Translations under genes and position numbers: made by a program | The notes under the pieces: generated by a model | The model's input: the letters and a program-made list of their open reading frames with translations, nothing else | Database searches by the model: none | What the model was told of the DNA's origin: nothing | Origin: Thermomicrobium sp. 4228-Ro | GTDB taxonomy: Bacteria > Chloroflexota > Chloroflexia > Thermomicrobiales > Thermomicrobiaceae | Direction: 5' to 3' | Length of the DNA stretch: 64,000 nucleotides | Assembly: GCF_026241205.1 (NCBI RefSeq) | Contig: NZ_JAPFQM010000006.1 | Coordinates: 62,001-126,000 of the forward strand | Part shown: positions 1-64,000 of the stretch, in pieces | Layout: every line of letters starts with the position of its first letter | Numbering within the stretch: position 1 is the first letter of the stretch

Positions 1-702
1 GACCTCGAGGCCGAACGCTTGGGCCGCACGCGCGTTATAGATCTGGTCGACGACCTGCACTTCGACATAGTGGTTGCCGGAACCGAGTGTGCCGACCTGT
101 GCCATCTGCCGTTGCTTTGCGGTATGGCTGACGACCGACGGGTCGGCATCGCTCAAACAGCCGTGCTCCTCGATGTACTCGAGATCCTCTTCGCGCCCAT
201 AGCCCAGCCGCACAGCGTAGCGCGCCCCCTCGCGGAGCACCCGGTCGATCTCCTTCGGTGAGAGCTTCAGCTCACCAGTGCTGCCCAAACCTGCCGGCAC
301 GACCTCGAACAGCGTATCGGCGAGCTTCTCCTCCTTTCCCGCAATATCCCTCCGCGTGAGATGCGTCCGCAGGCAACGCACGCCGCAGTTGATGTCGAAC
401 CCGACGCCGGCAACGCTGATCACCCCGCCTTCCTTCGGGTCGAACGCGGCCACACCACCGATCGGGAAGCCATACCCCGGGTGAACGTCAGCCATCGCCA
501 TCGCTGCCTTGACGATTCCCGGAAGGCACGCGACGTTCTCCAGCTGCCGGATCGCGTTCCACTCCTCGGAACTCCGGTTCTCGACGAGTTCCCGGAGTGA
601 CCGCTCGTCGAGATAGAGCCGAGCGGGCACGCGCATCCGCCCGTGCGGCGGGACCTCGAACAGATAGTCGTGGATCTTCTTGATGTTCAACGCCTTGCTC
701 AT
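1..702 (-). CDS. rtcB: RNA-splicing ligase RtcB, N-terminal part (cut by window edge)
   Basis: RtcB joins RNA ends carrying a 3'-phosphate or 2',3'-cyclic phosphate to a 5'-hydroxyl, using GTP and Mn2+, in tRNA and RNA repair. The 234 codons in the window stay open to position 1; about half of a roughly 480-residue family member is missing. Visible family motifs are DVHPGYGFPIGG from residue 72, DINCGVR with the metal-ligand Cys106, and GSGNHYVEV with His211. The ATG at 702 is preceded by GGGAGGGACGAGG, which supports the start. Archease, its activator, lies 41 bp upstream on the same strand, so the two are probably one operon. Confidence 0.95.
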   Translation of the reverse strand, partial: MSKALNIKKIHDYLFEVPPHGRMRVPARLYLDERSLRELVENRSSEEWNAIRQLENVACLPGIVKAAMAMADVHPGYGFPIGGVAAFDPKEGGVISVAGVGFDINCGVRCLRTHLTRRDIAGKEEKLADTLFEVVPAGLGSTGELKLSPKEIDRVLREGARYAVRLGYGREEDLEYIEEHGCLSDADPSVVSHTAKQRQMAQVGTLGSGNHYVEVQVVDQIYNARAAQAFGLEV

Positions 703-743
703 CCTCGTCCCTCCCTGTCGCCCGATCTGTCGCGACCCACGCG

Positions 744-1169
744 TCAGAGGTCGAGCACGCAACGGAGTCGCCAACCTGACTCCGTTTGCTCAGCCAGTAG
801 TCCGCCGTAGGTCGCTGCTTTCACCTCGATTTCGACTGCGTGTCGGTCCAAGTCGATCGGCTCGCCGTACAGCCGACCTTCCGCGATCCACTGGTCGTCG
901 ACCCGCTCCAGCCGGGTCAGCTCGAAGTCCCGGAAGAACATCCGATGCACGTCAATAGCCGCCAGCACGGCATTCAGCAAGGCCACGTACAGCGAGCCAG
1001 GATCGTCACCACTCGCTTCGATGGAGACCACCTCGCGCGGTTCCACAGTCTCCGGATCGACCAGAAGCGCAAGGAGGCCTCGTACCCCGTCGCGCAGTGC
1101 CTCCTGCAAGCTCGCTCCTCTTGCCTCCAGACCGATATCCGCCTCATGATCCAGGTATTCCCATGGCAT
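744..1169 (-). CDS. Archease, RtcB activator
   Basis: A 141-residue protein with the archease layout: an N-terminal DHEADIGLEA segment holding the conserved His and Asp of the metal site, and a C-terminal CVLDL end that contributes the last acidic ligand. Archease speeds guanylylation and turnover of the RtcB ligase, and rtcB follows directly on the same strand, so the context agrees with the sequence. The start ATG at 1169 follows AAAGGAG at 8-nt spacing. The length is normal for the family. Confidence 0.93.
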   Translation of the reverse strand: MPWEYLDHEADIGLEARGASLQEALRDGVRGLLALLVDPETVEPREVVSIEASGDDPGSLYVALLNAVLAAIDVHRMFFRDFELTRLERVDDQWIAEGRLYGEPIDLDRHAVEIEVKAATYGGLLAEQTESGWRLRCVLDL

Positions 1170-1489
1170 CGAATCGTCTCCTTTGGTTGCCCACTCTCAT
1201 CCACCACGGCGCCCCACCTCACCGTGGACATCCGGTCCTGGATCGTCACCAGCCCCAGATACACCCAGCGTAGTCACACCACTATTTCCCGTCAAGTACA
1301 GGCCCGCTGTGCCATGCAGTACCATACCGGTGCTCCAGGCCAGCCCATCACCGCCGCGACGACACACGCTACCGAGTCGAGCGGCAAGACAGTCTCTTTT
1401 CGGCAGCACGCTATGCTGTGCCCTATACTCGACCGGGAAGGCGAGCGTCCCGGCAAATGGATCGCGAACGACGGCCTCATCGATCCAGG
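1170..1489. other. Intergenic region between divergent genes
   Basis: No coding frame here looks real. The stretch separates archease (minus) from the GT39-like gene (plus) and should hold both promoters. A TATACT at 1423-1428 on the plus strand is a plausible -10 element, but no good -35 is seen in front of it. Nothing else was recognised. Confidence 0.4.
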
Positions 1490-3166
1490 ATGGAGTCTAT
1501 CGGGTTACGCATCGATCCGCGTTGGCTTCGCGCTTGCCTACCCCTGTTGCTCGCCGGGAGTGTCGTCGTCGCGAGCCTGCTCCTCAACCGGACCGTCTTC
1601 CAGGGTGTTCCCCACACCGAGGACGAAATCGCATTCCTGTTCCAGGCAGCGACACTGGCACGCGGTCACCTTGTTGCTCCTGCGCCGCCGGTTCCAGACG
1701 CCTTCGCCATCCCGTTCGTCATCGTCCGCGACGGCATGTGGTTCGGCAAGTACCCACCCGGCTACCCGCTCGTGCTCGCCCTCGGTGTACTCGTCGGATA
1801 TCCACCGATCGTCAACGCCTTGAGTGCCGGGTTCTGCGTCCTCCTCGTCGTGGCCTTGGCCCACCGTGTCTACGATTTTCCGTCCGGCCTGCTCGCAGCT
1901 ATCCTGCTCGCCACGTCGCCGTTCTTCCTGCTCCAGGCAGCGTCCTTCATGGCGCACACCGTGTGCCTGTTGCTGACTCTCGTCTTCCTGTATTCCTTCG
2001 CTGCGACGCTCCGCCAGCCCTCGCTGGTTCGAGCGTTTCCGGGAGCAGGAACAGCGGCAATCCTCGTCCTCGCCCGGCCGCTCACCGCCGTCGGTGTCCT
2101 CTTGCCCTTCGCCGTCTGGTCACTCTGGAGGCTCTGGCGCTGCCCAACCTGGCGCCCTATCGCACTCTGCTACGCTGCCGGCGGGCTGTTGGGCAGTATC
2201 GGGCTGCTCGCCTATAACCGCTTGACGACCGGAAATCCCTTCCTGTTCGGCTATGAACTCTGGTGGCCGTTCGACAAGGTCGGCTTCGGTTCCGGCATTT
2301 CCCCGGACGGCAAGCACACGCTCGCAGAAGGGATCCTGAATACCCGCTCCAACATCCAGCTCCTCGAGGAGGTGCTCTATGGCTGGCCCGGCCGTCTCGA
2401 CCTGCTCCCGGCTCTTCTCGGCATCGTCGTCGCAGCGATCCGGCTCGCCCTCCATCCGCTGCGGCAGGTTGCCCGCTCCCACGCCGTTCCGCTCGACAGT
2501 GCCTTCGACCTCGCCTTGGCCGCCCAGGTCACGACACTGATCGCCGTGCACGTGGCCTACTGGACACCAGGGCAGATGTACGGCCCGCGCTACTACTTCG
2601 AGGCGCTCGGGGCGATCGTGCTCCTCAGCGCTCGCGGTCTCCTCGCGGTCGCAGCGGGCATTCGCTGGCTGTGGCGAGTGGTCACGCTCCGCCACGATGT
2701 ACCCGAGCCGCTGGTCGCGAGCGGATCGATCATCCTCGTGGCCCTGGTCGGTTGGGGACTCTTCGTCACCGGCATCCCATGGTGGCGGAGCTACTCCGGC
2801 TGGTACGACATCCATGCCGAACCTGCACGTACGGTTGCCGCGCAGGCGCCACCGCACTCGCTGGTCCTGCTGCCTGTCTCCTACTGGACCGAGTATGCGC
2901 CGTTCTTCGTCCGCAACAGCCCGCTCCTCGATTCTTCCGTTCTCTTCGCACAGGACCTCGGCCCTCGGAATACGGAAATCCTGGCTGCCTTTCCCGACCG
3001 CGTGGTCGTCCGTTACTCCGGTGGAACCTTCACACCGTTGCAGATCGGTAACGTGTATCCCTTCACTGACGACACGCGAACTGGACTGGCTGCAGGACTG
3101 ACCGGTTGGGTCCGCTCTCCACGAGTACGTGAAAAGCTTCCCCACCTCCAGAAGGTGGAGAGGTAG
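1490..3166 (+). CDS. GT39-like polytopic membrane glycosyltransferase
   Basis: An integral membrane protein of about 558 residues. After a short N-terminus comes a first hydrophobic segment, then an outside loop with HTEDEIAFLFQAATLARG. Acidic residues in this loop match the catalytic position of ArnT/PMT-type (GT39/GT83) enzymes, which move sugars from polyprenyl-phosphate donors. About ten further hydrophobic stretches follow, then a soluble C-terminal domain. The acceptor cannot be told from sequence. The reading frame is open from a GTG at 1418, but the segment before ATG 1490 is basic and low in complexity, so 1490 is preferred; an ATG at 1457 is an alternative. No operon partner. Confidence 0.7.
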   Translation: MESIGLRIDPRWLRACLPLLLAGSVVVASLLLNRTVFQGVPHTEDEIAFLFQAATLARGHLVAPAPPVPDAFAIPFVIVRDGMWFGKYPPGYPLVLALGVLVGYPPIVNALSAGFCVLLVVALAHRVYDFPSGLLAAILLATSPFFLLQAASFMAHTVCLLLTLVFLYSFAATLRQPSLVRAFPGAGTAAILVLARPLTAVGVLLPFAVWSLWRLWRCPTWRPIALCYAAGGLLGSIGLLAYNRLTTGNPFLFGYELWWPFDKVGFGSGISPDGKHTLAEGILNTRSNIQLLEEVLYGWPGRLDLLPALLGIVVAAIRLALHPLRQVARSHAVPLDSAFDLALAAQVTTLIAVHVAYWTPGQMYGPRYYFEALGAIVLLSARGLLAVAAGIRWLWRVVTLRHDVPEPLVASGSIILVALVGWGLFVTGIPWWRSYSGWYDIHAEPARTVAAQAPPHSLVLLPVSYWTEYAPFFVRNSPLLDSSVLFAQDLGPRNTEILAAFPDRVVVRYSGGTFTPLQIGNVYPFTDDTRTGLAAGLTGWVRSPRVREKLPHLQKVER

Positions 3167-3230
3167 GCAACGCGCTGTTTGCACAGCAGCGGAACGAGTG
3201 ACCAGTGGAGAATGCACCGGTCCGCCAGTC

Positions 3231-3260
3231 TTGACTCGATCGCCCGGCCTGTGTCAGAAT
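3231..3260 (+). promoter_or_regulatory. Candidate sigma70-type promoter for the liv operon
   Basis: TTGACT at 3231-3236 is followed after 18 bp by CAGAAT at 3255-3260. This would give a leader of about 70 nt before the livJ ATG at 3340. It is the best -35/-10 pair in the 173-bp gap. It is an inference from consensus only. Confidence 0.45.
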
Positions 3261-3339
3261 GGTCACGTCCGGAGGCCGTTCCGGCAGGTATGTGGTTATC
3301 TGTCGAGTAGCGTCTGGGGTGATTCGAGGAGGAGAAGGG

Positions 3340-4671
3340 ATGCGACGTCCGACGCACGTGTTGGCGACACTACTCGTCTCGTTGGTGTTCATCCTGGCAG
3401 CCTGCCAGCGAGCGGAACCGACTCCGACACCGACTTCCGCGCCGGCCACTCAGCCGAGTCCCACACCGGCTGCGGCAGCTTCGCCGACTCCTGCAGCACA
3501 ACCGACCCCACAAGCGGGGGTGACGAAGCCGACCGACCCCATCGGTGTCCTCGAAATCAAGCCTGGTGAGCCGATCGTCCTCGCCTGGATGCTCACCGTC
3601 TCGGGTGGTACGGCTCAGCTCGGTGAGGACTCGAAGCGCGGCATCGAAATCGCGATCGACGACCTCGGCGGTCAACTCCTCGGCCACAAGATCGAACTCG
3701 TCGGTGAGGACTCGGGCTGCAACCCCGAAGGTGGTCAGGCCGCTGCGACCCGCCTCGCCGCTAACCCGCGTATCGTCGCGATTATCGGGTCGTCCTGCTC
3801 GTCCGAAGCACGGGTCGGCGCACCCATTATCGACCAAGCTGGCCTCGTGATGGTCTCGCCTTCCAACACCGCTCCGGACCTCACCGACCCGGCGAAGCAC
3901 GTCCAGGCCTACCTCCGTGTCGCCCACAACGATAAGGTTCAAGGTCGCGTCGCTGCTGAGTTCGTGGTGAACAAGCTTGGCCTCAAGCGCGTTGCCACGA
4001 TCCACGACGGGAGCCTCTACGCCGAGCAGCTGGCCAATGTTTTCGCGGAGAACGTGCAAAAGCTCGGTGGCACGGTCGTCGCTCAGGAAGCGGTGAGCCC
4101 CGACGATACCGACATGCGGCCAGTACTCACCCGGATTGCCACGCAGCAACCAGAACTGATCTATTATCCGATCTTCAACCCGGCTGGCTCCTTCATCACG
4201 ATCCAGGCCAAGGAGATCAGCGGCCTCGAGAATGTCAAGCTGATGAGCGCTGATGGTCTGCTCGAGCCGCAGACCGTGCAAAACGCGGGTCAAGCTGCCG
4301 TCGGTATGTATCTCAGCGGGCCGGATCTCACGGTTCTCGGTCCAGCGTATCAGCAGTTCGTCCAGAAGTACCAGCAGAAGTACGGTACCAAGCCGGTCGC
4401 GGGTTTCCACGCCCACGCCTACGACGCAACGATGATGATCGTCGAAGCGATCAAGAAGGTCGCTGTCCAAGCCCCGGATGGAACGCTCTACATCCCGCGC
4501 AAGGCGCTGCGTGACGCGCTGTACCAGACCAAAGACTTCAAGGGCCTCACCGGCAACTTGACCTGTGACCAGTACGGCGACTGCGCCGATCCCAAGATTG
4601 CAGTCTATGAGGTCTTCAGCACCGATACCGCTGGCTGGCCTGACAGCGCCATCCGGAAGATCTATCCATAA
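3340..4671 (+). CDS. livJ: Branched-chain amino-acid ABC transporter substrate-binding lipoprotein
   Basis: A 443-residue extracellular binding protein. A signal sequence ends in the lipobox LAAC with Cys22, so it is membrane-anchored. Residues 23-65 form a Pro/Thr/Ala-rich linker, and the rest is a periplasmic-binding-protein type I fold of the Leu/Ile/Val family. Typical stretches are DSKRGIEIAIDDLGG, EDSGCNPEGGQAAATRL and a GSSCSSEA ligand loop. The ATG at 3340 follows GAGGAGGAGAAGGG. The longer frame from 3259 only adds an implausible leader. It is the first gene of livJHMGF; the exact ligand is inferred from the family. Confidence 0.92.
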   Translation: MRRPTHVLATLLVSLVFILAACQRAEPTPTPTSAPATQPSPTPAAAASPTPAAQPTPQAGVTKPTDPIGVLEIKPGEPIVLAWMLTVSGGTAQLGEDSKRGIEIAIDDLGGQLLGHKIELVGEDSGCNPEGGQAAATRLAANPRIVAIIGSSCSSEARVGAPIIDQAGLVMVSPSNTAPDLTDPAKHVQAYLRVAHNDKVQGRVAAEFVVNKLGLKRVATIHDGSLYAEQLANVFAENVQKLGGTVVAQEAVSPDDTDMRPVLTRIATQQPELIYYPIFNPAGSFITIQAKEISGLENVKLMSADGLLEPQTVQNAGQAAVGMYLSGPDLTVLGPAYQQFVQKYQQKYGTKPVAGFHAHAYDATMMIVEAIKKVAVQAPDGTLYIPRKALRDALYQTKDFKGLTGNLTCDQYGDCADPKIAVYEVFSTDTAGWPDSAIRKIYP

Positions 4672-4690
4672 GCCCGGTAACCGTATGAAT

Positions 4691-4717
4691 GCCGGGTCGG
4701 GGCAATCCCGACCCGGC
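4691..4717 (+). promoter_or_regulatory. Strong RNA hairpin between livJ and livH
   Basis: A perfect 11-bp inverted repeat: GCCGGGTCGGG (4691-4701), a 5-nt loop GCAAT, and CCCGACCCGGC (4707-4717). It starts 19 nt after the livJ stop, and no T-run follows. It could be a partial terminator, or a processing or stabilising structure that keeps the binding-protein mRNA more abundant than the membrane genes, as is known for many such operons. Confidence 0.7.
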
Positions 4718-4759
4718 AATGTTCTCGCAGGCGAGCGATCGAGTGACGAGGAGCATCCG

Positions 4760-5830
4760 GTGACCATCGCTGCGCCGCATCGATTTTCGGCAAGCCGTCG
4801 GATCGACGTTTCCCAGCTGATCGTCTGGACGATCGGTGGCGTCCTCCTCACGATCGTGTTCATCGGTTCCGTGCTCACACTGCGTGCTGGCCACTACACG
4901 GCCGCCCAGTGGCGTGACTTCATCGTCTTCGGCATCGCACAAGGCGCCATCTACGCGCTCATCGCGCTCGGCTACACGATGGTCTACGGTGTCCTTCGAA
5001 TGATCAACTTCGCCCACGGCGAGGTCTTCATGAGTGGCGCCATGACCACGTTTTTCCTCGCCGACTACCTCAACCGCAGCGGCTTCCTCAAGTCCCACCC
5101 TTGGGTCAGCTTGGTCACCATGCTGCTCTTCAGCGGCCTCGTCTCGATGACGGTGGCGGTGCTGGTCGAACGTATCGCCTACCGGCCGCTCCGCGGCGCA
5201 CCACGACTCGTCCCACTCATCACAGCGGTCGGTGCCTCTTTCTTCCTCCAATACACCTTTCGCGGCCTCTTCGGGAGTGGCGTCCGTGCCTATCCGCCCA
5301 TCCCAGTCCTACAAGGAAAACTCTGGTTCTTCCAGAAGACGCAGGTCGCGGTCTTCGTCGGCGTCCTGATCACGCTCGCCCTGCTCGTCCTGTTCCTCCA
5401 GCGGACCCGGGCTGGCCTCGCGATTCGTGCCGTCGCGGAGGATCGTGAGGCCGCGGCACTCATGGGGATCGACGTCGACCGTGCCATCGTCACGACGTTC
5501 GCCGTCGGTGGTTTCATGGCTGGTATCGCTGGTGTCCTGTACGCCTTGGTCTTCGTACAAGTACAGTTCTTTATGGGGTTTTTGCCAGGCATCAAGGCAT
5601 TCACGGCAGCCGTACTCGGTGGTATCGGCAACCTGCCGGGAGCAGCGCTCGGCGGGCTGGTTCTCGGAGTCATCGAATCCGTCGGCCCGAGCCTCTTTTT
5701 CGATGGCTACGGTATCCGCGCGGCCCACCAGCTCAAAGACGTCATCGCGTTCACGATCTTGGTCTTGATCCTCATTTTCAGGCCGACTGGCCTCCTCGGT
5801 GAGCGCCTCGGCGGAGAGGATCGCGTATGA
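4760..5830 (+). CDS. livH: Branched-chain amino-acid ABC transporter permease LivH
   Basis: A 356-residue inner-membrane permease with about eight hydrophobic segments and LivH hallmarks: GAIYALIALGYTMVYGVLRM followed by INFAHGEVFM near the N-terminus, and IRAVAEDREAAALMGID in the loop that docks to the ATPases. The GTG at 4760 is chosen because GAGGAG lies 7 nt upstream; an upstream ATG at 4685 would place the livJ-livH hairpin inside the gene. It pairs with LivM to form the channel, and its end overlaps the livM start (ATGA). Confidence 0.92.
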   Translation: MTIAAPHRFSASRRIDVSQLIVWTIGGVLLTIVFIGSVLTLRAGHYTAAQWRDFIVFGIAQGAIYALIALGYTMVYGVLRMINFAHGEVFMSGAMTTFFLADYLNRSGFLKSHPWVSLVTMLLFSGLVSMTVAVLVERIAYRPLRGAPRLVPLITAVGASFFLQYTFRGLFGSGVRAYPPIPVLQGKLWFFQKTQVAVFVGVLITLALLVLFLQRTRAGLAIRAVAEDREAAALMGIDVDRAIVTTFAVGGFMAGIAGVLYALVFVQVQFFMGFLPGIKAFTAAVLGGIGNLPGAALGGLVLGVIESVGPSLFFDGYGIRAAHQLKDVIAFTILVLILIFRPTGLLGERLGGEDRV

Positions 5831-7503
5831 CGCTCACAGCCTGGCGTCGAGCGCTTTTCATTGGATTCCTCGCCGGCATCGCTGGCTGGCACCTCAGCCT
5901 CGCTGGACTCGTGCCTGCCTTCGCGCAACGACGGCTGATTGGCGAGGCAGTCACGTTCAGCTCCGCCTTGCTCCTCGCGCTCATCGTCATCGCGGCCCAC
6001 GCGACTGCCCGGCGCTACAGTGGTGTGCTCCCTCGGTTCACTTTCGGAGTGGTCAGCGCACTGGTAACAGGCATCATGTTCTTCGTCCTCGCCCTCGTCG
6101 TCACCGCATTCAACCTCCGCCAGATCCTCCTGAACGCCACCCCGGAGCTGGCTCGGACGCTGACGTTCGGCGGTGGGGCTGATCCCGACGGCTTTTTGCG
6201 AGTTCTCGTCATAGCCGTGGTCGCTGCCGGGGTCACCAGCGCAGTCGGTGCCCTGCCACCCCCCTGGGGGCGTATCCTCGTCTTTGCGAGTTTGACGACG
6301 CTGCTCGTCGGTCTGTTACGAGATGTCCTCGCCCCTGTCTTACCAGGTGTGCTGACAGGTTTCCTCTACGGGTCAGCCGGACTTTCCTATTCGGGTGCTG
6401 TTGTCGTTCTGGTTGCAAGCGTGCTCCTGTTCGCCCTCCGTGCAACAGCCAGCGGTCGCACCGCGACACGCGCGGTAGCGACCGCGGTGCCACCGCCGCT
6501 GCGCCGACCACTCGTGCGCACGATCGCATTGCTTCTCCTGCTCAGTATCCCCCTATGGGCCGGCCTCTTCCTCAGCAACGTCGCTGACTTCGTCGGCTTC
6601 TACATCCTCATGGGGCTCGGTCTCAACCTCGTTCTCGGCTTCGCGGGCCTCCTCGACCTCGGGTACGTCGCGTTCTTCGCCGTCGGTGCCTACACCATGG
6701 CTGTTTTGACTTCACCGGAGATCGCAGTCGGCGGTTACATCCTCGACTTCTGGCTCGCCTTGCCGATCGCGGTCGTCGTTACCGTCGGTGCTGGTCTCCT
6801 CGTTGGTCTCCCAGTGCTGCGCATGCGTGGCGACTACCTGGCGATCGCCACCCTCGGCTTCGGCGAGATCGTGCGTCTTCTCGTGCTTTCGGACTGGTTG
6901 AAGCCGCACCTCGGCGGCGCGCAAGGCATTACGCAGATCGGCCGTCCACACCTCGGCTCGCTCCGTCTCGACTCACCCCAAGAGTTCTACTTCCTCATCC
7001 TGTTGGGCTGCCTCCTGGCCTGGTTCCTTTCGGTGCGCCTGCGCGACTCGCGCCTCGGTCGCGCCTGGTTCGCGATCCGCGAAGACGAGCATGTCGCACA
7101 AGCGATGGGCATCAATCGAGTGACAGCGAAACTCACCGCATTCGCGATCGGCGCATCCTTTGGTGGTCTCAGTGGCGCCCTCTTCGCTTCGCTGGTCGGC
7201 TCGGTCGTGCCTGCGAGCTTCTCGCTGCTCGTCAGCATCAATGTCGTCGCGCTCCTCGTCCTCGGTGGCATGGGGAGCCTGCCCGGTGTCCTCGTGGGAG
7301 CACTCGCCTTGGTCGGTATCCCGGAGCTCCTGCGCGAATTCCAGGAATACCGTCTTCTCGTCTACGGTATGGTCCTCATCGCGATGATGCTCTTGCGTCC
7401 GGCTGGTCTCCTGCCCGAGCGGATCCATCGAGTCGAACTCGAGGAAGCAGTCGAGGAATCGCGCGAGGCCACCCCAGCCGAACTGGCCACCGGTCAGGAC
7501 TGA
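5827..7503 (+). CDS. livM: Branched-chain amino-acid ABC transporter permease LivM, N-terminally extended
   Basis: A 558-residue permease. The C-terminal part from about residue 225 is standard LivM: IPLWAGLFLSNVADFVGFYI, then GLGLNLVLGFAGLLDLGYVA, and WFAIREDEHVAQAMGINR as the ATPase-coupling loop. In front of it are about 200 residues with five or six extra hydrophobic segments of no recognised family. LivM proteins are usually about 300-430 residues, so this is unusually long. The start overlaps the livH stop (ATGA), so the frame, including the extension, is well fixed. It forms the translocation channel with LivH. Confidence 0.88.
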   Translation: MTLTAWRRALFIGFLAGIAGWHLSLAGLVPAFAQRRLIGEAVTFSSALLLALIVIAAHATARRYSGVLPRFTFGVVSALVTGIMFFVLALVVTAFNLRQILLNATPELARTLTFGGGADPDGFLRVLVIAVVAAGVTSAVGALPPPWGRILVFASLTTLLVGLLRDVLAPVLPGVLTGFLYGSAGLSYSGAVVVLVASVLLFALRATASGRTATRAVATAVPPPLRRPLVRTIALLLLLSIPLWAGLFLSNVADFVGFYILMGLGLNLVLGFAGLLDLGYVAFFAVGAYTMAVLTSPEIAVGGYILDFWLALPIAVVVTVGAGLLVGLPVLRMRGDYLAIATLGFGEIVRLLVLSDWLKPHLGGAQGITQIGRPHLGSLRLDSPQEFYFLILLGCLLAWFLSVRLRDSRLGRAWFAIREDEHVAQAMGINRVTAKLTAFAIGASFGGLSGALFASLVGSVVPASFSLLVSINVVALLVLGGMGSLPGVLVGALALVGIPELLREFQEYRLLVYGMVLIAMMLLRPAGLLPERIHRVELEEAVEESREATPAELATGQD

Positions 7504-7514
7504 AAGGGATCGTG

Positions 7515-8324
7515 ATGGTCCTGCTCGAGACGTTTCACCTCACCAAACGCTTCGGGGGTCTGGTCGCCCTCCGCGATATCGACCTCACCGTAGAGGAGCG
7601 TGCGATCCACAGCGTCATCGGCCCGAACGGCGCCGGAAAGACGACACTCTTCAACTGCATCACTGGTTTCCTCGTCCCCGATGGGGGTGACATCCGGTTC
7701 GCCGGCACCTCGATCGCTGGGCTCCGCCCCGATCTCATCGCGGCCCAAGGCATTGCCCGCACCTATCAGAACATCCGCCTGTTCCGCCATCTCTCGGTGC
7801 TGGACAACGTGTTGATCGGTATGCATCCGCACCTCCGCTACTCGTTGCTCGATGCGATTCTCCGCACGCCGCGATACCGCCAGGCCGAAAAGGACGCGAA
7901 AGACGAAGCACTCGAGATCCTCCGTTTCGTCGGCCTCGCCGGCAAGGAATCCTTCATGGCAGCGAATCTTCCTTATGGTGATCAGCGTCGTCTGGAAATC
8001 GCGCGAGCGCTCGCGCTGCGCCCGAAGCTTCTCCTGCTCGACGAGCCGACGGCGGGGATGAACCCAGCCGAGACGGACGAGATGATTCACCTCATTCGCC
8101 GCTTGCGCGACGAGCGCGGCATCACGATCCTCCTCATCGAGCACGACATGAAGGTGGTGATGAACATCAGCGAAGTGGTCTCGGTTCTCGATTTCGGCGA
8201 GAAGATCGCCGAGGGAACACCCGACGAGGTTCGCCGCGATCCACGCGTCATCGAGGCCTACCTCGGGCGCGGTGCAGCGAGCGGCCTCGGGCCGTCGTCA
8301 CTCGCGCAACCAGGAGAGGCGTGA
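7515..8324 (+). CDS. livG: Branched-chain amino-acid ABC transporter ATPase LivG
   Basis: A 269-residue ATPase. Walker A is GPNGAGKTT, the signature region is the LivG-type YGDQRRLEIARAL, and Walker B is LLLLDEPTAGMNP. An IEHDMKVVM H-loop and the conserved MNISEVVSVLDFGEKIAEG tail follow. AAAGGG lies 6 nt before ATG 7515; a GTG at 7512 is in frame but too close to it. With LivF it forms the nucleotide-binding pair of the transporter. Confidence 0.93.
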   Translation: MVLLETFHLTKRFGGLVALRDIDLTVEERAIHSVIGPNGAGKTTLFNCITGFLVPDGGDIRFAGTSIAGLRPDLIAAQGIARTYQNIRLFRHLSVLDNVLIGMHPHLRYSLLDAILRTPRYRQAEKDAKDEALEILRFVGLAGKESFMAANLPYGDQRRLEIARALALRPKLLLLDEPTAGMNPAETDEMIHLIRRLRDERGITILLIEHDMKVVMNISEVVSVLDFGEKIAEGTPDEVRRDPRVIEAYLGRGAASGLGPSSLAQPGEA

Positions 8325-8327
8325 TCC

Positions 8328-9041
8328 ATGGCACTCCTCGAACTCCAGCGTGTCTACGTGCACTATGGGCCGATCCAGGCCCTCAAGGGCATTTCGCTCA
8401 CGGTGGACGACGGCGAGATCGTCACGCTGCTCGGTGCCAACGGCGCCGGTAAGACCTCGACACTGCGTGCCATTTCCGGCCTCGTCCGCCCCTCTGCCGG
8501 CCGCATCCTTCTCGGCGAAACCGACATCACGCATCGCAAACCCCACGAGATCGTCGAGCTCGGTGTCGGCCATGTCCCAGAAGGACGCCGGATCTTTCCC
8601 CGCTTGAGTGTCGAGGAGAATCTCCGTCTCGGTGCGTTCACTGTCCGCGATCGCGCCGAGATCGCTCGCCGTCAGGAGTACGTCTTTTCACTCTTCCCTC
8701 GCCTCGCCGAGCGGCGGAAGCAAGCCGGCGGTACCCTCTCCGGAGGAGAGCAGCAGATGCTCGCGATCGGTCGCGCCCTCATGATGCAGCCGCGCATCCT
8801 CCTCCTCGACGAGCCCTCGATGGGGCTCGCACCGGTGCTGGTCGAAAGCATCTTCGAGGTTATCCAGCGGCTCAACCAGGACGGGACGACGATCCTGCTC
8901 GTTGAGCAGAATGCCCGCATGGCGCTCGAAGTCGCCCATCGGGGATATGTCCTCGAGACCGGCCAGATCGTCCTCACCGGCAACGCCCGCGACCTCGCTC
9001 GCGACCCTCGTGTCCAGGCCGCTTACCTCGGTGCGGCTTGA
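8328..9041 (+). CDS. livF: Branched-chain amino-acid ABC transporter ATPase LivF
   Basis: A 237-residue ATPase with Walker A GANGAGKTS, the LivF-typical VGHVPEGRRIFPRLSVEENL stretch, signature LSGGEQQMLAIGRAL and Walker B ILLLDEPSMGL. It starts 3 nt after livG, with GGAGAGG in front, and is the last gene of the transporter operon. Its stop lies only 3 bp from the stop of the convergent dehydrogenase at 9045. Confidence 0.93.
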   Translation: MALLELQRVYVHYGPIQALKGISLTVDDGEIVTLLGANGAGKTSTLRAISGLVRPSAGRILLGETDITHRKPHEIVELGVGHVPEGRRIFPRLSVEENLRLGAFTVRDRAEIARRQEYVFSLFPRLAERRKQAGGTLSGGEQQMLAIGRALMMQPRILLLDEPSMGLAPVLVESIFEVIQRLNQDGTTILLVEQNARMALEVAHRGYVLETGQIVLTGNARDLARDPRVQAAYLGAA

Positions 9042-9044
9042 CCG

Positions 9045-9986
9045 TCATTCTGCTACCAGAAGATCTCCGCTCACCGCTCTTCCGGCTGTGAACTGGACGT
9101 TGGCCAGCCGCCCCACCAAACGCGCCACCTCATGTGCAGCCAGACCACCCCAGCCCCGCGCCATCGCGGCTACGTAGAACTGGTGCGCCAACGCCGCGAG
9201 CGGCACCGGCGAGCCGACATCGTTCCCGAGGCGCATCGCGAGTTCCATGTCCCGCTTCATCAATTCGAGGCGGAACCCGGCTCCGCGCGATTCCCCGAGC
9301 AGTTCCGGCACAACCTCCGTCCACAGCTTCCAGCCACCGCTGCTCGAACGAATGACCTCATAGACTCGCGTCAGATCCGCACCGGCATTCGCCGCCAGCG
9401 CCAGCGCCTCACCGATCAGGATCAGACTGACCCCCGCGATGAGATTACCGACCAGCTTGACGACCTTTCCCATCCCCGGATCGCCGACGAGAAAGACATC
9501 GCGCCCCAGTGTCTGGAGGATCGGCAACGCTCGCTCGAACACCGCCGCGTCCGCACCGACGATGATCGTCAGATTCCCGTTCCGCGCCTCCGCTGGGCCC
9601 CCTCCCACCGGCGCATCGATCACGTCGATCTGCCGAGCACGTGCTTCGTCGGCGATCCGCTGCACCATCATCGGTGAGGCCGTGCTCAGATCGATCACCA
9701 GCGCTCCCGCTCTGAGGTGCTCCAATGCCCCTTCCGGGCCGATGTACACTTCAAAGAGTTCTTCGTCTCCCGGAAGGCAGGTCAGGAACACATCCACCTG
9801 GTCAGCAACCAGGAGCGGTGTCGGCACTGCCTCGGCACCATGCAGCTCGAGTGCTTGGGCAACCTCCCAACGGCGGTCGCTCACCAACACCCGGTATCCC
9901 GCCTCGAGCAGGCGAAGGACCATCGGGCGCCCCATGTTCCCCAACCCGATGAAACCGAGCGTCGGTCTCTCGCCCACAGATTCCAT
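9045..9986 (-). CDS. NAD-dependent beta-hydroxyacid dehydrogenase (3-hydroxyisobutyrate dehydrogenase family)
   Basis: A 313-residue member of the family that oxidises 3-hydroxyisobutyrate, tartronate semialdehyde or related beta-hydroxyacids. The NAD fold begins GFIGLGNMG (residues 11-19). The substrate segment is DAPVGGGPAEARNGNLTIIV, and GMGKVVKLVGN carries catalytic Lys177 and Asn181. The substrate is not certain. A role in valine breakdown would match the branched-chain transporter that converges on it, but that is contextual inference. The ATG at 9986 has GGGGAAGG very close in front. Confidence 0.85.
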   Translation of the reverse strand: MESVGERPTLGFIGLGNMGRPMVLRLLEAGYRVLVSDRRWEVAQALELHGAEAVPTPLLVADQVDVFLTCLPGDEELFEVYIGPEGALEHLRAGALVIDLSTASPMMVQRIADEARARQIDVIDAPVGGGPAEARNGNLTIIVGADAAVFERALPILQTLGRDVFLVGDPGMGKVVKLVGNLIAGVSLILIGEALALAANAGADLTRVYEVIRSSSGGWKLWTEVVPELLGESRGAGFRLELMKRDMELAMRLGNDVGSPVPLAALAHQFYVAAMARGWGGLAAHEVARLVGRLANVQFTAGRAVSGDLLVAE

Positions 9987-10184
9987 CCTTCCCCGGTCGG
10001 AACGATCACCGAGCGATCACTCACATGCAGGTCATCATGCCGAAAGCATCCTCCCCCGTGCAAGGGACTCACGCTCTGTTTCGCCAGCTGCACAGAGCCA
10101 CACATCCCCGGAACTGCAGCGGACCCTCTGCGATGCGTTGTCCGCAGCAAAGAACGGGGGTCAGCCAATACGCGTTGCCACTGC

Positions 10185-10874
10185 TTATCGCCGGCTCTGC
10201 TCCAGCGGCACCGCCACCACGATCAGCCGCTGGTCGTACCGACCAGTTGCCGGATTGTAGTTCCCAGCGCAGGTAATCAGCGTCAGCCGCTCCGCCGGTG
10301 TCGGTCCGACGATCCGCTCGACCGGAGCTGTGGCCTCCTCAACGGTTTCCAACCCGCTGACACGATATCGCGCGACCCGACCGTCAGCGAGCTCGAGTTC
10401 CACGATATCCCCAACTCGCACGCGCCAGAGGTCCCAAAACACGGCCGGCCCCACACCGGCGAAGTCGACATGCCCAGCCAGCACCACATTGCTCCCCGCA
10501 CCGGGGAGAGCGGTGAAATCGTACCAGGCCACCTCCTCGGGCCGGTCGGGTGCCTCCATCCGCCGGGACGCATCCAGACCCTTCGCAACGACCGGCGCCT
10601 CGACCCCGATGGCCGGAATCCGCAGCGCGACGATCCGGCTCTCGCTCGCAGCCGTCGTCGGGGTCACTGCCGCCTCAGCGGTCCGAGTCGAGGACGTGGA
10701 AGTCGGTCCCACGACGCTGGTACGGGTCGAAGACGACCGAACCACGACCGTGCCGGCTCCCGCACTCGCTCGCGAGTACCGGTCTCCGAGTGTGGAGGCA
10801 CCCGCCAGACCGAGCCCCATGCCGATCAGCCAGCTCGCCACCGCCAGTACCACCAGACCGACCAGCTGCCGCAC
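10185..10874 (-). CDS. Class F sortase
   Basis: A 229-residue membrane-anchored transpeptidase. An N-terminal hydrophobic segment (residues 4-28) and a Ser/Thr-rich stalk precede a sortase domain with His135 (LAGHVDF), Cys202 (TLITC) and Arg216 (GRYDQRL). The GPAVFWDLWRVRVGD stretch is typical of class F sortases. It should cut LPxTG proteins and attach them to the cell wall. The gene directly upstream (3 bp away) encodes a protein ending in LPATG, so enzyme and substrate are paired. The start is the GTG at 10874. Confidence 0.9.
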   Translation of the reverse strand: MRQLVGLVVLAVASWLIGMGLGLAGASTLGDRYSRASAGAGTVVVRSSSTRTSVVGPTSTSSTRTAEAAVTPTTAASESRIVALRIPAIGVEAPVVAKGLDASRRMEAPDRPEEVAWYDFTALPGAGSNVVLAGHVDFAGVGPAVFWDLWRVRVGDIVELELADGRVARYRVSGLETVEEATAPVERIVGPTPAERLTLITCAGNYNPATGRYDQRLIVVAVPLEQSRR

Positions 10875-10877
10875 TCC

Positions 10878-13592
10878 TCACTCCGGTTCCCGCTCCGTCC
10901 GCCGGTTCGAGCGGACCAGTCCGACACCCCCGAGCATGGCGCCGGCGAGTCCGATGACCACGAGACCGAACCCGAGTGCCCGCTGCCCGCTCCCGTCACC
11001 GCTCGTCCCCGTCGCTGGTAGCCCGATCGTCGGTGTCGGGGTCGCCCTCGGTGCGACGATCGGCGAACCGACTCCGAGCGCCGGTGTCGGTGTCACCGGG
11101 CGTGCTGTCGGCGTCGCGCTGACCGCCGTACTGGTGGGGCCAGCCGTCGGCATCGGTGTGACTTGCGGCACTGGGTATTCGTAGGCACCGATATCGCAGG
11201 CTGGCCCTTGCGGCCGCTCCACGTGCAGTTGGTCCTCCTTCGGACACTTCTGCGTTCCTGCTGCATCCACTGCCGGGCTCCCCAGGCCGAGCGCGTGGAA
11301 CAGCGTTCCACCAGCCGGATCGACCTGGAGTGGCTGCAGCCCAGCCATCGCGTTGACGAGGTCACCTTCCCTTCGCAGGAGACAACTGTCACGGTCCTCG
11401 AGATTGGTCCCGAGCGACCCTGGCGCCAGGCCGCCACAGTTCCCCCCACCCGGGCTCGCCGCGATCAGGGTACCCTGCACCGTGACTGTTCCCCCGTCGT
11501 TATAGAGCGCCCCACCCGCAGCAGCTGCGTTCGAGGCGATCGTCACGAACGACAGCGTCGCTGTCCCCTGCGGGCCGACCCACAGGCCACCACCCCGTTG
11601 CTGGCTGACATTGGTACTCACCGTCACGTTCGTGAAGGCCGCTGTCCCGAGAACGGCGATACCACCGCCATAGGAACTCGCCTGATTCTCGGTGATCGAA
11701 CTTGCCGACATCGTCAATTGCCCACCATTCCGCACGACGATGCCGCCCCCCAACTGCCCCGCGGTGCTCCGCCGCACCGCTGTATCGGTCACGGTCACCT
11801 TTCCGGTCTCGAGCACCAGAAGCCCGCCTGCATCGTTCACCGCCTGGTTGTCGATCAGCTGCACCCGCTGCAGGTCAGCCTGGGCCGCAGCCACGACTCC
11901 TCCACCGGACCCGCTCGTGCTGTTCGCCTCGATCGTGACGCTCGTGAGGATCACCTTGCCGAGTCCAACGATCCCGCCCCCATCGAGTACCGCCTGGTTG
12001 TTGCGGACGACAGTACCGCCGAGGAGCGTGAGGGCCTTGCTCCCCTCATGGTAGATACCGCCACCCGCGGCTTGCGATCGATTCCCTTCGATCGTCGCAC
12101 CCTCCAGGACGAGCTCTCCGCGGCTCCAGATACCGCCGCCGTCTTGCGTCGCCAGGTTGCCCTGCACGATCAGGCTGCGCAGGCGTCCGCTCCCGATACT
12201 AGCGATGCCGCCACCGAGTCGCGCTCGGTTGTTCCGCACGATCACCGTGTCCGGCGAACTCAGGTCGAGCGTGCCGTCGTTAGCGATACCACCTCCTGAC
12301 CCAGCTTCGGCGAGGTTGTTCTCGATCACCGTCCGGGAGAGCGCGACCGTGCCGGCATTGGCGATCCCGCCGCCGTCACCGTTCTCGGCCACGTTACCGG
12401 CGATGGTCCCACCGACCACCTCGACATTCCCCGCCCCCACGACGGCGATACCGCCTCCACCGTGCGTCGCGCGGTTGTCCCGGATCTCGCTGTCCAGGGC
12501 CGTCAGCCTGCCCTGGTCGGTCGCGATACCACCACCGTTGGAAGCCCGGTTACCCGCCACGACCGCGTTCCGCAGCGTGAGCAGCCCCTTCGCGACCCAG
12601 ATCCCGCCACCGCGGCCACTGTCTCCTTCGGTGACATCGGTGGGCACTCGGTTCCCCTGCACCAGTGTGCCCTGCAGCTCGACCTGCCCACCGTCGAGCG
12701 CGAGACCGCCTCCATCCGTCCCAGCCTGGTTCGCAGCACCGTCAGCTGTCCCACCGATGACGACCCGGCTACCGAGAACCACCCGACCACCCGCGACGTG
12801 CACCGCGCCACCGGTCTCCGTTGCACTGTTGCCGGTGAACGCCACCGTGCCGTCGAGTACCACTGTTCCCGCGACCGCGAGCGCGCCCCCCTTGCCGGGA
12901 GTACCGTCCTCCCCGGATTCACCAGCGGTGTTCTCCCGGAAGGTGACCCGCGCTCCCGTGAGCGTCGTCACGGTTCCTGAAGGTGCGACGTAGATCGCCC
13001 CGCCGTCTGCAGCGGCATGGTTCCCCTCGAAGGCCACCTCACCCAGCTGCAGCACGCCGCCGACCCAGATCGCGCCACCGTCGTGATCGCGTGCGTCGTC
13101 GTGCACCGCCTGACCACCGGTGAGGCGCACACCGTCGAGGACGACGGTCGCCCCTGGCCCCACGTCGAACAACCGGTCTGCCTCGCCGGCCCATCCACCC
13201 GCGATCGCCGTCTGGCTCGAGCCCTGGCCGCGTACCGTTAACGCCCCGCCCCGCTTGGTAATATCGAGGTCACCGGTCTCCGCAGTGTCGTCCGTTGCCG
13301 GAGGGATATCCAGTCGATAAGAACCGGCCGCCAAGTCGATCGTGACCGGCTCGGTCAGGTCGTTCGCCGCGAGGACAGCTGCGCGGAGCGTCGGGCACGT
13401 CAGACTCGCTCCGGAACCCGAGCAGGCACCGGTACCGTCACTGGTTCCTGTCACACTGATGGTGACCTCAGCAGCGCCGATCGGCGACGCGAACACGAGC
13501 GCCCCGCCAACCGCCGCCAGTGCCAGCGACCCCACGAGCAACGTAACCTGCAAACCTTTCCAGTGCACTCCGCCTGCCCTTCCGCTGCGCAC
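10878..13592 (-). CDS. LPATG-anchored right-handed beta-helix surface protein
   Basis: A 904-residue exported protein. An N-terminal signal (hydrophobic, ending SPIGAAEV) is followed by a CSLREA-like opening with LRAAVLAANDL. About 25 coils of a parallel beta-helix come next, each carrying GGGI or GGAI turns and Asn ladders such as NNRARLGGGIASIGSG. A choice-of-anchor-Q-like segment (LGLGSPAVDAAGTQKC, then CDIGAYEY) and a Pro/Thr linker precede LPATG at 858-862, a membrane helix and a basic tail. It is the likely sortase substrate and perhaps an adhesin or wall-layer protein. The GTG at 13592 has GGGAG 5 nt upstream; GTG 13568 is an alternative start. Confidence 0.88.
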   Translation of the reverse strand: MRSGRAGGVHWKGLQVTLLVGSLALAAVGGALVFASPIGAAEVTISVTGTSDGTGACSGSGASLTCPTLRAAVLAANDLTEPVTIDLAAGSYRLDIPPATDDTAETGDLDITKRGGALTVRGQGSSQTAIAGGWAGEADRLFDVGPGATVVLDGVRLTGGQAVHDDARDHDGGAIWVGGVLQLGEVAFEGNHAAADGGAIYVAPSGTVTTLTGARVTFRENTAGESGEDGTPGKGGALAVAGTVVLDGTVAFTGNSATETGGAVHVAGGRVVLGSRVVIGGTADGAANQAGTDGGGLALDGGQVELQGTLVQGNRVPTDVTEGDSGRGGGIWVAKGLLTLRNAVVAGNRASNGGGIATDQGRLTALDSEIRDNRATHGGGGIAVVGAGNVEVVGGTIAGNVAENGDGGGIANAGTVALSRTVIENNLAEAGSGGGIANDGTLDLSSPDTVIVRNNRARLGGGIASIGSGRLRSLIVQGNLATQDGGGIWSRGELVLEGATIEGNRSQAAGGGIYHEGSKALTLLGGTVVRNNQAVLDGGGIVGLGKVILTSVTIEANSTSGSGGGVVAAAQADLQRVQLIDNQAVNDAGGLLVLETGKVTVTDTAVRRSTAGQLGGGIVVRNGGQLTMSASSITENQASSYGGGIAVLGTAAFTNVTVSTNVSQQRGGGLWVGPQGTATLSFVTIASNAAAAGGALYNDGGTVTVQGTLIAASPGGGNCGGLAPGSLGTNLEDRDSCLLRREGDLVNAMAGLQPLQVDPAGGTLFHALGLGSPAVDAAGTQKCPKEDQLHVERPQGPACDIGAYEYPVPQVTPMPTAGPTSTAVSATPTARPVTPTPALGVGSPIVAPRATPTPTIGLPATGTSGDGSGQRALGFGLVVIGLAGAMLGGVGLVRSNRRTEREPE

Positions 13593-13660
13593 ACACGCTC
13601 CCGCGACCGGCTCACGCGCCAGCTCCGCGCGACCGTCCCTTCTTGGCGTCGCTTAACGCC

Positions 13661-14938
13661 CTACCGGCGCAAGTTCACGAGTTCCTGCAGGACTTCGTCG
13701 CTCGTCGTAATGACACGCGAGTTCGCCTGGAATCCGCGCTGGGCCATGATCATGCTGGTGAACTCCTGCGCCAGGTCGACGTTCGACATCTCCAGATAGC
13801 CGCTGGCGATCTTGCCGCGTCCTCCCGAGTCAGCTGGACCGACGATCGGCTCACCGGAGTTGACCGTCGGCAAGTACGCATTCCCGCCGACCTTCATGAG
13901 ACCACCAGGATTGGTGAACAGCGCCAGCGCGATCTGCCCGATCACCTTCGTCACGCCGTTGGAGTAGATACCCAGCACCTCGCCCGACTGGCTCACCGTG
14001 AACGTCGTCAGCGAGCCAGCCGGTGCGCCGTTGGCCGCAGCGTTCGCCGTGGACGGGGCCGCGAGCTGCGTCAACCGTGAGAAGTCCGGGGTGACGCTCA
14101 CTATCCCCGCCCCACCGGCTGTCGCATCCAGGTCGACCGCTCCGATCGTCGAGTTGGTCAAATCGAGATTCCCATTCGCGTCGAACTGGAGCGTCCCCGT
14201 CGTCGCCCCACCGAGCGTGAAGTCTGGATCGGCTGCGTCTTCGTCCGCCGACGTCCGGGGATCGTCTTGCTGGATCGTGTAGTCCCACGTGTTCGCACCC
14301 GTCTTCTCGAAGAGGATATAGAACTCGTGTCGCTTCCCTTGCGAGTCGACCACGCTCACCTTGGTCACGTAGTGCGGCGGGGTCGCTGCGGTACTCTGGT
14401 TCGCGTCCAGGTTCCCCTGCACCGTGAGCTGGGTCGTCGGCACGGCATCGAGTTGCTGCCCGATCGGAATGGTGATAGGCCCCACCGGCCCGGCCGTATC
14501 GACCTTGCCGTCGGCATCCGCTTGCCAGCCGAGCACGTAGAAACCGGTCGACGGGTTGACCAGTCGGAGATCCGAACCGATATCGAACGCTCCGTCCCGC
14601 GTGTAGAGCGTCTGCGAGCCATCGCTCACCACGAAGAAGCCGTCACCCTGGATCGCGAGGTCGCTCGGCTTCCCGGTGAGCTGCAGCGCTCCCTGGGTGT
14701 GGATCGTATCGACCGCGCCGACGACTGAACCGAGTCCGATCTGCAGCGGGTTGATGCCGCCCCGCTGCTCGGTCGGGCCGCTCGCCCCGCGCACCAGCTG
14801 GCTCAGGATATCCGTGAAGCGCACGCGCCCGACCTTGAAGCCGGTGGTGTTGACGTTGGCGATGTTGTTGCCGATCACGTCCATCCACGTCTGGTGTGCT
14901 CGCAACCCGGAGATCGCGGAAAACATCGATCGCATCAT
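13661..14938 (-). CDS. flgE: Flagellar hook protein FlgE
   Basis: A 425-residue axial protein. The N-terminus MFSAISGLRAHQTWMDVIGN continues into NIANVNTTGFKVGRVRF, and the C-terminus SNVDLAQEFTSMIMAQRGFQ continues into ANSRVITTSDEVLQELVNL: the two halves of the flagellar rod/hook coiled-coil signature. The central D1/D2 region carries the usual GDGFFVVSDG loop. It polymerises into the hook with FlgD as cap and FliK as ruler, both encoded just upstream. Two ATGs (14938, 14935) follow GGGGGACGAG; either could be used. It is the last recognised flagellar gene of the operon. Confidence 0.93.
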   Translation of the reverse strand: MMRSMFSAISGLRAHQTWMDVIGNNIANVNTTGFKVGRVRFTDILSQLVRGASGPTEQRGGINPLQIGLGSVVGAVDTIHTQGALQLTGKPSDLAIQGDGFFVVSDGSQTLYTRDGAFDIGSDLRLVNPSTGFYVLGWQADADGKVDTAGPVGPITIPIGQQLDAVPTTQLTVQGNLDANQSTAATPPHYVTKVSVVDSQGKRHEFYILFEKTGANTWDYTIQQDDPRTSADEDAADPDFTLGGATTGTLQFDANGNLDLTNSTIGAVDLDATAGGAGIVSVTPDFSRLTQLAAPSTANAAANGAPAGSLTTFTVSQSGEVLGIYSNGVTKVIGQIALALFTNPGGLMKVGGNAYLPTVNSGEPIVGPADSGGRGKIASGYLEMSNVDLAQEFTSMIMAQRGFQANSRVITTSDEVLQELVNLRR

Positions 14939-14976
14939 GGCTCGTCCCCCGATCCTTTCCTCGTTGGCGTCCGCAC

Positions 14977-15495
14977 TTACGCCTCACCGGGCAACGTTGG
15001 CGTGTCCGCACCGCCGTCCCCTGTACGCCCGGAGCTGCTGTCACCAGCTCGCGTGTCGTTCCCTTCTTTCGGCATGGCCACGCTCACGACGTCCTGCACG
15101 GCCACCCGCTGTCCACTATCCAGCTCGAGCACCGCGGTACCGTCCAGGATCGTTGCCCGCACCACCGTCCCGCTCACCAGCTCGCGACTCGAGCGCTCCA
15201 ACCCGCTCACCACTTTGCCGAGATAGCTCGCCACCTGGCCGAGCGCCGCATGCTGAGCCATGGCCGCGACCGTCTCGTTGAGCTGCTGGAGCTGCTCTAG
15301 CGCGTTGAGTTGCGCGAGCTGTGCGATGAATTCGCGGTCCTGCATCGGATTGAGCGGGTCCTGGTTCTTGAGCTGGGCGACCAGCAGCATCAGGAACGCG
15401 TGCTTGTCCAGCCTCCCACCTGGCCCGACCGAACCGGTGTTCCCAGTCGAACTCGTCGTCGCGGGGCTGCTGGCCGTAATGCCGTTCACGCTCAT
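14977..15495 (-). CDS. flgD: Flagellar hook-capping protein FlgD
   Basis: A 172-residue protein with the FlgD core FLMLLVAQLKNQDPLNPMQD, then EFIAQLAQLNALEQLQQLN. After it come a short FLASH-type region and a Gly/Asp-rich tail. It caps the growing hook and is lost when the hook is complete. It lacks the longer beta-domain of larger FlgD proteins. The ATG at 15495 follows GAGGAGGGGCGAGG. Confidence 0.92.
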   Translation of the reverse strand: MSVNGITASSPATTSSTGNTGSVGPGGRLDKHAFLMLLVAQLKNQDPLNPMQDREFIAQLAQLNALEQLQQLNETVAAMAQHAALGQVASYLGKVVSGLERSSRELVSGTVVRATILDGTAVLELDSGQRVAVQDVVSVAMPKEGNDTRAGDSSSGRTGDGGADTPTLPGEA

Positions 15496-15507
15496 CCTCG
15501 CCCCTCC

Positions 15508-16863
15508 TCACACCCGTGTATCGACCAGGCCGCTCATCTCGAGTTGGCCCACCCGAACCGACTCGTCTCCCGGGCTCACCCGGTCACTCGTCGGCGCGCC
15601 GCTCCAGCGGCCGGATCCGGTATCGCTCGCGAACCCGTGTTGTCCACCGTTCCATCCCGTTCCGGACTGCCCACCGCCCAGCGTCCCCTGCCCGCTCGCC
15701 GCGAATCCTGGCTGGACCTCGACGCGCTGCACAGCGAACCCGCTCGCCGCCAACGCTGTCCGCAGCCCCTCGCGCCCAGCCTCCAACGCCTGGTGCACGT
15801 CCGGTCGACTGGCTGCCAGCGTCACCTCGAGGCGCCCGCCGATTTCCCGCACCCGGATGTCCACCACACCGAGCTCCGGCGGTTCCAGACGCACCCGGAT
15901 CTGCCGCGCGCCACGCTCCAGCGCCCGCGATAGTTCTTCCTGCACCTGCCCAGCCACGTCCGCATCGGGCACCGGCCCCCCCGCCTCCACGGGGCGAGCC
16001 AACCCGCGCTGTTCGATGCCCGGCACGGTCGCTGCATTCGGCAGTATGCCGATCCGTTCCTCAGCCGCAGCCCGCTCTGGTTCGACCGAATGCCTGGACA
16101 GCACCCCCTCGAGGTTCGCCGGCTCGGGGATCAGCACCGCGTCACCAACCTTGGCCGTCCGCGGGACGACCTGACCAGCCTGTGACACCGCATCCGACCC
16201 GACCGCTGCCTCCGCTGGGATTTGCCGTGGCTGTCCTGTCCGTACTCTAGCCTGTTCCGTCTTGCCTGGGACCGCGACCGATCCGAGCAGCTGCGATACG
16301 GTGCCTGCTGCGCTCTCTTCGGTAGCCAGTACGCCCGCCAGTGGCGCGGCGTCGCGCAGCGCGCCCTCCACCTCGGCGAGTCCCGCTCCCGCCGAGGTGG
16401 CCGCCGCCAGGCTCTCGGCCAGGCTGGTTGCCGTCTGCTCTCCGCTCGGAGCGAGACTCGGTGACCCATCGCCAGTGACCGGCTGCGCCAGCTGCTGTGC
16501 AGGACCGACGGCACTGACCGTCTGGACACCGACTGGCGCTACCTCTGGTGACGGTAGGGACGCTTCCTCGCCGAGTACCGGTGACGCCCGTACTCCGACC
16601 GGGATCGGGAAGGATCCAGTCAGCGCCAGCAGCGCGAACACGTCATGCTCGTCGCGCAGGACCTTCTTCGGACTTTCGGCCTGTCCGGAAGCGTCGAGCT
16701 TGGGCGCGCTCGCGTCACCGTCCGCAACCGACGCCGCCGCCTCACCGAGTCCCAGGAACGCCGCGAGCAGCAGCAGGAACGCGTCACCAGTCGTCGGCGC
16801 GACCGAACCCGGCCCTCGCGGCATCCCCTCGTTGACCGTCGGACTGGAGATCGGGAGTACCAC
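15508..16863 (-). CDS. fliK: Flagellar hook-length control protein FliK
   Basis: A 451-residue protein with the FliK pattern: a long, low-complexity, Ala/Val/Pro-rich N-terminal half, then a C-terminal export-gate switch domain with IRVRLEPPELGVVDIRVREI, which matches the LxPxxLGxVxV core, and a Gly/Ser-rich tail. It measures the hook and switches the export apparatus to filament substrates. The GTG at 16863 follows GAGGAGG. The gene lies between flgB and flgD. Confidence 0.88.
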   Translation of the reverse strand: MVLPISSPTVNEGMPRGPGSVAPTTGDAFLLLLAAFLGLGEAAASVADGDASAPKLDASGQAESPKKVLRDEHDVFALLALTGSFPIPVGVRASPVLGEEASLPSPEVAPVGVQTVSAVGPAQQLAQPVTGDGSPSLAPSGEQTATSLAESLAAATSAGAGLAEVEGALRDAAPLAGVLATEESAAGTVSQLLGSVAVPGKTEQARVRTGQPRQIPAEAAVGSDAVSQAGQVVPRTAKVGDAVLIPEPANLEGVLSRHSVEPERAAAEERIGILPNAATVPGIEQRGLARPVEAGGPVPDADVAGQVQEELSRALERGARQIRVRLEPPELGVVDIRVREIGGRLEVTLAASRPDVHQALEAGREGLRTALAASGFAVQRVEVQPGFAASGQGTLGGGQSGTGWNGGQHGFASDTGSGRWSGAPTSDRVSPGDESVRVGQLEMSGLVDTRV

Positions 16864-16884
16864 CGCCGCACCTCCTCAACCGGT

Positions 16885-17301
16885 TTAGCTGCCTTGGCCA
16901 CCGCTCGCCATCGCCCGCAGCATCGCCAGCCGCCGGGCGAGGATCTCGCTCACCGCGCTGTAGCGCAGCGTCGTCTCGGCCAGGAGCCCCATCTGTTGCT
17001 CGATGTCGACATTGTTACCGTCGGCCCGATACCGGGTGCCACGCAGTTCGACCACTTCCGGCTCCACACTCGCAGCCGAGACCGGCGTGGTAGCGATGTG
17101 CCGCGGATCGGTACGCGCCAGCGGCAGCGGCGCGAATCGCCCGCTGAGCATCGATTCGAGGAGGTCCTCGAACCGCACTGCCTGCGCCTGAAAACCAGGC
17201 GTGTCGGCATTCGCCACATTGCTCGCCGTCACCTGCTGCCGGAGAGCGAGTGCATCGAGCGTCCTCGCCAGGATGCCGATCGGACCGACCGTGCCTGCCA
17301 T
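16885..17301 (-). CDS. flgB: Flagellar basal-body rod protein FlgB
   Basis: A 138-residue proximal rod protein. The N-terminus ALALRQQVTASNVANADTPG continues into FQAQAVRFED, and the C-terminus NVDIEQQMGLLAETTLRYSA is typical of FlgB rather than FlgC, FlgF or FlgG. In most bacteria flgB stands directly before flgC at the head of this operon. Here flgC and fliE are at the head and flgB sits seven genes later, behind the peptidoglycan hydrolase. The ATG at 17301 follows GAGGTGAG. Confidence 0.88.
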   Translation of the reverse strand: MAGTVGPIGILARTLDALALRQQVTASNVANADTPGFQAQAVRFEDLLESMLSGRFAPLPLARTDPRHIATTPVSAASVEPEVVELRGTRYRADGNNVDIEQQMGLLAETTLRYSAVSEILARRLAMLRAMASGGQGS

Positions 17302-17311
17302 CGCTCACCTC

Positions 17312-18310
17312 TCATCCCGTTCCGCCCAGACTGCGCCACGTCGCGAGCACCGCCTCCACGTATCGCTGCGTCTCCGGGTACGGCGGGATCCCACCCGCAC
17401 GCTGGACTGCCGCCGGACCAGCGTTGTATGCGGCCAGCGCCAGTCGCACGTCACCGCCGAAACGGTCCAAAAGCTCTCGGAAGTACCGTGCACCACCGTC
17501 CAGGTTCTGAGCCGGATCGAACGGATCGCGTACGCCGAGCGCCGTCGCGGTTCCGTCCATGAGCTGCAAGAGCCCCTTCGCGCCCGCCGGTGAAACGGCC
17601 CGTGGGTCGAACCCGCTCTCCACCTGCACCATCGCGGCCAGGAGCGCCGGGTCGAGCCCGTAACGCTGCGCAGTCACCGCGATCAACTGACCGAAGGGAA
17701 CCGGGAGCGCACGGCGGTCCACTCGCGCGTCCCCAGTCGCCTGCAGAAACGGCGCAGGGTCGATCGCCCGCCCGTTCTGGCGGATCTCGTAATGCAAATG
17801 CGGCCCAGTCGAGGCACCAGTATTGCCGCTCCGGCCGATCACCTGGCCACGTTCGACCCGCTGACCGGGTGCGACCGCAGCCGCACTCAGATGCGCGTAC
17901 AGCGTCGTCACGCCGTTCCCGTGATCGATCTCGACACGTAGCCCGTAACCGTCGGTATTGCCGACGAAGCGCACCGTGCCGCTCGCTGTCGCCCGCACCG
18001 GCGTTCCTTCCGGAACAGCGATGTCGATACCGGTATGGAGCGTCTCTCCTGGCAAGAGCGACCGCGGACCGTAGGTCGAGGTCACCGCACCGGAGACCGG
18101 CCACGAGCCTCGCAAGGCGGCCAGCGAATCGCTCGCGGCGTTCGCTCCGCTCGTCGATCCAACGCCCGTGTTGGAGACGATCCCACGCTGGGCCAGCAGC
18201 GTCCAGAATTGCGCCGACCGCGATGTCGGCCCGCCCAGCTGCGGCGAGCGAACACCGAACCGCGCTGGCATCGTCGCGAGAATTTCGGGTGGGATCGTGA
18301 TTCCCGCCAT
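17312..18310 (-). CDS. Dual peptidoglycan hydrolase: M23 endopeptidase plus SLT lytic transglycosylase
   Basis: A 332-residue two-domain enzyme. The M23/LytM part (about residues 72-190) has the zinc motif HTGID (His92, Asp96) and the HLHYEI pair (His171, His173). The C-terminal part from about residue 215 is a soluble lytic transglycosylase with catalytic Glu231 in VQVESGFDP, then GAKGLLQLM and AYNAGPAAV. Both domains look intact. Its place between fliJ and flgB suggests it opens the wall for the rod or hook, the job done elsewhere by FlgJ. The ATG at 18310 is chosen because GAGGAG follows the fliJ stop. Confidence 0.88.
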   Translation of the reverse strand: MAGITIPPEILATMPARFGVRSPQLGGPTSRSAQFWTLLAQRGIVSNTGVGSTSGANAASDSLAALRGSWPVSGAVTSTYGPRSLLPGETLHTGIDIAVPEGTPVRATASGTVRFVGNTDGYGLRVEIDHGNGVTTLYAHLSAAAVAPGQRVERGQVIGRSGNTGASTGPHLHYEIRQNGRAIDPAPFLQATGDARVDRRALPVPFGQLIAVTAQRYGLDPALLAAMVQVESGFDPRAVSPAGAKGLLQLMDGTATALGVRDPFDPAQNLDGGARYFRELLDRFGGDVRLALAAYNAGPAAVQRAGGIPPYPETQRYVEAVLATWRSLGGTG

Positions 18311-18323
18311 CGAGAGCGACTCC

Positions 18324-18800
18324 TCAGACCGATCCGTCACGCGCCTGCAGCCGGTACGCTGCGCGGACAGTCGCGACGTCGTCGAGCATCGCCTCCTCGG
18401 CTTTCTGCTCGAGCTGCCGTGCCGCCGTCAGCCACCGTGAACGCATCACCTCGAGCTTCTTGGCTTCCCGCCGCTGGGCGATCAGCGCTACGCGTGCCTG
18501 TTCGGCACGTCGTTTCGCCTCTTCCAGCAGTGCCTCTTGCTCGTCCCGGCGTCGCACCAGCCAGGCTTCGTACGACTCCGCCCCGGCCAACACCACCGGG
18601 TCGACCGGCTTACCTGCCAGTGCTGCCAGACTGACGGCCAGTGCCCGCTGCGATGCGGCGAGTTCGTCCAGAGCTCCCTGACAGGTCGCCACCCAGCGCT
18701 GTCGTTCAGCTAGCTCCCGCTGTGCGTCTTCGACGAGCTTCTGCCGGTGTTCGAGGAGCCGCGTCATCCGTCCGGCTCGCTGGCGGAGCGCGCGTACCAT
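18324..18800 (-). CDS. fliJ: Flagellar export chaperone FliJ
   Basis: A 158-residue, almost wholly helical coiled-coil protein rich in Arg, Glu, Gln and Ala (RLLEHRQKLVEDAQRELAER, and RRREAKKLEVMRSRWL later). FliJ is the central stalk that couples the FliI ATPase ring to the export gate. Identification rests on length, composition and position directly after fliI; sequence conservation in this family is low. The ATG at 18800 follows TAGGAGGTAGGG. Confidence 0.8.
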   Translation of the reverse strand: MVRALRQRAGRMTRLLEHRQKLVEDAQRELAERQRWVATCQGALDELAASQRALAVSLAALAGKPVDPVVLAGAESYEAWLVRRRDEQEALLEEAKRRAEQARVALIAQRREAKKLEVMRSRWLTAARQLEQKAEEAMLDDVATVRAAYRLQARDGSV

Positions 18801-18813
18801 CGTGCCCTACCTC

Positions 18814-20184
18814 CTACGCCTCCACCGGTGTTCGTGCGCGTTCTCGTGGATCCACACCTCCTCGGCCACGGACGATCCGTCCCAGCCACTCCAGCGTGGC
18901 AGCGAACGGTGCCTTCTCCTCGGGCCGCTGCTGCAGGAAGCGCCGCAACTCGGGCAGCAATGCCAGTGCCCGGTCGACTGTCGGGTTCGATCCGCTGACG
19001 TACGCGCCGATATCGATGAGGTCGCGCGCACTCTCGTAGGCAGCGAGCAACTCCCGCACCTCGCTCGCCAGCTGCCACTGTTCCGGACTCACCAGGTTGG
19101 GCATCAGACGGCTGACGCTCGCGAGGATGTCGATCGCAGGGAAATGTCCACGGTCAGCCAGCGACCGCGAGAGCACGATGTGACCGTCCAAGATTCCCCG
19201 CACCGTGTCGCTGATCGGCTCGTTCAGGTCGTCACCTTCGACGAGAACGGTGTAAAACGCGGTGATACTGCCCCGCTCGGCGTTGCCCGCTCGTTCGAGC
19301 AGCCGTGGGAGCAGCGCGAACACCGACGGTGGGTAGCCACGCGTCGCCGGCGGCTCACCAGCCGCCAGACCCACCTCGCGCTGAGCCATCGCCAGCCGCG
19401 TTACCGAGTCCATCATCAGCACCACGCTCATGCCACGGTCGCGGAAGTATTCGGCGATGAGCGTCGCCGTCCAGGCTGCCTTGATCCGCATGAGTGCCGG
19501 TTGGTCGGAGGTCGAGACCACGAGTACCGCGCGCTCCAGCCCTTCCGGGCCGAGGTCGCGCTCGATGAACTCCTGCACTTCCCGCCCGCGCTCGCCGATC
19601 AACCCGATCACCCGCACGTCGCAAACTGCGTTGCGACTGATCATCCCGAGCAAGGTACTCTTCCCCACCCCAGAACCAGCGAAGATTCCGAGACGCTGGC
19701 CGCGTCCACACGTCAAGGTCGCGTCGATCGCCCGCACACCGGTCGGCAGGATCTCGCGGATCGGTGCCCGCTGGAGCGGACTGGGCGGCGTGCCCCCCAG
19801 CCGCACACGTCGCCGACAACGCAAGGGCCCCTTCCCGTCGATCGGGCGCCCCAGGCCATCGATCACCCGCCCGAGCAGCTCCGGCCCCACCGGCACGTGC
19901 AGCGCCTCCGGTGCTGGAACCACCCGGCTCCCGTGTCGCACCCCACGGAGCTCAGCGAGTGGCACCAGCACGAGACGCTCGTCGTGAAAGCCGACCACCT
20001 CCGCTGCCAGGCGCCCCTCTTCCGCGAAGCTGGGGAAGATGTGGCAGAGATCGCCGATTTCCAGGTCGAGCCCGATCGCTTCGACCGTCAACCCGATACC
20101 GCGCACCACCCGCCCTTCCCGCCGGATCGGCTCGAAGCCACACAGACGTTCGCGGAACCGCTCGAGCAGCTGGTCACCACTCAT
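18814..20184 (-). CDS. fliI: Flagellar export ATPase FliI
   Basis: A 456-residue F1-like ATPase. An N-terminal beta-barrel domain is followed by Walker A in FAGSGVGKSTLLG, the conserved IGERGREVQEFIERDLG, Walker B-type VVLMMDSVTRLAMAQREVGL, and the family stretch GEPPATRGYPPSVFALLPRL. It powers early steps of flagellar protein export with FliH and FliJ, whose genes flank it. The start overlaps the fliH end by 11 bp. Confidence 0.95.
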   Translation of the reverse strand: MSGDQLLERFRERLCGFEPIRREGRVVRGIGLTVEAIGLDLEIGDLCHIFPSFAEEGRLAAEVVGFHDERLVLVPLAELRGVRHGSRVVPAPEALHVPVGPELLGRVIDGLGRPIDGKGPLRCRRRVRLGGTPPSPLQRAPIREILPTGVRAIDATLTCGRGQRLGIFAGSGVGKSTLLGMISRNAVCDVRVIGLIGERGREVQEFIERDLGPEGLERAVLVVSTSDQPALMRIKAAWTATLIAEYFRDRGMSVVLMMDSVTRLAMAQREVGLAAGEPPATRGYPPSVFALLPRLLERAGNAERGSITAFYTVLVEGDDLNEPISDTVRGILDGHIVLSRSLADRGHFPAIDILASVSRLMPNLVSPEQWQLASEVRELLAAYESARDLIDIGAYVSGSNPTVDRALALLPELRRFLQQRPEEKAPFAATLEWLGRIVRGRGGVDPRERARTPVEA

Positions 20185-20869
20185 CGGCTACCTCCGCAAG
20201 CGCTCGCCGAATCGCTTCCAGCTGCGTGGACAGCCGCGCATCAACGAACCCGACCGGGGTACCGAGCACGCAACTACCGCGATCGACATGTGGGTCACCG
20301 GCTACCTCGACGGGTGGGCGGCCGTCCCAGGCAGCAGCCAGCCACGCGCGTGCCCGCTCGACATCGTCCGGGTGGACGATGAGATGTGTAACCGGTGCAC
20401 GCGGCGCCTGAGCCAGAGCTGTCTCGACGAGCCGGCCGAGCAGGCCATCGTCGCGGGCAACCTCGCGCCGCAGAATCGTCTCGGCGATCAGCACACTCAG
20501 CTCGAGGACGAGATGCGCGTATGCGTGACGGATCTCCTGTTCCTGGATGACCGCTCGCTCGACGAGATCGTGCAGCCGTGCCAAGAGCGCCCGCTGTTCC
20601 GCTGCCAGTTCCTTTTCAAGGTGCGTCCGCGCTTCAGCCAGTGCCGTTTCCCAGAGCTGCCGTCGCCAGTTTTCGATTTCGGCCTCGACTGCGGATCGCA
20701 AGGCCGCAGCCTCCGCTTCCGCTGCGGCCACGATTTCCCGGGCCCGCTCTTCCGCCTCCGCGAGAAGTTGCACCGCACGCTCCCGGTCAGCAGCGGACGG
20801 TTGGGGAAGTACCAGTGCGCTTCCCGCCACCGTCGCCCTATCCCCCTTGACCACGCGACCGCTAGCCAA
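20174..20869 (-). CDS. fliH: Flagellar export regulator FliH
   Basis: A 231-residue protein. The long N-terminal helix is rich in Ala, Glu and Arg (residues 25-110, coiled coil), and a C-terminal domain resembles the V/F-type ATPase E/delta stalk (LVLELSVLIAETILRREV, then VTHLIVHPDDVERARAW). It binds and restrains FliI at the export gate. The start is a rare TTG at 20869 inside the last codons of fliG, supported by GAGGAGG 6 nt upstream, so translation is probably coupled. Confidence 0.85.
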   Translation of the reverse strand: MASGRVVKGDRATVAGSALVLPQPSAADRERAVQLLAEAEERAREIVAAAEAEAAALRSAVEAEIENWRRQLWETALAEARTHLEKELAAEQRALLARLHDLVERAVIQEQEIRHAYAHLVLELSVLIAETILRREVARDDGLLGRLVETALAQAPRAPVTHLIVHPDDVERARAWLAAAWDGRPPVEVAGDPHVDRGSCVLGTPVGFVDARLSTQLEAIRRALAEVADEW

Positions 20870-21896
20870 GGATCGCCTCCTCGCCGCGTGAGATCACGAT
20901 TTCTTCGGCCTCTTCCAGGCGCCGCACGATCGCGACGATCCGCTGCTGCGCTTCTTCCACAGCTCGGATCCGGACCGGCCCGAGGTAACTGATCTCTTCC
21001 CGCAGCAGCTCGGCCGCTCGCTGCGACATGTTGCGGAAGATCTTCTCTTTGAGTTCGTCCCGCGCCGCCTTGAGCGCCAGCGCCAGATCCCGCATGTCGA
21101 CCTCGCGCAGGACGCGCTGGAGCGAGCGGTCATCGAGCAAAATCAGGTCATCGAACGTGAACATCAGCTTGCGAACTTCTTCCGCCAGCATGGGATCGAC
21201 TTCGGTGAGTCGCTCGAGGATGTGTTTCTCCGTGCTGCGGTCGACCTTGCTCAGGATCGCCACGAGATGTGGCACACCACCGACCGTCCGCGAATCCTGA
21301 GTGAGCAGCGAGGACATCCGCCGTCGCATGATCTCCTCGACCCGCTTGACGATCTCAGCCGGTGTGCGATCGATCGTCGCGATCCGTCGAGCGACTTCCG
21401 CCTGCAAGTCCTCGTTGAGATGGCTGATCACGGCTGCCGCCTGCACCGGCGGCAGGTACGACAGGATCAACGCGATCGTCTGCGGGTGTTCGTTCTGCAG
21501 GAACATCGCCATCTGCCGCGGATCCGACTTCCGCAGGAACTCGAACGGCGCCGGCGGGTTCATCGTCACGACCCGATCGATCAATGCGTTCGCGCGCTCG
21601 AGTCCCATCGCTCGCGCCAGCATCTCGCGTGCGTACTCGATGCCACCGACCGCGAGGTAGCGGTGTACGACCGCCATCTCGTGCGCCTCGTTGAGTACCT
21701 GGTGTACCTCCTCTTCGTTGAGACGCGGCATCGTCGCGACCTTGACGGTGATCACCTCGATCTCGTGTTCCTGGAGATGCTGGAGTACCTTCGCCGAGTA
21801 GTCCGGCCCAAGCGCCATCAAGAGGGCTGCCGCTTTCGCTGCGCCCTTCAGGCGCTCCGGTTGCTGGCCTGGTCGTGTCGGCACCTGCGCCGTCAT
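20862..21896 (-). CDS. fliG: Flagellar motor switch protein FliG
   Basis: A 344-residue rotor protein. The N-terminal FliF-binding domain has KAAALLMALGPDYSAKVLQH, the middle domain EHPQTIALILSYLPPVQAA, and the C-terminal torque domain MFTFDDLILLDDRSLQRVLR with its charged helix. It links the MS ring to the C ring and contacts the stator. The other C-ring genes (fliM, fliN) and motA/motB are not in this window. The ATG at 21896 uses GAGGAG within the end of fliF. Confidence 0.95.
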   Translation of the reverse strand: MTAQVPTRPGQQPERLKGAAKAAALLMALGPDYSAKVLQHLQEHEIEVITVKVATMPRLNEEEVHQVLNEAHEMAVVHRYLAVGGIEYAREMLARAMGLERANALIDRVVTMNPPAPFEFLRKSDPRQMAMFLQNEHPQTIALILSYLPPVQAAAVISHLNEDLQAEVARRIATIDRTPAEIVKRVEEIMRRRMSSLLTQDSRTVGGVPHLVAILSKVDRSTEKHILERLTEVDPMLAEEVRKLMFTFDDLILLDDRSLQRVLREVDMRDLALALKAARDELKEKIFRNMSQRAAELLREEISYLGPVRIRAVEEAQQRIVAIVRRLEEAEEIVISRGEEAILG

Positions 21897-21902
21897 CTCC
21901 GG

Positions 21903-23486
21903 TTACTCCTCGTTCAACCAGGCACGGACAACGTGTGCTACTGTCGCCGGATCCTTCTTCGCCAGCTCCTGGAGTTCCCGGAGCGTCGGCGGCGGCCCGA
22001 CCGGTTCCTTGAGTGCCGCTTCTCGTTGTGTGCCGAGGCCGGGCACCGTACCCGGCGCGACACTGGCCGCCGCTGCCCCACCGGGCAAGGCCTCGGTCGC
22101 GACCTCGTAACGCGGAGCCGGTGGGAGTGCAGCGCGCTGCGCCGCTAGCACGCGCCAGGCGATCAAGAGCGCGATCAGCGGGATGAGGACGATCGCTCCC
22201 AACCGAGCCGCTTCCAGCAGCCGCTCCATGAGCGACGGTTGGGCCGCGGCTTCTTCGGCGTTCGCCGTCGTGAACGGCACCACGCTCACCGTCACCTCGT
22301 CACCACGCTCCGGGACGATTCCCGCCGCCGCGGCCACGAGATCGCGCACCTGTTCGGCCACTGCCGGATCGACCGCCGCGCTGTTCAACACGACCGCGAC
22401 CGAAAGGCGCTGGATCTTCCCAGGCGCCTGGACGACACGCTCCACTTGCCGCGAGAGTTCGTAGTTGACCGTCGTCTCGCGCAGCTCGCTGCGCTGCTGG
22501 TTCTGCCCGGCGGCACCTTCCTGATAAGTCCCGACGTTGCTGTCGACCCCCGGCACACCGATCGGCCCGGTCGCTGTTCCCTCTGTCGTCTGCACGCGCT
22601 CCTGCTGGCTGCGCACCTGCGGCTGTGTCCCGTTCGGGCTGTAGATCTCGCTGTCGACCTGCCGCTGGTCCCAGTCGAAGTTCGCACTCACTTGCACGGC
22701 AGCGTTGTTGTTCCCCACTACCCGCGCCACGATCGTCTGCAACTGCGTCGCCAGCGCGCTCTCGAACGCCCGCTGTGCCTTCAGGTGATCGCTCATGCCG
22801 CCCGCAGCGGCCACGCCACCGCCGGACCACAACGCATTCCCGCTCTCGTCGACGACCGTGACATGCTCCGGCTGCAGTCCCGGCACCGCCGCCGAGACCA
22901 GATGCACGACCCCGCGCACCTGCTCGTCGGTCAGCCGGCTGCCTGGCTTCAGCTGGAGCACGACTGCCGCAGTCGTCGGCTGTTGCTGCTCGCTGAACAG
23001 CGATTCCTCGGGGATCACCAGATGTACCCGCGCTGACTGGACGCCGTCGAGCTGGCTGATCGTCCGAGCCAGTTCCCCTTCGAGTGCCCGCTGGTAGTTC
23101 ACGCGTTGCTGGAAGTCCGTCACGCCGAACGACGAGCGATCGAAGAGCTCGAACCCGAGCGTCCCGCTCTTCGGCAACCCCTGCGCGGCCAGCGCCAACC
23201 GCAACTTGGCCACCTGATCGACCGGGACGCTGATCGTCGTCCCGTCGTTGCTGAGCTTGTAGGGTACTCCTTGCTGACGGAGCTGCTCGATAATCGCCGC
23301 TGCGTCGTCGGCCGAAAGCCCGGTGTAGAGCGGCGCATACTGCTGCGGCGGCTGGATCAACAGGAGCAAGGCCACGGCGAAGATCGCCGTCAGCGCCACG
23401 GCGACGATCGCCACCCGGCGGTTCTGGCTCAGACTATCCCACCGTTCACGGACGTAGTCCCAGTAGACCGAGAGACGCCGCAGCAT
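21903..23486 (-). CDS. fliF: Flagellar MS-ring protein FliF
   Basis: A 527-residue membrane ring protein. The first membrane helix is at about residues 25-45, and a second at about 430-450 (LGAIVLIPLIALLIAWRVLA). Between them are the conserved ring-building motifs YAPLYTGLSADDAAAIIEQL, VNYQRALEGELARTISQLDG and ARVHLVIPEESLF. The C-terminal tail is the FliG-binding part and ends in VAHVVRAWLNE. The MS ring is the platform on which the flagellum assembles. Confidence 0.95.
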   Translation of the reverse strand: MLRRLSVYWDYVRERWDSLSQNRRVAIVAVALTAIFAVALLLLIQPPQQYAPLYTGLSADDAAAIIEQLRQQGVPYKLSNDGTTISVPVDQVAKLRLALAAQGLPKSGTLGFELFDRSSFGVTDFQQRVNYQRALEGELARTISQLDGVQSARVHLVIPEESLFSEQQQPTTAAVVLQLKPGSRLTDEQVRGVVHLVSAAVPGLQPEHVTVVDESGNALWSGGGVAAAGGMSDHLKAQRAFESALATQLQTIVARVVGNNNAAVQVSANFDWDQRQVDSEIYSPNGTQPQVRSQQERVQTTEGTATGPIGVPGVDSNVGTYQEGAAGQNQQRSELRETTVNYELSRQVERVVQAPGKIQRLSVAVVLNSAAVDPAVAEQVRDLVAAAAGIVPERGDEVTVSVVPFTTANAEEAAAQPSLMERLLEAARLGAIVLIPLIALLIAWRVLAAQRAALPPAPRYEVATEALPGGAAAASVAPGTVPGLGTQREAALKEPVGPPPTLRELQELAKKDPATVAHVVRAWLNEE

Positions 23487-23512
23487 GCGCTCGATCCGTC
23501 CCGCTCACTCCG

Positions 23513-23812
23513 TCAGATCGGCATCGACATCACTTCACGATAGGCTTCCAGCGCCCGGTTCCGGATCTGCAATGCCGCTTGCAAGCCGATCGAGGCCGTC
23601 TCGAGCGCGATCATCACCTGATGCAGATCGACGTCCTCGCCCGCCGCGAGCGCGACCGCCAAGCGGTCTGCCTCGTTGATCTGCTCGTTCAGGGCACCGA
23701 AGGCGCGCTCCAGCACCTGGCCGAACGATGGACGAGCAGCTGCTGTCGGCGAGTTCGCGGCTCCGACTGGTGTGATATCTGCAACGATCGGCGCGATCGG
23801 CGAGATGCTCAT
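23513..23812 (-). CDS. fliE: Flagellar hook-basal body protein FliE
   Basis: A 99-residue adaptor between the MS ring and the rod. The second half carries the family pattern ADRLAVALAAGEDVDLHQVM, then IALETASIGLQAALQIRNRA and AYREVMSMPI. Length and position between flgC and fliF fit. The ATG at 23812 follows GGAGAGGGAGTAGGGAG. Confidence 0.93.
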   Translation of the reverse strand: MSISPIAPIVADITPVGAANSPTAAARPSFGQVLERAFGALNEQINEADRLAVALAAGEDVDLHQVMIALETASIGLQAALQIRNRALEAYREVMSMPI

Positions 23813-23841
23813 CGCTCCCTACTCCCTCTCCACCACAGTGC

Positions 23842-24297
23842 TCATGCGCGGCCGATGCTCAACGCGCGCATCGCCATCGCTTTGAGCGACTCGAGCACGG
23901 TTACGTTCGCTTCATAGGCACGGGTCGCTGCCATGAGATTCGTCATCTCGCTGACCACGTCGATGTCCGGGTACCGGACGATTCCGTTCTCGTCCGCGTC
24001 CGGGTGCGTCGGGTCGTAGACCTCACGCACGGCTTGCTGGTCGACGACGATCCCGGCCACCCGCACGCCGCGCGCTGCACTCGGTGCCGACGGCACGAGT
24101 CCCGTGCGCGTCTGCACCAGCCGCGCGAACGCATCTGGTTGCTCCGTTGCGAAGACGACCTGACGCCGGAGATACGGCCCACCTTGCGGCGTCCTCGTCG
24201 TGTCGACGTTCGCCAGGTTCGAGGCGGTCACGTCCATCCGCACGCGCTGTGCCGTGAGCGCCGAGAGGCTGACGCGCATCGTCTCGAAGATCCCCAT
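23842..24297 (-). CDS. flgC: Flagellar basal-body rod protein FlgC
   Basis: A 151-residue rod protein with N-terminal SALTAQRVRMDVTASNLANV and C-terminal VVSEMTNLMAATRAYEANVT, then LESLKAMAMRAL, typical of FlgC. It is the first gene of the flagellar run, and the 300 bp in front of it should hold the operon promoter. The ATG at 24297 follows GGGAAGGGAAGGAG. Confidence 0.93.
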   Translation of the reverse strand: MGIFETMRVSLSALTAQRVRMDVTASNLANVDTTRTPQGGPYLRRQVVFATEQPDAFARLVQTRTGLVPSAPSAARGVRVAGIVVDQQAVREVYDPTHPDADENGIVRYPDIDVVSEMTNLMAATRAYEANVTVLESLKAMAMRALSIGRA

Positions 24298-24601
24298 CCT
24301 GGCGCTCCTTCCCTTCCCTGCGCGACGTTCGCACGACCTACACTACCCATCGGTCGACCTCGTGCCGATATCCTGTCGGTCGGAAGCCGCTTCAGGACAG
24401 AAGTCCAGGAGTCCCGGTACCGGACGGCTGGATGTCCGGATGGGCGAGGAATCTGAACAGGGAAGAGAGGGGGGTTCGCGAATCGTGCTGTGCGGCCTCT
24501 GTACTCTCGTTGACGGAGGAATCAGCGCACTGACATGGCGAGACGCACCGTATCCTCGTGGAGACGCCACCGGCGTGGCTCGTGGTATCCAGCAGCTACG
24601 C
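24298..24601 (-). other. Upstream region of the flagellar operon
   Basis: No believable gene lies here. On the minus strand a weak promoter can be drawn: TCGGCA, 17 bp, TAGTGT (plus coordinates 24340-24368), which places the start point about 35 nt before flgC. No clear sigma28 (TAAA-N15-GCCGATAA) or sigma54 (GG-N10-GC) site was seen. Short inverted repeats such as GGACTTCTGTCC are present, meaning unknown. Confidence 0.3.
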
Positions 24602-24907
24602 TCATGCCTCTGGCTTGGGTACCAGATAGATCCGCACGCCGTGGTGGATCAGGTAGTTCAGGAGCCGGAGCCGCGTCTCCAACCCGATCCGTCCCAACGG
24701 CGGGATGAGCGGTACCCCGTGCAACGCCGCCTTCGCCACGATCCACTCGCGGAACTGCCGGTCGGTCATCTCGACCACCGTGACGTTCTCGTCACCTCGC
24801 CCGTCCTCACGCGGTACGAGGACATACACGCGCCGCAGATCCTCGAGCGTCAGATCCGGTTGCGGAGCTCGATCGTACCGTCCATAGGGAAACCGCCCGC
24901 TGTACAT
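24602..24907 (-). CDS. Hypothetical 101-residue protein downstream of terC
   Basis: Not recognised as a known family. It is a small, soluble, mixed-charge protein (N-terminal MYSGRFPYGRYDRAPQPDL, middle LRRVYVLVPREDGRGDENV, C-terminal ETRLRLLNYLIHHGVRIYLV) without membrane segments or Cys pairs. The ATG at 24907 follows GAGGTGAGGG and lies 3 nt after the TerC stop, so the two are almost surely co-transcribed. No function is proposed. Confidence 0.7.
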   Translation of the reverse strand: MYSGRFPYGRYDRAPQPDLTLEDLRRVYVLVPREDGRGDENVTVVEMTDRQFREWIVAKAALHGVPLIPPLGRIGLETRLRLLNYLIHHGVRIYLVPKPEA

Positions 24908-24910
24908 CCC

Positions 24911-25621
24911 TCACCTCGCGTGCCGCGTCTCATCCTGTCGCACCGGGTGCCCTCCAGCCTGCTCTCGACGCAAGCGCCGCCGCATGCTCGGCCAGAGTGC
25001 CACGATCCCGATCGCGGTGCTGAAGAGGCCTACTGCTGGCCACGCCAGCGACTCTCCCAACCAGGCCGAGACGATCGGGTCTTCGACGATCATGCGTCCA
25101 CCGGTGACTGCCAAAACACCGACGCCGATCCACACGAGCCATCGCACACGATCGAGCAAAGCCGCGATCACCCCACTCCCGAACAGGATCAGCGGCATCG
25201 AAAGCAGGAGACCGAACGCGAGGAGCTCGACCGTTCCATGTGAAGCCCCGCCGACCGCCAGCATGTTGTCGAAACTCATAACGAAATCCGCGAGCGTGAT
25301 CGTCTGGATCGCTTCCCAGAGCGACAGCGCCGGCGCAAGCACCCGCGCCTCGCTCTCCTCACGCACGAGCTTGAAGCCGATCCAGCCGACCAGCAGCCCA
25401 CCCATCGCTCGGAGGAGCGGGATCGCCAGGAGCAGTGCCGCCAGGGCGGTGAAGAGCACGCGCAGCGCGATCGCCCCTGCCCCACCGAGAACGATCGCCC
25501 AGCGACGCTGGCGCGGCGGTAACTGATGAGCCGCCATCCCGATGACCAGCGCATTGTCCCCGCTGAGCACGAGGTCGATCAGAACGATACTGAGGAGCCG
25601 TCCGAGAAAGACCGTGATCAC
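24911..25621 (-). CDS. TerC-family integral membrane protein
   Basis: A 236-residue membrane protein with about seven hydrophobic segments and the two TerC motifs with acidic residues inside helices: LVLSGDNALVIGMAA near the N-terminus and MSFDNMLAVGGASHG in the middle. TerC/YkoY proteins export metal ions such as Mn2+ or act in metal insertion into exported proteins. The reading frame is open upstream, but the GTG at 25621 is preferred because GAAGG lies 8 nt before it and the upstream residues look non-coding. Confidence 0.82.
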   Translation of the reverse strand: MITVFLGRLLSIVLIDLVLSGDNALVIGMAAHQLPPRQRRWAIVLGGAGAIALRVLFTALAALLLAIPLLRAMGGLLVGWIGFKLVREESEARVLAPALSLWEAIQTITLADFVMSFDNMLAVGGASHGTVELLAFGLLLSMPLILFGSGVIAALLDRVRWLVWIGVGVLAVTGGRMIVEDPIVSAWLGESLAWPAVGLFSTAIGIVALWPSMRRRLRREQAGGHPVRQDETRHAR

Positions 25622-25822
25622 CGCTCGTACCTTCGGTGCTGTGTACCAGGCCTTCGGTTCCAGTAGGAGGCACCCGGTACACGAAAGTGTCCAGGAACAT
25701 CTTCGCAAACTCCTCGACGCGCGCGCAAATGATCCCGACCCGCTGCACGAGATCGACCGATCGTGTGGCACCGATCGATGGTACGATCACCCCTGGATCG
25801 GGCGATCTCGAGGAGGGGAACG

Positions 25823-27085
25823 ATGCACTGGGATGAACTTGTCCAGGTGACACCGGAACTCGATGCCTGGCTTCGGGAAACCCGTCGCTACCTGCACATG
25901 CACCCCGAACTCTCGCTGCAAGAGACCAACACCGCTCGCCTCGTCGCCGGGCATCTCCGCGAGCTCGGTATCGAGTACCGATCCGGCCTGGGTGGGGACG
26001 GTCGCTCCCTCTTCATGTCACCGGAAGCTTTGCGTGCAGCTGGCATCCAACCTGGACCGCCGACCGGTGGAAACGGCATCCTGGCAGTGATCCGCGGCGA
26101 CCGCGGGCCCGGGCGAACCGTCTTGCTCCGTGCCGACATGGACGCGCTGCCGATCGACGAGCAGAACGACGTCCAATATCGCTCGACGCGGCCTGGTGTT
26201 ATGCACGCCTGCGGGCACGATGCCCACACAACTATCCTCCTCGGTGTCGCCGAGCTCTTGAACCAGCTCCGCGATCGCTTCGCTGGCACCGTCAAGCTTA
26301 TGTTCCAACCCGCCGAGGAAGGGCCGGGCGGCGCGGCCGCGATGGTCGCCGACGGTATCCTCGATGATCCCCCCGTCGATGCCGCCTTCGCCCTGCACGT
26401 CGATAGCACGCGTCGCGCCGGGGAGGTTGCCGTCTCGCCGGGGCCTGCCACCGCTGCCGCCGATACGTTCCGGATCGTCGTGCGCGGCGTCGGTGGGCAC
26501 GCCGCCAAGCCGCAGGCTGCGGTCGACCCGATCGTCATCGCGGCGCACATCGTCGTCGCACTGCAAACGCTCGTCAGTCGCGAGACGAATCCGCTCGATT
26601 CAGCCGTCATCACGGTCGGCAAGCTCCACGCCGGCACAGCGACCAACATCATCCCTGACCATGCCGTGCTCGAGGGTACGGTCCGCACCTATTCGCCGAG
26701 CGTTCGCGACCACATCGAACGACGTATCGCTGAACTCGCCCGCAGCATCGCGCAGGCGATGCGGGCCGAGGCCGACACGGTCTACCTCCGCGGTTACCCC
26801 GCCATGCACAACGATCCCGAACTCACTGCCCTCGCCCGCCAGGTCGCCACTGAACTGCTCGGACCTGACCGCGTCTTCGACCGTGAACCGCTCATGGCCG
26901 GCGAGGACTTCGCCTTCGTCGCGCAGCGTGTGCCCGTCTGCATGATCAGCCTGGGAGTCGCGAACCCGGAGCGCGGTATCGTCTACCCACCGCACCATCC
27001 TCGGTTCGACCTCGACGAGGACGCACTCGCGGTCGGCGTCCGGCTGCTGACCGCCATCGCACTGCGCTATCTCGGGGCAGCGTGA
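25823..27085 (+). CDS. M20 family metal-dependent amidohydrolase (N-acyl amino acid or hippurate hydrolase type)
   Basis: A 420-residue enzyme of the peptidase M20D group, which removes acyl groups from amino acids. Visible are RRYLHMHPELSLQE, RADMDALPI, the metal site HACGHDAHTT (Cys130, His132, His135) and the catalytic Glu pair FQPAEEGPGG (165-166). A dimerisation domain and GEDFAFVAQRVP follow. The ATG at 25823 follows GAGGAGGGG. Exact substrate unknown. A TACGAT at 25782-25787 may be the -10 element. Confidence 0.88.
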   Translation: MHWDELVQVTPELDAWLRETRRYLHMHPELSLQETNTARLVAGHLRELGIEYRSGLGGDGRSLFMSPEALRAAGIQPGPPTGGNGILAVIRGDRGPGRTVLLRADMDALPIDEQNDVQYRSTRPGVMHACGHDAHTTILLGVAELLNQLRDRFAGTVKLMFQPAEEGPGGAAAMVADGILDDPPVDAAFALHVDSTRRAGEVAVSPGPATAAADTFRIVVRGVGGHAAKPQAAVDPIVIAAHIVVALQTLVSRETNPLDSAVITVGKLHAGTATNIIPDHAVLEGTVRTYSPSVRDHIERRIAELARSIAQAMRAEADTVYLRGYPAMHNDPELTALARQVATELLGPDRVFDREPLMAGEDFAFVAQRVPVCMISLGVANPERGIVYPPHHPRFDLDEDALAVGVRLLTAIALRYLGAA

Positions 27086-27102
27086 GCAGGGAGCGTACAC
27101 CG

Positions 27103-28425
27103 ATGGGCCAATGGTCACTGCAGCCAGGGCACTCAGCATGGCGCCGGATCGGCCGCTCCACCCGACGCTCGTTGCTCCTGGCCATGTTGCTGCTTCCTGC
27201 TTGCAACCTGGGTATCCGCCGAACCGTGGGGACACCACCAGCCATGAGTCCGACCGCAACCAGCATGCCCGGACCAGCAGTCCCCTCACCGGCACCTTCT
27301 CCCACACCAACTGCGCCACGTCCTACCGTGACGATGGCTCCTCCACCCGCACCCACCACGACTCCAGAACCGACACCGCTCCCCACCGGCCCGGTGCCGC
27401 TCCGTGTCGAGACGATCGCGAGCGGCCTCGAGGCCCCCTGGGAACTCGCCTTCGCACCGGACGGGCGAATCTTCCTCAGCGAGCGCCCGGGGCGGGTCCG
27501 TGTCGTTCTCGACGGCCAGCTCGTGCCTCAGCCGCTTCTCACAGTCCCGGTCGCCGCCGTCGGGGAAGGCGGCCTCCTCGGTCTCGCCCTCCATCCCGAT
27601 TTCACAGCCACCCATTGGGTGTTCCTTTACTACACCTACCGCGAGGGCAATCAGCTCTGGAACCGCGTCGTGCGCTATACGGAAACCGACGGGCATCTGG
27701 TCGATCCGATCGTTCTGATCGATCGGATCCCTGGTGCCACGATCCACGACGGTGGACGCATCGCCTTCGGCCCGGACGGCAAGCTCTACGTGACGACCGG
27801 CGATGCGCGCAACCCCGACGCAGCACAAGACCTCACCTCACTCGCCGGGAAGATCCTCCGCCTCGAACCGGACGGCTCCATTCCTGCTGACAACCCGTTT
27901 CCTGGCTCGCCGGTCTGGTCGTACGGCCATCGCAACCCGCAGGGGCTCGCCTGGACGGCTGAGGGACGGCTCTACGCCACCGAGCACGGTCCCACCGGAG
28001 ACCTCGGCCTGGCAGCACACGACGAGGTCAACCTGATCGAACCGGGTCGCAACTACGGCTGGCCCGACGTGGTCGGCACGCTCGTCCGCCGGGAACGACC
28101 CGATGCGGTCTTACCGGTCATCGAGAGTGGCGCAACCACCTGGGCTCCCAGTGGTGCGACGTTCGTCCGCTCGGGGCGCATCCCGCAGTGGCTAGGCAAT
28201 CTCCTCTTCGCTGGTCTGCGGAGCCAAACGCTCTGGCGACTCGTCCTCGCGCCGGATGGACGGAGCGCCCAGCAACTCGAAGCGCTCTACCAGGGCGAGT
28301 TCGGACGCCTCCGGACCGTCGTCGAGGGGCCGGACGGCGCCATCTACCTCCTCACCAGCAACCGCGACGGCCGGGGCAGCCCACAACGCGACGACGATCG
28401 CCTCCTCCGTATCGTGCCAGCGTGA
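27103..28425 (+). CDS. PQQ-dependent sugar dehydrogenase-like lipoprotein
   Basis: A 440-residue exported protein. A signal with lipobox LPAC (Cys34) is followed by a Pro/Thr linker to about residue 95 and a six-bladed propeller of the soluble glucose/sorbosone dehydrogenase (Gdh/Yli) family. Characteristic stretches are GLEAPWELAFAPDGRIFLSE, GEGGLLGLALHPDF, HDGGRIAFGPDGKLYVTTGD, YGHRNPQGLAW, and HGPTGDLGLAAHDEVNLIEP followed by GRNYGWP. Such enzymes oxidise aldose sugars with PQQ. No PQQ synthesis genes are nearby. ATG 27103 has AGGGAG in front; a GTG at 27082 overlaps the previous stop. Confidence 0.85.
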   Translation: MGQWSLQPGHSAWRRIGRSTRRSLLLAMLLLPACNLGIRRTVGTPPAMSPTATSMPGPAVPSPAPSPTPTAPRPTVTMAPPPAPTTTPEPTPLPTGPVPLRVETIASGLEAPWELAFAPDGRIFLSERPGRVRVVLDGQLVPQPLLTVPVAAVGEGGLLGLALHPDFTATHWVFLYYTYREGNQLWNRVVRYTETDGHLVDPIVLIDRIPGATIHDGGRIAFGPDGKLYVTTGDARNPDAAQDLTSLAGKILRLEPDGSIPADNPFPGSPVWSYGHRNPQGLAWTAEGRLYATEHGPTGDLGLAAHDEVNLIEPGRNYGWPDVVGTLVRRERPDAVLPVIESGATTWAPSGATFVRSGRIPQWLGNLLFAGLRSQTLWRLVLAPDGRSAQQLEALYQGEFGRLRTVVEGPDGAIYLLTSNRDGRGSPQRDDDRLLRIVPA

Positions 28426-29113
28426 GCAGAGGTGCAGAAACCGTATCCGCGGTGGTGCCGACGCGAATGATCGGTCCTCCGCGGAGTACTCAGCCGCTCG
28501 CATCGGATGCGATTTCACCGGTCGGCCCAGTTCACCACCGAGAAGGATCCCATGTGGTTCCCTCGCGTATGCCGGTAGAATGTCCCGTATCGTTCTCTCT
28601 ATCTGCGTCCACAGTCTCCTCCGATGCAACAAAACAGCCGAGAAGAGACGCGCGACGGACCAGGAAGCCGCTGCCGTCGGGGCTATAACGAATCCTGAGC
28701 GGAAGCCCAGCACGGACTCCGGTCAATTGGTGCTCGTCGAGGCGGGGGCATGCGAACGCAGCGCGGCACAGCAGGGCAAACTCGCTCGCTTTGCAGCCGC
28801 AGTCAGCGGTCAGGGGAGAGCGGCATCGAGAAGGAGAGCGCGCTGCACGTCTGGCCGAAGCTGCGAAGCCGAGCCGATGCGAGGGTACTCGACACGGAGT
28901 CCACAGTCGCGGTGGAGCTTCTCGCGTGACGCGAGCGCGTCGACTGCGACTCTGGCGCAGCAGCTGAAGGACGGAGTAGCCCCGGCCAGCGCGCCGTCGA
29001 GGTCGTCGTCCAACAACGAGCCGGTCAGTTCAGTGCCATGACCGGTATCGATCTGACGACGGCTGCCCGCGAGCAGCTCGCCGGAACCATCCCTGTCGAC
29101 AGTTCGACCACGG
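28426..29113. other. 688-bp region without a recognisable gene
   Basis: Open frames here are short, broken or antisense to the neighbouring genes, and none resembles a family I know. Just after the dehydrogenase gene a nested inverted repeat (TCCGCGG at 28446-28452 with CCGCGGA at 28479-28485, inner CCGA/TCGG) could fold in the 3' end of its mRNA. The rest may be decayed coding sequence, but I cannot name it. Confidence 0.4.
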
Positions 29114-30058
29114 TCAATCGGCCCGCTGACCCACCTTCTCCGCTACCTGAGGCACCGCTTCCCTGACCGCAGCTCGTTGGGCGACCAGCACACCGGCGAA
29201 CACCGCGAACAGCCCGACGATCTGCACGAGACGAACGCGTTCGCCGAGGAAGGCTGCGCCGAGCGCCACGGCAATGCCTGGTTGCAGATAGTAATAGACG
29301 AGTGTCGTCGAGGCACCCAGGCGTTGGACAGCTCGTTGCCAGAACACGTTGGCACCCACCATCGCCAGAATGCCGGTGTACAGGAGCGCCCCCCACGCAC
29401 TCCACCCCGGGAGCGTCGCGAGCGACCGCACCGTCTCGCTCGCCCCAGCGAGCCCGACGACAACGAGACTCAGAATCAGTAACCACGTCGTGATCGGTAC
29501 TGCACCGTAGCGGGCCACGAGCGGACGCGGAATCATCGTCACTCCCACCCAGCAGATCGCGGCTCCGAGCGTCAGCACGTCGCCGAGAAGCGTTGCCGTC
29601 CCCGTCGGATCAGGTGTCCCGACCATCAGGACCACCCCGATGAAACCGAGCGCGGCACCGAGGAGCCCCGCTGCACGCGGTCGCTCGCGCTCCACCAACC
29701 AGGAGATCGGAAGGGCCCAGAGTGGACTCGTGTTGAGGAACAACGCGCTGTGCGTTGACGTCGTATGGCGCATCCCGACGAGAAACACGATCTGGAAGAT
29801 CCCCATCGCACCGAATCCAGCGAGCGCCAGCCGCGGCCAGTCACTGCGTGCGATCCGGAGCGTTTCGTCCCGCAGGCGGAGCCAGAGTACCAGGCACGCG
29901 ATCGCGACGATGAGTCGCAGAACCGCAAACGACAACGGTCCGAACGAGTCGACACCGTGCTTGACGATCGGAAACGACGCACCCCAGATGAGCACGGCGA
30001 GAAACGCTTCACCATCGATCCACCGCCGCCAACCCGATCCCTCACTGCCCTTGACCAT
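29114..30058 (-). CDS. EamA/DMT-family transporter
   Basis: A 314-residue protein of ten predicted membrane helices in two EamA repeats. The first begins AFLAVLIWGASFPIVKHG; the second begins near LGAAICWVGVTMIPRPLV. The conserved LFLNTSPLWALPISWLVERE and VYYYLQPGIAVALGAAFLGE, each before a short charged loop, fit drug/metabolite exporters. Substrate unknown. The ATG at 30058 follows GAGAAGGTG. A TACAGT 35 nt upstream (plus 30093-30098) may be its -10 box. Confidence 0.88.
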   Translation of the reverse strand: MVKGSEGSGWRRWIDGEAFLAVLIWGASFPIVKHGVDSFGPLSFAVLRLIVAIACLVLWLRLRDETLRIARSDWPRLALAGFGAMGIFQIVFLVGMRHTTSTHSALFLNTSPLWALPISWLVERERPRAAGLLGAALGFIGVVLMVGTPDPTGTATLLGDVLTLGAAICWVGVTMIPRPLVARYGAVPITTWLLILSLVVVGLAGASETVRSLATLPGWSAWGALLYTGILAMVGANVFWQRAVQRLGASTTLVYYYLQPGIAVALGAAFLGERVRLVQIVGLFAVFAGVLVAQRAAVREAVPQVAEKVGQRAD

Positions 30059-30389
30059 CGGTCACCTTCTCGACGTTCACCCTCGCTTTCGCACTGTATT
30101 GTCGCGACCGGAACCCTGTCTGGCGAGTATCGTGTTCGACAACGCGGAACAGAACCGTTTTCCCCCGGACCGATCGCGGTGAAACCCTGACGATCCGAGA
30201 TCGTCGAGCGGGAATCCCGACGCACAGTTCCGATCGCCGCCTCGGTGGGTCAGTCTCGCTATCCCACCGCAAAGCCGGCTCGCTTCCAGTGAGCCAAGTA
30301 TCGTGGAACCGATGCACTCGCTTGCACTCCGGGCTTCGATCCGGCCATACTAGCGCTGTGCAGGCCTCGTCGCGAACGGCTCGGCTCCC
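30059..30389. other. Divergent promoter region between the EamA gene and moaD
   Basis: No gene is seen. An inverted repeat CGGTGGG (30243-30249) / CCCACCG (30263-30269) with a 13-nt loop lies in the middle and could be an operator or small hairpin. Promoter-like elements face both ways. Confidence 0.35.
30322..30351 (+). promoter_or_regulatory. Candidate promoter for the moaD-AOR operon
   Basis: TTGCAC (30322-30327), an 18-bp spacer, and CATACT (30346-30351), ending 38 nt before the moaD ATG. The fit to a housekeeping promoter is fair, and the CATACT box resembles the TAYACT boxes in front of other genes in the window. Confidence 0.4.
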
Positions 30390-30671
30390 ATGACGCGCGA
30401 AACGAAAACACTTCGAGTCGAACTGTACGGTCTTCCAGCGCTCCTCATCGGCCAACGCCGTATCGAGGTCGCTGCAGCGACCTTGCAGGAGCTGGTCCAC
30501 ACTCTCGCAGCACAGTTCCCTCCACTGTGTGGCACCGTCATTGACCCCGAACGGCACTGGCTCAACCGTGGCTATACCTTCGTCGTCGATGGCCGGTTCA
30601 CTCGCGACCCGGCCACACCGCTCCGCCCTGACTCGGAAGTCCTCCTCGTCGCTGCTCAGGCTGGAGGCTGA
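30390..30671 (+). CDS. MoaD/ThiS-family sulfur-carrier protein next to AOR
   Basis: A 93-residue beta-grasp protein. It ends in the di-glycine tail AAQAGG, which in this family is activated and loaded with sulfur to build the dithiolene of molybdopterin. The body (LRVELYGLPALLIGQRRIEV, ATLQELVHTLAAQFPPL, then RPDSEVLLVAAQAGG) fits MoaD. AOR operons often carry such a dedicated copy. The downstream AOR ribosome binding site lies inside its last codons. The start at ATG 30390 has only a weak ribosome binding site. Confidence 0.82.
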   Translation: MTRETKTLRVELYGLPALLIGQRRIEVAAATLQELVHTLAAQFPPLCGTVIDPERHWLNRGYTFVVDGRFTRDPATPLRPDSEVLLVAAQAGG

Positions 30672-30675
30672 AACC

Positions 30676-32484
30676 ATGCAAGCCGTCCATGGTCGCGCGC
30701 TCCTAGTCGATCTCGGTACTGGAGATGCACGAGCCTTCCCGATTCCGCCAGAGGTCTCCCGCTCGGTCCTCGGTGGTACCGGACTGGCCACCCGGCTGCT
30801 CCTCGACTTCGCTCCGCCGCGGGTCGATCCATGGGCACCTGAAAACCCCTTCGTCATCGCCACCGGGCCCTTCATCGGCACCGGACTGACCACCTCGAGC
30901 AAACTCGCGATCGCCACCACTTCGCCGCAGACCGGCTTCATCGGCGATTCCCTGACCTCGAGTTATTTCGCGCTGGTGCTTCGCCGGACCGGCTTCGATG
31001 GTCTCGTCCTCATCGGCCAGGCACCCGACTGGTCGGTTCTCGTCGTCGAAGACGATCGCGTGAACCTCCGGCCAGCACACGACCTCCTCGGTCTCGATCC
31101 GGAGGCGACGGCTGCTGCCCTGCGCGCCGAACTCGGCCGCGATGTACGGGTCGCCGCGATCGGCCGGGCAGGCGAACGTTTGGTGCGGTTCGCTGCCGTC
31201 GTCAACGACGGCCGGTTAGCTGGCCGAACTGGCCCCGGCGCTGTCCTCGGCGCCAAGCGACTCAAGGCAGTCGCGGTGCGAGGTACCGGACGCTTCCCGC
31301 CGGTCGCTGATCCCGCTGCAGTCGCGAGCGCCGCCCGCCGTCTCGCTGAGCGGAGCCTCGGCCCCGAAACCGCGAAATACCGCGAGCTTGGCACGGTCGC
31401 GAATCTTGCCTTCTTCAGTCGGCTCGGTGTCCTGCCGACCCGCAACTTCTCCGCGGGGAGCTTCCCTGCTGCTGAGGCACTCGCTGGGGAACGACTGGTA
31501 ACGGCGCACCATGCCGACCGCCAAGCCTGTGCTGCCTGTACCGTTGGCTGTGAGCATCACTTCCGGACGACCGATGCGGGCCCACCGGCGACGGTCCGCC
31601 TCGAATACGAGACCCTCTTCGCGCTCGGCTCCTTGTGCGGAATCGATGATCCGAATGTCGTCCTGCGGGCGGCTGCACTCTGCGACCAGTATGGGATGGA
31701 TGCGATCAGTGCCGGCGGCACGATCGCCTGGGCCATGGAGTGTGTCGAACGGGGGATCGCGTTGCCCGGTGACCCGGCCGACTGGCCACGCTTCGGCGAC
31801 GGGATGAGTCTGCTCCGCACGCTCGAGGCGATCGGTGAGCGACGCGGCCCGCTCGGCGATCTTCTCGCCGAAGGCTCGAGGCGAGCAGCGGAAATCATCG
31901 GGCAGGGAAGCGAAAGCTGGGCGATGCACGTGAAAGGGCTGGAACTTCCTGGCTACCATCCCAAGAAGCTCCGCGCAATGGCCCTCGGCTTCGCCGTAAC
32001 GCCGCGCGGCGCGTGCCACAACCGGACTTCGGCCTATGAGATCGACTTCTCCGAGCAGACCAGCGATCAGTACGAGCGCATCGCGTTGGAAACCGCGCGC
32101 AACGAGGACCGTTCTGCTGTCCTCGACGCCCTGCCGCTCTGCAAGTTTCTTCGCCACTGCTTCGACGACTTCTTTGCCGAAGCAGCGGAATTGGTCACTC
32201 TGGTCACTGGGATGGCCTGCAATCCAGACGAACTGCGCGTGATCGGTGAACGGATCGTGACCTTGAAGAAGCTCTTCAACCTCCGGCAAGGCTGGACACG
32301 ATCCGACGACACGCTTCCACCCCGACTCCTCGGCCCTGATGGGATCGATCCAGCTGAACTCGATGCGCTCGTCGCGGCATACTACCGTGTACGGGGCTGG
32401 ACCCCGGACGGTCTCGTGCCGCCGACTCGGTTGCACGAACTGGGTTTGGATTCCCTGGTCGAACACATAGCAGCCGGGCGCTGA
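30676..32484 (+). CDS. Aldehyde ferredoxin oxidoreductase (tungsten bis-molybdopterin family)
   Basis: A 602-residue AOR-family enzyme, expected to oxidise aldehydes to acids with electrons passed to ferredoxin. Domain order is standard. The N-terminal cofactor-binding sheet has GGTGLATRLLLDFAPP and TGPFIGTGLTTSSKLAIAT. The Fe-S loop has Cys285-x2-Cys288-x3-Cys292 (CAACTVGC), with a fourth Cys late in the protein (LPLCKF). Helical domains follow with LEYETLFALGSLCGI and ELPGYHPKKLRAMALGFAV. GGAGG lies 8 nt before ATG 30676. The substrate is unknown; several AOR subfamilies exist. Confidence 0.9.
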   Translation: MQAVHGRALLVDLGTGDARAFPIPPEVSRSVLGGTGLATRLLLDFAPPRVDPWAPENPFVIATGPFIGTGLTTSSKLAIATTSPQTGFIGDSLTSSYFALVLRRTGFDGLVLIGQAPDWSVLVVEDDRVNLRPAHDLLGLDPEATAAALRAELGRDVRVAAIGRAGERLVRFAAVVNDGRLAGRTGPGAVLGAKRLKAVAVRGTGRFPPVADPAAVASAARRLAERSLGPETAKYRELGTVANLAFFSRLGVLPTRNFSAGSFPAAEALAGERLVTAHHADRQACAACTVGCEHHFRTTDAGPPATVRLEYETLFALGSLCGIDDPNVVLRAAALCDQYGMDAISAGGTIAWAMECVERGIALPGDPADWPRFGDGMSLLRTLEAIGERRGPLGDLLAEGSRRAAEIIGQGSESWAMHVKGLELPGYHPKKLRAMALGFAVTPRGACHNRTSAYEIDFSEQTSDQYERIALETARNEDRSAVLDALPLCKFLRHCFDDFFAEAAELVTLVTGMACNPDELRVIGERIVTLKKLFNLRQGWTRSDDTLPPRLLGPDGIDPAELDALVAAYYRVRGWTPDGLVPPTRLHELGLDSLVEHIAAGR

Positions 32485-32487
32485 ACG

Positions 32488-32841
32488 ATGTTCGATGAAG
32501 ACGAACTCATCTGGCTCGAACTCGAACGGATCCGCCTCCCATCACCGGTCCTCGCGCGCATCGAGGAGCTGGCTGAGGAGCGTCGGCGTCTCCTGCAAGC
32601 AATCCCGGACATGCTCTTCGAGCGCGAGGAAGCACTGCGACGCGTCGCCGAGATTAACGTCGAACTCGAGCGACTGTGGGACTTGCGGCGGCGGGAACTG
32701 CTGTTCGTTCGCCAGATGCTCGGCGGCGAATCCGAAAACGAGCCCGCGTCGCTGGAAGAAGTCGAAGAGAAGGTCTCCGAGGAGCAGGACGCCAGCTCTC
32801 GAGCAGAGTCCTCGCCTCCTTCGACGTCGCCGAATCAGTAA
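32488..32841 (+). CDS. Hypothetical coiled-coil protein downstream of AOR
   Basis: A 117-residue, Glu/Arg/Leu-rich protein that starts 3 nt after the AOR stop, so it is surely in the same operon. Residues 1-75 should form an amphipathic helical hairpin (LARIEELAEERRRLLQAIPD, then REEALRRVAEINVELERLWD). The tail is acidic and Ser/Pro-rich, probably disordered. No Cys, so not a ferredoxin. It could be a partner or assembly factor of the oxidoreductase, inferred from position only. Not a family I recognise. Confidence 0.75.
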   Translation: MFDEDELIWLELERIRLPSPVLARIEELAEERRRLLQAIPDMLFEREEALRRVAEINVELERLWDLRRRELLFVRQMLGGESENEPASLEEVEEKVSEEQDASSRAESSPPSTSPNQ

Positions 32842-32847
32842 CGGCGC

Positions 32848-33306
32848 TCACTCCACTTCGACAATCGCCTCGATCTCGACAGTGATATTGCGGGGTAGCG
32901 AGCTCATGCCGACCGCCGAGCGGGCGTGCCGGCCACGTTCTCCGAACACTTCGACGAAGAGATCCGAGCAGCCGTTGATCACCTCCGGATGCCGCTCGAA
33001 CTCCGGCACCGCGTTGACCATCCCCAAGACTTTGACGATCCGCTTCACACGATCCAGGTCCCCGAGCTCCTGTTTGAGGACCGCCAGCAGGACCAGTCCG
33101 ACCGACCGTGCATGCTGGTAGGCTTCTTCCACCGTGACCTCGCGTCCGACCTTGCCCGTCGGCATCGTCCCATCTGGATTCCACGGTCCTTTGCCGGCCA
33201 AGAACAGGAGATTCCCCGTGCGTACGGCGTGGACATAGTTTCCGGCCGGTGCTGGCACCGGTGGCAATTCGATACCGAGTTCCGCGAGCCGCTGTTCGAT
33301 CTCCAT
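32848..33306 (-). CDS. RidA/YjgF-family enamine/imine deaminase
   Basis: A 152-residue protein of the larger RidA subgroup. Visible are AGNYVHAVRTGNLLFLAGKG, then VTVEEAYQHARSVGLVLLAV, VNAVPEFERHPEVINGCSDL and RHARSAVGMSSLPRNITVEI, with the Arg of the active site in HARSAVG. It hydrolyses reactive enamines released by PLP enzymes. ATG 33306 follows GGAGAGGAGG and is preferred to an upstream start at 33348. It converges on the AOR operon; stop codons are 6 bp apart. Confidence 0.88.
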   Translation of the reverse strand: MEIEQRLAELGIELPPVPAPAGNYVHAVRTGNLLFLAGKGPWNPDGTMPTGKVGREVTVEEAYQHARSVGLVLLAVLKQELGDLDRVKRIVKVLGMVNAVPEFERHPEVINGCSDLFVEVFGERGRHARSAVGMSSLPRNITVEIEAIVEVE

Positions 33307-33515
33307 GGTTCCTCCTCTCCTGCTTCTCCATGTACCGAACGCACACATCGCAGAACGTCACCATGCCGTCAAGAGACTCCGGTCTTTCGCTCGTGCCCAC
33401 CATACACCAGGAGTAGCGAACAGCTTTCGCCCTCACCGAGTCGATCGTGTGGACGGCAACGATGGCATCGAACGAGTGCTCGTGCAGTGCCACTGGACTT
33501 CCCGATAAGGCTACG

Positions 33516-33544
33516 CTGTCGATGAAGGGTCGATCGGTTACACT
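33516..33544 (+). promoter_or_regulatory. Candidate promoter for the DedA gene
   Basis: CTGTCG (33516-33521), 17 bp, TACACT (33539-33544), 24 nt before the GTG start. The -10 is good and the -35 weak. It is one of a set of similar TAYACT boxes in this window. Confidence 0.3.
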
Positions 33545-33568
33545 CGACAGGGTTGCGAAGGAGGATCG

Positions 33569-34219
33569 GTGTTCGGTTTCGATCTCGCGACGGTCATCCG
33601 CACGATCGGAGTCATCGGCGTCGCGGCTGTCGTGTTCACGGAGAGCGGGCTTCTGATCGGACTCTTCTTGCCCGGTGACTCGCTTCTCTTTACAGCTGGC
33701 TTCCTCGCGTCGCAAGGATTTCTCGACATTCGCTGGCTCGTGCCAGCCTGCTTCCTTGCCGCTGTTGCTGGCGACCAGGTCGGATACACCTTCGGAGCAC
33801 GTGTCGGGAGAGCACTCTTCCAGCGCGAGGATTCCCGTTTCTTCAAGAAGGATTATCTCCACCGCACTGAACAGTTCTTCGAACGCCACGGCGGCAAAGC
33901 GGTCGTGCTCGCACGCTTCGTCCCGATCGTGCGCACCTGCACGCCGGTCGTCGCCGGAATGGGGCGCATGCGCTACCGCCGCTTCGTCGTCTTCAATGTC
34001 TTCGGTGCACTCTTCTGGGCTGTCGGTGTGACCCTCAGCGGTTATTGGCTCGGCAGTGTCATACCCGGTATCGATCGCTATCTCCTGCCGATCGTCAGCG
34101 TTATCATCGCCCTTTCGCTCGCTCCATCCGTGCTGCATATCTGGCGGGAACGCCGTCGCTCCGGATCGGCAGTCGAGGAGCATCCGCACGTCCGCGAGCG
34201 GGAACCTGCGCGCCGATAG
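33569..34219 (+). CDS. DedA-family membrane protein
   Basis: A 216-residue membrane protein of the DedA/SNARE-associated (VTT) family, known as lipid-carrier scramblases or flippases. Visible are the membrane-entry motif ESGLLIGLFLPGDSLLFTAG, the domain core GDQVGYTFGARVGRALF and the signature RFVPIVRTCTPVVAGMGRM. About five hydrophobic segments, then a basic tail. The GTG at 33569 follows AAGGAGG at 6-nt spacing. No operon partner; it is read away from ridA. Confidence 0.9.
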   Translation: MFGFDLATVIRTIGVIGVAAVVFTESGLLIGLFLPGDSLLFTAGFLASQGFLDIRWLVPACFLAAVAGDQVGYTFGARVGRALFQREDSRFFKKDYLHRTEQFFERHGGKAVVLARFVPIVRTCTPVVAGMGRMRYRRFVVFNVFGALFWAVGVTLSGYWLGSVIPGIDRYLLPIVSVIIALSLAPSVLHIWRERRRSGSAVEEHPHVREREPARR

Positions 34220-34315
34220 CACAGCCTTCTTCCGCCAGTGTGCACAGTCTGTAGCCACTCCGCTCGTGACTGATTCCTGGTCCTGTGCAGTGTAAGCCCT
34301 CCGAGCACGTTCGTT

Positions 34316-34340
34316 CTGCCTGCGGAACGGCGTTCGGCAG
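34316..34340 (+). terminator. Possible factor-dependent or weak terminator hairpin after the DedA gene
   Basis: A nested stem: CTGCC (34316-34320) pairs with GGCAG (34336-34340), and GAAC (34325-34328) with GTTC (34332-34335). It lies about 100 nt past the DedA stop and before the next promoter. No T-run, so only a tentative call. Confidence 0.25.
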
Positions 34341-34384
34341 GGCGAGCTCGTGCCGATCCGTGCTCGCCTCGGACACGGTGCACC

Positions 34385-34415
34385 TTGCCGAAGGCAGCCC
34401 TCGAGTCGCTATACT
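34385..34415 (+). promoter_or_regulatory. Candidate promoter for the glutamine-synthetase-like operon
   Basis: TATACT at 34410-34415 is a near-perfect -10 element 31 nt before the ATG at 34446. TTGCCG at 34385-34390 is a possible -35, at a rather long 19-bp spacing. Confidence 0.4.
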
Positions 34416-34445
34416 GACGCCGTATGGGACGGTTGGGAGGATTTT

Positions 34446-35795
34446 ATGGATATCGCGACCGTTACGCGACTGTTGCGCGCAGCGGGTATACGGTGGGTTC
34501 GTATCGAAATGGCCGATACCCACGGTATCGCTCGCTCGAAGAGCGTACCGATCGAGAAATTCCCCACGTACGCAGCCAGAGGCGTGAACTTCTACGGCGG
34601 GATGCTGCTCCAGGACGCATCCGGCTGGGACATTCCACTCGAGGAGAGGCTACCTCCGCCCGATTACCTCCTCAAACCTGACTTGGACACCCTGACTGTC
34701 TTGCCGTATGCCCCAGGCGAGGTACGCGTCCTCGGCGACCTCTACCGCGACGGTTCGCCGGCGCCCGAGGATCCGCGCGTCGTCTGCCGGCGTATGGTCG
34801 AGCGCTTCCGAGCACGGGGTTGGATCCCCCGCAGCGCGTTCGAGTACGAGTTCTACCTGCTTCACGCGACCACGCGTGAACCGGTCTTCCGTGATAAACA
34901 GATTTGCTCGACATTGCGCAATAACTTCGATCCTGCTTGGCGCGACGAGCTGTTGACTGCTCTCGAGGCACACGGCATTGCGGTGTCTACTCTCAGCGTT
35001 GAGAATGCACCAGGACAGTTCGAGATCACCTTCGATCCAGCCGACGGGTTGGCTGCTGCCGACCAGGCGTTCATGTTCCGGACAGTCGTCAAGGAGGTGT
35101 CCCGCAAGCATGGCTACATCGCAACGTTCATGACCAAGCCCTTCATCGACCAGGCTGCCTCGGGGACCCACCTCCATCACAGTCTCATCGATGCTACGAC
35201 TGGCCAAAACGTGTTCGCTGACCCGCAGGGGATGCATGGCCTCTCTGAACTCGCCTGGTACTTCCTCGGCGGACTTTTTGAACACGCTCGCGCCTTGATC
35301 GCCGTGTTCTCGCCCACGCCGAACGACTACAAGCGCTACCAACCAGGCCTTTTCGCACCGACCAGCGTCTGTTGGGGATACGACAATCGTTCGGCGGCCT
35401 TCCGTGTACCAGCCGATGCGCATGGCAAGAAGGCGCGGATCGAAAACCGGCTCGGCGGTGCAGCCGCCAATCCGTACATCGCGCTCGCAGCCTCCCTCGC
35501 TGCTGGGTGGGACGGGATCGAACGTCGACTCGAGCCTCCTGAAGCGATCCAAAAGGATGTCGGCTGGCTCGAAGGGCTCCCGCCACTGCCGCGTTCGCTC
35601 GACGAGGCCCTCGATGCGCTCGAGCGGGATACGATCCTCTGCGACCTGCTCGGGCGGCCATTCATCGAGACGTACGTCGCAGTCAAGCGGTGGGACGCCG
35701 AAAAGTGTCGCCGCCGCTGTCCTGATTACCGCTCGCCCGAGTGGAATCACCGTATCGACCCCTACGAATGGGAAGAGTACGGTGAGCTGATTTAG
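34446..35795 (+). CDS. Glutamine synthetase-family ligase (GlnT/PuuA-like)
   Basis: A 449-residue ATP-dependent gamma-glutamyl ligase. The N-terminal beta-grasp (MADTHGIARSKSVPIEKF) is followed by the catalytic barrel: FEYEFYLL (metal Glu pair), NAPGQFEITFDPADGLAAAD, GTHLHHSL (ATP/ammonia region), NRSAAFRVP and RIENRLGGAAANPYIALAAS (substrate Arg and metal Glu). The N-terminal form and length resemble class III and gamma-glutamylamide-type enzymes rather than the housekeeping GlnA, so the amine substrate may not be ammonia. ATG 34446 follows GGGAGGA; the longer frame from 34350 is unsupported. Confidence 0.85.
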   Translation: MDIATVTRLLRAAGIRWVRIEMADTHGIARSKSVPIEKFPTYAARGVNFYGGMLLQDASGWDIPLEERLPPPDYLLKPDLDTLTVLPYAPGEVRVLGDLYRDGSPAPEDPRVVCRRMVERFRARGWIPRSAFEYEFYLLHATTREPVFRDKQICSTLRNNFDPAWRDELLTALEAHGIAVSTLSVENAPGQFEITFDPADGLAAADQAFMFRTVVKEVSRKHGYIATFMTKPFIDQAASGTHLHHSLIDATTGQNVFADPQGMHGLSELAWYFLGGLFEHARALIAVFSPTPNDYKRYQPGLFAPTSVCWGYDNRSAAFRVPADAHGKKARIENRLGGAAANPYIALAASLAAGWDGIERRLEPPEAIQKDVGWLEGLPPLPRSLDEALDALERDTILCDLLGRPFIETYVAVKRWDAEKCRRRCPDYRSPEWNHRIDPYEWEEYGELI

Positions 35796-35855
35796 CCAGT
35801 AGAGCCCGCTACACTTCACCGGAGTCGGGCCGCTCGGTCTCGAGGCGGGGGTTCG

Positions 35856-38096
35856 ATGGGACTGGTACGCGACGCACGGATTCTCAAGGACGGCGAACTT
35901 TTCGTCGTGAGCGATGAACGCGGCGACCTCCGCCGCACCTTCCCTGGTGCTGGCGTCTACGCCCGCGACACGCGCTTTCTGAGCGAACTCTGGTTGCTCC
36001 TCAACGGCGAAGAGCCGGAGTTGTTCGACTCGTCAGCCGAGCGGACGACCGTTGCCGTCTTCGAGTTCGGTAACACGGTCTTCCGCGACGAAGCAGGCCA
36101 TGACGTCCTCGCTCACACGATCGCTCTGCGACGTTGCCGGAGCGTCCGCCGAGGGACGCTCGAGGAAGAACTCGTGCTCGAGAACTACAATCCGTTCCTC
36201 GTCACCGTGGAATTGGCCCTCGTCTTCGCCGCCGATTTCTCGGACATTTTCGAAGTTCGCGGTTTCCCCCGCGAGCGGCCACGCGGCCATATCCTGCTGC
36301 CGCACTACGAGGGGCACCAACTCCGCCTCGCCTACCGCGCACCCGACGACGTCGTACTCGAGACAGAGGTGCTCTTCAGCCGGCCGCCTGATGTCTTCAC
36401 GACCGAACCGGGGACGACGCATCTCGCCGACCTGGCCCTGCCACGCATGCTCCTACCAGGACACGACCAACTCATCCGCGCACGCGGCACCGTTCACCCA
36501 CCACGCGCCTTCACCCTCTTTCGCTTGACTCTTCCGGCTCACGGCAATGAGCGCCTCTCCTTCCGCGTCGCACCGCGCCAGCTGCTCGAACGGCGTGTAA
36601 GCGTACGGGTACCGGATGTCTCCCGCCTCACCGAGCCAGCCGAGCCAGCTGCGATCGTCTTCGCTCGTGTCCGAACCGATCATGAGTTCCTCGACCGCAT
36701 CCTCCAGCGCAGTCTCGACGATCTCCGCGCCCTCCTCACACCGTTCCCAGGAGGACGACTCGTCGCCGCCGGTATTCCGTGGTTCGTCGCCCCGTTCGGT
36801 CGTGACAGTCTCATCGTGAGCCTCCAGATGATGCTCTTCTCCCCGGAACTCGCACTGGAAACGCTGCGCTTCCTCGCTCGGTACCAAGGCCAGAAAGTCG
36901 ACCCCTGGACCGAAGAGGAGCCGGGCAAGATCCTGCACGAGCTCCGCTTCGGTGAGATGGTCCGGCTCGGCGAGACGCCGCACGCACCGTATTACGGAAC
37001 CGCCGATGCCACACCACTCTTCATCGTTACGTTCTGTGAGCTCATGGACTGGATCGGTTCACCGACCTTGTTCGAGGACTTGTTCCCTGCCGTCGAAGCA
37101 GCGCTCCGGTGGATCGACGAGTACGGCGATCACGATCGTGACGGATTCGTCGATTACGGAAAAACGTCATCGCGCGGTCTCGTCCACCAGAACTGGAAAG
37201 ATAGCCACAATTCTCTCCTCTTCCTCGACGGCACCGAGCCCGTACCGCCGATCGCGCCGGTCGAAGTGCAAGGTTACGTCTATCAGGCCAAGCGAGCCCT
37301 CGCTGCTGTTCTGCAGCGCTACGGGAAGACCACTCTCCACATGCTCGCTGCGCGGCTCCGTGCGGAAGCCGAGCGCTTGCGGGAGCGCTTCGAGCAGCGT
37401 TTCTGGATGGAGGAACAGCACTTCTACGGGCAGGCGATCGACGGTCGTGGCCGTCTCGTTCCGACTATCTCGTCGAACCCAGGACACTGCCTCTGGAGCG
37501 GGATCGTGAGCCCGCAGCGTGCAGACCGGATCGTCGCCCGACTGTTCACTCCCGACCTCTATTCCGGCTGGGGAATCCGGACACTCGCCAAGTCGATGCC
37601 ACACTACAATCCGATGAGCTATCACAACGGAAGCATCTGGCCACACGACAATGCGCTTACGATCGCGGGGCTCCGCCGCTACGGTTTCGATCGTGAAGCG
37701 GTCCAGCTCGCGAGTGATCTGCTAGAAGTTGCGACGACTTTCCCTTACTACCGCCTACCTGAGCTGTTCTGCGGTTTCGGCCGTGACGAAGCGGAATGCA
37801 TGGTTCCGATTTCCTACCCGGTGAGCTGCAGTCCACAAGCCTGGGCTGCCGGAACTGTCCCCTTCGTGCTCCGCATCCTGCTCGGTGCCGAAGCGCGTGC
37901 TGCCGAGCGACGGCTCATTCTCCGCCCCGCTTTTCCAGACTGGTTGAACGAGGTGCATCTCGAAGGAATCTCCTTCGCGGGAACGCGGATCGACCTGTCC
38001 GTCCGAAAACAGAACGGTCGCTATGTACTCGAGGCAGAGTGCGATCCTGAGATCAGCGTCGTCCTGGTTGGTTCTGCAGCCGAAACGCGGAGGTGA
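35856..38096 (+). CDS. Glycogen-debranching-type amylo-alpha-1,6-glucosidase
   Basis: A 746-residue two-domain protein. The N-terminal domain has FVVSDERGDLRRTFPGAGVY, then ARDTRFLSELWLLLNG, typical of the bacterial/archaeal GDE N-terminal domain. The C-terminal (alpha/alpha)6 barrel has IPWFVAPFGRDSLIVSLQMM, YYGTADATPLFIV, DYGKTSSRGLVHQNWKDSHN, and SYHNGSIWPHDNALTIAGLR. It should hydrolyse alpha-1,6 branches or related linkages. Whether glycogen is the true substrate is open; no glg genes are nearby. It starts 60 bp after the glutamine-synthetase-like gene and probably shares its transcript. Confidence 0.87.
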   Translation: MGLVRDARILKDGELFVVSDERGDLRRTFPGAGVYARDTRFLSELWLLLNGEEPELFDSSAERTTVAVFEFGNTVFRDEAGHDVLAHTIALRRCRSVRRGTLEEELVLENYNPFLVTVELALVFAADFSDIFEVRGFPRERPRGHILLPHYEGHQLRLAYRAPDDVVLETEVLFSRPPDVFTTEPGTTHLADLALPRMLLPGHDQLIRARGTVHPPRAFTLFRLTLPAHGNERLSFRVAPRQLLERRVSVRVPDVSRLTEPAEPAAIVFARVRTDHEFLDRILQRSLDDLRALLTPFPGGRLVAAGIPWFVAPFGRDSLIVSLQMMLFSPELALETLRFLARYQGQKVDPWTEEEPGKILHELRFGEMVRLGETPHAPYYGTADATPLFIVTFCELMDWIGSPTLFEDLFPAVEAALRWIDEYGDHDRDGFVDYGKTSSRGLVHQNWKDSHNSLLFLDGTEPVPPIAPVEVQGYVYQAKRALAAVLQRYGKTTLHMLAARLRAEAERLRERFEQRFWMEEQHFYGQAIDGRGRLVPTISSNPGHCLWSGIVSPQRADRIVARLFTPDLYSGWGIRTLAKSMPHYNPMSYHNGSIWPHDNALTIAGLRRYGFDREAVQLASDLLEVATTFPYYRLPELFCGFGRDEAECMVPISYPVSCSPQAWAAGTVPFVLRILLGAEARAAERRLILRPAFPDWLNEVHLEGISFAGTRIDLSVRKQNGRYVLEAECDPEISVVLVGSAAETRR

Positions 38097-38099
38097 CCG

Positions 38100-38771
38100 G
38101 TGTCGCTCCCTCGCTTCCGGTGGGTCGTTTTCGTCCGTTCGCTCGTCGCCACTGAGGAACACCCTCCCACGCAGATCTTCCGCTTGCTCGGCCGGTTCCT
38201 CGCCCAGCACAACCAGGAAGCTTTATTCCTCGAGGAGCGCGGGAATCCGCTGACGGTCACTGCACTACGCCGCCGCGGTGCTGCAGCCTATCGCGAGCTC
38301 AGCACGGACTGGCCGGAACTTCGTTACCACACAGTCGAGCACCGCTTCGGAGCCGATCTGGTCGAATGGCTCGGTCGAACCCTCGCCACCGCCGATATCG
38401 CGCTCGTCGAACTCGGTACCGATGAGGAGCTCACGCGCTGGGTCGGGCAGCTGTCACGTCCCCATCTCCACACGATCCTCGTCGACCTCGTACTGGACGA
38501 TCCGTCGCTCGAGCAGCTCCGGTCACGGATCGACCCGGCCACCTTCACCGCTGTGATCTGCCATCCAGCCAATGTCCCAGCCTATCGGGGGAGAACGTCC
38601 GCCCGCCGCATCTTGACGGTCGAGGGAGCACCAGAGCGACTCGCCGCTGCGCTCGCCGAAGGAACCCTCGCGGCAGTGCTCCAGGCCGCCCAGGAGATGA
38701 CGACCGAGTCACCAGCAACGAACGGGCAACGACCAGGCCACCCTCAGCTGAGCAACGGTGGTCGCGGATAG
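38100..38771 (+). CDS. Hypothetical 223-residue protein in the debranching-enzyme operon
   Basis: Not recognised. It starts with GTG at 38100, 3 nt after the previous stop, with GGAGGTGA in front, so it is translationally linked to the glycosidase gene. The sequence is soluble and alternates helices and strands (LLGRFLAQHNQEALFLEERG, then TADIALVELGTDEELTRW, HTILVDLVLDDPSLEQLR, ATFTAVICHPANVP), suggesting an alpha/beta fold. It ends in a polar, probably disordered tail. Its last 28 bp overlap the 3' end of the convergent gene at 38744. No function is proposed. Confidence 0.75.
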   Translation: MSLPRFRWVVFVRSLVATEEHPPTQIFRLLGRFLAQHNQEALFLEERGNPLTVTALRRRGAAAYRELSTDWPELRYHTVEHRFGADLVEWLGRTLATADIALVELGTDEELTRWVGQLSRPHLHTILVDLVLDDPSLEQLRSRIDPATFTAVICHPANVPAYRGRTSARRILTVEGAPERLAAALAEGTLAAVLQAAQEMTTESPATNGQRPGHPQLSNGGRG

Positions 38772-39001
38772 GGCGTCCGGACCTCGAAGGATCCCGGTAA
38801 GACACCGCACACCTGCAGCGCCACGCTCCGCTCGACCAGCTCGTTGAACTCGGCCTCGCTCAAGACGAAGCGGCACCCACAGTCCGGGCACGTGACGACG
38901 TAGACGCAGTCGTAGCGCGATTCACACCACTGCCGCACGTCGCCGAAGAGCCCTTTCCTGCACAAGTGGGTGAGGACGTGCTCGACCTGGCGAGCATCCA
39001 T
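38744..39001 (-). CDS. Small Cys-rich (zinc-ribbon-like) protein
   Basis: An 85-residue protein with CPDCGC in its middle and two more Cys (LCRKGLFG; RQWCESRYDC), which may bind zinc; the rest is VLSEAEFNELVERSVALQVC and a Pro-rich end. It is real by local signals: GGAGGTAAC lies before ATG 39001 and a good promoter lies upstream. Function unknown; small zinc proteins of this type are often regulators or RNA-binding. The 3' end overlaps the convergent gene by 28 bp. Confidence 0.72.
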   Translation of the reverse strand: MDARQVEHVLTHLCRKGLFGDVRQWCESRYDCVYVVTCPDCGCRFVLSEAEFNELVERSVALQVCGVLPGSFEVRTPYPRPPLLS

Positions 39002-39040
39002 AGCGTTACCTCCGTGGTGGGGGATGGTGGATGTAGGATC

Positions 39041-39069
39041 ATTGTCTCAGATAGTCCCCCGACAGTCAA
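39041..39069 (-). promoter_or_regulatory. Promoter of the small Cys-rich gene
   Basis: Read on the minus strand: TTGACT (39069-39064), a 17-bp spacer, GACAAT (39046-39041). This would start the mRNA near 39034, about 33 nt before the ATG at 39001. One of the best consensus promoters in the window. Confidence 0.5.
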
Positions 39070-39276
39070 CTACCCACGCGACGAGTCTGAGCGCGAGGCA
39101 CCTCCAGTTCATGGACATCCGCCCGCATCTCGGCAAACGAGCCTCTCGCCGACGGCATGCTTCCCGGCCGTTGCCGCGACGCACTGTTTCCCCGTAGCAT
39201 CCGAACGAGTTCGGAACTGGCCGCGTCGGCCCGCATGCCCGGCTTCGAAACAGCGGAGGCGGAGAGGAGCACATCG

Positions 39277-40248
39277 ATGGCACAGCCACCCGAGGTCACT
39301 GGAACGGTCGTCGTCCTGGCCGGCGGCGTCGGAGGTGCCAAGCTCGCTCACGGTTTCGCCCAGCTCGGCCTCGGTCATCGACTCGCGATCATCGTCAACA
39401 CAGCTGACGATTTCGAACTCTACGGCCTCACGATCTCCCCTGATCTCGACACCGTCATGTACACCCTCGCCGGCATCGCGAACCCAGCGACCGGCTGGGG
39501 CATTCTCGGCGATACCGCCAACACGCTGGCAATGCTCGGCCGCTACGGCCGACCGACCTGGTTCTGGCTCGGCGATCGCGATCTCGCCACGCACATCCTG
39601 CGAACCGAGCGACTGCACCAGGGAGCTCGCCTCACCGAAGTCATCAGCGAGCTGGCCGGTGCACTGGGTGTCGCCGCTCGCATCCTGCCCATGTGCGACG
39701 AACCGGTCCGCACGATCGTCCACACGCCCGTGGGTGACCTCCCCTTCCAGGAATATTTCGTCCGGCGACGCCAGCAGGATCCGGTACTCGGCGTGCGCTT
39801 CGATGGAATCGAGCACGCACGTCCAACCCCGGAGGTCGAGCGAGCGCTCGAGGAAGCAGAGATCGTCGTCCTCGCCCCATCCAACCCGATCGTCAGTATC
39901 GGTCCGCTGCTTGCACTTCCTGGCTTCCGCGAGCGCTTGCGCCACGCCACTGTTCCGATCGTCGCCGTCAGCCCGATCGTCGGCGGGCGGGCATTGAAAG
40001 GGCCAGCGGACCGGATGCTCGCTTCGCTCGGGCACGAGGTGTCACCACTCGGCGTGGCTCGTCTCTACCAGGACTTTCTCGATGGCCTCGTCATCGACGT
40101 GCAGGATACAGCGCTCGCCGACGCGCTCCGGAACATGGGGATCGAACCCTACGTCACCGATGCCGTCATGCACGATGAGTCCGACCGGGCGCGTCTGGCA
40201 CGCGAGACGCTCGACTTCGCTCGTCGGCTGCACGGAGTGACGCGGTGA
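39277..40248 (+). CDS. cofD: 2-phospho-L-lactate transferase (F420 biosynthesis)
   Basis: A 323-residue CofD/FbiA. It joins the activated phospholactate (or phosphoenolpyruvate) moiety to the deazaflavin Fo to make (dehydro)F420-0. The N-terminal [20 protein letters not shown] is the family signature; [20 protein letters not shown], then [11 protein letters not shown] and [19 protein letters not shown] follow. The ATG at 39277 has GAGAGGAG in front. It is the first gene of a tight F420 operon; cofC begins inside its stop codon. Confidence 0.95.
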
Positions 40249-40856
40249 TCCGCACGCTCGCCGTCATTCCCGTCCAGCGGCTCGATACCGCCAAATCGCG
40301 ACTCGCCCCTGTACTCGACCCGGCGTCGCGCCGTTCGCTCGTGCTCCAGCTCGCCGAGCGGACCGTCCGGCTCCTCCGGAGCGTGTCCGGCATCGACGAA
40401 GTCGCTCTGGTCACTCCCGACCCGCACCTGGCCGTCGCGGCCCGAGCCTGGGGAGCCCTCCCACTCGAGCAGACTGAGCCGGGGCTCGAGCGAGCGATCG
40501 TGCTCGCCCAGCGGTATGCCGTTGCCGAAGACTTCGGTGCCTTGCTCGTCGTCCTCGGTGACTTGCCCCTGCTGGAGATGACGACGCTCCGCACAGCGCT
40601 CGCACTGCTCGAGCCGCACGGTGTTGTCCTGGCGCCGGACCGCCACGGCACCGGTACCAACCTCCTCGCCCTGTCCCCTCCCGACCTTCCGATCCCGGCA
40701 TTCGGGCCCGAGAGTCGCGTGCGCCATCGTCTTGCAGCGCGTCGCGCTCGGTGTACGCTTCGAGAGGTGTGGGCGCTGCCGCTCGCGCTGGATCTCGATA
40801 CTCCGGAAGATCTCGCACGGCTGCGCAGCGTCCGCGAGAGAGAGGGGGAGACGTGA
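40245..40856 (+). CDS. cofC: 2-phospho-L-lactate / phosphoenolpyruvate guanylyltransferase (F420 biosynthesis)
   Basis: A 203-residue nucleotidyltransferase of the CofC/FbiD family. It makes the GTP-activated three-carbon unit that CofD transfers. Typical stretches are [33 protein letters not shown] and [19 protein letters not shown], then [10 protein letters not shown]. The start is GTG at 40245, overlapping the cofD stop (GTGA). In several bacteria the substrate is PEP rather than phospholactate, which then needs a dehydro-F420 reductase (see the nitroreductase at 41806). Confidence 0.93.
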
Positions 40857-41809
40857 CGGAACGACAGCTCCCGGTAACCCGCTGGGGTGCCTTCGTCGTC
40901 GCGCTCGGCGCGGCACTCTGGGCCGTTGACGCACCGATCCGCAAACCGCTGGCAGATCTCTTACCTGCCACGTCGATCGTTTTCGCCGAGCATCTGTTTC
41001 TCGCACTCTATGCCATCCCCGTCCTCCTGTGGCAGCGACGCGCGCTGCTGAGTTTGTCGCCGCGCGGCTGGCTGGCGTTGTTCGTCATCGCCTGGGGAGC
41101 ATCTGGCCTGGCGACTGTCCTCTTCACCGCTGCCTTCCGCATTGGCAACCCGACGACGGTGATCCTGTTGCAGAAGGTGCAACCCCTCATCGCCGTGCTG
41201 CTCGCCGCCGTGCTGCTCCGAGAGCAACTGCCGCGCCTCTACTGGCCCTGTTTCGTCGCTGCACTCGCCGGTGCGTACCTCGTGTCGTTCGGCCGCGATG
41301 TGCTCGAGCCCCTCTGGCTCCTCCCCCGCGAGCGCATCCTCACCGCACTCTTGGCACTGGGTGCCGCTGCACTGTGGGGCAGTGCCACGGTGCTCGGTCG
41401 GTACGTCCTGGGTACACTGTCGTTCCCGACGCTCGCCGCTGCGCGCTTCCTTTTCGCGTTACCGTTCTTGGCTGGTCTCGCGCTCTTCGAGGGTACCTTC
41501 GTGCGCACCTTTACCGTCGGCCTCGCGCAGTACGCACCACGCTTGTCCTTTCTCGCTCTCGTTCCGGGGTTGGCCGCGATGCTGATCTACTATCTTGGCC
41601 TTCGCCACACCCGAGCTTCCTACGCGACACTGGCCGAACTCGCCTTTCCGGCTCTCGCGATCGTCGTGAACTGGCTCACTCTGGGCGCGACGATCGATAT
41701 CGTCCAGCTCGCTGGATTCGTCCTCTTGTGGACATCGATCACTGTCCTGTCCTGGATACCGGCTCCGACACCGGCCAGCGAGCCGCGACCGGCGACACCC
41801 CTCACGTGA
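40853..41809 (+). CDS. EamA/DMT-family transporter inside the F420 operon
   Basis: A 318-residue membrane protein of ten helices in two EamA repeats ([20 protein letters not shown] at the start of the first; [20 protein letters not shown] at the start of the second), with [20 protein letters not shown] and [20 protein letters not shown]. The GTG at 40853 overlaps the cofC stop, and its own stop overlaps the next start. This fixes it as part of the operon. Its cargo is unknown; a link to F420 or its precursors is possible but unproven. Confidence 0.87.
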
Positions 41810-42498
41810 GCACGGCCATGCCAGAGAACGGACACCCCGTACCGCCACCGCTCGTACCGCTTCCCGACCTGCACCGATTACCCGGTGCGCGACCGCTCGA
41901 TTTGCCCGAACTCATCCGCGGTCGCCGCTCGGTACGTCGCCTGCGTCCCGATCCCGTCCCCGGCGAACTCGTCATGGCCGTGCTCGAAGCTGCCGCCTGG
42001 GCCCCATCGCCGCACGGAACGCAACCCTGGCGCTTCGTTGTCCTTACCCAAGACGAGCGCAAACAGGAACTTGCCGAGGCGATGGCCGACGCCTGGCGAT
42101 ACCACTTGGCTCTGGACGGCCAGGACGAGGAGACCATCGCACGCCGCCTGGCTGGCTCGCAACGGCGACTCCGCGAAGCACCCGTCCTCATTCTCGTTTG
42201 CCTCGATCCGTGCGACCTCGATCGGTATCCCGATGCCGAGCGTCAGCAGGCTGAACGCATCATGGCCGTGCAGAGCCTCGGCGCAGCCGTGCAGAATCTG
42301 CTCCTCATGGCCTACCGCCTCGGCCTCGACACCGGCTGGATGTGCGCTCCCCTCTTTTGTCCCGACGTGGTCCGCCGCGTTTTGGGGCTCCGGGAGGAGC
42401 TCGAACCGCAGGCCCTGATCACACTCGGCTATGCTGCTGCCGACCCGCAGCGTCGACCACGACGCCCGCTCGACCAGCTGATCGTCGCCTGGGAGTGA
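41806..42498 (+). CDS. Nitroreductase-fold FMN protein, FbiB C-domain-like
   Basis: A 230-residue flavin protein. Visible are DLPELIRGRRSVRRLRPDPV, LEAAAWAPSPHGTQPWRFVV (FMN binding), then AVQSLGAAVQNLLLMAYRLG and LDTGWMCAPLFCP, and a C-terminal ALITLGYAAADPQRRPRRPL. In mycobacteria the C-terminal domain of FbiB has this fold and reduces dehydro-F420-0. A stand-alone copy in a cofD-cofC operon could do the same job; this is inference from context. The glutamate ligase (cofE) is not in the window. GTG 41806 overlaps the previous stop; ATG 41818 is an alternative. Confidence 0.82.
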   Translation: MSTAMPENGHPVPPPLVPLPDLHRLPGARPLDLPELIRGRRSVRRLRPDPVPGELVMAVLEAAAWAPSPHGTQPWRFVVLTQDERKQELAEAMADAWRYHLALDGQDEETIARRLAGSQRRLREAPVLILVCLDPCDLDRYPDAERQQAERIMAVQSLGAAVQNLLLMAYRLGLDTGWMCAPLFCPDVVRRVLGLREELEPQALITLGYAAADPQRRPRRPLDQLIVAWE

Positions 42499-42503
42499 CT
42501 TTC

Positions 42504-43310
42504 ATGCGTCGGTTGGCTGGCCTCTTCCTCCTGCTGGTCCTCACTGCATGCGCCCCAGCGCCATCGGGCGACGGCGCAGCGGTACCACGCTCACCGGTCA
42601 GTCCGGTCGTCACGCCGGCCGGGCTGACCGCGCCGACTGCTCCTGCGGGGCTTCGCCCGGTCACCTCGCCACCTCCCACCGCGCCCGCCCCGTTCACCGA
42701 GCCCGCCACCGTCCGCACTGTCATCGACGGCGACACCCTCACGGTCGTGACCCTCCGCGGCGAAGCGGTCGTGCGGCTCATCGGGATCGACGCTCCCGAG
42801 CGAGGAAGCGATGGACATCCGCCGGAGTGCTACAACGAAGAGGCGACACGACTGCTCGCCGAGCTGGCCCCACCCGGTACGGTCGTCCTTCTCGAACGCG
42901 ACGTCAGCGAGACCGATCGCTACGGGCGACTCCTGCGGTACGTCTGGATCGACCGGAACGGACAGCGCCTGCTCCTCAACGAGGAACTCGTACGGCGCGG
43001 TGCGGCTGTCGCACGCGAGTACCCGCCGGATACACGGTACGCAGCCCGCTTGGCCGCAGCCCAGCAGGTCGCTCAGGCGACCAGAGCGGGATTGTGGAGT
43101 CACTGCAGCACGGCGGACGTCACACCGACGTCCACCGCACCACCAGCACGCGACGCACGCTGCGATCCGAGCTATCCCGACATCTGTGTCCCTCCCCCGC
43201 CGCCTGACCTCGATTGTCGCGATATCCCGTATCGCCGCTTCCGCGTACAACCGCCTGATCCCCACCGTTTGGATACTGACCGGGACGGCATCGGTTGTGA
43301 ATCCGGCTGA
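42504..43310 (+). CDS. Secreted thermonuclease-like lipoprotein with excalibur domain
   Basis: A 268-residue exported protein. The signal ends in the lipobox LTAC (Cys16), then a Pro/Thr/Ala linker. The staphylococcal-nuclease domain has VIDGDTLTV, VRLIGIDAPERG (catalytic Arg and Asp), SETDRYGRLLRYVW and LNEELVRRGAAVAREYPP. A second linker leads to a Ca-binding excalibur motif with DTDRDGIGCE at the very end. It should degrade nucleic acid outside the cell. It starts 5 nt after the nitroreductase gene, so it is possibly the last gene of that operon. Confidence 0.88.
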   Translation: MRRLAGLFLLLVLTACAPAPSGDGAAVPRSPVSPVVTPAGLTAPTAPAGLRPVTSPPPTAPAPFTEPATVRTVIDGDTLTVVTLRGEAVVRLIGIDAPERGSDGHPPECYNEEATRLLAELAPPGTVVLLERDVSETDRYGRLLRYVWIDRNGQRLLLNEELVRRGAAVAREYPPDTRYAARLAAAQQVAQATRAGLWSHCSTADVTPTSTAPPARDARCDPSYPDICVPPPPPDLDCRDIPYRRFRVQPPDPHRLDTDRDGIGCESG

Positions 43311-43377
43311 TCGAGATTGCGCGAGCCCTCCTGCACAGCGATCGGTCCGCCAGGTTCGACCATTCGGAACCGCCGTC

Positions 43378-43406
43378 TGGTGAAGGTTCTCGAACCGCCA
43401 TACACT
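43378..43406 (+). promoter_or_regulatory. Candidate promoter for the TPP-enzyme gene
   Basis: TACACT at 43401-43406 lies 39 nt before the ATG at 43446. TGGTGA (43378-43383) at 17-bp spacing is a weak -35. A GAACCGCC direct repeat flanks it (43367-43374 and 43392-43399). Confidence 0.3.
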
Positions 43407-43445
43407 TGACGCGCCACGAGAGCGGACGCACGAAGGAGGAAACGC

Positions 43446-45215
43446 ATGGCTGAACGGGTCGATGTCGCCCCACTGACCGGCGCCCGCGAGTTGTACGATG
43501 TGGAAATCGCTGAAGCGTATGTCGAAGCGCTGCTGGCCCGCGGTGTCTCGTACCTCTTCTTGAATCCAGGTACCGATACGTTTCCGATCCAGGAAGCGGT
43601 CGCCAAGCGACGTGCACTCGGCCAACCGACGGTCGAGGTCGTGCTCTGTCCCTTCGAAGTTCCTGCCCTCGCGGCCGCTCACGGGTACTACGCTGTCTCG
43701 GGCCGCCCCCAGGCAGTGCTGGTGCACGTCGACGTCGGCACCCAGAATCTCGGAGCGATGGTCCACAACGCCCAGCGCGGGCGTGCTGCCGTCCTGCTCA
43801 GTGCGGGGCGGGCTCCCTATACCACTGATCCGGCGATTCGTGGGACACGCGACGGTTACATCCACTGGCTGCAGGAGCAGCTCGACCAGCACGGTATCGT
43901 CCGGAACTACGTCAAGTGGGACTACGAGTTACGTCGTGCCGACCAGGTCGGCGAGGTCATCGCGCGCGCCTATCAGATCGCGGAAAGCGATCCAACCGGA
44001 CCGGTCTATCTCACCCTCCCGCGCGAGGTCCTGATGGAGCGTGTCGAGCGTGTCACGATCCCGGATCCTCGCCGCTTCCCACCGGTACGCCTCGGCGCCG
44101 GCGACCCGGATCTCCTGCGCCAGGCAGCCAAAATCCTCGTCGCGGCCGAGCGACCGTTGGTGCTCACCTCGACTACCGGTCGCACACGGGCCGGCTGGGA
44201 CGGGCTGCTCGAGCTGGCCGAGCTCCTGGCGCTCCCCGTCGTCGAATGGCGCACGCGCGCCAACTTCCCAGCTGACCACCCGCTCCACGCCGGGTACAAC
44301 TACGGTCTCGAGCACGGGCTGGCCGAAGCCGATGTCGTCTTGATCCTCGACCACGATGTCCCTTATATCCCGACGCGCACACCGCTTCCGGAACAGGCGA
44401 CGGTTATCCAGATCGACGTCGATCCGGTCAAGGAACGGATTCCGCTCTGGAGTTTCCCAGTCGATCTCCCCATTCGGGCCGATACCGGAGCCGCTCTCCC
44501 ACTCCTCGCTGCTGCAGCGCGCGAGCGCATCACCGAAGCCGACCGGCGGCGGATCCAGGAACGGAAGGAGCGCATCGCTGCGGCCACCGCAGCCCGGCGT
44601 GCCGAGTGGCGCGAGCGAGCCGCCGCCCAGGCGACGACGCGCCCCATCACCGTCGAGTGGCTGGGGTATTGCCTCGAGGAGTTCCGCCGCGAGAACCCCG
44701 ATATCCTCTTCATCGACGAGGCGATCACCAGCCAGGTCCCACTGTTCTGCCAGATCCGGCCGGACAGTTTCGGCAGCTGGTTCCAGAGCGGTGGCTCTGG
44801 CCTCGGTTGGGGACTCGGTGCTGCCATCGGTGCCAAGTTGGCCGCACCGGACCGGACAGTCGTCGGGCTGATCGGTGATGGATCCTTCCTGTTCGGCGTT
44901 CCAGAAGCGAGCCTGTGGATCGCCCAGCAGGCGAAGGCACCCATCCTCGTCGTGGTTCTGAACAATGGCTGCTACAACGCGACCCGGCTTCCCCTCGTCG
45001 CTGCTTACCCAGCAGGGTATTCGGTCAGCACGGGACAGTTCGTCGGTATCGACCTCGCTCCGACGCCACGGTTCGATCTGCTCGCCCGCTCGGTCGATGC
45101 CTACGGCGAGCGAGTGGAGGAGCCTGATCAGGTCCTTCCCGCCCTTCGCCGCGCGCTGGCTCACGTCCGCGACGGGCAGTCAGCCGTGCTCGACGTGATC
45201 CTCGCGCGACCGTAG
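43446..45215 (+). CDS. Thiamine-pyrophosphate enzyme of the acetolactate synthase superfamily
   Basis: A 589-residue enzyme with the three-domain IlvB/benzoylformate decarboxylase layout. The N-terminal domain has VSYLFLNPGTDTFPIQEAV and the cofactor-activating Glu in VVLCPFEVPALAAAHGYYAV. A central domain follows, then the TPP/Mg site GDGSFLFGVPEASLWIA with LNNGCYNATRLPLVAAYPAG. True acetolactate synthases sit beside a regulatory subunit; none is present here, so another 2-keto acid or acyl substrate is likely. The ATG at 43446 follows GAAGGAGG. Exact function unknown. Confidence 0.85.
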   Translation: MAERVDVAPLTGARELYDVEIAEAYVEALLARGVSYLFLNPGTDTFPIQEAVAKRRALGQPTVEVVLCPFEVPALAAAHGYYAVSGRPQAVLVHVDVGTQNLGAMVHNAQRGRAAVLLSAGRAPYTTDPAIRGTRDGYIHWLQEQLDQHGIVRNYVKWDYELRRADQVGEVIARAYQIAESDPTGPVYLTLPREVLMERVERVTIPDPRRFPPVRLGAGDPDLLRQAAKILVAAERPLVLTSTTGRTRAGWDGLLELAELLALPVVEWRTRANFPADHPLHAGYNYGLEHGLAEADVVLILDHDVPYIPTRTPLPEQATVIQIDVDPVKERIPLWSFPVDLPIRADTGAALPLLAAAARERITEADRRRIQERKERIAAATAARRAEWRERAAAQATTRPITVEWLGYCLEEFRRENPDILFIDEAITSQVPLFCQIRPDSFGSWFQSGGSGLGWGLGAAIGAKLAAPDRTVVGLIGDGSFLFGVPEASLWIAQQAKAPILVVVLNNGCYNATRLPLVAAYPAGYSVSTGQFVGIDLAPTPRFDLLARSVDAYGERVEEPDQVLPALRRALAHVRDGQSAVLDVILARP

Positions 45216-45338
45216 TACTCCTGCAGTGACGAGCTGCTGGGAGACCCGCTACCCAGCGGCCCGTCGGTACCCCGCCACGCAACGGGGGGCTGCCTGGCCA
45301 TTGCCGCTCGGGTACGATACTCCGGAGCGGGAGAGAGC

Positions 45339-47222
45339 GTGCAGGTGACGAGCGAGCGCGTGGTTCACGTTCTCGCGCCACGACTCGAGCGGTGGCGCTA
45401 CCGCTGGTTCGGTCGCCTGGTCGTCAGCGACGGCGCGGGGGAACTGGCTCTGCCGATGACCGGGACAGTAGCTCAGTGGCTCCGACCTGGCGAGCGACTC
45501 GTCCTCGCGCTCGCTGATGCAGCGAACGATCCACCCAACTTCCAGAACTATGCACTGTGGAAGCTGACCGATGACGAGTTGCTACCGGTCTGGCCGCTGT
45601 GGCAAGAAGAAGCGACCTTCGAACACCGGTCGCCGCTCACCGAGACCGTCCTGGCTACCTATCGCCTCCGCTTTCGGGAGGCAGCTCGCGAAACCGACTT
45701 CCTCGCGATCGTCGAACTCGAGCAATCGCACTACGCGAGCGAACACGAGTATGTCGCTCGCTGGACGTGCCCCGTGGACGAAACGACGCTCGATGCCAAC
45801 ACTCGTCCACTCTGCCCCCGTTGCCACCGTCCCATGCGGTTCACCGACCTCCTCGGCTCCACCCGGGCGAGCCGCTTCCTGGTCGCTGAACTGGTCGATC
45901 GCGAACCGTACGAGCCGACGATCGTTGGGTATGTGCGCGTCGACCCACCCCTCCCGATCATGCACCGGCGTCTACCGGACGGCAGCCTCGTCCGGCACAT
46001 CCGCCGACAGGTCTTTCCTTCCGACTGGTTCGAGCCGACCTACTGGCCCGAACACCACTACCGCGAGCTGCGCGAGCAGGAGTCGGACGCCGATCCTGAC
46101 GAACTCTGGGCCGAAGCGGAAGAGCGCGCTCTTGCCGAATGCGACACTCGGGCTGCACGTATCGCACGCGTCGTCGTCCATTCCGACTACCGCGGTGAAG
46201 GGCTCGGCCACACGCTCGTCAGCGCTGCCCTGCGCTGGATTCTCGACCGGCGCATTCCCGAGATGCGCCGCCCCAAAGCGATCGTCGAGACGGTCGCGAT
46301 GATGGCGCGCTACAACCCGTTCTTCGAACGGGCTGGCTTCCGTTACCTTTGGGATACCGCCTCGGGCCGCCCCGTCCTGTTCCATGGTCTGGTCCCGGAA
46401 GCCGATGCCCTGATCGAGCAGTTCATCGCGACCGATTCGGTCGCTCAGCTGCACCAGGGACGTTTGTACCGCCCAGCTCTTCAACCTCCCGAGCCACTGG
46501 CCGGACCCATCCGCTTGCGTCATGTCCGCAAGGCCTACCGGCGCTCGCTCGATCTGGACCGCTTGGATCCGGAGCTCCGCGCCATCCTGCGGGCTTTCGG
46601 CGTCGAGCGACGTGTGGTCGAGACGGTCGTGCTCCGCCATCTCGATCTCGATGTCGAGCCAGGTGAGATCGTGGCGCTCATCGGCGCCTCCGGTGCCGGC
46701 AAAACGACTTTGCTCCGGCTCGTGTGGGGTGCCACGAGCGAGCAGCGCGGGCGGCGCTACCGCCCCGACTCTGGGCACATCGAGGTCCCCGCTAACGCAG
46801 TCGCTGCAGCCCTCTTACCGGGCGAGATCGAGCCCAAGTGGGGGCGAGAACCGCTGCTCCAGCGCATCGTCGCTGCGGTCGAGGACCCTGTCAGCGCGAT
46901 GGAACTCCTCAACGCCGTCGGGTTGAGCGACGCCGTGCTCTGGCGCGCGACTCCGCAAGAGCTGTCGACCGGGCAACGCGAGCGAGCGCGCCTCGCACTC
47001 CTCCTCGCTGAACGACCGAACCTCGTGCTGCTCGACGAGTTCGCTGCCCACCTCGATCCCGCGCTCGCCAGCCGAGTCGCCCGCAAGATCGCGATGCTCC
47101 TGCGACGGCTCCGTATCACCGCGCTCATCGCGACGCATCGCCCGGAAGTCATCCGAGCGCTCGAGCCGGACCGCGTCCTCGTCGTCGGCTATGGCGGCAT
47201 CGTCCAGGCTGAAGGAGCCTAG
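45339..47222 (+). CDS. GNAT acetyltransferase fused to a soluble ABC ATPase (COG2401-like)
   Basis: A 627-residue fusion. Residues 1-140 are an unassigned beta-rich region, followed by three Cys (144, 159, 162; CPRCHRP) that may form an incomplete zinc ribbon. A GNAT domain spans about 175-350, with the acetyl-CoA loop RGEGLG (285-290) and ARYNPFFERAGFRYL. From 425 comes an ABC ATPase: Walker A GASGAGKTT (449-457), signature LSTGQRERARLAL (542-554), Walker B LVLLDE (562-567) and IATHRPEV. There are no membrane helices, so it is not a transporter. Function is unknown; ABC-fused acetyltransferases occur mainly in archaea. GTG 45339 or 45345 starts it. Confidence 0.87.
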   Translation: MQVTSERVVHVLAPRLERWRYRWFGRLVVSDGAGELALPMTGTVAQWLRPGERLVLALADAANDPPNFQNYALWKLTDDELLPVWPLWQEEATFEHRSPLTETVLATYRLRFREAARETDFLAIVELEQSHYASEHEYVARWTCPVDETTLDANTRPLCPRCHRPMRFTDLLGSTRASRFLVAELVDREPYEPTIVGYVRVDPPLPIMHRRLPDGSLVRHIRRQVFPSDWFEPTYWPEHHYRELREQESDADPDELWAEAEERALAECDTRAARIARVVVHSDYRGEGLGHTLVSAALRWILDRRIPEMRRPKAIVETVAMMARYNPFFERAGFRYLWDTASGRPVLFHGLVPEADALIEQFIATDSVAQLHQGRLYRPALQPPEPLAGPIRLRHVRKAYRRSLDLDRLDPELRAILRAFGVERRVVETVVLRHLDLDVEPGEIVALIGASGAGKTTLLRLVWGATSEQRGRRYRPDSGHIEVPANAVAAALLPGEIEPKWGREPLLQRIVAAVEDPVSAMELLNAVGLSDAVLWRATPQELSTGQRERARLALLLAERPNLVLLDEFAAHLDPALASRVARKIAMLLRRLRITALIATHRPEVIRALEPDRVLVVGYGGIVQAEGA

Positions 47223-47626
47223 CGTTCACGTCGGCGTACTTGGCGGCGGACGACCCAGATGCGCGGTCCACCGGCTCGTTCGACTTCGTACGGCTCAGCG
47301 AACTCTTCCGCTTCCTCGAGCTCCCAGGCCCAGAGTGGCCGTTCCTGCGCATATGCCCGCAGGAACTCCTCGGGAGCGAGGTGCCTCTCGATCTCCTCGA
47401 GAAGCTCTTCTACCGAGAACGGCCCGAGGACCCGAACCAACCGTACCGCCCCGATCAAGCCACGGGGACTCACGATCCCGATACGGCCGCGGATACGCGT
47501 CGGATACCGCCGGATCTCCCAGGTCTTCCGCCCTTGCACGATATACGATGCCCACGGCTCGCGGACAACGAGTGAGCGTTCCGGGATAACCTCTTCCCAC
47601 TCGTCGCGACGTCGTTCGTCGTTCAT
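47219..47626 (-). CDS. ASCH-domain protein (PUA-like, putative RNA-binding)
   Basis: A 135-residue protein with the ASCH pattern: SLVVREPWASYIVQGRKTWE, IRRYPTRIRGRIGIVS, and GAVRLVRVLGPFSVEELLEE, where the Gly-Lys-Thr-x-Glu and Arg of the putative nucleotide/RNA site are present. It ends in a basic VRRQVRRRER tail. Its stop codon overlaps the stop of the convergent GNAT-ABC gene (47219-47222). The ATG at 47626 has only AAGG close by. A TACACT on the minus strand (plus 47666-47671) lies 40 nt upstream as a likely -10. Confidence 0.82.
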   Translation of the reverse strand: MNDERRRDEWEEVIPERSLVVREPWASYIVQGRKTWEIRRYPTRIRGRIGIVSPRGLIGAVRLVRVLGPFSVEELLEEIERHLAPEEFLRAYAQERPLWAWELEEAEEFAEPYEVERAGGPRIWVVRRQVRRRER

Positions 47627-47825
47627 CCTTGTCGTCCATATCCTCGCGTGATATCGATCGCTCCAAGTGTACGGCACTCCGTTGCAGATCCGCGCCGGTG
47701 AGCCGTTCGCACCGAGCATCCTCGTCGTAGAAGGTCGCAGGTGTGAGGCCTGCGGCCCCTACCAGCACGGACTTGCCTGGTCGAGCTGGAAGTCGTAGGG
47801 TGGTGCGTCGTACGGCTCGAGATCG

Positions 47826-49097
47826 ATGGTTGACGGAAGTCGATCGAACGATCCCCATCATGGCTCGACCGAAACGACCAGCACGACGCAGGTACTCGCT
47901 GCGAGCTGGCTCGCCTACGCGACCTTTTACTTTCCTCGTCTCGCCTTCTCGGCGAGCAAGCTCGGTCTCTTAGCGGACCCGTCCCTCGCGTTGTCGCGCG
48001 CGTTCTTGGGTTTCGCTGACGCCCTTTTCCTCGCTGTTTACGCCGCTGGTCAGTTCGTTTCCGGTGCAGTGACCGAACGACTCGGCCCCCGGCGTCTCGT
48101 CAGCTTCGGCCTGCTCCTCGCAGCCGCTGCGGCACTCGCTCTGGCAGTCGTGCGGCATCCCTGGTTGCTCGTCGCCACGCTCGTCGTCCAGGGAATCGCG
48201 CAATCGACCGGGTGGGCAGCAGTCTGCGCTGATGTTGCCTCGCACACGCCAGTCGAACGCCGCGGAACCGCCTTCGGCGTCCTGAGCACGAGTTACGCCT
48301 TCGGCGCGCTCGCCGCACCGGTTGTGCTCGGCTGGATCGCCTACGCGGTTGCTGGATCCTGGCGTGCTGCCCCGCTCGCCAGTGCAGTCGTTGCTGCTCT
48401 CGTGACCACGATCTACCTGCGCTGGCTCGGGCTTCGCCACCGCAGGACTCGCTCAGTCACCACCGGAGCGAGTGCGGGCTGGAGCGACGTTCTCCGCCAG
48501 CCGGCGGTCTGGCTCCTCAGCGTCGCGGATTTTCTGCTGAAGCCCGTCATCTACGCGACCGTGTTCTGGGCACCGGTGCTCGTTCACGATGCCATCCCGA
48601 CGCTCGACCCAGCGCTGGCGACGACCCTCGCTGGTGTCCTCGGATTGGCTGGTCTGGCTGGTCCGCTCCTCGCCGGTACGGTATCCGACCGCCTCTTCGC
48701 GTCGCGACGAGCCTTCCCGGCGCTGTTGGCGCTCCTCGGCTGTAGTCTCACGCTCGTTCTCTACCCGGTCGCAGCTCGAACAGGCCGGTGGTGGCTTCTC
48801 GCACTCGTCCTGCTGGCGCTCGGGGTGACGCTCTACGCAGCTGAATCGCTCATCGTCGGTGTCGCGAGCGCAGAGGCCGGGCGAGCGCACTCCGCGCTCG
48901 CTGTCGGTATCGTGAACGGAGTCGGGTCATTCGGCGGCATCATCGGTGGATTCGTTCCCGGGCTGGCCAGCGGGAGCGGGCTCTTTCTGCTCCTGGCCGC
49001 AGCGACGCTCGTCGCGACGGTTCCGCTGGTACCTGTCGCCCGGCAGGAGCGATCGGCTGCGGTCACCACAGTCTCCGCGACACCACATCGACAGTGA
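47826..49097 (+). CDS. Major facilitator superfamily transporter
   Basis: A 423-residue protein of twelve predicted helices. The N-terminal half has FADALFLAVYAAGQFVSGAV and the loop 2-3 motif TERLGPRRLVSFG; the second half has AGTVSDRLFASRRAFPALL. The pattern resembles OPA-type (GlpT/UhpT-like) antiporters, but the substrate cannot be read from sequence. The ATG at 47826 lacks a clear ribosome binding site. It converges on the radical SAM gene; about 107 bp separate the ends. Confidence 0.85.
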   Translation: MVDGSRSNDPHHGSTETTSTTQVLAASWLAYATFYFPRLAFSASKLGLLADPSLALSRAFLGFADALFLAVYAAGQFVSGAVTERLGPRRLVSFGLLLAAAAALALAVVRHPWLLVATLVVQGIAQSTGWAAVCADVASHTPVERRGTAFGVLSTSYAFGALAAPVVLGWIAYAVAGSWRAAPLASAVVAALVTTIYLRWLGLRHRRTRSVTTGASAGWSDVLRQPAVWLLSVADFLLKPVIYATVFWAPVLVHDAIPTLDPALATTLAGVLGLAGLAGPLLAGTVSDRLFASRRAFPALLALLGCSLTLVLYPVAARTGRWWLLALVLLALGVTLYAAESLIVGVASAEAGRAHSALAVGIVNGVGSFGGIIGGFVPGLASGSGLFLLLAAATLVATVPLVPVARQERSAAVTTVSATPHRQ

Positions 49098-49193
49098 CAC
49101 GCTTACTGACACCCTTGCCGAGGTATCCAGCCACACGAACCTGAGACAGCCATGCGGTGACGAAGAGCAACCCTACTGCTTTGCTCGCCAGTA

Positions 49194-49239
49194 CGCTGTC
49201 TCGTTCACTCGGTTACCGGACCCGACGAGTCCTCCAGCG
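49194..49239 (-). promoter_or_regulatory. Candidate bacterial SECIS hairpin after an in-frame UGA
   Basis: On the minus strand, beginning 8 nt after UGA 49249-49247: CGCTG (49239-49235) pairs with CAGCG (49198-49194), and CTCGT (49229-49225) with ACGAG (49204-49200). An inner short stem CGG/CCG plus U-A closes an apical loop CCGGUA that contains GGU. Bacterial SECIS elements lie right after the UGA and carry a G/U-bearing loop, so this fits in position and kind. Drawn by eye, not computed. Confidence 0.45.
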
Positions 49240-50767
49240 GCTCCGCTCAGCAGAACCACGATTCGGTCAGGCGCGGCGGAGCCGGTCGCTTGCGCCGCTG
49301 TCGGGGTGGTTCGGCTGGCGGCATCTTACCGGCTGCTTCGTAGGCGAGCGCCCGGACAGCGGCGAAGGTGCAGTACGGATCCCACTGCTCGCGCGTCGCC
49401 TGCTCGGCCAGCGCTGCGACGGCCCGCTGGAGCGCGTCCATGCGCGGATCGGGGTGTCGCCAGGTATAGGTGAAATTCGCCTCGTCCAGCTCACCGAGAT
49501 ACGGCTGGATGGCCGGTTCCTCCAGCAGCGCCGATCCAGGCGGAATCAACAGCCGAATGGAAAGGTGAACCGGATCGACATGTTCGATCAGCTCCTCCTC
49601 CTCGATGAAGGCAAGGAGCTCGAGATAATCGGCGAGTGTCGTCCAGGGGGTGAACGGAAGGAGCGAGGGGCGGAGCGCGATCCCCGCCTCGTCGCAGATG
49701 CGGAGCGCCTCGACCACGTCAGCTCGCGTGTGCCCCTTCCGGATCGCGCGCAACACGCGCTCGCTCAGCAGCTCGACAGCCGAGACGATGAAGACGCAGC
49801 CGAGCCGCTGGAACTCCGGGATAAGGTCACGATGCGCAACGATGTGCTCGATCCGCGTCGTGAAGTCGAAGGTGACATCCGGGAACTCGTCGTGTAGGGC
49901 ACGGCAGATCCGCAGCGCGTGCGTCGGCCCATTGAGGAAATCGGGGTCACCGAACGTGATGTGCCGCACTCCCTGTGCCACCTGCTGCCGAATATCGGCC
50001 AGCACGACCTGCCGAGGAATCGCGAAGAATCTCCCTCGGTACACCGGCACGACCGGACAATGCGCACAGGTGTGATGACACCCCCTGGTCGTCTCCGTGT
50101 ACCCCGCCGGTACGACCCGTCCGTTCATCACGAGATGCGCATAGTGTCGCGGGGGTGGCAACGTCTCCCGGGCTGGCACAGGAAACGAGACGCGCACGAG
50201 TGCTGGTTGGGCATCCCGCTGCCGCGTGACGACACCCGGCACCGTGACCGGCTCCCCTCGCTCGAGCGCCTGCACCAGCCCCAGGAGCGGCAACTCGATC
50301 TCTCCGCCGATAACGCTATCGGCGAGTTCGCGCAGAAGGTAGTCTCGGTTCAACCACGCGTAGAGTCCGTAGTAACACAGGTGAACGCCTGGGTTGACCT
50401 CCCGGATTCGCCGGCCCAGAGCCACACCGATCCGGAGCGCGGTGTGCATCGGCACCGAAATCGCCACCAACGCTGCCCCGGCGAGCATCGTAGCGTCCGG
50501 CTCCTGAACCGCAGCGTCGATGGCTATGGGCCGATAGCCGGCCTCCCGCAGGTAAGCCAACGGCAACGCCAGGCTCAGCGGCTGGTGCCCGAGCTCGTAG
50601 CACGAGAGCAGGACGATCGCTCCAGTACGGCGGAGATCGCGAGCCGTTGCCTGCTCAGGAGATCGACGGTGATCGACGAGCGGCACGACGCACCTCGTTT
50701 CGCTGTCAAGCGTAACACGCACCGGCCCATCGCCACTCGTCCGAATATGCACCATCCGCACGCTCAT
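49205..50767 (-). CDS. B12-binding-like radical SAM protein with CUAEP tail, probable selenoprotein
   Basis: The frame reads 506 codons to TGA (49249-49247). It then continues GCG GAG CCG and ten more codons to TGA at 49207-49205, giving ...TESWFC-U-AEP... This matches the CUAEP/CCAEP-tail radical SAM family, in which UGA encodes selenocysteine. Residues 48-170 look like a B12-binding Rossmann domain without the DxHxxG His. The radical SAM cluster is Cys230-x3-Cys234-x2-Cys237 (CHHTCAHC), followed by ITFGDPDFLNGP, a typical barrel and a helical C-domain. Substrate unknown. If UGA is read as stop, the protein ends at Cys506. The ATG at 50767 has a weak ribosome binding site. Confidence 0.82.
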
Positions 50768-50814
50768 GGTGCTACACTCGTTGGCTGTCTATGTCGTCGG
50801 GTGGGGGAGGAACG

Positions 50815-52026
50815 ATGGTCGAGCGAACGGTCGTACCGAGGATTTCGGTGCGGGCAGCATCGATCCCGCCGTCTCCGATTCGTGGACTGGTTCCCCATGC
50901 CGAAGCAGCGAAAGCGCGTGGTATCCGCGTCATCCATCTCAACATCGGCCAGCCTGACCTTCCACCCCCACCCGGGGTTCCCGCTGCGCTCGCTGCCGCA
51001 GCGACGCAGCGACCGACGTATACACCTTCCCGCGGCATGACCGAGCTGGTGACCGCCTGGGCACGCTATTACCAGCGCGTCGGCCTCACCGTCGAGCCCG
51101 AGCAGGTCATCGTGACCGGAGGCGCGAGCGAAGCACTGTCTCTCGCTGTACTCGCGACGACCGATCCGGGTGATCGTATCCTCGTTCCCGAGCCGTTCTA
51201 TGCGCCCTATCAGGGCATCCTTACCGCGGCAGGCGTCGAACTCGTTCCCGTCCCCTCACCGGATGGATATGGGCCGGTATCAGCGGACGCAGTACGCGAA
51301 CGGATCTCCCCGCGCGTCCGTGGGATTCTTCTCTGTAGCCCGTCCAATCCAACCGGAGTCGTCTACGATCGTTCACAGTTCGAAGCCCTCGCCGTGCTCG
51401 CGAGCGAGCACGGCCTTTCCTTTTACAGCGACGAGACTTACCGCGAGATCGTCTTCAGCGGCAGCCGCGCACCCAGCGCACTCGAGATCCCAGGGCTCGA
51501 GAGTGCAGCGATCGTTCTCGACAGTGTCTCCAAGCGCTTCAACGCCTGTGGCCTTCGTATCGGTGCTCTCATCAGTCGGAATCCGGACATCGTCGCCGCC
51601 GTCGCGCAGCTCGCTGAGTTACGTCTGTCGCTCCCGCTCCCTGCCCAACTCGCCGCAGTCGCCGCGCTGGAGGCACCTGACACCTACGTGCATGAGGTCG
51701 TCGCAACCTATCGGCGTCGCCGGGACATCGCACTCACTGCACTCGCCCGCATTCCCGGCGTGCGCGTCATTCCACCGGCCGGCGCACTCTATCTCGTCGC
51801 GGAACTTCCCGTGGACGACGCCGAGCGTTTCGCCGTCTGGCTCCTCACCGACTTCCAGCTCGACGGCGAGACCGTCATGGTCGCACCGCTCGCCGGGTTC
51901 TACGCGACCCCCGGCTTCGGCCGCCGAGCGATTCGTATCGCCCTGGTTCAGCCCGAAGAACTCCTCCAGCGCGCTGCTCGACTCCTCGGCGAAGCACTGG
52001 CACGCTACCCCGGCCGAACCGGCTGA
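50815..52026 (+). CDS. PLP-dependent class I/II aminotransferase
   Basis: A 403-residue fold-type I aminotransferase near aspartate/aromatic transaminases. Visible are IHLNIGQPDLPPPPGV, VTGGASEALSLAVLAT (PLP phosphate loop), CSPSNPTGVVYDRSQ (substrate/cofactor Asn), SDETYREIVFSG (Asp to the pyridine N), the Schiff-base Lys in DSVSKRFNACGLRIG, and a late Arg in GFGRRAIRIALV for the substrate carboxylate. ATG 50815 follows GGGGGAGGAACG. A TACACT at 50773-50778 is a likely -10. Amino-acid preference unknown. Confidence 0.9.
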   Translation: MVERTVVPRISVRAASIPPSPIRGLVPHAEAAKARGIRVIHLNIGQPDLPPPPGVPAALAAAATQRPTYTPSRGMTELVTAWARYYQRVGLTVEPEQVIVTGGASEALSLAVLATTDPGDRILVPEPFYAPYQGILTAAGVELVPVPSPDGYGPVSADAVRERISPRVRGILLCSPSNPTGVVYDRSQFEALAVLASEHGLSFYSDETYREIVFSGSRAPSALEIPGLESAAIVLDSVSKRFNACGLRIGALISRNPDIVAAVAQLAELRLSLPLPAQLAAVAALEAPDTYVHEVVATYRRRRDIALTALARIPGVRVIPPAGALYLVAELPVDDAERFAVWLLTDFQLDGETVMVAPLAGFYATPGFGRRAIRIALVQPEELLQRAARLLGEALARYPGRTG

Positions 52027-52147
52027 ACCAGCCCAGCTGGCCGACGTCCGACCGCTGCAAACCCGGATGACGAGGAGCACGAGCGACGCGCTCCACAGAG
52101 CGAGCGCGGTCGCTCCTCTCGACCGGTTGGTTCGCAAAGCGTCGCGG

Positions 52148-53275
52148 TCAGGCCTGCGAACGCGTCGCCCGATACTCCCGTCGCCGCGGGAACAGGCCCT
52201 CGATCTCATAGAACTCGTACATGCGGAGCATTTGCTGCATTTCCGGATCAGCGTGCCGGTAGAGACCTTCCATCAACCCACGAGCGATCGTCGGTTCGAA
52301 TAGCTTCTGGAACTTGTTGTTCTGGATCGCGATGAAGAGCTTGTAGAGATCGATCAGCTCGGTCGAACTGAGGCGCGTCTCCCGATCGGTCTTGATCACC
52401 CTTCCTGCTGCCATGCGTACCCGCAGGCCATGTTGCCGGGCGAACTGATTCAACTGCTGCTCGAACTCCAGCGCGATCCGCGGATAGTCGTACAGCACCA
52501 GCTTGAGATAGATCGACTCGACCGCCAAGGTGAACAGTTCGATGATCTTCGCCCGGTTCGGCGGGATCGCCTCGACCAGCCCCATCTGGTACAAGCGGAA
52601 CAGCGCCCGAGCCGTCTCGAACTGGGTCAAACCCGCCTCCCGAGCCAGCGTCGCTACGTCACGGTGTCCATCGACGAGCTGGTAGATCCCGACGAGCTCC
52701 GCCGGAACTGGCTGGAGCGGGCCCCGCTTGCGGAAGATCACGGACACCGACGGGATGACCGGACTGAACTGAATCCACTCGTCGACCCGGCGTGTTCCTT
52801 CGAGGATCACCTGCATGCTGTCGACACTGATCGGAATCCCGTCCTCGTAGCGACATTCCCCGGCCCGAAACGTGAATCGACAGTTGCGCCAGAGAAACAG
52901 CGTGTAGATCGCCACTTCCAGTTGCTGTTCGCGGCAACGCTCGAGATCGTCGAGTGCGATCCGCCCTTCCGTCAGCAAGCGCTCCAAAAGCCGCTCCTCG
53001 TCCGGTTCCTCGGCAGCCAGCTGCTCGACTTCCTCGGCACGGAGCGCACCGGCGCGCACGAGCAGCTCGCTCAACGTCGGCAAGCGCGAGCCAGCCGCCA
53101 CATACGTAATCCGCCCGCGCTCGAACGTGATCGTTCGCGTATTCCACCCTTGGATCAGCGTGAGGGTTCCCGTCTTGTGGGTATAGGCGAGCATCTGCAG
53201 GAGATCGGAGAGCGTGAATGCTCCCAACCACCCTTCGAGATCGTAGGGCCGGTTCTCCTCACCCGGCTCGCGCAT
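52148..53275 (-). CDS. DUF4388 (PATAN)-domain protein
   Basis: A 375-residue soluble protein. The N-terminal DUF4388 part has GWLGAFTLSDLLQMLAYTHK, TGTLTLIQGWNTRTITFERG and ITYVAAGSRLPTLSELLVRA; such domains are linked to signalling, often beside two-component or GTPase systems. A helical region then carries ERLLTEGRIALDDLERCREQ, and after about residue 185 a winged-helix-like region (VDGHRDVATLAREAGLTQFE). The C-terminus is helical. It is the last gene of the HIT-Nudix / SGNH / DUF4388 operon and has a shorter relative at 61281. Function unknown. Confidence 0.82.
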   Translation of the reverse strand: MREPGEENRPYDLEGWLGAFTLSDLLQMLAYTHKTGTLTLIQGWNTRTITFERGRITYVAAGSRLPTLSELLVRAGALRAEEVEQLAAEEPDEERLLERLLTEGRIALDDLERCREQQLEVAIYTLFLWRNCRFTFRAGECRYEDGIPISVDSMQVILEGTRRVDEWIQFSPVIPSVSVIFRKRGPLQPVPAELVGIYQLVDGHRDVATLAREAGLTQFETARALFRLYQMGLVEAIPPNRAKIIELFTLAVESIYLKLVLYDYPRIALEFEQQLNQFARQHGLRVRMAAGRVIKTDRETRLSSTELIDLYKLFIAIQNNKFQKLFEPTIARGLMEGLYRHADPEMQQMLRMYEFYEIEGLFPRRREYRATRSQA

Positions 53276-53278
53276 CGC

Positions 53279-54298
53279 TCACGCTCCCCGGAGCATTTGC
53301 ACCGTCGCCACGCTCTCGTTGCCTGCTCGATCGCGTGCCCGTACCTCGAGCGTGATCGGCGGGCCGCTACTCGGCCACGGTGTCTCCCACAGTGTGATCC
53401 ACTCGCCGCTGGACGGCAATGGATCGAGCGTACCGATCTCACGCCCGTCGACCCACAGCGTGACCTGCTCGACGCCACCCGGATCCTCTACTGCAGCCCG
53501 AACCGTCTGATAGCGCCGGTCCAGCCCGCTCCCGTCAGCAGGCCGTTCGATCGTCACCCGCGGCCCCTGACGATCCCAACCCAATGCCTGCCAGGCAAAA
53601 CGCGCGATCGCCTCGTAACCAGCGTTCGTCGGATGGATATCGACCGGCCACCACGTCCAGTCGCTGCTGTGACCCGCGAACGCGCCAGCGAGATCGATAA
53701 CGGTCCCGCTCACCGCCTCCGCTCGGCGCCGGATCTCATCGTTGAACCGCGCGATCCACCAGCTGTCGCTCCGCTCAGCCGTTGGGTCACCTTCTGTCGG
53801 ATCGTAGAGCGTGAGAACGAGCAGCGGGGTCGCGTCACCGATCGCTGCGCGCGTCTCGACCAGCGCTGCACCGAGTGCATCGGCGAACTGCGCGAACAGC
53901 CGGTCCCGATCCTCCTCGCTCGCTTCCCGTAGAGCCAGGAGATCGTTGCCGCCGAGGCTCAGCAAGACGAAACGGATCGGCTGCCCGGCGCGGCGTGCCC
54001 GACCGACAGCGTCGCGTAGTGCCTGCAGCTGACCGTCGCTGCGAAACGTCGTCGCGCGCTCCCCCGGTCGAGCCACGTTCACGAACTCCGCCCGATCACC
54101 GAAGAACGCCTCCGACCAGCGACACAAGAGCGCTGCGGCACTCCGTTCCCTCGGCAGTGTGCTTCCGATACCAGCAGCCAGCGAATCGCCTGCTGCGAGA
54201 CAGACCGCCGGTGGTGCTGCAGCCAGCCGCGCCGTGGTCACCGCCGATGCGGTTAGCAGCAACAGTGTCACCAGGACAAGCACACGTCGTCCGGTCAT
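53279..54298 (-). CDS. Exported SGNH/GDSL-family esterase with C-terminal Ig-like domain
   Basis: A 339-residue exported hydrolase. A signal peptide (residues 1-28, ending AAAPP) precedes the SGNH core: block I AAGDSLAAGIGS (nucleophile Ser39), the Gly/Asn blocks ARPGERATTF and LLSLGGNDLLAL, and block V WPVDIHPTNAGYEA with the Asp-x-x-His pair. The last ~100 residues (GPRVTIERPADGSGL, then VTLWVDGREIGTLDPL and ITLEVRARDRAGNESVATVQ) form an Ig/bacterial-adhesion-like fold. The lipid, sugar ester or wall substrate is unknown. The ATG at 54298 overlaps the HIT-Nudix stop. Confidence 0.88.
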   Translation of the reverse strand: MTGRRVLVLVTLLLLTASAVTTARLAAAPPAVCLAAGDSLAAGIGSTLPRERSAAALLCRWSEAFFGDRAEFVNVARPGERATTFRSDGQLQALRDAVGRARRAGQPIRFVLLSLGGNDLLALREASEEDRDRLFAQFADALGAALVETRAAIGDATPLLVLTLYDPTEGDPTAERSDSWWIARFNDEIRRRAEAVSGTVIDLAGAFAGHSSDWTWWPVDIHPTNAGYEAIARFAWQALGWDRQGPRVTIERPADGSGLDRRYQTVRAAVEDPGGVEQVTLWVDGREIGTLDPLPSSGEWITLWETPWPSSGPPITLEVRARDRAGNESVATVQMLRGA

Positions 54299-55203
54299 GG
54301 ACGTGTCATCACTGGGATCCCGATCCGGCGCAGTGCCTCAGCGGCCAGTGACCGCGCGTCCTCGTGAGTAAGCGCCGCCACCGCCTCGGAAGGGTCCAGC
54401 AGCAACGTATCGTGGCCAGCATGACGGGCGAAATCCGGCCCCGGTTGCGCTTGCACCAAGAGATAGACGACGCGCCGGGCCTTCCCCTCGGCCACGAACT
54501 CGAGCACTCCTCCCCACCCGATCACTTCGCCACGCAGCCCCATCTCCTCAGCAACTTCGCGCAGCGCAGCCCGATAGGCTGCCTCACCCGGCTCGATATG
54601 CCCCTTGGGCAGCACGATCGAGCCATCCCGCGCCCGACGGACAGCGACTTTCCCCTCCTCCGGAAGCCAAACGATCGCCCCCGCCTGGGGAAGAGATCCG
54701 TCGTCCCCCCGCCCGAACGCGGAAATCTCGAGTTCGGCCCGCAACTTCGCATACGTCACCGGAATCAGCTCGGGTATCACCATCGTATTCGCCAGGATCG
54801 GCATGAAGTTGGCGTCGCCTTGCCACCGTGGGACAATGTGGACATGCAGGTGGTCACTGATCCCTGCCCCGGCGACCGCCCCCAGGTTGAGCCCGATGTT
54901 GAACCCGTCGCACCGCAACACCCGTCGCTGCGCCACCGTCAACCAGGTGACCAGCTCGAAGAGTTCCGCCGTCGTGTCGCGGTCCAGCTCGGCGAGGTCC
55001 GCCGCGTGCTGGAACGGCACGGCCATGACGTGACCGGTGTTGTAGGGAAACAAGTTCATGATGAGGTACGCGCGGTCGCCGCGCAGGAGGATCAATTCTT
55101 CGACATCGTCTCCGGTCTCCGGCTTCTCGCAGAAGATGCACCCGCGATGCCGGACCGAACCTTCGACGTACCGCAACCGCCAGGGAGCCCAGAGTCGTTC
55201 CAT
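54295..55203 (-). CDS. HIT-domain and Nudix-domain fusion hydrolase
   Basis: A 302-residue fusion of two nucleotide-cleaving folds. The N-terminal HIT domain (about 1-150) has CIFC (Cys22, Cys25), NLFPYNTGHVMAVPFQHAAD and the active site HLHVH (118-122), and resembles AP4A phosphorylase/hydrolase-type HIT proteins. The C-terminal Nudix domain has the full box GHIEPGEAAYRAALREVAEE then MGL (201-223), with the metal Glu triplet intact. Both sites look active, so it could split dinucleoside polyphosphates and clean up the product. ATG 55203 follows GAGGGGCGGAGG; a longer frame from 55329 is unsupported. Confidence 0.9.
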   Translation of the reverse strand: MERLWAPWRLRYVEGSVRHRGCIFCEKPETGDDVEELILLRGDRAYLIMNLFPYNTGHVMAVPFQHAADLAELDRDTTAELFELVTWLTVAQRRVLRCDGFNIGLNLGAVAGAGISDHLHVHIVPRWQGDANFMPILANTMVIPELIPVTYAKLRAELEISAFGRGDDGSLPQAGAIVWLPEEGKVAVRRARDGSIVLPKGHIEPGEAAYRAALREVAEEMGLRGEVIGWGGVLEFVAEGKARRVVYLLVQAQPGPDFARHAGHDTLLLDPSEAVAALTHEDARSLAAEALRRIGIPVMTRP

Positions 55204-55335
55204 CCTCCGCCCCTCGCTCCTGATCAGCTTCGCTCTCGCAGAATCGTAACATCGTCGAAAAGCGAGCCGCTGTCTCGCCTCGTGCGTGCCAGGAACGGCA
55301 TACTGGCCATGACCGGATCCGGAGCCCACGCCTAC

Positions 55336-55364
55336 GGACTACGGGTCTCTTCGCGTCGTATACT
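55336..55364 (+). promoter_or_regulatory. Candidate promoter for the exopolysaccharide sugar transferase
   Basis: TATACT at 55359-55364 is a strong -10 element 33 nt before the ATG at 55398. A -35 is weak (GGACTA at 55336-55341, 17-bp spacing). Confidence 0.33.
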
Positions 55365-55397
55365 AGCCCCGGCACGGCGCGTTGCCTGGGGGACACG

Positions 55398-56927
55398 ATG
55401 CGTGACGACGCAGTGGCAACGCACGGCGAAGGGGAAGCAGGATTGGCGGTTCGCACCCATGACATCATGACGCCGAGGCGACGCCGCTCCCGGCGCCGCA
55501 GCTGGATCCCCCGTGTCGCGCAGGTCACGTTCGATGGCCTGCTGCTCGTCCTGGCCTTCTGGCTGGCCTATCAGCTTCGCTACCACTGGGAGATCGGTGG
55601 CGACGTCCCCGATCTCTTCGTGCAGCCCTTCAGTGCCTTCGTTGGCCGTACGGCCCTCTTCGTCTCCGTCACGCTCCTCATTCTGGGTCTCCGCGGACTC
55701 TATCGTTTGCCACGCTGGACGAGCTTCATCGACGAGGTATCGATGATCGCCAGTGGGGTGACCACTGGCATGGCACTCGTTATCCTGTATAGCTTCCTGT
55801 CTCGCTTTTCGCCATCGCGTTTGATTTTCATCTACGCCTGGATCCTCGCCATTGCGCTCCTCACGACCCAACGCCTGGTCGGCCGGTGGATCCGTGCCTG
55901 GCTGTGGGCCCACGAGCGTGGTGTCGACCGCGTGATCGTCATCGGGTCCGGTCCCGCAGCACGTCGCATCATGCAGTACCTGTACAACCACCCACGACTC
56001 GGCTACCGCGTGCTCGGGTATGTCGACGTCGAACTACCGGCTGCCCCCCTCGTTCTGGGAACCGAGCGTGGCGTCGTGCAACCACCGTATCTCGGTACGC
56101 TCGACCAAGCTGTTTCTCTTTTCCAGTCGGTGCAAGTCGATGAGGTGATCGTCGCCCTCCCGCCCAATCATCACGATCGCATCCTCGAGATCGTCGAGCA
56201 GTGTCGCGAGCTCGACGTCGCCTTCTCGCTCGTGCCGGACCTCTTCGAACTCGCGCTCGACCGTGTCCAGATCAGCGAAGTCGCGGGCCTTCCGCTCATC
56301 GGCATCAAGGAAAGCCGTCTCCAGGGGTGGAATTGGTGGATCAAACGGGCCATGGATATCGTGATCTCAGCGAGCGTTCTCATTGTGGCCGCACCGCTCA
56401 TGCTGCTCATCGCGATCGCGATCAAACTCGACTCGCCCGGGCCGGTACTGTTCCGCCAGGTGCGTATCGGCAAGGGCGGCAAGCCGTTCGTCCTCTACAA
56501 GTTCCGCTCGATGGTCGATGGGGCCGACAAGCAGCAGGAGGCCCTCCGTCGGGCGACCGGGCGGAGCCCGCTCCTCTTCAAGCTCCGCGACGATCCACGC
56601 GTCACCCGAGTCGGACGCATCCTCCGTCGCACCAGTCTGGACGAACTTCCTCAGTTCTGGAACGTGCTCAAGGGCGAGATGAGCGTCGTCGGACCACGTC
56701 CTCCGGTACCGGAGGAAGTCGCTGAGTACCAGGACTGGCACCTCCAGCGCCTCTTGGTCACGCCTGGCCTCACGGGACTCTGGCAAGTCAACGGACGAAG
56801 CGACCTCACCTTCGACGAGATGGTCAGGCTCGACCTCTACTACGTCGAGAACTGGTCCCCCTGGCTCGACCTCAAAGTGATGTTGCGGACCGTCCCGGTC
56901 GTCCTCACCGGGCGCGGTGCCTACTGA
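55398..56927 (+). CDS. Undecaprenyl-phosphate sugar phosphotransferase (WcaJ/WbaP family)
   Basis: A 509-residue membrane enzyme that starts a polysaccharide by putting sugar-1-phosphate on the lipid carrier. Four hydrophobic segments (residues 42-165) precede a Rossmann-like CoA-binding-type domain (RVIVIGSGPAARRIMQYLYN). The C-terminal catalytic bacterial-sugar-transferase domain begins KRAMDIVISASVLIVAAPLM and has VLFRQVRIGKGGKPFVLYKF, LFKLRDDPRVTRVGRILRRT, LDELPQFWNVLKGEMSVVGP and TPGLTGLWQVNGRSDLTFDE. The ATG at 55398 follows GGGGGACACG. First gene of the EPS locus. Confidence 0.92.
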   Translation: MRDDAVATHGEGEAGLAVRTHDIMTPRRRRSRRRSWIPRVAQVTFDGLLLVLAFWLAYQLRYHWEIGGDVPDLFVQPFSAFVGRTALFVSVTLLILGLRGLYRLPRWTSFIDEVSMIASGVTTGMALVILYSFLSRFSPSRLIFIYAWILAIALLTTQRLVGRWIRAWLWAHERGVDRVIVIGSGPAARRIMQYLYNHPRLGYRVLGYVDVELPAAPLVLGTERGVVQPPYLGTLDQAVSLFQSVQVDEVIVALPPNHHDRILEIVEQCRELDVAFSLVPDLFELALDRVQISEVAGLPLIGIKESRLQGWNWWIKRAMDIVISASVLIVAAPLMLLIAIAIKLDSPGPVLFRQVRIGKGGKPFVLYKFRSMVDGADKQQEALRRATGRSPLLFKLRDDPRVTRVGRILRRTSLDELPQFWNVLKGEMSVVGPRPPVPEEVAEYQDWHLQRLLVTPGLTGLWQVNGRSDLTFDEMVRLDLYYVENWSPWLDLKVMLRTVPVVLTGRGAY

Positions 56928-57193
56928 GGACTGTACGGGGCTCTCTCGGAGAGCGCGTCGTATCGCTGCCTTGACCTCGAGCAGTCGTGCGTGCCCTCCT
57001 CCTGCAGGGCTTGGTTCCGGTTGCCATAGCTGGGCGATCGGACCCTACGAGTAGCTCATCCCGAGCATGCGTCACGGACAAACAGGCCTCGAGCAGCGTG
57101 TGACCAGGCGCTCTCCGCCGCGCATCCGGTACGCTTACCGGTTCGGTTCGATGCGTGGCCGTCTCACGAACTGCGGTCGGACGGAGCAACACC

Positions 57194-57346
57194 GTGCATC
57201 CATTCCTCGCCGAGCGGCTCGCTGCCCTCCGGCGCCAGGATTTCCAAAGTGCTGCATCGAGCAACCGGCGTCGTCAATCCCTTCTTCCTGCGAGTCTAGC
57301 TTGGCGCGTTCCTCTAGGAACGCGACTCATCCGCTTCGGCACCTGA
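57194..57346 (+). CDS. Possible 50-residue small protein
   Basis: GTG at 57194 with GGAG 7 nt upstream opens a 50-codon frame beginning VHPFLAERLAALRRQDFQSA. The pattern (short N-terminus, Leu/Ala/Glu-Arg helix, then a run RRRQS) resembles small uncharacterised proteins common in actinobacteria and relatives. The last third overlaps a perfect inverted repeat and looks less coding-like. It could be a real small gene or a remnant beside the broken SARP gene. Confidence 0.35.
   Translation: MHPFLAERLAALRRQDFQSAASSNRRRQSLLPASLAWRVPLGTRLIRFGT
57305..57324. repeat. Perfect inverted repeat (possible terminator or protein site)
   Basis: CGCGTTCC-TCTA-GGAACGCG, an 8-bp perfect stem with a 4-nt loop. 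No T-run on either side, so it is not a standard intrinsic terminator. Confidence 0.5.
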
Positions 57347-57569
57347 CTGGCTCAGCGCCCCTATCCCGCAGCTCGAGCGATCGGGCGAGCACTGTATTCC
57401 TGTCGGGTGGACGTATCATTGTCCTCGATCTTCCGCGGGGCAGACGATGATCCCGGATATTCCACGCGGATCGAGGAAGAATTTCGGAAGAGTTCTGTCC
57501 TGTCGTGCGTTCCTGCGGTGTTTCGCACGATGATTGGCATACGACACTGAGCCTGACAGATGGATAGCT

Positions 57570-57851
57570 ATGACAGCTAGCTCCGGAACCGGCGATCTGC
57601 CAATCGAGCCAAGGCTCATGGAGCGACATGCCAGCGAGATACTCCAGAGTGTGCGCGTGCCATCGGAACCGGGAAGCCTCGCTGTCTCTATCCTCGGAGC
57701 GTTCCAGGTTCGGGTAGCTGGCAAGACGCTACCACTGTCCGTTTGGCGTGGACACAAGGGGGACGACCTGCTTCGCCTGTGAGCGGCTGAGCCCTCGCAC
57801 CAGCTGACGCGGGATCGTATTATCGCTGAGCGCTGGCCGCATCTTTCGGGG
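57570..57851 (+). pseudogene. Broken SARP/BTAD-type transcriptional activator
   Basis: From ATG 57570 the frame reads LAVSILGAFQVRVAGKTLPL, then SVWRGHKGDDLLRL, a TGA stop at 57780-57782, and directly after it in the same frame AAEPSHQLTRDRIIAERWPH followed by L. Together this is the winged-helix DNA-binding start of a SARP/LuxR-like large activator (usual pattern: a short beta strand pair, helix, LL..LL, then SRDRLIE.LWP). Past HLSG the similarity stops, so the gene is both interrupted and cut off. It probably once regulated the surrounding polysaccharide genes. Confidence 0.7.
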
Positions 57852-57982
57852 TCATCCTCGTCCGTTTGGGAACTCGGCTCGCCAGCCCGGTTCCTGCCGA
57901 AGGCGCAAAAGAACCCCGTCGTGCACAGCTCGCCCCCGCACGATACGCTATCATCAGCCGGGATCGGGAGGGAAAGAGGGCT

Positions 57983-59119
57983 GTGCGCGCCGCGATCGTG
58001 CACGACTACCTCAACCAGTACGGCGGGGCTGAACGGGTTCTCGAGGTGCTGCACGAACTCTTCCCCGATGCACCGGTCTACACCTCGATCTATGCGCCGG
58101 AGCGCCTGCCTGCCTCCTACCGCTCGTGGGATATCCGCACCAGCTGGCTGCAGCGACTCCCAGCCATCCACCGCAAGCACCGGCTGTACCTCCCGCTCTA
58201 TCCGTTCGCCTTTTCCCGGTTGCGGCTCGCTGGCTACCAGCTCATCGTCAGTTCCTCGAGCGCCTTCGCCAAGAGTGTCCCCGTCCCACCCGGCGCCGTC
58301 CACGTCTGCTACTGCCACAGCCCGATGCGTTTCGCCTGGGACTTCGAGAGCTACGCCGCCCGCGAGGAACTACCCGCTCCAGTGCGTTCGCTCCTGACAC
58401 CCTTCATGGCCTGGCTCCGCCGCTGGGACCGCACCACGGCCCAGCGCATCCAGACCATCGTGGCCAACTCCCGCACCGTCGCGGAGCGTATCCGCCAGTA
58501 CTGGGGGCGGGACGCGACGGTGATCCATCCTCCGGTCGACGTGGACCGGGCTCGTCCGGCGCCACCGAGCGAAATCGGCGACTTTTTCCTCGTCGTCTCC
58601 CGGCTGGTCCACTACAAGCGCCTCGATCTCGTCATCGAAGCCTGCAACCAGCTCCACCTGCCGCTCAAGATAGTCGGCGACGGCCGCGCCCGCGCTGCAC
58701 TCGAGCGGTTAGCCGGCCCGACCGTCCAGTTTCTCGGTGCGATATCGGACGAAGAGAAGTTCTGGCTCTACGCACGCTGCCGCGCTGCCATCTTTCCCGC
58801 TGAGGACGATTTCGGCATCGCGCAAGTGGAGGTGCAAGCAGCCGGTCGCCCGGCCATCGCCCTCGCGCGCGGCGGCGCCCGCGAGACGGTGATCGACGGC
58901 GTGACGGGGATTCTGTTTCCCGAACAGAGTGTCGACGCCCTCGTCGCTGCGCTGCGCCGCTTCGAGCACCTCCACCTCGACAGCGAGACGATTCGCCGGC
59001 ACGCCCAGCGCTTTCGCCCCGAGCGCTTCAAGGCCGAGTTCACCGACGTCGTTCGCGCAACCCTTGCAGTACGGACCTCGCCGCACCGGCGAAGGGAGGC
59101 GCTTGTCCCGTGGAATTGA
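57983..59119 (+). CDS. GT4-family glycosyltransferase
   Basis: A 378-residue GT-B enzyme. The N-terminal donor/acceptor half opens VRAAIVHDYLNQYGGAERVL, with CYCHSPMRFAWDFESYAARE. The C-terminal half has FLVVSRLVHYKRLDLVIEAC, KIVGDGRARAALERLAG, then FPAEDDFGIAQVEVQAAGRP with the two-Glu-type EX7E site replaced by DDFGIAQVE, as often seen in mannosyl/galactosyl GT4 proteins. It probably extends the exopolysaccharide repeat. The GTG at 57983 follows GGGAGGGAAAGAGGG; the frame open from 57866 is read from remnant DNA. Confidence 0.88.
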   Translation: MRAAIVHDYLNQYGGAERVLEVLHELFPDAPVYTSIYAPERLPASYRSWDIRTSWLQRLPAIHRKHRLYLPLYPFAFSRLRLAGYQLIVSSSSAFAKSVPVPPGAVHVCYCHSPMRFAWDFESYAAREELPAPVRSLLTPFMAWLRRWDRTTAQRIQTIVANSRTVAERIRQYWGRDATVIHPPVDVDRARPAPPSEIGDFFLVVSRLVHYKRLDLVIEACNQLHLPLKIVGDGRARAALERLAGPTVQFLGAISDEEKFWLYARCRAAIFPAEDDFGIAQVEVQAAGRPAIALARGGARETVIDGVTGILFPEQSVDALVAALRRFEHLHLDSETIRRHAQRFRPERFKAEFTDVVRATLAVRTSPHRRREALVPWN

Positions 59120-59820
59120 AAGCCTATCTCGCGATCCTGTGGCGTCGTCGCGTGATCGTCGCCGTCGTGCCAGCGGTCGCCCTGCTCGCGATCGTCGTCC
59201 AGGCTCTGCAGTATCAGCCACGCTGGACGGCCAGCGCGACCGTCATCGTCACGCGTCTGCCTCAGGAGACGCCACCCGACCAATACCGGTACGACGAGTA
59301 CTATCTCTACCTGACGAACGAATACACGGTCGATGACTTCACCGAAGTCGTTCGTGGCAATGTCTTCGCCACCGACGTGGCGCGTCGAGCGGAAGCACTG
59401 CTCGGCAGCCCTGTCGAGCCGGGCGAGGTGCAGGGTGGGATCAGCGTCACTCGGCGCAATCGCGCTGTCCTTCTGTCCATCACGGCGCGTGATCCCCAGC
59501 GTGCGGTCGCGCTCGCGACGGCAGCCGTCGATGCCCTGCGCGAACGTGGGACCCAGTACTTCGGTTTTACCGATCCGCAGCGTCAAGTCATCGTCCAGGT
59601 TATCGAGCAGCCGAACAGCGCGGTTCCCGATACGATGCGGACGCGTCTTCTTTGGGCCATTCAGTTGGTCGTCGCTCTCGCTGCCGGCCTGTTCCTCGCG
59701 TTCCTCGCTGACTACTTCGCCGATGCGCTCTACACTCCCGAGGAAGTCCAGCATGCACTCCGTATCCCTGTCCTCGTCACGATCCCGACAGCATCGGAGA
59801 GGAGGTCTCGTGCGTCCTGA
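59110..59820 (+). CDS. Wzz-type polysaccharide chain-length protein, short
   Basis: A 236-residue membrane protein with two membrane segments (residues 14-34, and about 178-202: LLWAIQLVVALAAGLFLAFL) flanking an outside domain (TASATVIVTRLPQETPPDQY and RNRAVLLSITARDPQRAVAL). The C-terminal LYTPEEVQHALRIPVLVTIP is typical of Wzz/CapA proteins at the junction to a kinase domain, but no kinase follows. GTG 59110 overlaps the previous gene by 10 bp. It shares its layout with the next gene and forms part of the export machinery. Confidence 0.85.
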   Translation: MELKAYLAILWRRRVIVAVVPAVALLAIVVQALQYQPRWTASATVIVTRLPQETPPDQYRYDEYYLYLTNEYTVDDFTEVVRGNVFATDVARRAEALLGSPVEPGEVQGGISVTRRNRAVLLSITARDPQRAVALATAAVDALRERGTQYFGFTDPQRQVIVQVIEQPNSAVPDTMRTRLLWAIQLVVALAAGLFLAFLADYFADALYTPEEVQHALRIPVLVTIPTASERRSRAS

Positions 59821-61159
59821 GGAATACCTGGCGATCGTCCTGCGCCGTTGGTGGATCGTTCTCCTGGCTGCCGTCGTCGCTGCTGGCGCTGCCTTCGTTT
59901 ACAGCAGCCAGCAGCCACCCCTCTACCAGGTCAGCGTCCGCCTCATGGCCATCGCGGAGCCACCCGATTACTGGCTCGATCTCTACGCCAAGAACCGCCT
60001 GGCTTCCTATCAGGATCTGATTCGGAATGCCGACTTCGTCGCCGACGCCCTCCAGCGAGCGGGACTCGACGACGATCCCAGCCGCGTCCTCGGCAGCCTC
60101 GAGCTGGGCCGCAACCAGGACAGCAACATCGTCCAGCTCGTCGTCGTGGATACCGATCCCCAGCGCGCCGCCCGCGTCGCCAACGCTCTCGCCGACGCCT
60201 TCGTCGCGCAAGCGGCCGCAGAGAACCAGCGTATTCTCCGGCAATTTCGTGACCCGTTCGGCCAGCGTATCCAGGGTACGGTTACGGTCGTCAAACTCGA
60301 TAGCCCGTCACCCCCCACGACACCGGTCAGTCCGCGCACACGCCTGAACACAGCCGCCGGCGCGGTACTCGGCTTCGCTGTCGGCCTTCTCACGACGTTC
60401 GTGATCGAATATTTCGAAGACGTCCTGCGCTCGACCCACGATATCAGCCGCGCGCTCCGGATACCGATCATCGGTGAAATCCCGTACCCTCGGCGACGCC
60501 GGTCTCGGACCAGTACGGAGGGAGACACGATGAGGTTGGTCGTAGTCGAGGAACCGCTTTCGGCCGCCGCGGAGGCGTATCGGACACTGCGTGCACAGCT
60601 CGCGCAACAGTCGACCTCCGACCATCCTGTCCGCCTTCTCCTCGTGTGCGGTATCGGCCGGAATGCGATCGATTCCGCCCACGTTGCCGCCAACCTGGCT
60701 GCTGCCTTTGCCGTTGCTGGCGAACGCGTCATCCTCGTCGAAGCGAACCTCCGCCAGCCGCTTCTCCACGAACTCGCATCCAACGCGCACTCGCCCGGCT
60801 TCGTCGACTGGCTCGACGGTTCCCCGACCGATTCATCCCCGCTCCTCGCGACAACCGTGCCCGGTCTTCAGCTCGTTCCGCCTGGCACGCTCCCAGCCGG
60901 CACCAACCCCGCCGACCTCTTCGGGCGCGCAGCCACCAGAGAACGCTTGCGGCACCTCGCCGGACTCGCCGACCGGACTATCGTGCATGCCGCACCGCTA
61001 CCGGCCTTCGGCGATGCCCTCAGCCTGGCCTCGCTCACCGACGGCGTGCTGCTCGTCATCCGGAGCGGTGTGACACCGCGTTCGGCCGCTCAGCAAGCAA
61101 AAGCACAGCTCGAGCGCGTCGGTGCGCCCCTTCTCGGCATCACGCTCCTCACCCAGTGA
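59810..61159 (+). CDS. Wzz-type protein fused to a degenerate CpsD-like tyrosine-kinase domain
   Basis: A 449-residue protein. The Wzz part has membrane helices at 14-31 and about 183-200 and ends ALRIPIIGEIPYP. A BY-kinase-shaped domain follows from about residue 241 (EPLSAAAEAYRTLRAQLAQQ). Its nucleotide motifs are lost: the Walker A region reads GIGRNAIDSAHVAANLA (no GKS/GKT), Walker A' reads ILVEANLRQP where DxDxR is usual, and the Walker B position reads DRTIVHAAPL. No Tyr cluster at the end. It is probably a structural or partner-binding pseudokinase. GTG 59810 follows GAGGAGG and overlaps the previous gene. Confidence 0.85.
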   Translation: MRPEEYLAIVLRRWWIVLLAAVVAAGAAFVYSSQQPPLYQVSVRLMAIAEPPDYWLDLYAKNRLASYQDLIRNADFVADALQRAGLDDDPSRVLGSLELGRNQDSNIVQLVVVDTDPQRAARVANALADAFVAQAAAENQRILRQFRDPFGQRIQGTVTVVKLDSPSPPTTPVSPRTRLNTAAGAVLGFAVGLLTTFVIEYFEDVLRSTHDISRALRIPIIGEIPYPRRRRSRTSTEGDTMRLVVVEEPLSAAAEAYRTLRAQLAQQSTSDHPVRLLLVCGIGRNAIDSAHVAANLAAAFAVAGERVILVEANLRQPLLHELASNAHSPGFVDWLDGSPTDSSPLLATTVPGLQLVPPGTLPAGTNPADLFGRAATRERLRHLAGLADRTIVHAAPLPAFGDALSLASLTDGVLLVIRSGVTPRSAAQQAKAQLERVGAPLLGITLLTQ

Positions 61160-61280
61160 CGGGGAGAAGGTCAGGTATTCGAACACGCACGACCGAGACC
61201 CCGTTCCACCCGGTGGAGGCGCTCGTCCGATGAGACGATAGGGTATGGGCCCGCGCACTGGACTGTCTGCCGGCGGGTCG

Positions 61281-61964
61281 TTACCGGACGAGCGCCCACG
61301 CCCGGAGCCGTTCGAGCACCTCGCGAACGACCTCCGGCGCGAGTCCGGTCGCCTGCACCACCTGGCGGAGGGTTCGATTCCCTTCGAGAAGCGCCAGCAA
61401 GACTTCGCGTTCCTCCAATACCAGCTGATCGAGGACACTCGGGTCCGGCACGACAGTCGCCAGTTGGATCGGCGCGGTCAGCTCGTCGGCGCGCCGGATC
61501 GCGTTCAGGATCAGTTTCGTCGCTGGCGCGTCGTCGAGAACCGTTTCGTCGGTCAGTGCCGCTGCCGGTTCAGGAACGAAGGCGAAGGTGGCGTCGGGAG
61601 CGGTGATGACACGCACCAGCACCTCTTCGAACTGATTGGCCAGCGCGCGCTTGATCTGCTGGTGCGTCACGAACCCCAGCTCGACGAGCAGCTCCCCGAG
61701 TCGCCGATGAGTCGCGCTGACCGCTTGCAAGGCGAGGGCTTGCTCCAACTGCTCTTCCGTTATCTCACCAAGTTGTAGGAGCATCTGACCGAGTCGCAAC
61801 TGGACATCGCTGCTGACGACCGCCGCGATGCGACCACGGTCGAACAGGAGCGTGATCTCTTCCAGTCGGGTGCGTAACGTCAAGCTGCCGGTCTGTCCGG
61901 CACGCATGAGCGCCTGAAGCAGGAGATGGAGCGGGAGATCGCTCAGATCACCGTAGATCGGCAT
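61281..61964 (-). CDS. DUF4388 (PATAN)-domain protein, short
   Basis: A 227-residue soluble protein. The DUF4388 start has LSDLPLHLLLQALMRAGQTG, SLTLRTRLEEITLLFDRGRI and AAVVSSDVQLRLGQMLLQLG, followed by two helical repeats with EITEEQLEQALALQ and FVTHQQIKRALANQ, similar to the linker of type II secretion/pilus GspE N-domains. The C-terminal winged-helix-like part ends LEGNRTLRQVVQATGLAPEV. Related in layout to the protein at 52148. It is the last gene of a four-gene minus-strand cluster. The ATG at 61964 overlaps the upstream gene by 17 bp. Confidence 0.8.
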   Translation of the reverse strand: MPIYGDLSDLPLHLLLQALMRAGQTGSLTLRTRLEEITLLFDRGRIAAVVSSDVQLRLGQMLLQLGEITEEQLEQALALQAVSATHRRLGELLVELGFVTHQQIKRALANQFEEVLVRVITAPDATFAFVPEPAAALTDETVLDDAPATKLILNAIRRADELTAPIQLATVVPDPSVLDQLVLEEREVLLALLEGNRTLRQVVQATGLAPEVVREVLERLRAWALVR

Positions 61965-62400
61965 CGTTCGACGCTCTTCCGATTTCCACCACCTGCACCG
62001 GTCCCGGACACCCGCTCCGCTCCAGACACCGCTCCACCACGTTCATCAGCTGATCCCGCCCCATCGCAACCGTCATGACCGCCAGGCGCACCGCGCGGCT
62101 ATCGATCCGCTCGATCCGACAACTCACCACCTCAGGCGCCCGAGCCAGTAACGCCCGCGCCCGAGCCGCCCCCGAAAGGTACGCCGGCGACCCGATGTTC
62201 ACGACCCACCGTCGTAAGTCCGGTATGCCCCGCATCGACCCCACACGCGATGGAAGGACCACCGCTCGGCATGGCCGCTCGCGCTCAGCCGCCATGACAG
62301 CTCGGACGACTGCCCGTTGCCAACGTTCCGTCTCCGCATCGAGCGAAAAGGGAAACCAGCCACTCGTGCTCGGCACGTGCACCCCGCTCCCACCCCCCAT
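61948..62400 (-). CDS. Hypothetical protein upstream of the short DUF4388 gene
   Basis: Not recognised. The frame is open from a GTG at 62487 (179 residues) or from ATG 62400 (150 residues, GGGSGVHVPSTSGWFPFSLD). The shorter start is listed because the longer one overlaps the upstream gene by 44 bp and adds Arg-rich sequence; neither has a good ribosome binding site. The C-terminal half (RIERIDSRAVRLAVMTVAMG, then RDQLMNVVERCLERSGCPGP) looks like a small alpha/beta domain, perhaps ACT-like. No functional claim. Confidence 0.6.
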   Translation of the reverse strand: MGGGSGVHVPSTSGWFPFSLDAETERWQRAVVRAVMAAERERPCRAVVLPSRVGSMRGIPDLRRWVVNIGSPAYLSGAARARALLARAPEVVSCRIERIDSRAVRLAVMTVAMGRDQLMNVVERCLERSGCPGPVQVVEIGRASNDADLR

Positions 62401-62443
62401 ACGCCGGAAGAATACCCGAACGACGGGGCAGGAACGAGATCGC

Positions 62444-62800
62444 TCAGGACGCCGCAGCGTACTCGGCGTGTGCTCGTTCGGTATCACCGAGCAACCGACC
62501 GGTGCTCACCAGCCAGTGCACGAAGCGGAGCCGTGCGAGCTGCTGCGGAGCCAGTTCGACGATTTCTTCCATCGGCCGCACCGTGACCGGCGTCGTCCGC
62601 CAGCCGATCGCATTGAGCAGCTCCGCGACGACCGTACTGGGCGAACCGATCAGGAGGCGTTCCAGCGAAATAGTCACTGTCGTCCCACCACTCAAGAGAA
62701 AATGCACGCGGTCGCGCTCGAGGCACCATCCAGTCAGCGGGAGCCCAGCGGAACGTACAGCATTCACGACGATGGCCAGCGCTTCACGGTACTCACCCAT
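62444..62800 (-). CDS. Hypothetical 118-residue protein
   Basis: Not recognised. A small soluble protein whose N-terminal half alternates a helix and strands (YREALAIVVNAVRSAGLPLT, then VHFLLSGGTTVTISLERLL) and whose C-terminal half is helical (EEIVELAPQQLARLRFVHWL). The ATG at 62800 follows GGAAAGGGGTGGAGCC, so translation is well supported. Second gene of the cluster ending with the DUF4388 protein. Confidence 0.68.
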   Translation of the reverse strand: MGEYREALAIVVNAVRSAGLPLTGWCLERDRVHFLLSGGTTVTISLERLLIGSPSTVVAELLNAIGWRTTPVTVRPMEEIVELAPQQLARLRFVHWLVSTGRLLGDTERAHAEYAAAS

Positions 62801-62821
62801 GGCTCCACCCCTTTCCGCTGT

Positions 62822-63076
62822 CTAGCCTTCCCCCGCACTGCTCACTGCCGCGAGCAGGTTCGCGAGCGCAGCATCTGGCGTTTCGCCATCGGCGAGTGGC
62901 GGGCACCGAAGCTGCCGGCGCCAGTACTGCAAAACCAGGCACGAGTTAGCGGCTTCCGGCGGTAACTCCGATGGTTCACACGCGACCGCCACCCAGCGAG
63001 GCTGCTCGTCGACACTACAAGGATCACGAAAAATCGTGATCGGCCACTGTTTGAGAACCTGCTCTCCCAACACCAT
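62822..63076 (-). CDS. HicB-like small protein
   Basis: An 84-residue protein. The body has the HicB/RNase-H-like pattern: an opening strand PITIFRDPC, a second strand WVAVACEPSELP, a loop, then RCPPLADGETPDAALANLLA, close to the family ADGDTPEEALANL helix. No HicA toxin or DNA-binding tail is present, so it is an orphan HicB fold and not a proven antitoxin. The ATG at 63076 has GGAG in front; the frame open to 63172 is less likely. First gene of the four-gene cluster. Confidence 0.6.
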   Translation of the reverse strand: MVLGEQVLKQWPITIFRDPCSVDEQPRWVAVACEPSELPPEAANSCLVLQYWRRQLRCPPLADGETPDAALANLLAAVSSAGEG

Positions 63077-63469
63077 GGCCCCGACTCCTACCGAATGGCA
63101 TCGCGTATCCGTCTTCCTCACATTCTCGGTATCGGAACACAACGGGGCCCTAGGCTTTTCGTCCCAAAGCACACCGCAGTGCCCACGATGTGAATGTACA
63201 CGAGTACGTACGCGACCAGTTTACCGAGCAACCCAGCGACTGTCAACCCTTCCCGCCGGCCTGACACCGATGGCTCGCCAAATGCCTGTCGCGCGTACCC
63301 GTGCTCGCACGCGCAGGGCCTCTCGGCTGAAGCGACAGCGGTCGACGCTCGTTCACCGCCTCATTCCGGTCTCCAGGCCCAGGCCCGCCCAGTTAGCCTT
63401 CGATCTCTTGAAACAGCAGCGGCGGGGTCGTCGTCTTCGACCCCGCCGCGCTACTGAGGAGTTGGCACG
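63077..63469. other. Intergenic region, with a terminator at its right end
   Basis: About 390 bp between the HicB-like gene and the enoyl-CoA hydratase, both on the minus strand. Its left part should hold the promoter of the HicB-like cluster. No open frame looks real. The right end carries the strong hairpin listed separately. Confidence 0.4.
63419..63449 (-). terminator. Intrinsic-type terminator after the enoyl-CoA hydratase gene
   Basis: A perfect 12-bp stem, GCGGCGGGGTCG (63419-63430) and CGACCCCGCCGC (63438-63449), with a 7-nt loop, starts 20 nt past the hydratase stop. On the minus strand it is followed by TGCTGTTTC, a poor T-tract. The strongest hairpin in the window. Confidence 0.65.
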
Positions 63470-64000
63470 TCAGGCGTGGCGCCATTCCGGCTGCCGTTTT
63501 TCCAGGAAGGCGCAGATCCCCTCCCGCGCATCCTCAGCCAGCGCGTTGAGCGCCATCACTTCCATCGCGTACGCGTAGGCGAGATGCTCCGGTAGCTCGA
63601 GTTGCCGGTAGAACGCCTGCTTGCCGATCCCGACCACGTATCGGCTCGCTGCGCGGATCTTCTCGGCCAGCTCCCAGGTCGCCGTCTCGAGTTCCTCAAG
63701 CGGCACCACCCGGTTGACCATCCCGAGCTGCGCCGCCTCCTCGGCCGTCATCGGCTCACCAGTGACCAGCAGCTCGAACGTCTTCTTCGGCGGAAGCACC
63801 CGACTCACCGCCACCATCGGGGTCGAGCAGAAAAGCCCGATCTTCACACCCGGCGTCTGGAATCGGGTTCCAGCTGCCGCCACGATGAGATCGCACGTCG
63901 CCGCCAGCTGAAAACCGGCTGCCGTCGCCACACCGTGTACCTGCGCGATCACCGGTTGCGGGATCGACCGGATCGTCTGCATGAGTGTCGTACAGACCTG
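63470..64000 (-). CDS. Enoyl-CoA hydratase/isomerase family protein, C-terminal part (cut by window edge)
   Basis: The last 176 codons of a crotonase-fold protein; the N-terminus lies beyond position 64000. Visible are PQPVIAQVHGVATAAGFQLA, ATCDLIVAA (oxyanion-hole region), RFQTPGVKIGLFCSTPMVAV and FELLVTGEPMTAEEAAQLGM, then VNRVVPLEELE. The usual second catalytic Glu position (here GLFCSTP) lacks the common GxxPE, so it may be an isomerase, hydrolase or decarboxylase of the family (ECHDC3-like). It ends just before a strong terminator. Confidence 0.88.
   Translation of the reverse strand, partial: QVCTTLMQTIRSIPQPVIAQVHGVATAAGFQLAATCDLIVAAAGTRFQTPGVKIGLFCSTPMVAVSRVLPPKKTFELLVTGEPMTAEEAAQLGMVNRVVPLEELETATWELAEKIRAASRYVVGIGKQAFYRQLELPEHLAYAYAMEVMALNALAEDAREGICAFLEKRQPEWRHA

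Follow-up and report, generated by a model that had tools for sequence, protein, structure and literature searches.

A GNAT–ABC ATPase fusion paired with an ASCH protein: a possible nucleic-acid acylation system of thermophiles

The analysed window, a stretch of 64,000 nucleotides from a 907,128-bp contig of a 3.07 Mb genome, contains a gene for a 627-aa protein in which a GNAT acetyltransferase domain is fused to an ABC ATPase, and, convergent with it, a gene for a protein of the ASCH family. The gene order around the two genes matches that of the 917,738-bp megaplasmid of Thermomicrobium roseum, so the window (1-64000, corresponding to 62001-126000 of the contig) probably lies on a megaplasmid. 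The T. roseum orthologue of the fusion gene occurs in the same gene order and is annotated ‘GNAT family N-acetyltransferase’. Elsewhere in the window, a radical SAM protein is encoded at 49247-50767 (-), its T. roseum orthologue being annotated as a CUAEP/CCAEP-tail radical SAM protein, and F420 side-chain genes are located at 39157-40856 (+), with T. roseum orthologues annotated as cofD and cofC in tandem. Conservation was assessed in 81 loci, namely the best 80 of 113 relative-encoding stretches from one genome-contig scan and the window's own locus. The features are as follows.

45339-47222, + strand: GNAT–ABC ATPase fusion gene, 627 aa, GTG start (Pfam; T. roseum orthologue)
45339-45653, + strand: N-terminal all-beta domain, residues 1-105 (AF2 model; no Pfam or PDB identity)
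45654-46484, + strand: GNAT domain with an inserted Cys-rich segment, residues 106-382 (PF13508, PF00583; alignment)
45762-45842, + strand: degenerate zinc-ribbon-like segment, residues 142-168, with C144, C159 and C162 (sequence pattern)
46191-46208, + strand: acetyl-CoA loop R285-xx-G288-x-G290, present in 81 of 81 loci (best 80 of 113 plus the window)
46296-46340, + strand: family motif AMMARYNPFFERAGF, residues 320-334; phage GNATs have SSMSKYNPFAMKAGF (alignments)
46497-47219, + strand: ABC ATPase cassette, residues 387-627 (PF00005; alignment with MlaF 6xgz_A)
46683-46709, + strand: Walker A, GASGAGKTT, residues 449-457 (alignment)
46962-46976, + strand: ABC signature LSTGQ, residues 542-546, in 81 of 81 loci (best 80 of 113 plus the window)
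47022-47039, + strand: Walker B, residues 562-567, with D566 and E567 in 81 of 81 loci (best 80 of 113 plus the window)
47219-47222, no strand: CTAG palindrome supplying the TAG stop to both genes (sequence)
47219-47626, - strand: ASCH (PUA-like) protein of the TTHA0113 type, 135 aa (Pfam, PDB match; T. roseum orthologue annotated ASCH)
47510-47533, - strand: ASCH motif GxKxxExR, residues 32-39, invariant in 20 of 20 aligned ASCH proteins

In the fusion protein, an all-beta domain at the N-terminus is followed by the GNAT domain, into which a Cys-rich segment is inserted, and by a complete ABC cassette. In Pfam, it matched ABC_tran (PF00005) with 68 bits (cut-off 25), which assigns it to the ABC ATPases, as well as Acetyltransf_7 (PF13508) with 29.3 bits (cut-off 27) and Acetyltransf_1 (PF00583) with 28.4 bits (cut-off 20.7); these curated profiles, together with an acetyl-CoA loop of the form R/Q-xx-G-x-G/A, place it in the GNAT superfamily. 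The first-pass annotation of GNAT and ABC domains with the acetyl-CoA loop, Walker A, LSTGQ, Walker B and H-loop, the last represented by H600, is confirmed by these profiles and motifs. The complete Pfam list of 21 matches up to E 1 contains no membrane domain, and no permease was found recurring alongside the gene, which argues against an ABC transporter.

The AF2 model of the protein is confident (mean pLDDT 91.4, pTM 0.86), and its ABC cassette aligns with MlaF 6xgz_A over 201 residues (VIA-align Z 23.2, rmsd 2.1). Searches with the whole model by Foldseek and VIA-align gave matches to the ABC cassette and none for the N-terminal domain or GNAT folds. By both sequence and Foldseek, the best PDB match of the ABC half was 8s7v_K, a chain labelled OpuCA in an entry concerning the A2 component of the methyl-coenzyme M reductase activation complex. 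For the N-terminal domain, the PDB profile search gave nothing better than E 0.65, and no Pfam match was obtained for the eight such domains scanned, apart from sub-threshold noise in two of them. Its predicted elements follow the order of three strands, a short helix and further strands, and by this order the domain may resemble an OB fold.

Many GNATs act on protein amines, and the domain could accordingly modify a ribosomal or chromatin protein, with ASCH tethering the enzyme to RNA or DNA. One weak match in the PDB profile search, to ribosomal-protein-alanine acetyltransferase (E 0.16), would agree with such a role. However, all PDB matches of the GNAT part are weak, the best being streptothricin acetyltransferase (E 0.0082), and an invariant stretch at about residues 178-230 lies outside most of them and therefore does not appear to be a feature of described GNATs. 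Acetylation of protein is considered improbable.

Homologues of the fusion were found in 50 archaeal and 31 bacterial loci of the 81 (best 80 of 113 plus the window), so that the earlier description of the family as largely archaeal holds loosely. According to record titles, the carriers include Thermomicrobia, Thermoflexus, Bipolaricaulota/Acetothermia, Anaerolineales, Thermus, Thermococcus, Desulfurococcales, Archaeoglobi, Methanophagales, DPANN and Asgard groups; these names suggest that the carriers are thermophilic. The gene is widespread in Thermococcaceae (42 of 61 genomes), and its bacterial spread is patchy (6 of 41 relatives and 6 of 400 Chloroflexota). No relative was detected in a viral contig collection searched with the protein and with the alignment.

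The 81-row alignment shows little or no variation at the residues of Walker A, LSTGQ, Walker B and the acetyl-CoA loop, and the GNAT half is approximately as conserved as the ABC half. The H-loop position is occupied by His in 64 and by Asn in 17 of the 81 homologues (best 80 of 113 plus the window). Conservation of the catalytic residues and of both halves suggests that transferase and ATPase are both active, as far as can be judged from the alignment. The Cys-rich segment had been noted as possibly zinc-binding, which is borne out in part only. A four-ligand C/H pattern is present in 55 of the 81 homologues (best 80 of 113 plus the window), with three Cys in 18, two in 7 and one or none in 1 of the remaining ones; the window protein itself retains three.

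The ASCH gene, 47219-47626 (-), encodes 135 aa, and an upstream ATG could lengthen it to 47719. The protein is assigned to the ASCH superfamily by a PF04266 match of 35.4 bits (cut-off 21.2) and by the motif GxKxxExR, named as in the available text of PMC6803910. It matches the PDB entry for TTHA0113 over nearly the full length (E 4.8e-33), a protein for which the same text describes a conserved cavity. Another member, ZmASCH, binds and cleaves ssRNA, as given in the accessible part of PMC5615036.

The convergence noted at first reading, with a shared stop, was reproduced exactly: the TAG stops of both genes are contained in one CTAG at 47219-47222. The distance between the genes in related convergent loci ranges from -87 to +393 bp. 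Since the exact overlap varies, it represents ordinary gene packing, and a regulatory function of the stop-codon overlap was rejected. The conserved feature is the pairing of the two genes.

A catalytic function of ASCH was also considered. In the available part of PMC6972931, YqfB of E. coli is described as an ASCH amidohydrolase of N4-acetylcytidine (ac4C) with the triad Lys21-Thr24-Glu74 and a further requirement for Arg26. In a corresponding cycle, ASCH as the hydrolase would oppose acetylation of a free nucleoside, nucleotide or polyamine by the GNAT domain. However, all 20 aligned ASCH proteins have Glu in place of the proposed Thr nucleophile, for which reason a YqfB-like deacetylase role was rejected, and the cycle leaves the ABC cassette without a role; this reading is decidedly improbable.

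A phmmer search with the window ASCH protein revealed a relative in 42 of the 81 loci (best 80 of 113 plus the window) at E 3.6e-12 or better, and an iterated profile raised the number to 46. The added loci L055, L064, L068 and L072 encode another ASCH-like type; in the two scanned, L068 matched PF04266 barely above the cut-off, and L055 matched DUF3850 only, below the cut-off. In 15 of the 81 loci (best 80 of 113 plus the window), ASCH is the C-terminal domain of the GNAT–ABC protein itself, and in the other ASCH-containing loci the gene is convergent downstream (17), upstream on the same strand (7) or upstream and divergent (7). The 14 fused rows of a 78-row tree form one clade (support 100), and ASCH adjacency is scattered over separate clades, with 6 label changes. 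The structure predicted for a fused protein, m2493f9259add, has a mean pLDDT of 88.6 and a pTM of 0.77. No ASCH gene was found in the flank searched in 35 of the 81 loci, several flanks being shorter than 1 kb on one side.

The 754 neighbouring ORFs include a single family, ASCH, that extends beyond 4 of 15 lineage groups, and it is located within 393 bp. The next recurring neighbour, found in 4 of 15 groups at 1.4-3.5 kb, is a helicase, which we read as Lhr-like from its sequence; generic ABC genes also occur in 4 groups. Other archaeal neighbours are mixed and include thiamine genes, Maf, Ham1, AGOG, a helicase and transporters. Nucleotide-hygiene and repair genes are present beside the archaeal fusion genes at L028:4240-9674 and L036:4949-8928, with an AGOG glycosylase and Maf at one of these loci and Ham1 and an MJ1316 RNA-end domain at the other.

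The two genes also occur together when unlinked. In samples of Chloroflexota, Thermococcaceae and Thermaceae, ASCH of the TTHA0113 type was found in 70 of 70 genomes with the fusion gene versus 3 of 441 without it. GNAT and ASCH profiles, both applied at E 1e-20 to 400 Chloroflexota genomes, each matched 6 genomes, identical for the two profiles, and left the 394 others without a match; the two genes are 73 and 79 kb apart in two of the six, G325 and G392, and lie within one open frame in G208. In 61 genomes of the family Thermococcaceae, the fusion gene was found in 42, and ASCH in the same 42, including genomes such as G090 in which the genes are unlinked, and additionally in G095 and G105, which are genomes of only 1.2-1.3 Mb. 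In 50 genomes of the family Thermaceae, the fusion gene was found in 22, and ASCH in these 22 and in G551, where it is located near the contig start. The unlinked ASCH gene of Thermococcus overlaps the start of a DUF1614 gene by a few bases (L116:1869-2567, L117:1872-2570 and L091:800-1498).

Since the genomes within each group are related, these counts are not phylogenetically independent, and the case for a partnership is made by its recurrence in separate groups, by the fused forms and by the variety of gene arrangements. The refuting outcome named at first reading, homologues that never lie near ASCH genes, was not observed: homologues adjoin ASCH genes across many lineages and orientations or are fused to them, and unlinked copies co-occur. 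The two proteins very likely work together. Neighbouring genes often converge, and the stop overlap varies among loci, so that two unrelated genes might merely converge in the window; the fusion in 15 loci, the four arrangements and the co-occurrence in 70 of 70 genomes refute such a chance neighbourhood, the likelihood of which is next to nil.

ASCH is not obligatory in all groups. In the class to which Desulfurococcales belong (that of G005, the genome of locus L028), 56 of the 197 genomes searched carry the fusion gene, and ASCH of the TTHA0113 type was found in none of the 197 at E 1e-8. Other ASCH proteins exceeded the cut-off in 10 of 13 archaeal genomes searched, with no link to the fusion gene seen there. 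Accordingly, in this class the GNAT–ABC protein works alone or with a different partner.

A split form of the protein is present in phages. The GNAT half of the window protein matched phrog_886, and 30 records of phrog_886 members were found in a phage collection with the Cyrano protein as the query. The carriers include SSU5-like phages of Escherichia, Salmonella and Klebsiella and phages of Rhizobium, Pseudomonas and Stenotrophomonas; one phage relative is annotated as ‘MK0520 protein, ABC-type ATPase fused to a predicted acetyltransferase domain’. In hhalign, the phage GNAT aligned with the family GNAT with a probability of 95.3% (E 2e-8) over the acetyl-CoA loop and the motif ARYNPF..AGF / SKYNPF..AGF, and six unrelated ORFs with a GNAT-like loop pattern, used as a control, gave probabilities below 1%. 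The phage GNAT profile matched 75 of the 81 family members (best 80 of 113 plus the window; best E 9e-8) and no PDB chain better than E 0.75. A profile of six phage ABC proteins recovered 81 of 81 family members at 55.6-93.8 bits versus 29.3 bits for the best other ABC protein in the set; the gap is smaller in the PDB, where two-cassette proteins reached 67.3 bits and single cassettes 49.5.

In six of seven phage regions, ParB-like and ABC genes are annotated upstream of the GNAT gene, whereas the seventh region (L151) has unnamed genes; a terminase is annotated downstream in five of the seven. The usual order is helicase, ParB-like genes, ABC, GNAT, a small gene, a DNA-binding gene and terminase. 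In the Rhizobium phages L150, L152 and L154, a DUF2829 gene is inserted between ABC and GNAT; DUF2829 proteins are presumably the Tad2 anti-Thoeris proteins. Because the phage pair is specifically related to the cellular fusion and set among ParB-like and terminase genes, ABC and GNAT represent an old unit tied to nucleic-acid genes.

This phage setting bears on the possibility that the target is DNA rather than RNA, the pair acetylating a DNA base for self marking or genome maintenance, as the phage pair may do, with ASCH reading the target or the modified base. The patchy bacterial spread and the megaplasmid copy in T. roseum look like those of accessory genes, and ASCH is termed a modified-DNA-binding domain in the available text of PMC10853773. 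However, restriction genes and other defence genes do not recur in the neighbourhood of the cellular genes, PADLOC matches are limited to the generic ATPase part (best mad3, 8.4e-26), and presence in 42 of 61 Thermococcaceae is unlike that of a sporadic defence system. Acetylation of DNA rather than RNA is rather unlikely, and the candidate role as a defence system was rejected.

Taken as two parts of one enzyme system, the GNAT–ABC protein and ASCH would acylate, most likely acetylate, nucleic acid in thermophiles; we give this reading about even weight, and the placing of a chemical tag of some kind on RNA or DNA is probable. Nucleic acid is proposed as the target because two separate associations point to it, namely ASCH in cells and ParB-like and terminase genes in phages. 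We infer that the RNA or DNA target is bound by the ASCH domain, perhaps jointly with the N-terminal beta domain; on binding ATP, two ABC cassettes would pair, by which the nucleic acid would be clamped or opened; the GNAT domain would then move an acetyl group from acetyl-CoA onto a base. ASCH would thus be the targeting subunit of an ATP-gated acetyltransferase. The modification of RNA or the ribosome suggested in the first-pass annotation is a candidate function. RNA is slightly favoured over DNA, the partner being PUA-like and the family being spread through hyperthermophilic archaea; the phage version is located among DNA genes, which makes DNA a nearly equally plausible target.

In T. 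kodakarensis, ac4C is reportedly lost on deletion of Nat10, which would weigh against ac4C as the product of the GNAT–ABC protein; none of the present results supports that product. A broader reading, which we advance tentatively, is that of a second, independent ATP-driven nucleic-acid acetyltransferase, with an ABC clamp in place of a helicase and a PUA-like reader for targeting, of which phages would use a split form on their DNA and which could make an orphan acetylated nucleoside of thermophiles. N6-acetyladenosine could be an attractive candidate product; it occurs in Methanopyrus tRNA, and its biosynthesis is unknown according to the accessible parts of PMC6313347 and PMC7694415.

The partnership with ASCH, the forms fused to ASCH, the co-occurrence and the phage split form were not met in the available text of the openly licensed literature, and an earlier remark in specialist work is possible; papers naming ASCH, an ABC ATPase and GNAT together concern, in the same text, Dnd and BREX systems. 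With a named partner, an orphan COG of hyperthermophilic archaea and thermophilic bacteria becomes a testable two-component system, for which a partner structure (2dp9) and naturally fused versions for expression are at hand. If nucleic acid is acylated, the system would represent a modification enzyme driven by an ABC ATPase, distinct from TmcA/NAT10 and with a branch in phages, and would be a candidate maker of acetylated nucleosides that have no assigned enzyme.

Among known systems, the family probably corresponds to the orphan COG2401, a name without function; its domain pair is the same, and the label given at first reading was right in kind, the architecture being shared and a phage relative being named as MK0520-like. 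COG2401 presumably bears the symbol MK0520, in agreement with the phage annotation, and to our knowledge the ASCH partner and the fusion are not part of its description; COG2401 was not mentioned in the openly licensed literature searched. Both halves of the phage ABC and GNAT pair are specifically related to the domains of the fusion, but the phage pair is encoded by two genes, lacks the N-terminal beta domain and the Cys-rich insert, and was not seen with ASCH. TmcA/NAT10 (COG1444) combines GNAT with an ATPase and acetylates RNA cytidine with acetyl-CoA. It is an analogy in the way of working, its ATPase being helicase-like and that of the present protein ABC-type, and its Pfam families were not found among the 21 matches of the GNAT–ABC protein up to E 1.

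YqfB shares the ASCH fold and the motif Lys and Arg with the window ASCH protein, but at the same spacing Lys21, Thr24 and Arg26 of YqfB correspond to Lys34, Glu37 and Arg39 of the window family, which is thus not of the YqfB type. TTHA0113 of T. thermophilus (2dp9, 1wk2) is an uncharacterised ASCH structure and a direct homologue of the window protein; in the openly licensed literature it was found in PMC6803910 only, without a link to an acetyltransferase in the text available. In the available part of PMC7641849, no ABC ATPase is named for the (PIN)-GNAT-EVE operons, which differ also in being linked to defence or prophage; these operons likewise pair GNAT with PUA-like domains, including ASCH, and are predicted to act on nucleic acid or aminoacyl-tRNA.

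What the first reader, a model, noticed from the sequence alone, without database searches (positions are those of the whole stretch)
49194..50767. Radical SAM protein ends Cys-UGA-Ala-Glu-Pro: probable selenoprotein with a SECIS-like hairpin
The frame of this radical SAM protein meets TGA directly after ...TESWFC, yet the next codons are GCG GAG CCG (A-E-P), then ten more codons and a second TGA. Cys-U-Ala-Glu-Pro is exactly the tail that names the CUAEP/CCAEP radical SAM family. A hairpin (49239-49194) with a G/U-containing loop follows the UGA. An ordinary gene caller would cut the last 14 residues, including the selenocysteine and probably the functional tail. The neighbours (MFS transporter, aminotransferase) give no obvious substrate.
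Basis: partly seen in the sequence, partly recalled or inferred. Interest (0 to 1): 0.88.

Follow-up and report, generated by a model that had tools for sequence, protein, structure and literature searches.

The report
Selenocysteine-tailed radical SAM enzyme
This gene very probably reads a "stop" codon as the rare amino acid selenocysteine in the tail of a radical enzyme; the family was already named in a public database, but its job is unknown, and the genes that travel with it point to an unrecognised iron-sulfur-linked small-molecule pathway.

Summary
At 49252-49238 (minus strand) the frame reads TGC-TGA-GCG-GAG-CCG (C-U-A-E-P), then ten codons and a terminating TGA. The protein scores 766 bits against NCBIfam NF040546 "CUAEP/CCAEP-tail radical SAM (seleno)protein" (cut-off 500), so the family is known; this is a new member, and the Thermomicrobium roseum orthologue is already annotated. 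The genome has tRNA-Sec, selA, selB and selD. All 80 relatives examined carry C-U/C-A-E-P (64 UGA, 16 Cys codons). The probable start is GTG 50686, not 50767. New here: the enzyme shares 50 of its 79 invariant residues with ArsL (arsinothricin synthesis), including a vicinal tail pair. Among 201 genomes of the phylum it co-occurs with an amino-acid-ligase-type ATP-grasp enzyme (50 of 51 carriers) and with YggX (32 of 34 strong YggX genomes). Elsewhere it adjoins a formyltransferase, NfuA or Suf genes. This genome keeps formyltransferase-YggX-ATP-grasp together on another contig. I infer a small-molecule pathway linked to Fe-S upkeep, the Cys-Sec tail presenting a soft atom or electrons to the radical site; the chemistry is untested.

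The parts
49205..50686 (-). CDS of the CUAEP-tail radical SAM selenoprotein from the probable GTG start (50686-50684) through Sec to the terminating UGA (49207-49205); the mechanical ORF runs 49247-50767
   Evidence: NF040546 766 bits over residues 51-515; GAGGTG upstream of the in-frame GTG; T. roseum orthologue of similar N-terminal length. Start codon is inferred.
50057..50080 (-). CxxxCxxC motif (CHHTCAHC) for the SAM-binding [4Fe-4S] cluster
   Evidence: sequence; invariant C192/C196/C199 in alignment A1
49673..50095 (-). radical SAM core domain
   Evidence: Pfam PF04055 residues 225-365, 53.6 bits; AF2 model mean pLDDT 92
49247..49249 (-). UGA read as selenocysteine
   Evidence: Sec machinery in the genome
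49250..49252 (-). invariant Cys codon next to Sec (C-U pair)
   Evidence: W466 F467 C468 [C/U]469 A470 E471 P472 invariant in 65 sequences
49208..49246 (-). tail after Sec: AEP LEDSSGPVTE
49218..49232 (-). bSECIS-type stem-loop GGACUC-GUC-GGGUCC, loop 49226-49224
   Evidence: register conserved and covarying in 63 UGA genes; chance of such a stem in this register 0.004; T. roseum has GGACCC-GUC-GGGUCC
49205..49207 (-). UGA terminator
   Evidence: relatives stop at UGA, UAA or UAG in this neighbourhood

Best explanation
The gene encodes a selenoprotein of the CUAEP/CCAEP family. A hairpin just downstream of the UGA lets SelB deliver Sec-tRNA, so translation continues for 13 residues to a second UGA (inferred from conservation). 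The product is a radical SAM enzyme with the fold of cobalamin-type radical SAM proteins, closest in sequence to ArsL. A variable linker of about 27 residues carries an invariant WFC-U-AEP tip. I infer that it works with an ATP-grasp amino-acid ligase, a formyltransferase and YggX (NfuA or Suf proteins in other phyla) to make a small molecule used for iron or Fe-S upkeep. The most likely chemistry is that the Cys-Sec pair holds a soft atom (arsenic, sulfur or selenium) at the radical site, where the enzyme adds a SAM-derived 3-amino-3-carboxypropyl group, as proposed for ArsL; the ligase and formyltransferase would then act on that amino acid. Estimated probabilities: Sec decoding 0.98; family membership 0.99; functional link to the ATP-grasp enzyme and YggX/NfuA 0.85, to the formyltransferase 0.75; soft-atom-presenting tail with ArsL-like chemistry 0.4.
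For: Sec. SECIS: 87% of stem cells paired in UGA genes against 48% in Cys genes, slid registers 23-61%; swapping arms between genes drops pairing from 339 to a mean of 289 (z about 10); codon pairs GAC/GGT, GGT/GAC, GGC/GGC and GAT/GAT change amino acids but keep the pairing. Family. ArsL kinship: 37% identity over 405 aa, 50 of 79 invariant residues shared, C-U aligned with C-C of RCCLKC. Pathway: ATP-grasp in 50 of 51 CUAEP genomes, 18 others without CUAEP, Fisher 9e-31, 35 of 50 within 5 kb in 11 family codes; YggX 32 of 34 strong-hit genomes; formyltransferase in 22, ATP-grasp in 20, DUF169 in 10, YggX in 10 and NfuA-type in 8 of 73 neighbourhoods; Suf-type genes and NfuA by Pfam; own genome formyltransferase-YggX-ATP-grasp at C1:48802-51365. 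Fold.
Against: No protein or 75Se data. The window's own hairpin is not the minimum-energy fold of the 42 nt after the UGA (-13.1 against -7.5 kcal/mol), and its stem is not rare if any register is allowed (p 0.09). Eighteen genomes have the ATP-grasp enzyme without CUAEP, so that step is not exclusive to this enzyme. Co-occurrence tests ignore phylogeny. The formyltransferase is fast-evolving: the own copy finds few relatives at E 1e-25. No arsenic genes recurred beside CUAEP genes, so the substrate may not be arsenic. In this genome the partners lie on a different contig.
Confidence: 0.6

Rival explanations
1. The Cys-Sec tail is a redox arm, like the C-terminal Gly-Cys-Sec-Gly of thioredoxin reductase: a selenenylsulfide that shuttles electrons to the active site or to the Fe-S cluster, without binding the substrate.
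For: Vicinal Cys-Sec, an invariant tip on a linker of 24-45 residues, low-confidence tail in the model (last blocks pLDDT 73, 70, 39), at least four Sec/Cys changes in the tree, neighbours that handle iron or Fe-S clusters.
Against: ArsL, whose proposed substrate is As(III), has an aligned vicinal Cys pair without Sec, which favours substrate holding; no flavin reductase neighbour was seen to recur.
Confidence: 0.3
2. The tail relays sulfur or selenium, or ligates an auxiliary cluster, so that the enzyme inserts a chalcogen into its substrate as MiaB and RimO do.
For: Fe-S assembly and desulfurase-type genes beside the Ignavibacteriota copies; MiaB and RimO among structural matches.
Against: No extra cluster-type cysteine set among the invariant positions outside CxxxCxxC, one N-terminal Cys and the tail; MiaB-type HMM scores are very weak.
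Confidence: 0.15
3. The UGA is an ordinary stop and the AEP codons after it are a remnant or chance.
For: The orthologue in the T. roseum record is annotated as ending at the UGA.
Against: 80 of 80 relatives conserve AEP after UGA or Cys; fixed-register covarying hairpin in UGA genes; full Sec machinery.
Confidence: 0.02

Closest known systems
NF040546 CUAEP/CCAEP-tail radical SAM (seleno)protein, e.g. T. roseum WP_012643191.1
   Same: Same family above cut-off, same tail, same UGA position, same gene order in T. roseum
   Different: T. roseum annotation stops at the UGA; function undescribed. No paper in the held library mentions CUAEP or CCAEP
ArsL, arsinothricin biosynthesis radical SAM protein (NF040542, RCCLKC tail; PMC8552651)
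   Same: 37% identity, 50 of 79 invariant residues, CxxxCxxC, vicinal soft pair at the C-terminus, an ATP-grasp ligase of the same superfamily in the two plasmid clusters examined
   Different: Below ArsL cut-off (332 of 450 bits); tail Cys-Sec-AEP, not RCCLKC; no arsM or ars genes beside it; the ATP-grasp proteins are only 20-24% identical
AprD4, MgmA, OxsB, TsrM (cobalamin-type radical SAM fold)
   Same: Best solved folds, Z 25-28
   Different: 20% identity or less; AprD4 uses no cobalamin, and none has a Cys-Sec tail (own knowledge)
Thioredoxin reductase C-terminal Gly-Cys-Sec-Gly (own knowledge)
   Same: Vicinal Cys-Sec near a flexible C-terminus
   Different: Unrelated fold and chemistry; here AEP follows

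Membership tests
NF040546 CUAEP/CCAEP-tail radical SAM (seleno)protein | HMM score above curated cut-off (500 bits) | tested here: met
   766.4 bits, profile 1-466 of 468
NF040546 CUAEP/CCAEP-tail radical SAM (seleno)protein | C-[U or C]-A-E-P tail | tested here: met
NF040546 CUAEP/CCAEP-tail radical SAM (seleno)protein | Radical SAM CxxxCxxC | tested here: met
Bacterial selenoprotein | In-frame UGA aligned with Cys in homologues | tested here: met
   64 UGA and 16 TGY relatives
Bacterial selenoprotein | tRNA-Sec, SelA, SelB, SelD in the genome | tested here: met
Bacterial selenoprotein | bSECIS stem-loop a fixed distance after UGA with G in the loop | tested here: met
   no Rfam match
Bacterial selenoprotein | Sec present in the protein | not testable with these tools
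   needs 75Se labelling or mass spectrometry
ArsL (NF040542) | HMM score above 450 bits | tested here: not met
   332 bits
ArsL (NF040542) | RCCLKC tail | tested here: not met
   tail is WFCUAEP
ArsL (NF040542) | arsM / arsenic genes adjacent | tested here: not met
   window neighbours are an aminotransferase and an MFS transporter
Cobalamin-dependent radical SAM enzyme | Bound cobalamin / B12-binding domain | tested here: inconclusive
   fold matches cobalamin-type enzymes but Pfam finds only PF04055

The most novel reading that the evidence does not exclude
The CUAEP enzyme, the ATP-grasp ligase, the formyltransferase and YggX/NfuA form an undescribed, widely conserved pathway that makes a small sulfur-, selenium- or arsenic-bearing amino acid derivative used to protect or traffic Fe-S clusters, with the Cys-Sec tail loading the soft atom onto a radical SAM site.
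Probability: 0.3. Interest if true: 0.78.

Novelty: new member of a known kind. Interest (0 to 1): 0.47.

Why it matters
As a selenoprotein it is ordinary within a family that NCBI already names, although gene callers cut off its invariant tip. What matters is the assignment that comes with it: a family of unknown function now has proposed partners (ATP-grasp ligase, formyltransferase, YggX or NfuA), a sequence template (ArsL) and a testable role for the vicinal Cys-Sec. If the pathway is real, it would be an unrecognised metabolite tied to Fe-S upkeep in many bacterial phyla.

Tried and rejected
Ordinary stop codon: rejected. My first pairing register was wrong and showed no signal; the scan over registers found i+j=48. 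Rfam gave no SECIS match. The window neighbours (aminotransferase, MFS) are conserved synteny in Thermomicrobium but recur in few other loci, so I do not use them. The ArsL clusters' ATP-grasp proteins are not close relatives of the CUAEP-linked one. In-frame TGAs reported in some ATP-grasp hits look like ordinary stops near the C-terminus in the four checked. The own-genome formyltransferase was too specific as a phylum-wide probe. The Haft 2023 and 2025 selenoprotein papers are not held; the 2026 review does not list NF040546.

Full report
What is there. The frame on the minus strand ends ...LTESWFC, TGA (49249-49247), GCG GAG CCG, ten codons, TGA (49207-49205). The mechanical ORF is 49247-50767. 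An in-frame GTG at 50686 with GAGGTG just upstream is a better start, and the T. roseum protein begins at a similar distance from the first conserved block.

Family. NCBIfam NF040546, "CUAEP/CCAEP-tail radical SAM (seleno)protein", matches with 766 bits against a cut-off of 500, residues 51-515, through the UGA; the next family is ArsL at 332 bits, below its cut-off. Pfam gives only the radical SAM domain. The T. roseum megaplasmid NC_011961.1 carries the orthologue in the same gene order, annotated with the family name but ending at the UGA; read through, it continues UAEPLEDPSGP. The window lies on a 907-kb contig of a relative.

Selenocysteine. The genome holds tRNA-Sec (73 bits; ARAGORN), selD (357 bits, match with one in-frame TGA), selB (359 bits) and selA (548 bits). 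A scan of one genome per species returned 80 loci; all 80 have WFC-[UGA or TGY]-AEP, 64 UGA and 16 Cys. In 65 aligned sequences E-x-W-F-C-[C/U]-A-E-P is invariant at the end of a variable linker of 24-45 residues. The tree needs at least four Sec/Cys changes. SelB is present in all 51 phylum genomes that carry the enzyme, though 158 of 201 have it anyway.

Hairpin. In UGA genes the stem sits in one register, loop G about 20 nt after the UGA. At that register 87% of cells pair against 23-61% for slid registers, and 48% in Cys genes. Swapping arms among 54 distinct sequences lowers pairing from 339 to a mean of 289 (z about 10), and the changes alter amino acids (Asp/Gly at two codons) while keeping pairs, so the constraint is on RNA. 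The window keeps six pairs, GGACUC-GUC-GGGUCC, with a U-G where T. roseum has a C-G. Such a stem in this register arises in 0.4% of shuffles, but in 9% if any register is allowed, and an alternative fold is more stable. The case therefore rests on conservation.

Structure. An AlphaFold2 model from 65 homologues has mean pLDDT 92; the tail region falls to 70-39. Nearest solved folds are AprD4 (Z 27.9), MgmA, OxsB, CysS and TsrM (Foldseek agrees).

ArsL. ArsL-family proteins from two plasmids end in RCCLKC. The window protein is 37% identical to one over 405 residues. Of 79 residues invariant in CUAEP proteins, 50 are also in both ArsL sequences, and the Cys-Sec pair aligns with the ArsL Cys-Cys. 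ArsL is proposed to add the 3-amino-3-carboxypropyl group of SAM to As(III) (PMC8552651). I infer a related reaction here; nothing was measured.

Partners. Neighbour clustering over 73 loci found a formyltransferase in 22, an ATP-grasp enzyme with an L-amino-acid-ligase C-terminal domain in 20, DUF169 in 10, YggX in 10 and NfuA-type proteins in 8. In several Chloroflexota YggX overlaps the start of the enzyme gene. In Ignavibacteriota the enzyme sits among SufS-, NifU_N-, FeS_assembly_P- and Fe-S_biosyn-domain genes and NfuA. In 201 phylum genomes, 51 have the enzyme above cut-off and 68 the ATP-grasp protein; 50 have both (Fisher 9e-31), within 5 kb in 35 of 50 and in 11 family codes. Thirty-four have a strong YggX hit, 32 of them with the enzyme. 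Four genomes of those read have formyltransferase, YggX, ATP-grasp and CUAEP together (L156, L157, L158, L170). The window's own genome keeps formyltransferase (C1:48802-49725), YggX (49791-50054) and ATP-grasp (50157-51365) side by side on another contig, which explains why the window neighbours say nothing. These tests do not correct for shared ancestry.

Verdict. The added value is the partner set and the ArsL comparison, which turn a family of unknown function into a testable proposal. Shown: sequence, family, Sec machinery, hairpin covariation, co-occurrence. Inferred: Sec in the protein, the pathway, the role of the tail, the chemistry.

Noticed in passing
window genome C1:48802-51365 (L109 6800-9468): Formyltransferase, YggX and ATP-grasp ligase in a compact cluster, the likely partners of the window's enzyme.
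   Followed up: yes
L091 (window genome C1:1677655-1678590): selD match contains one in-frame TGA, so SelD is probably itself a selenoprotein.
   Followed up: no
L013 and L016 (Thermomicrobium sp. CFH 73360), also G174 C2 and C35: Two copies of the CUAEP gene with matching neighbouring genes on two scaffolds: a recent duplication or an assembly effect.
   Followed up: no
NC_011961.1 796591-798027 (L132): The PLSDB annotation of the T. roseum orthologue is cut at the UGA.
   Followed up: yes
L135 3172-4404, L136 7221-8444: ArsL-family plasmid clusters also carry an ATP-grasp ligase and a carboxymuconolactone decarboxylase family gene.
   Followed up: partly
genomes G008, G017, G040, G167, G183, G191, G193, G199: The ATP-grasp enzyme occurs without the CUAEP enzyme in 18 genomes, sometimes beside NfuA (L145, L146, L148); what replaces the radical step there is unknown.
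   Followed up: partly
window 45339-47222 +: One ORF combines GNAT acetyltransferase and ABC-type ATPase domains.
   Followed up: no
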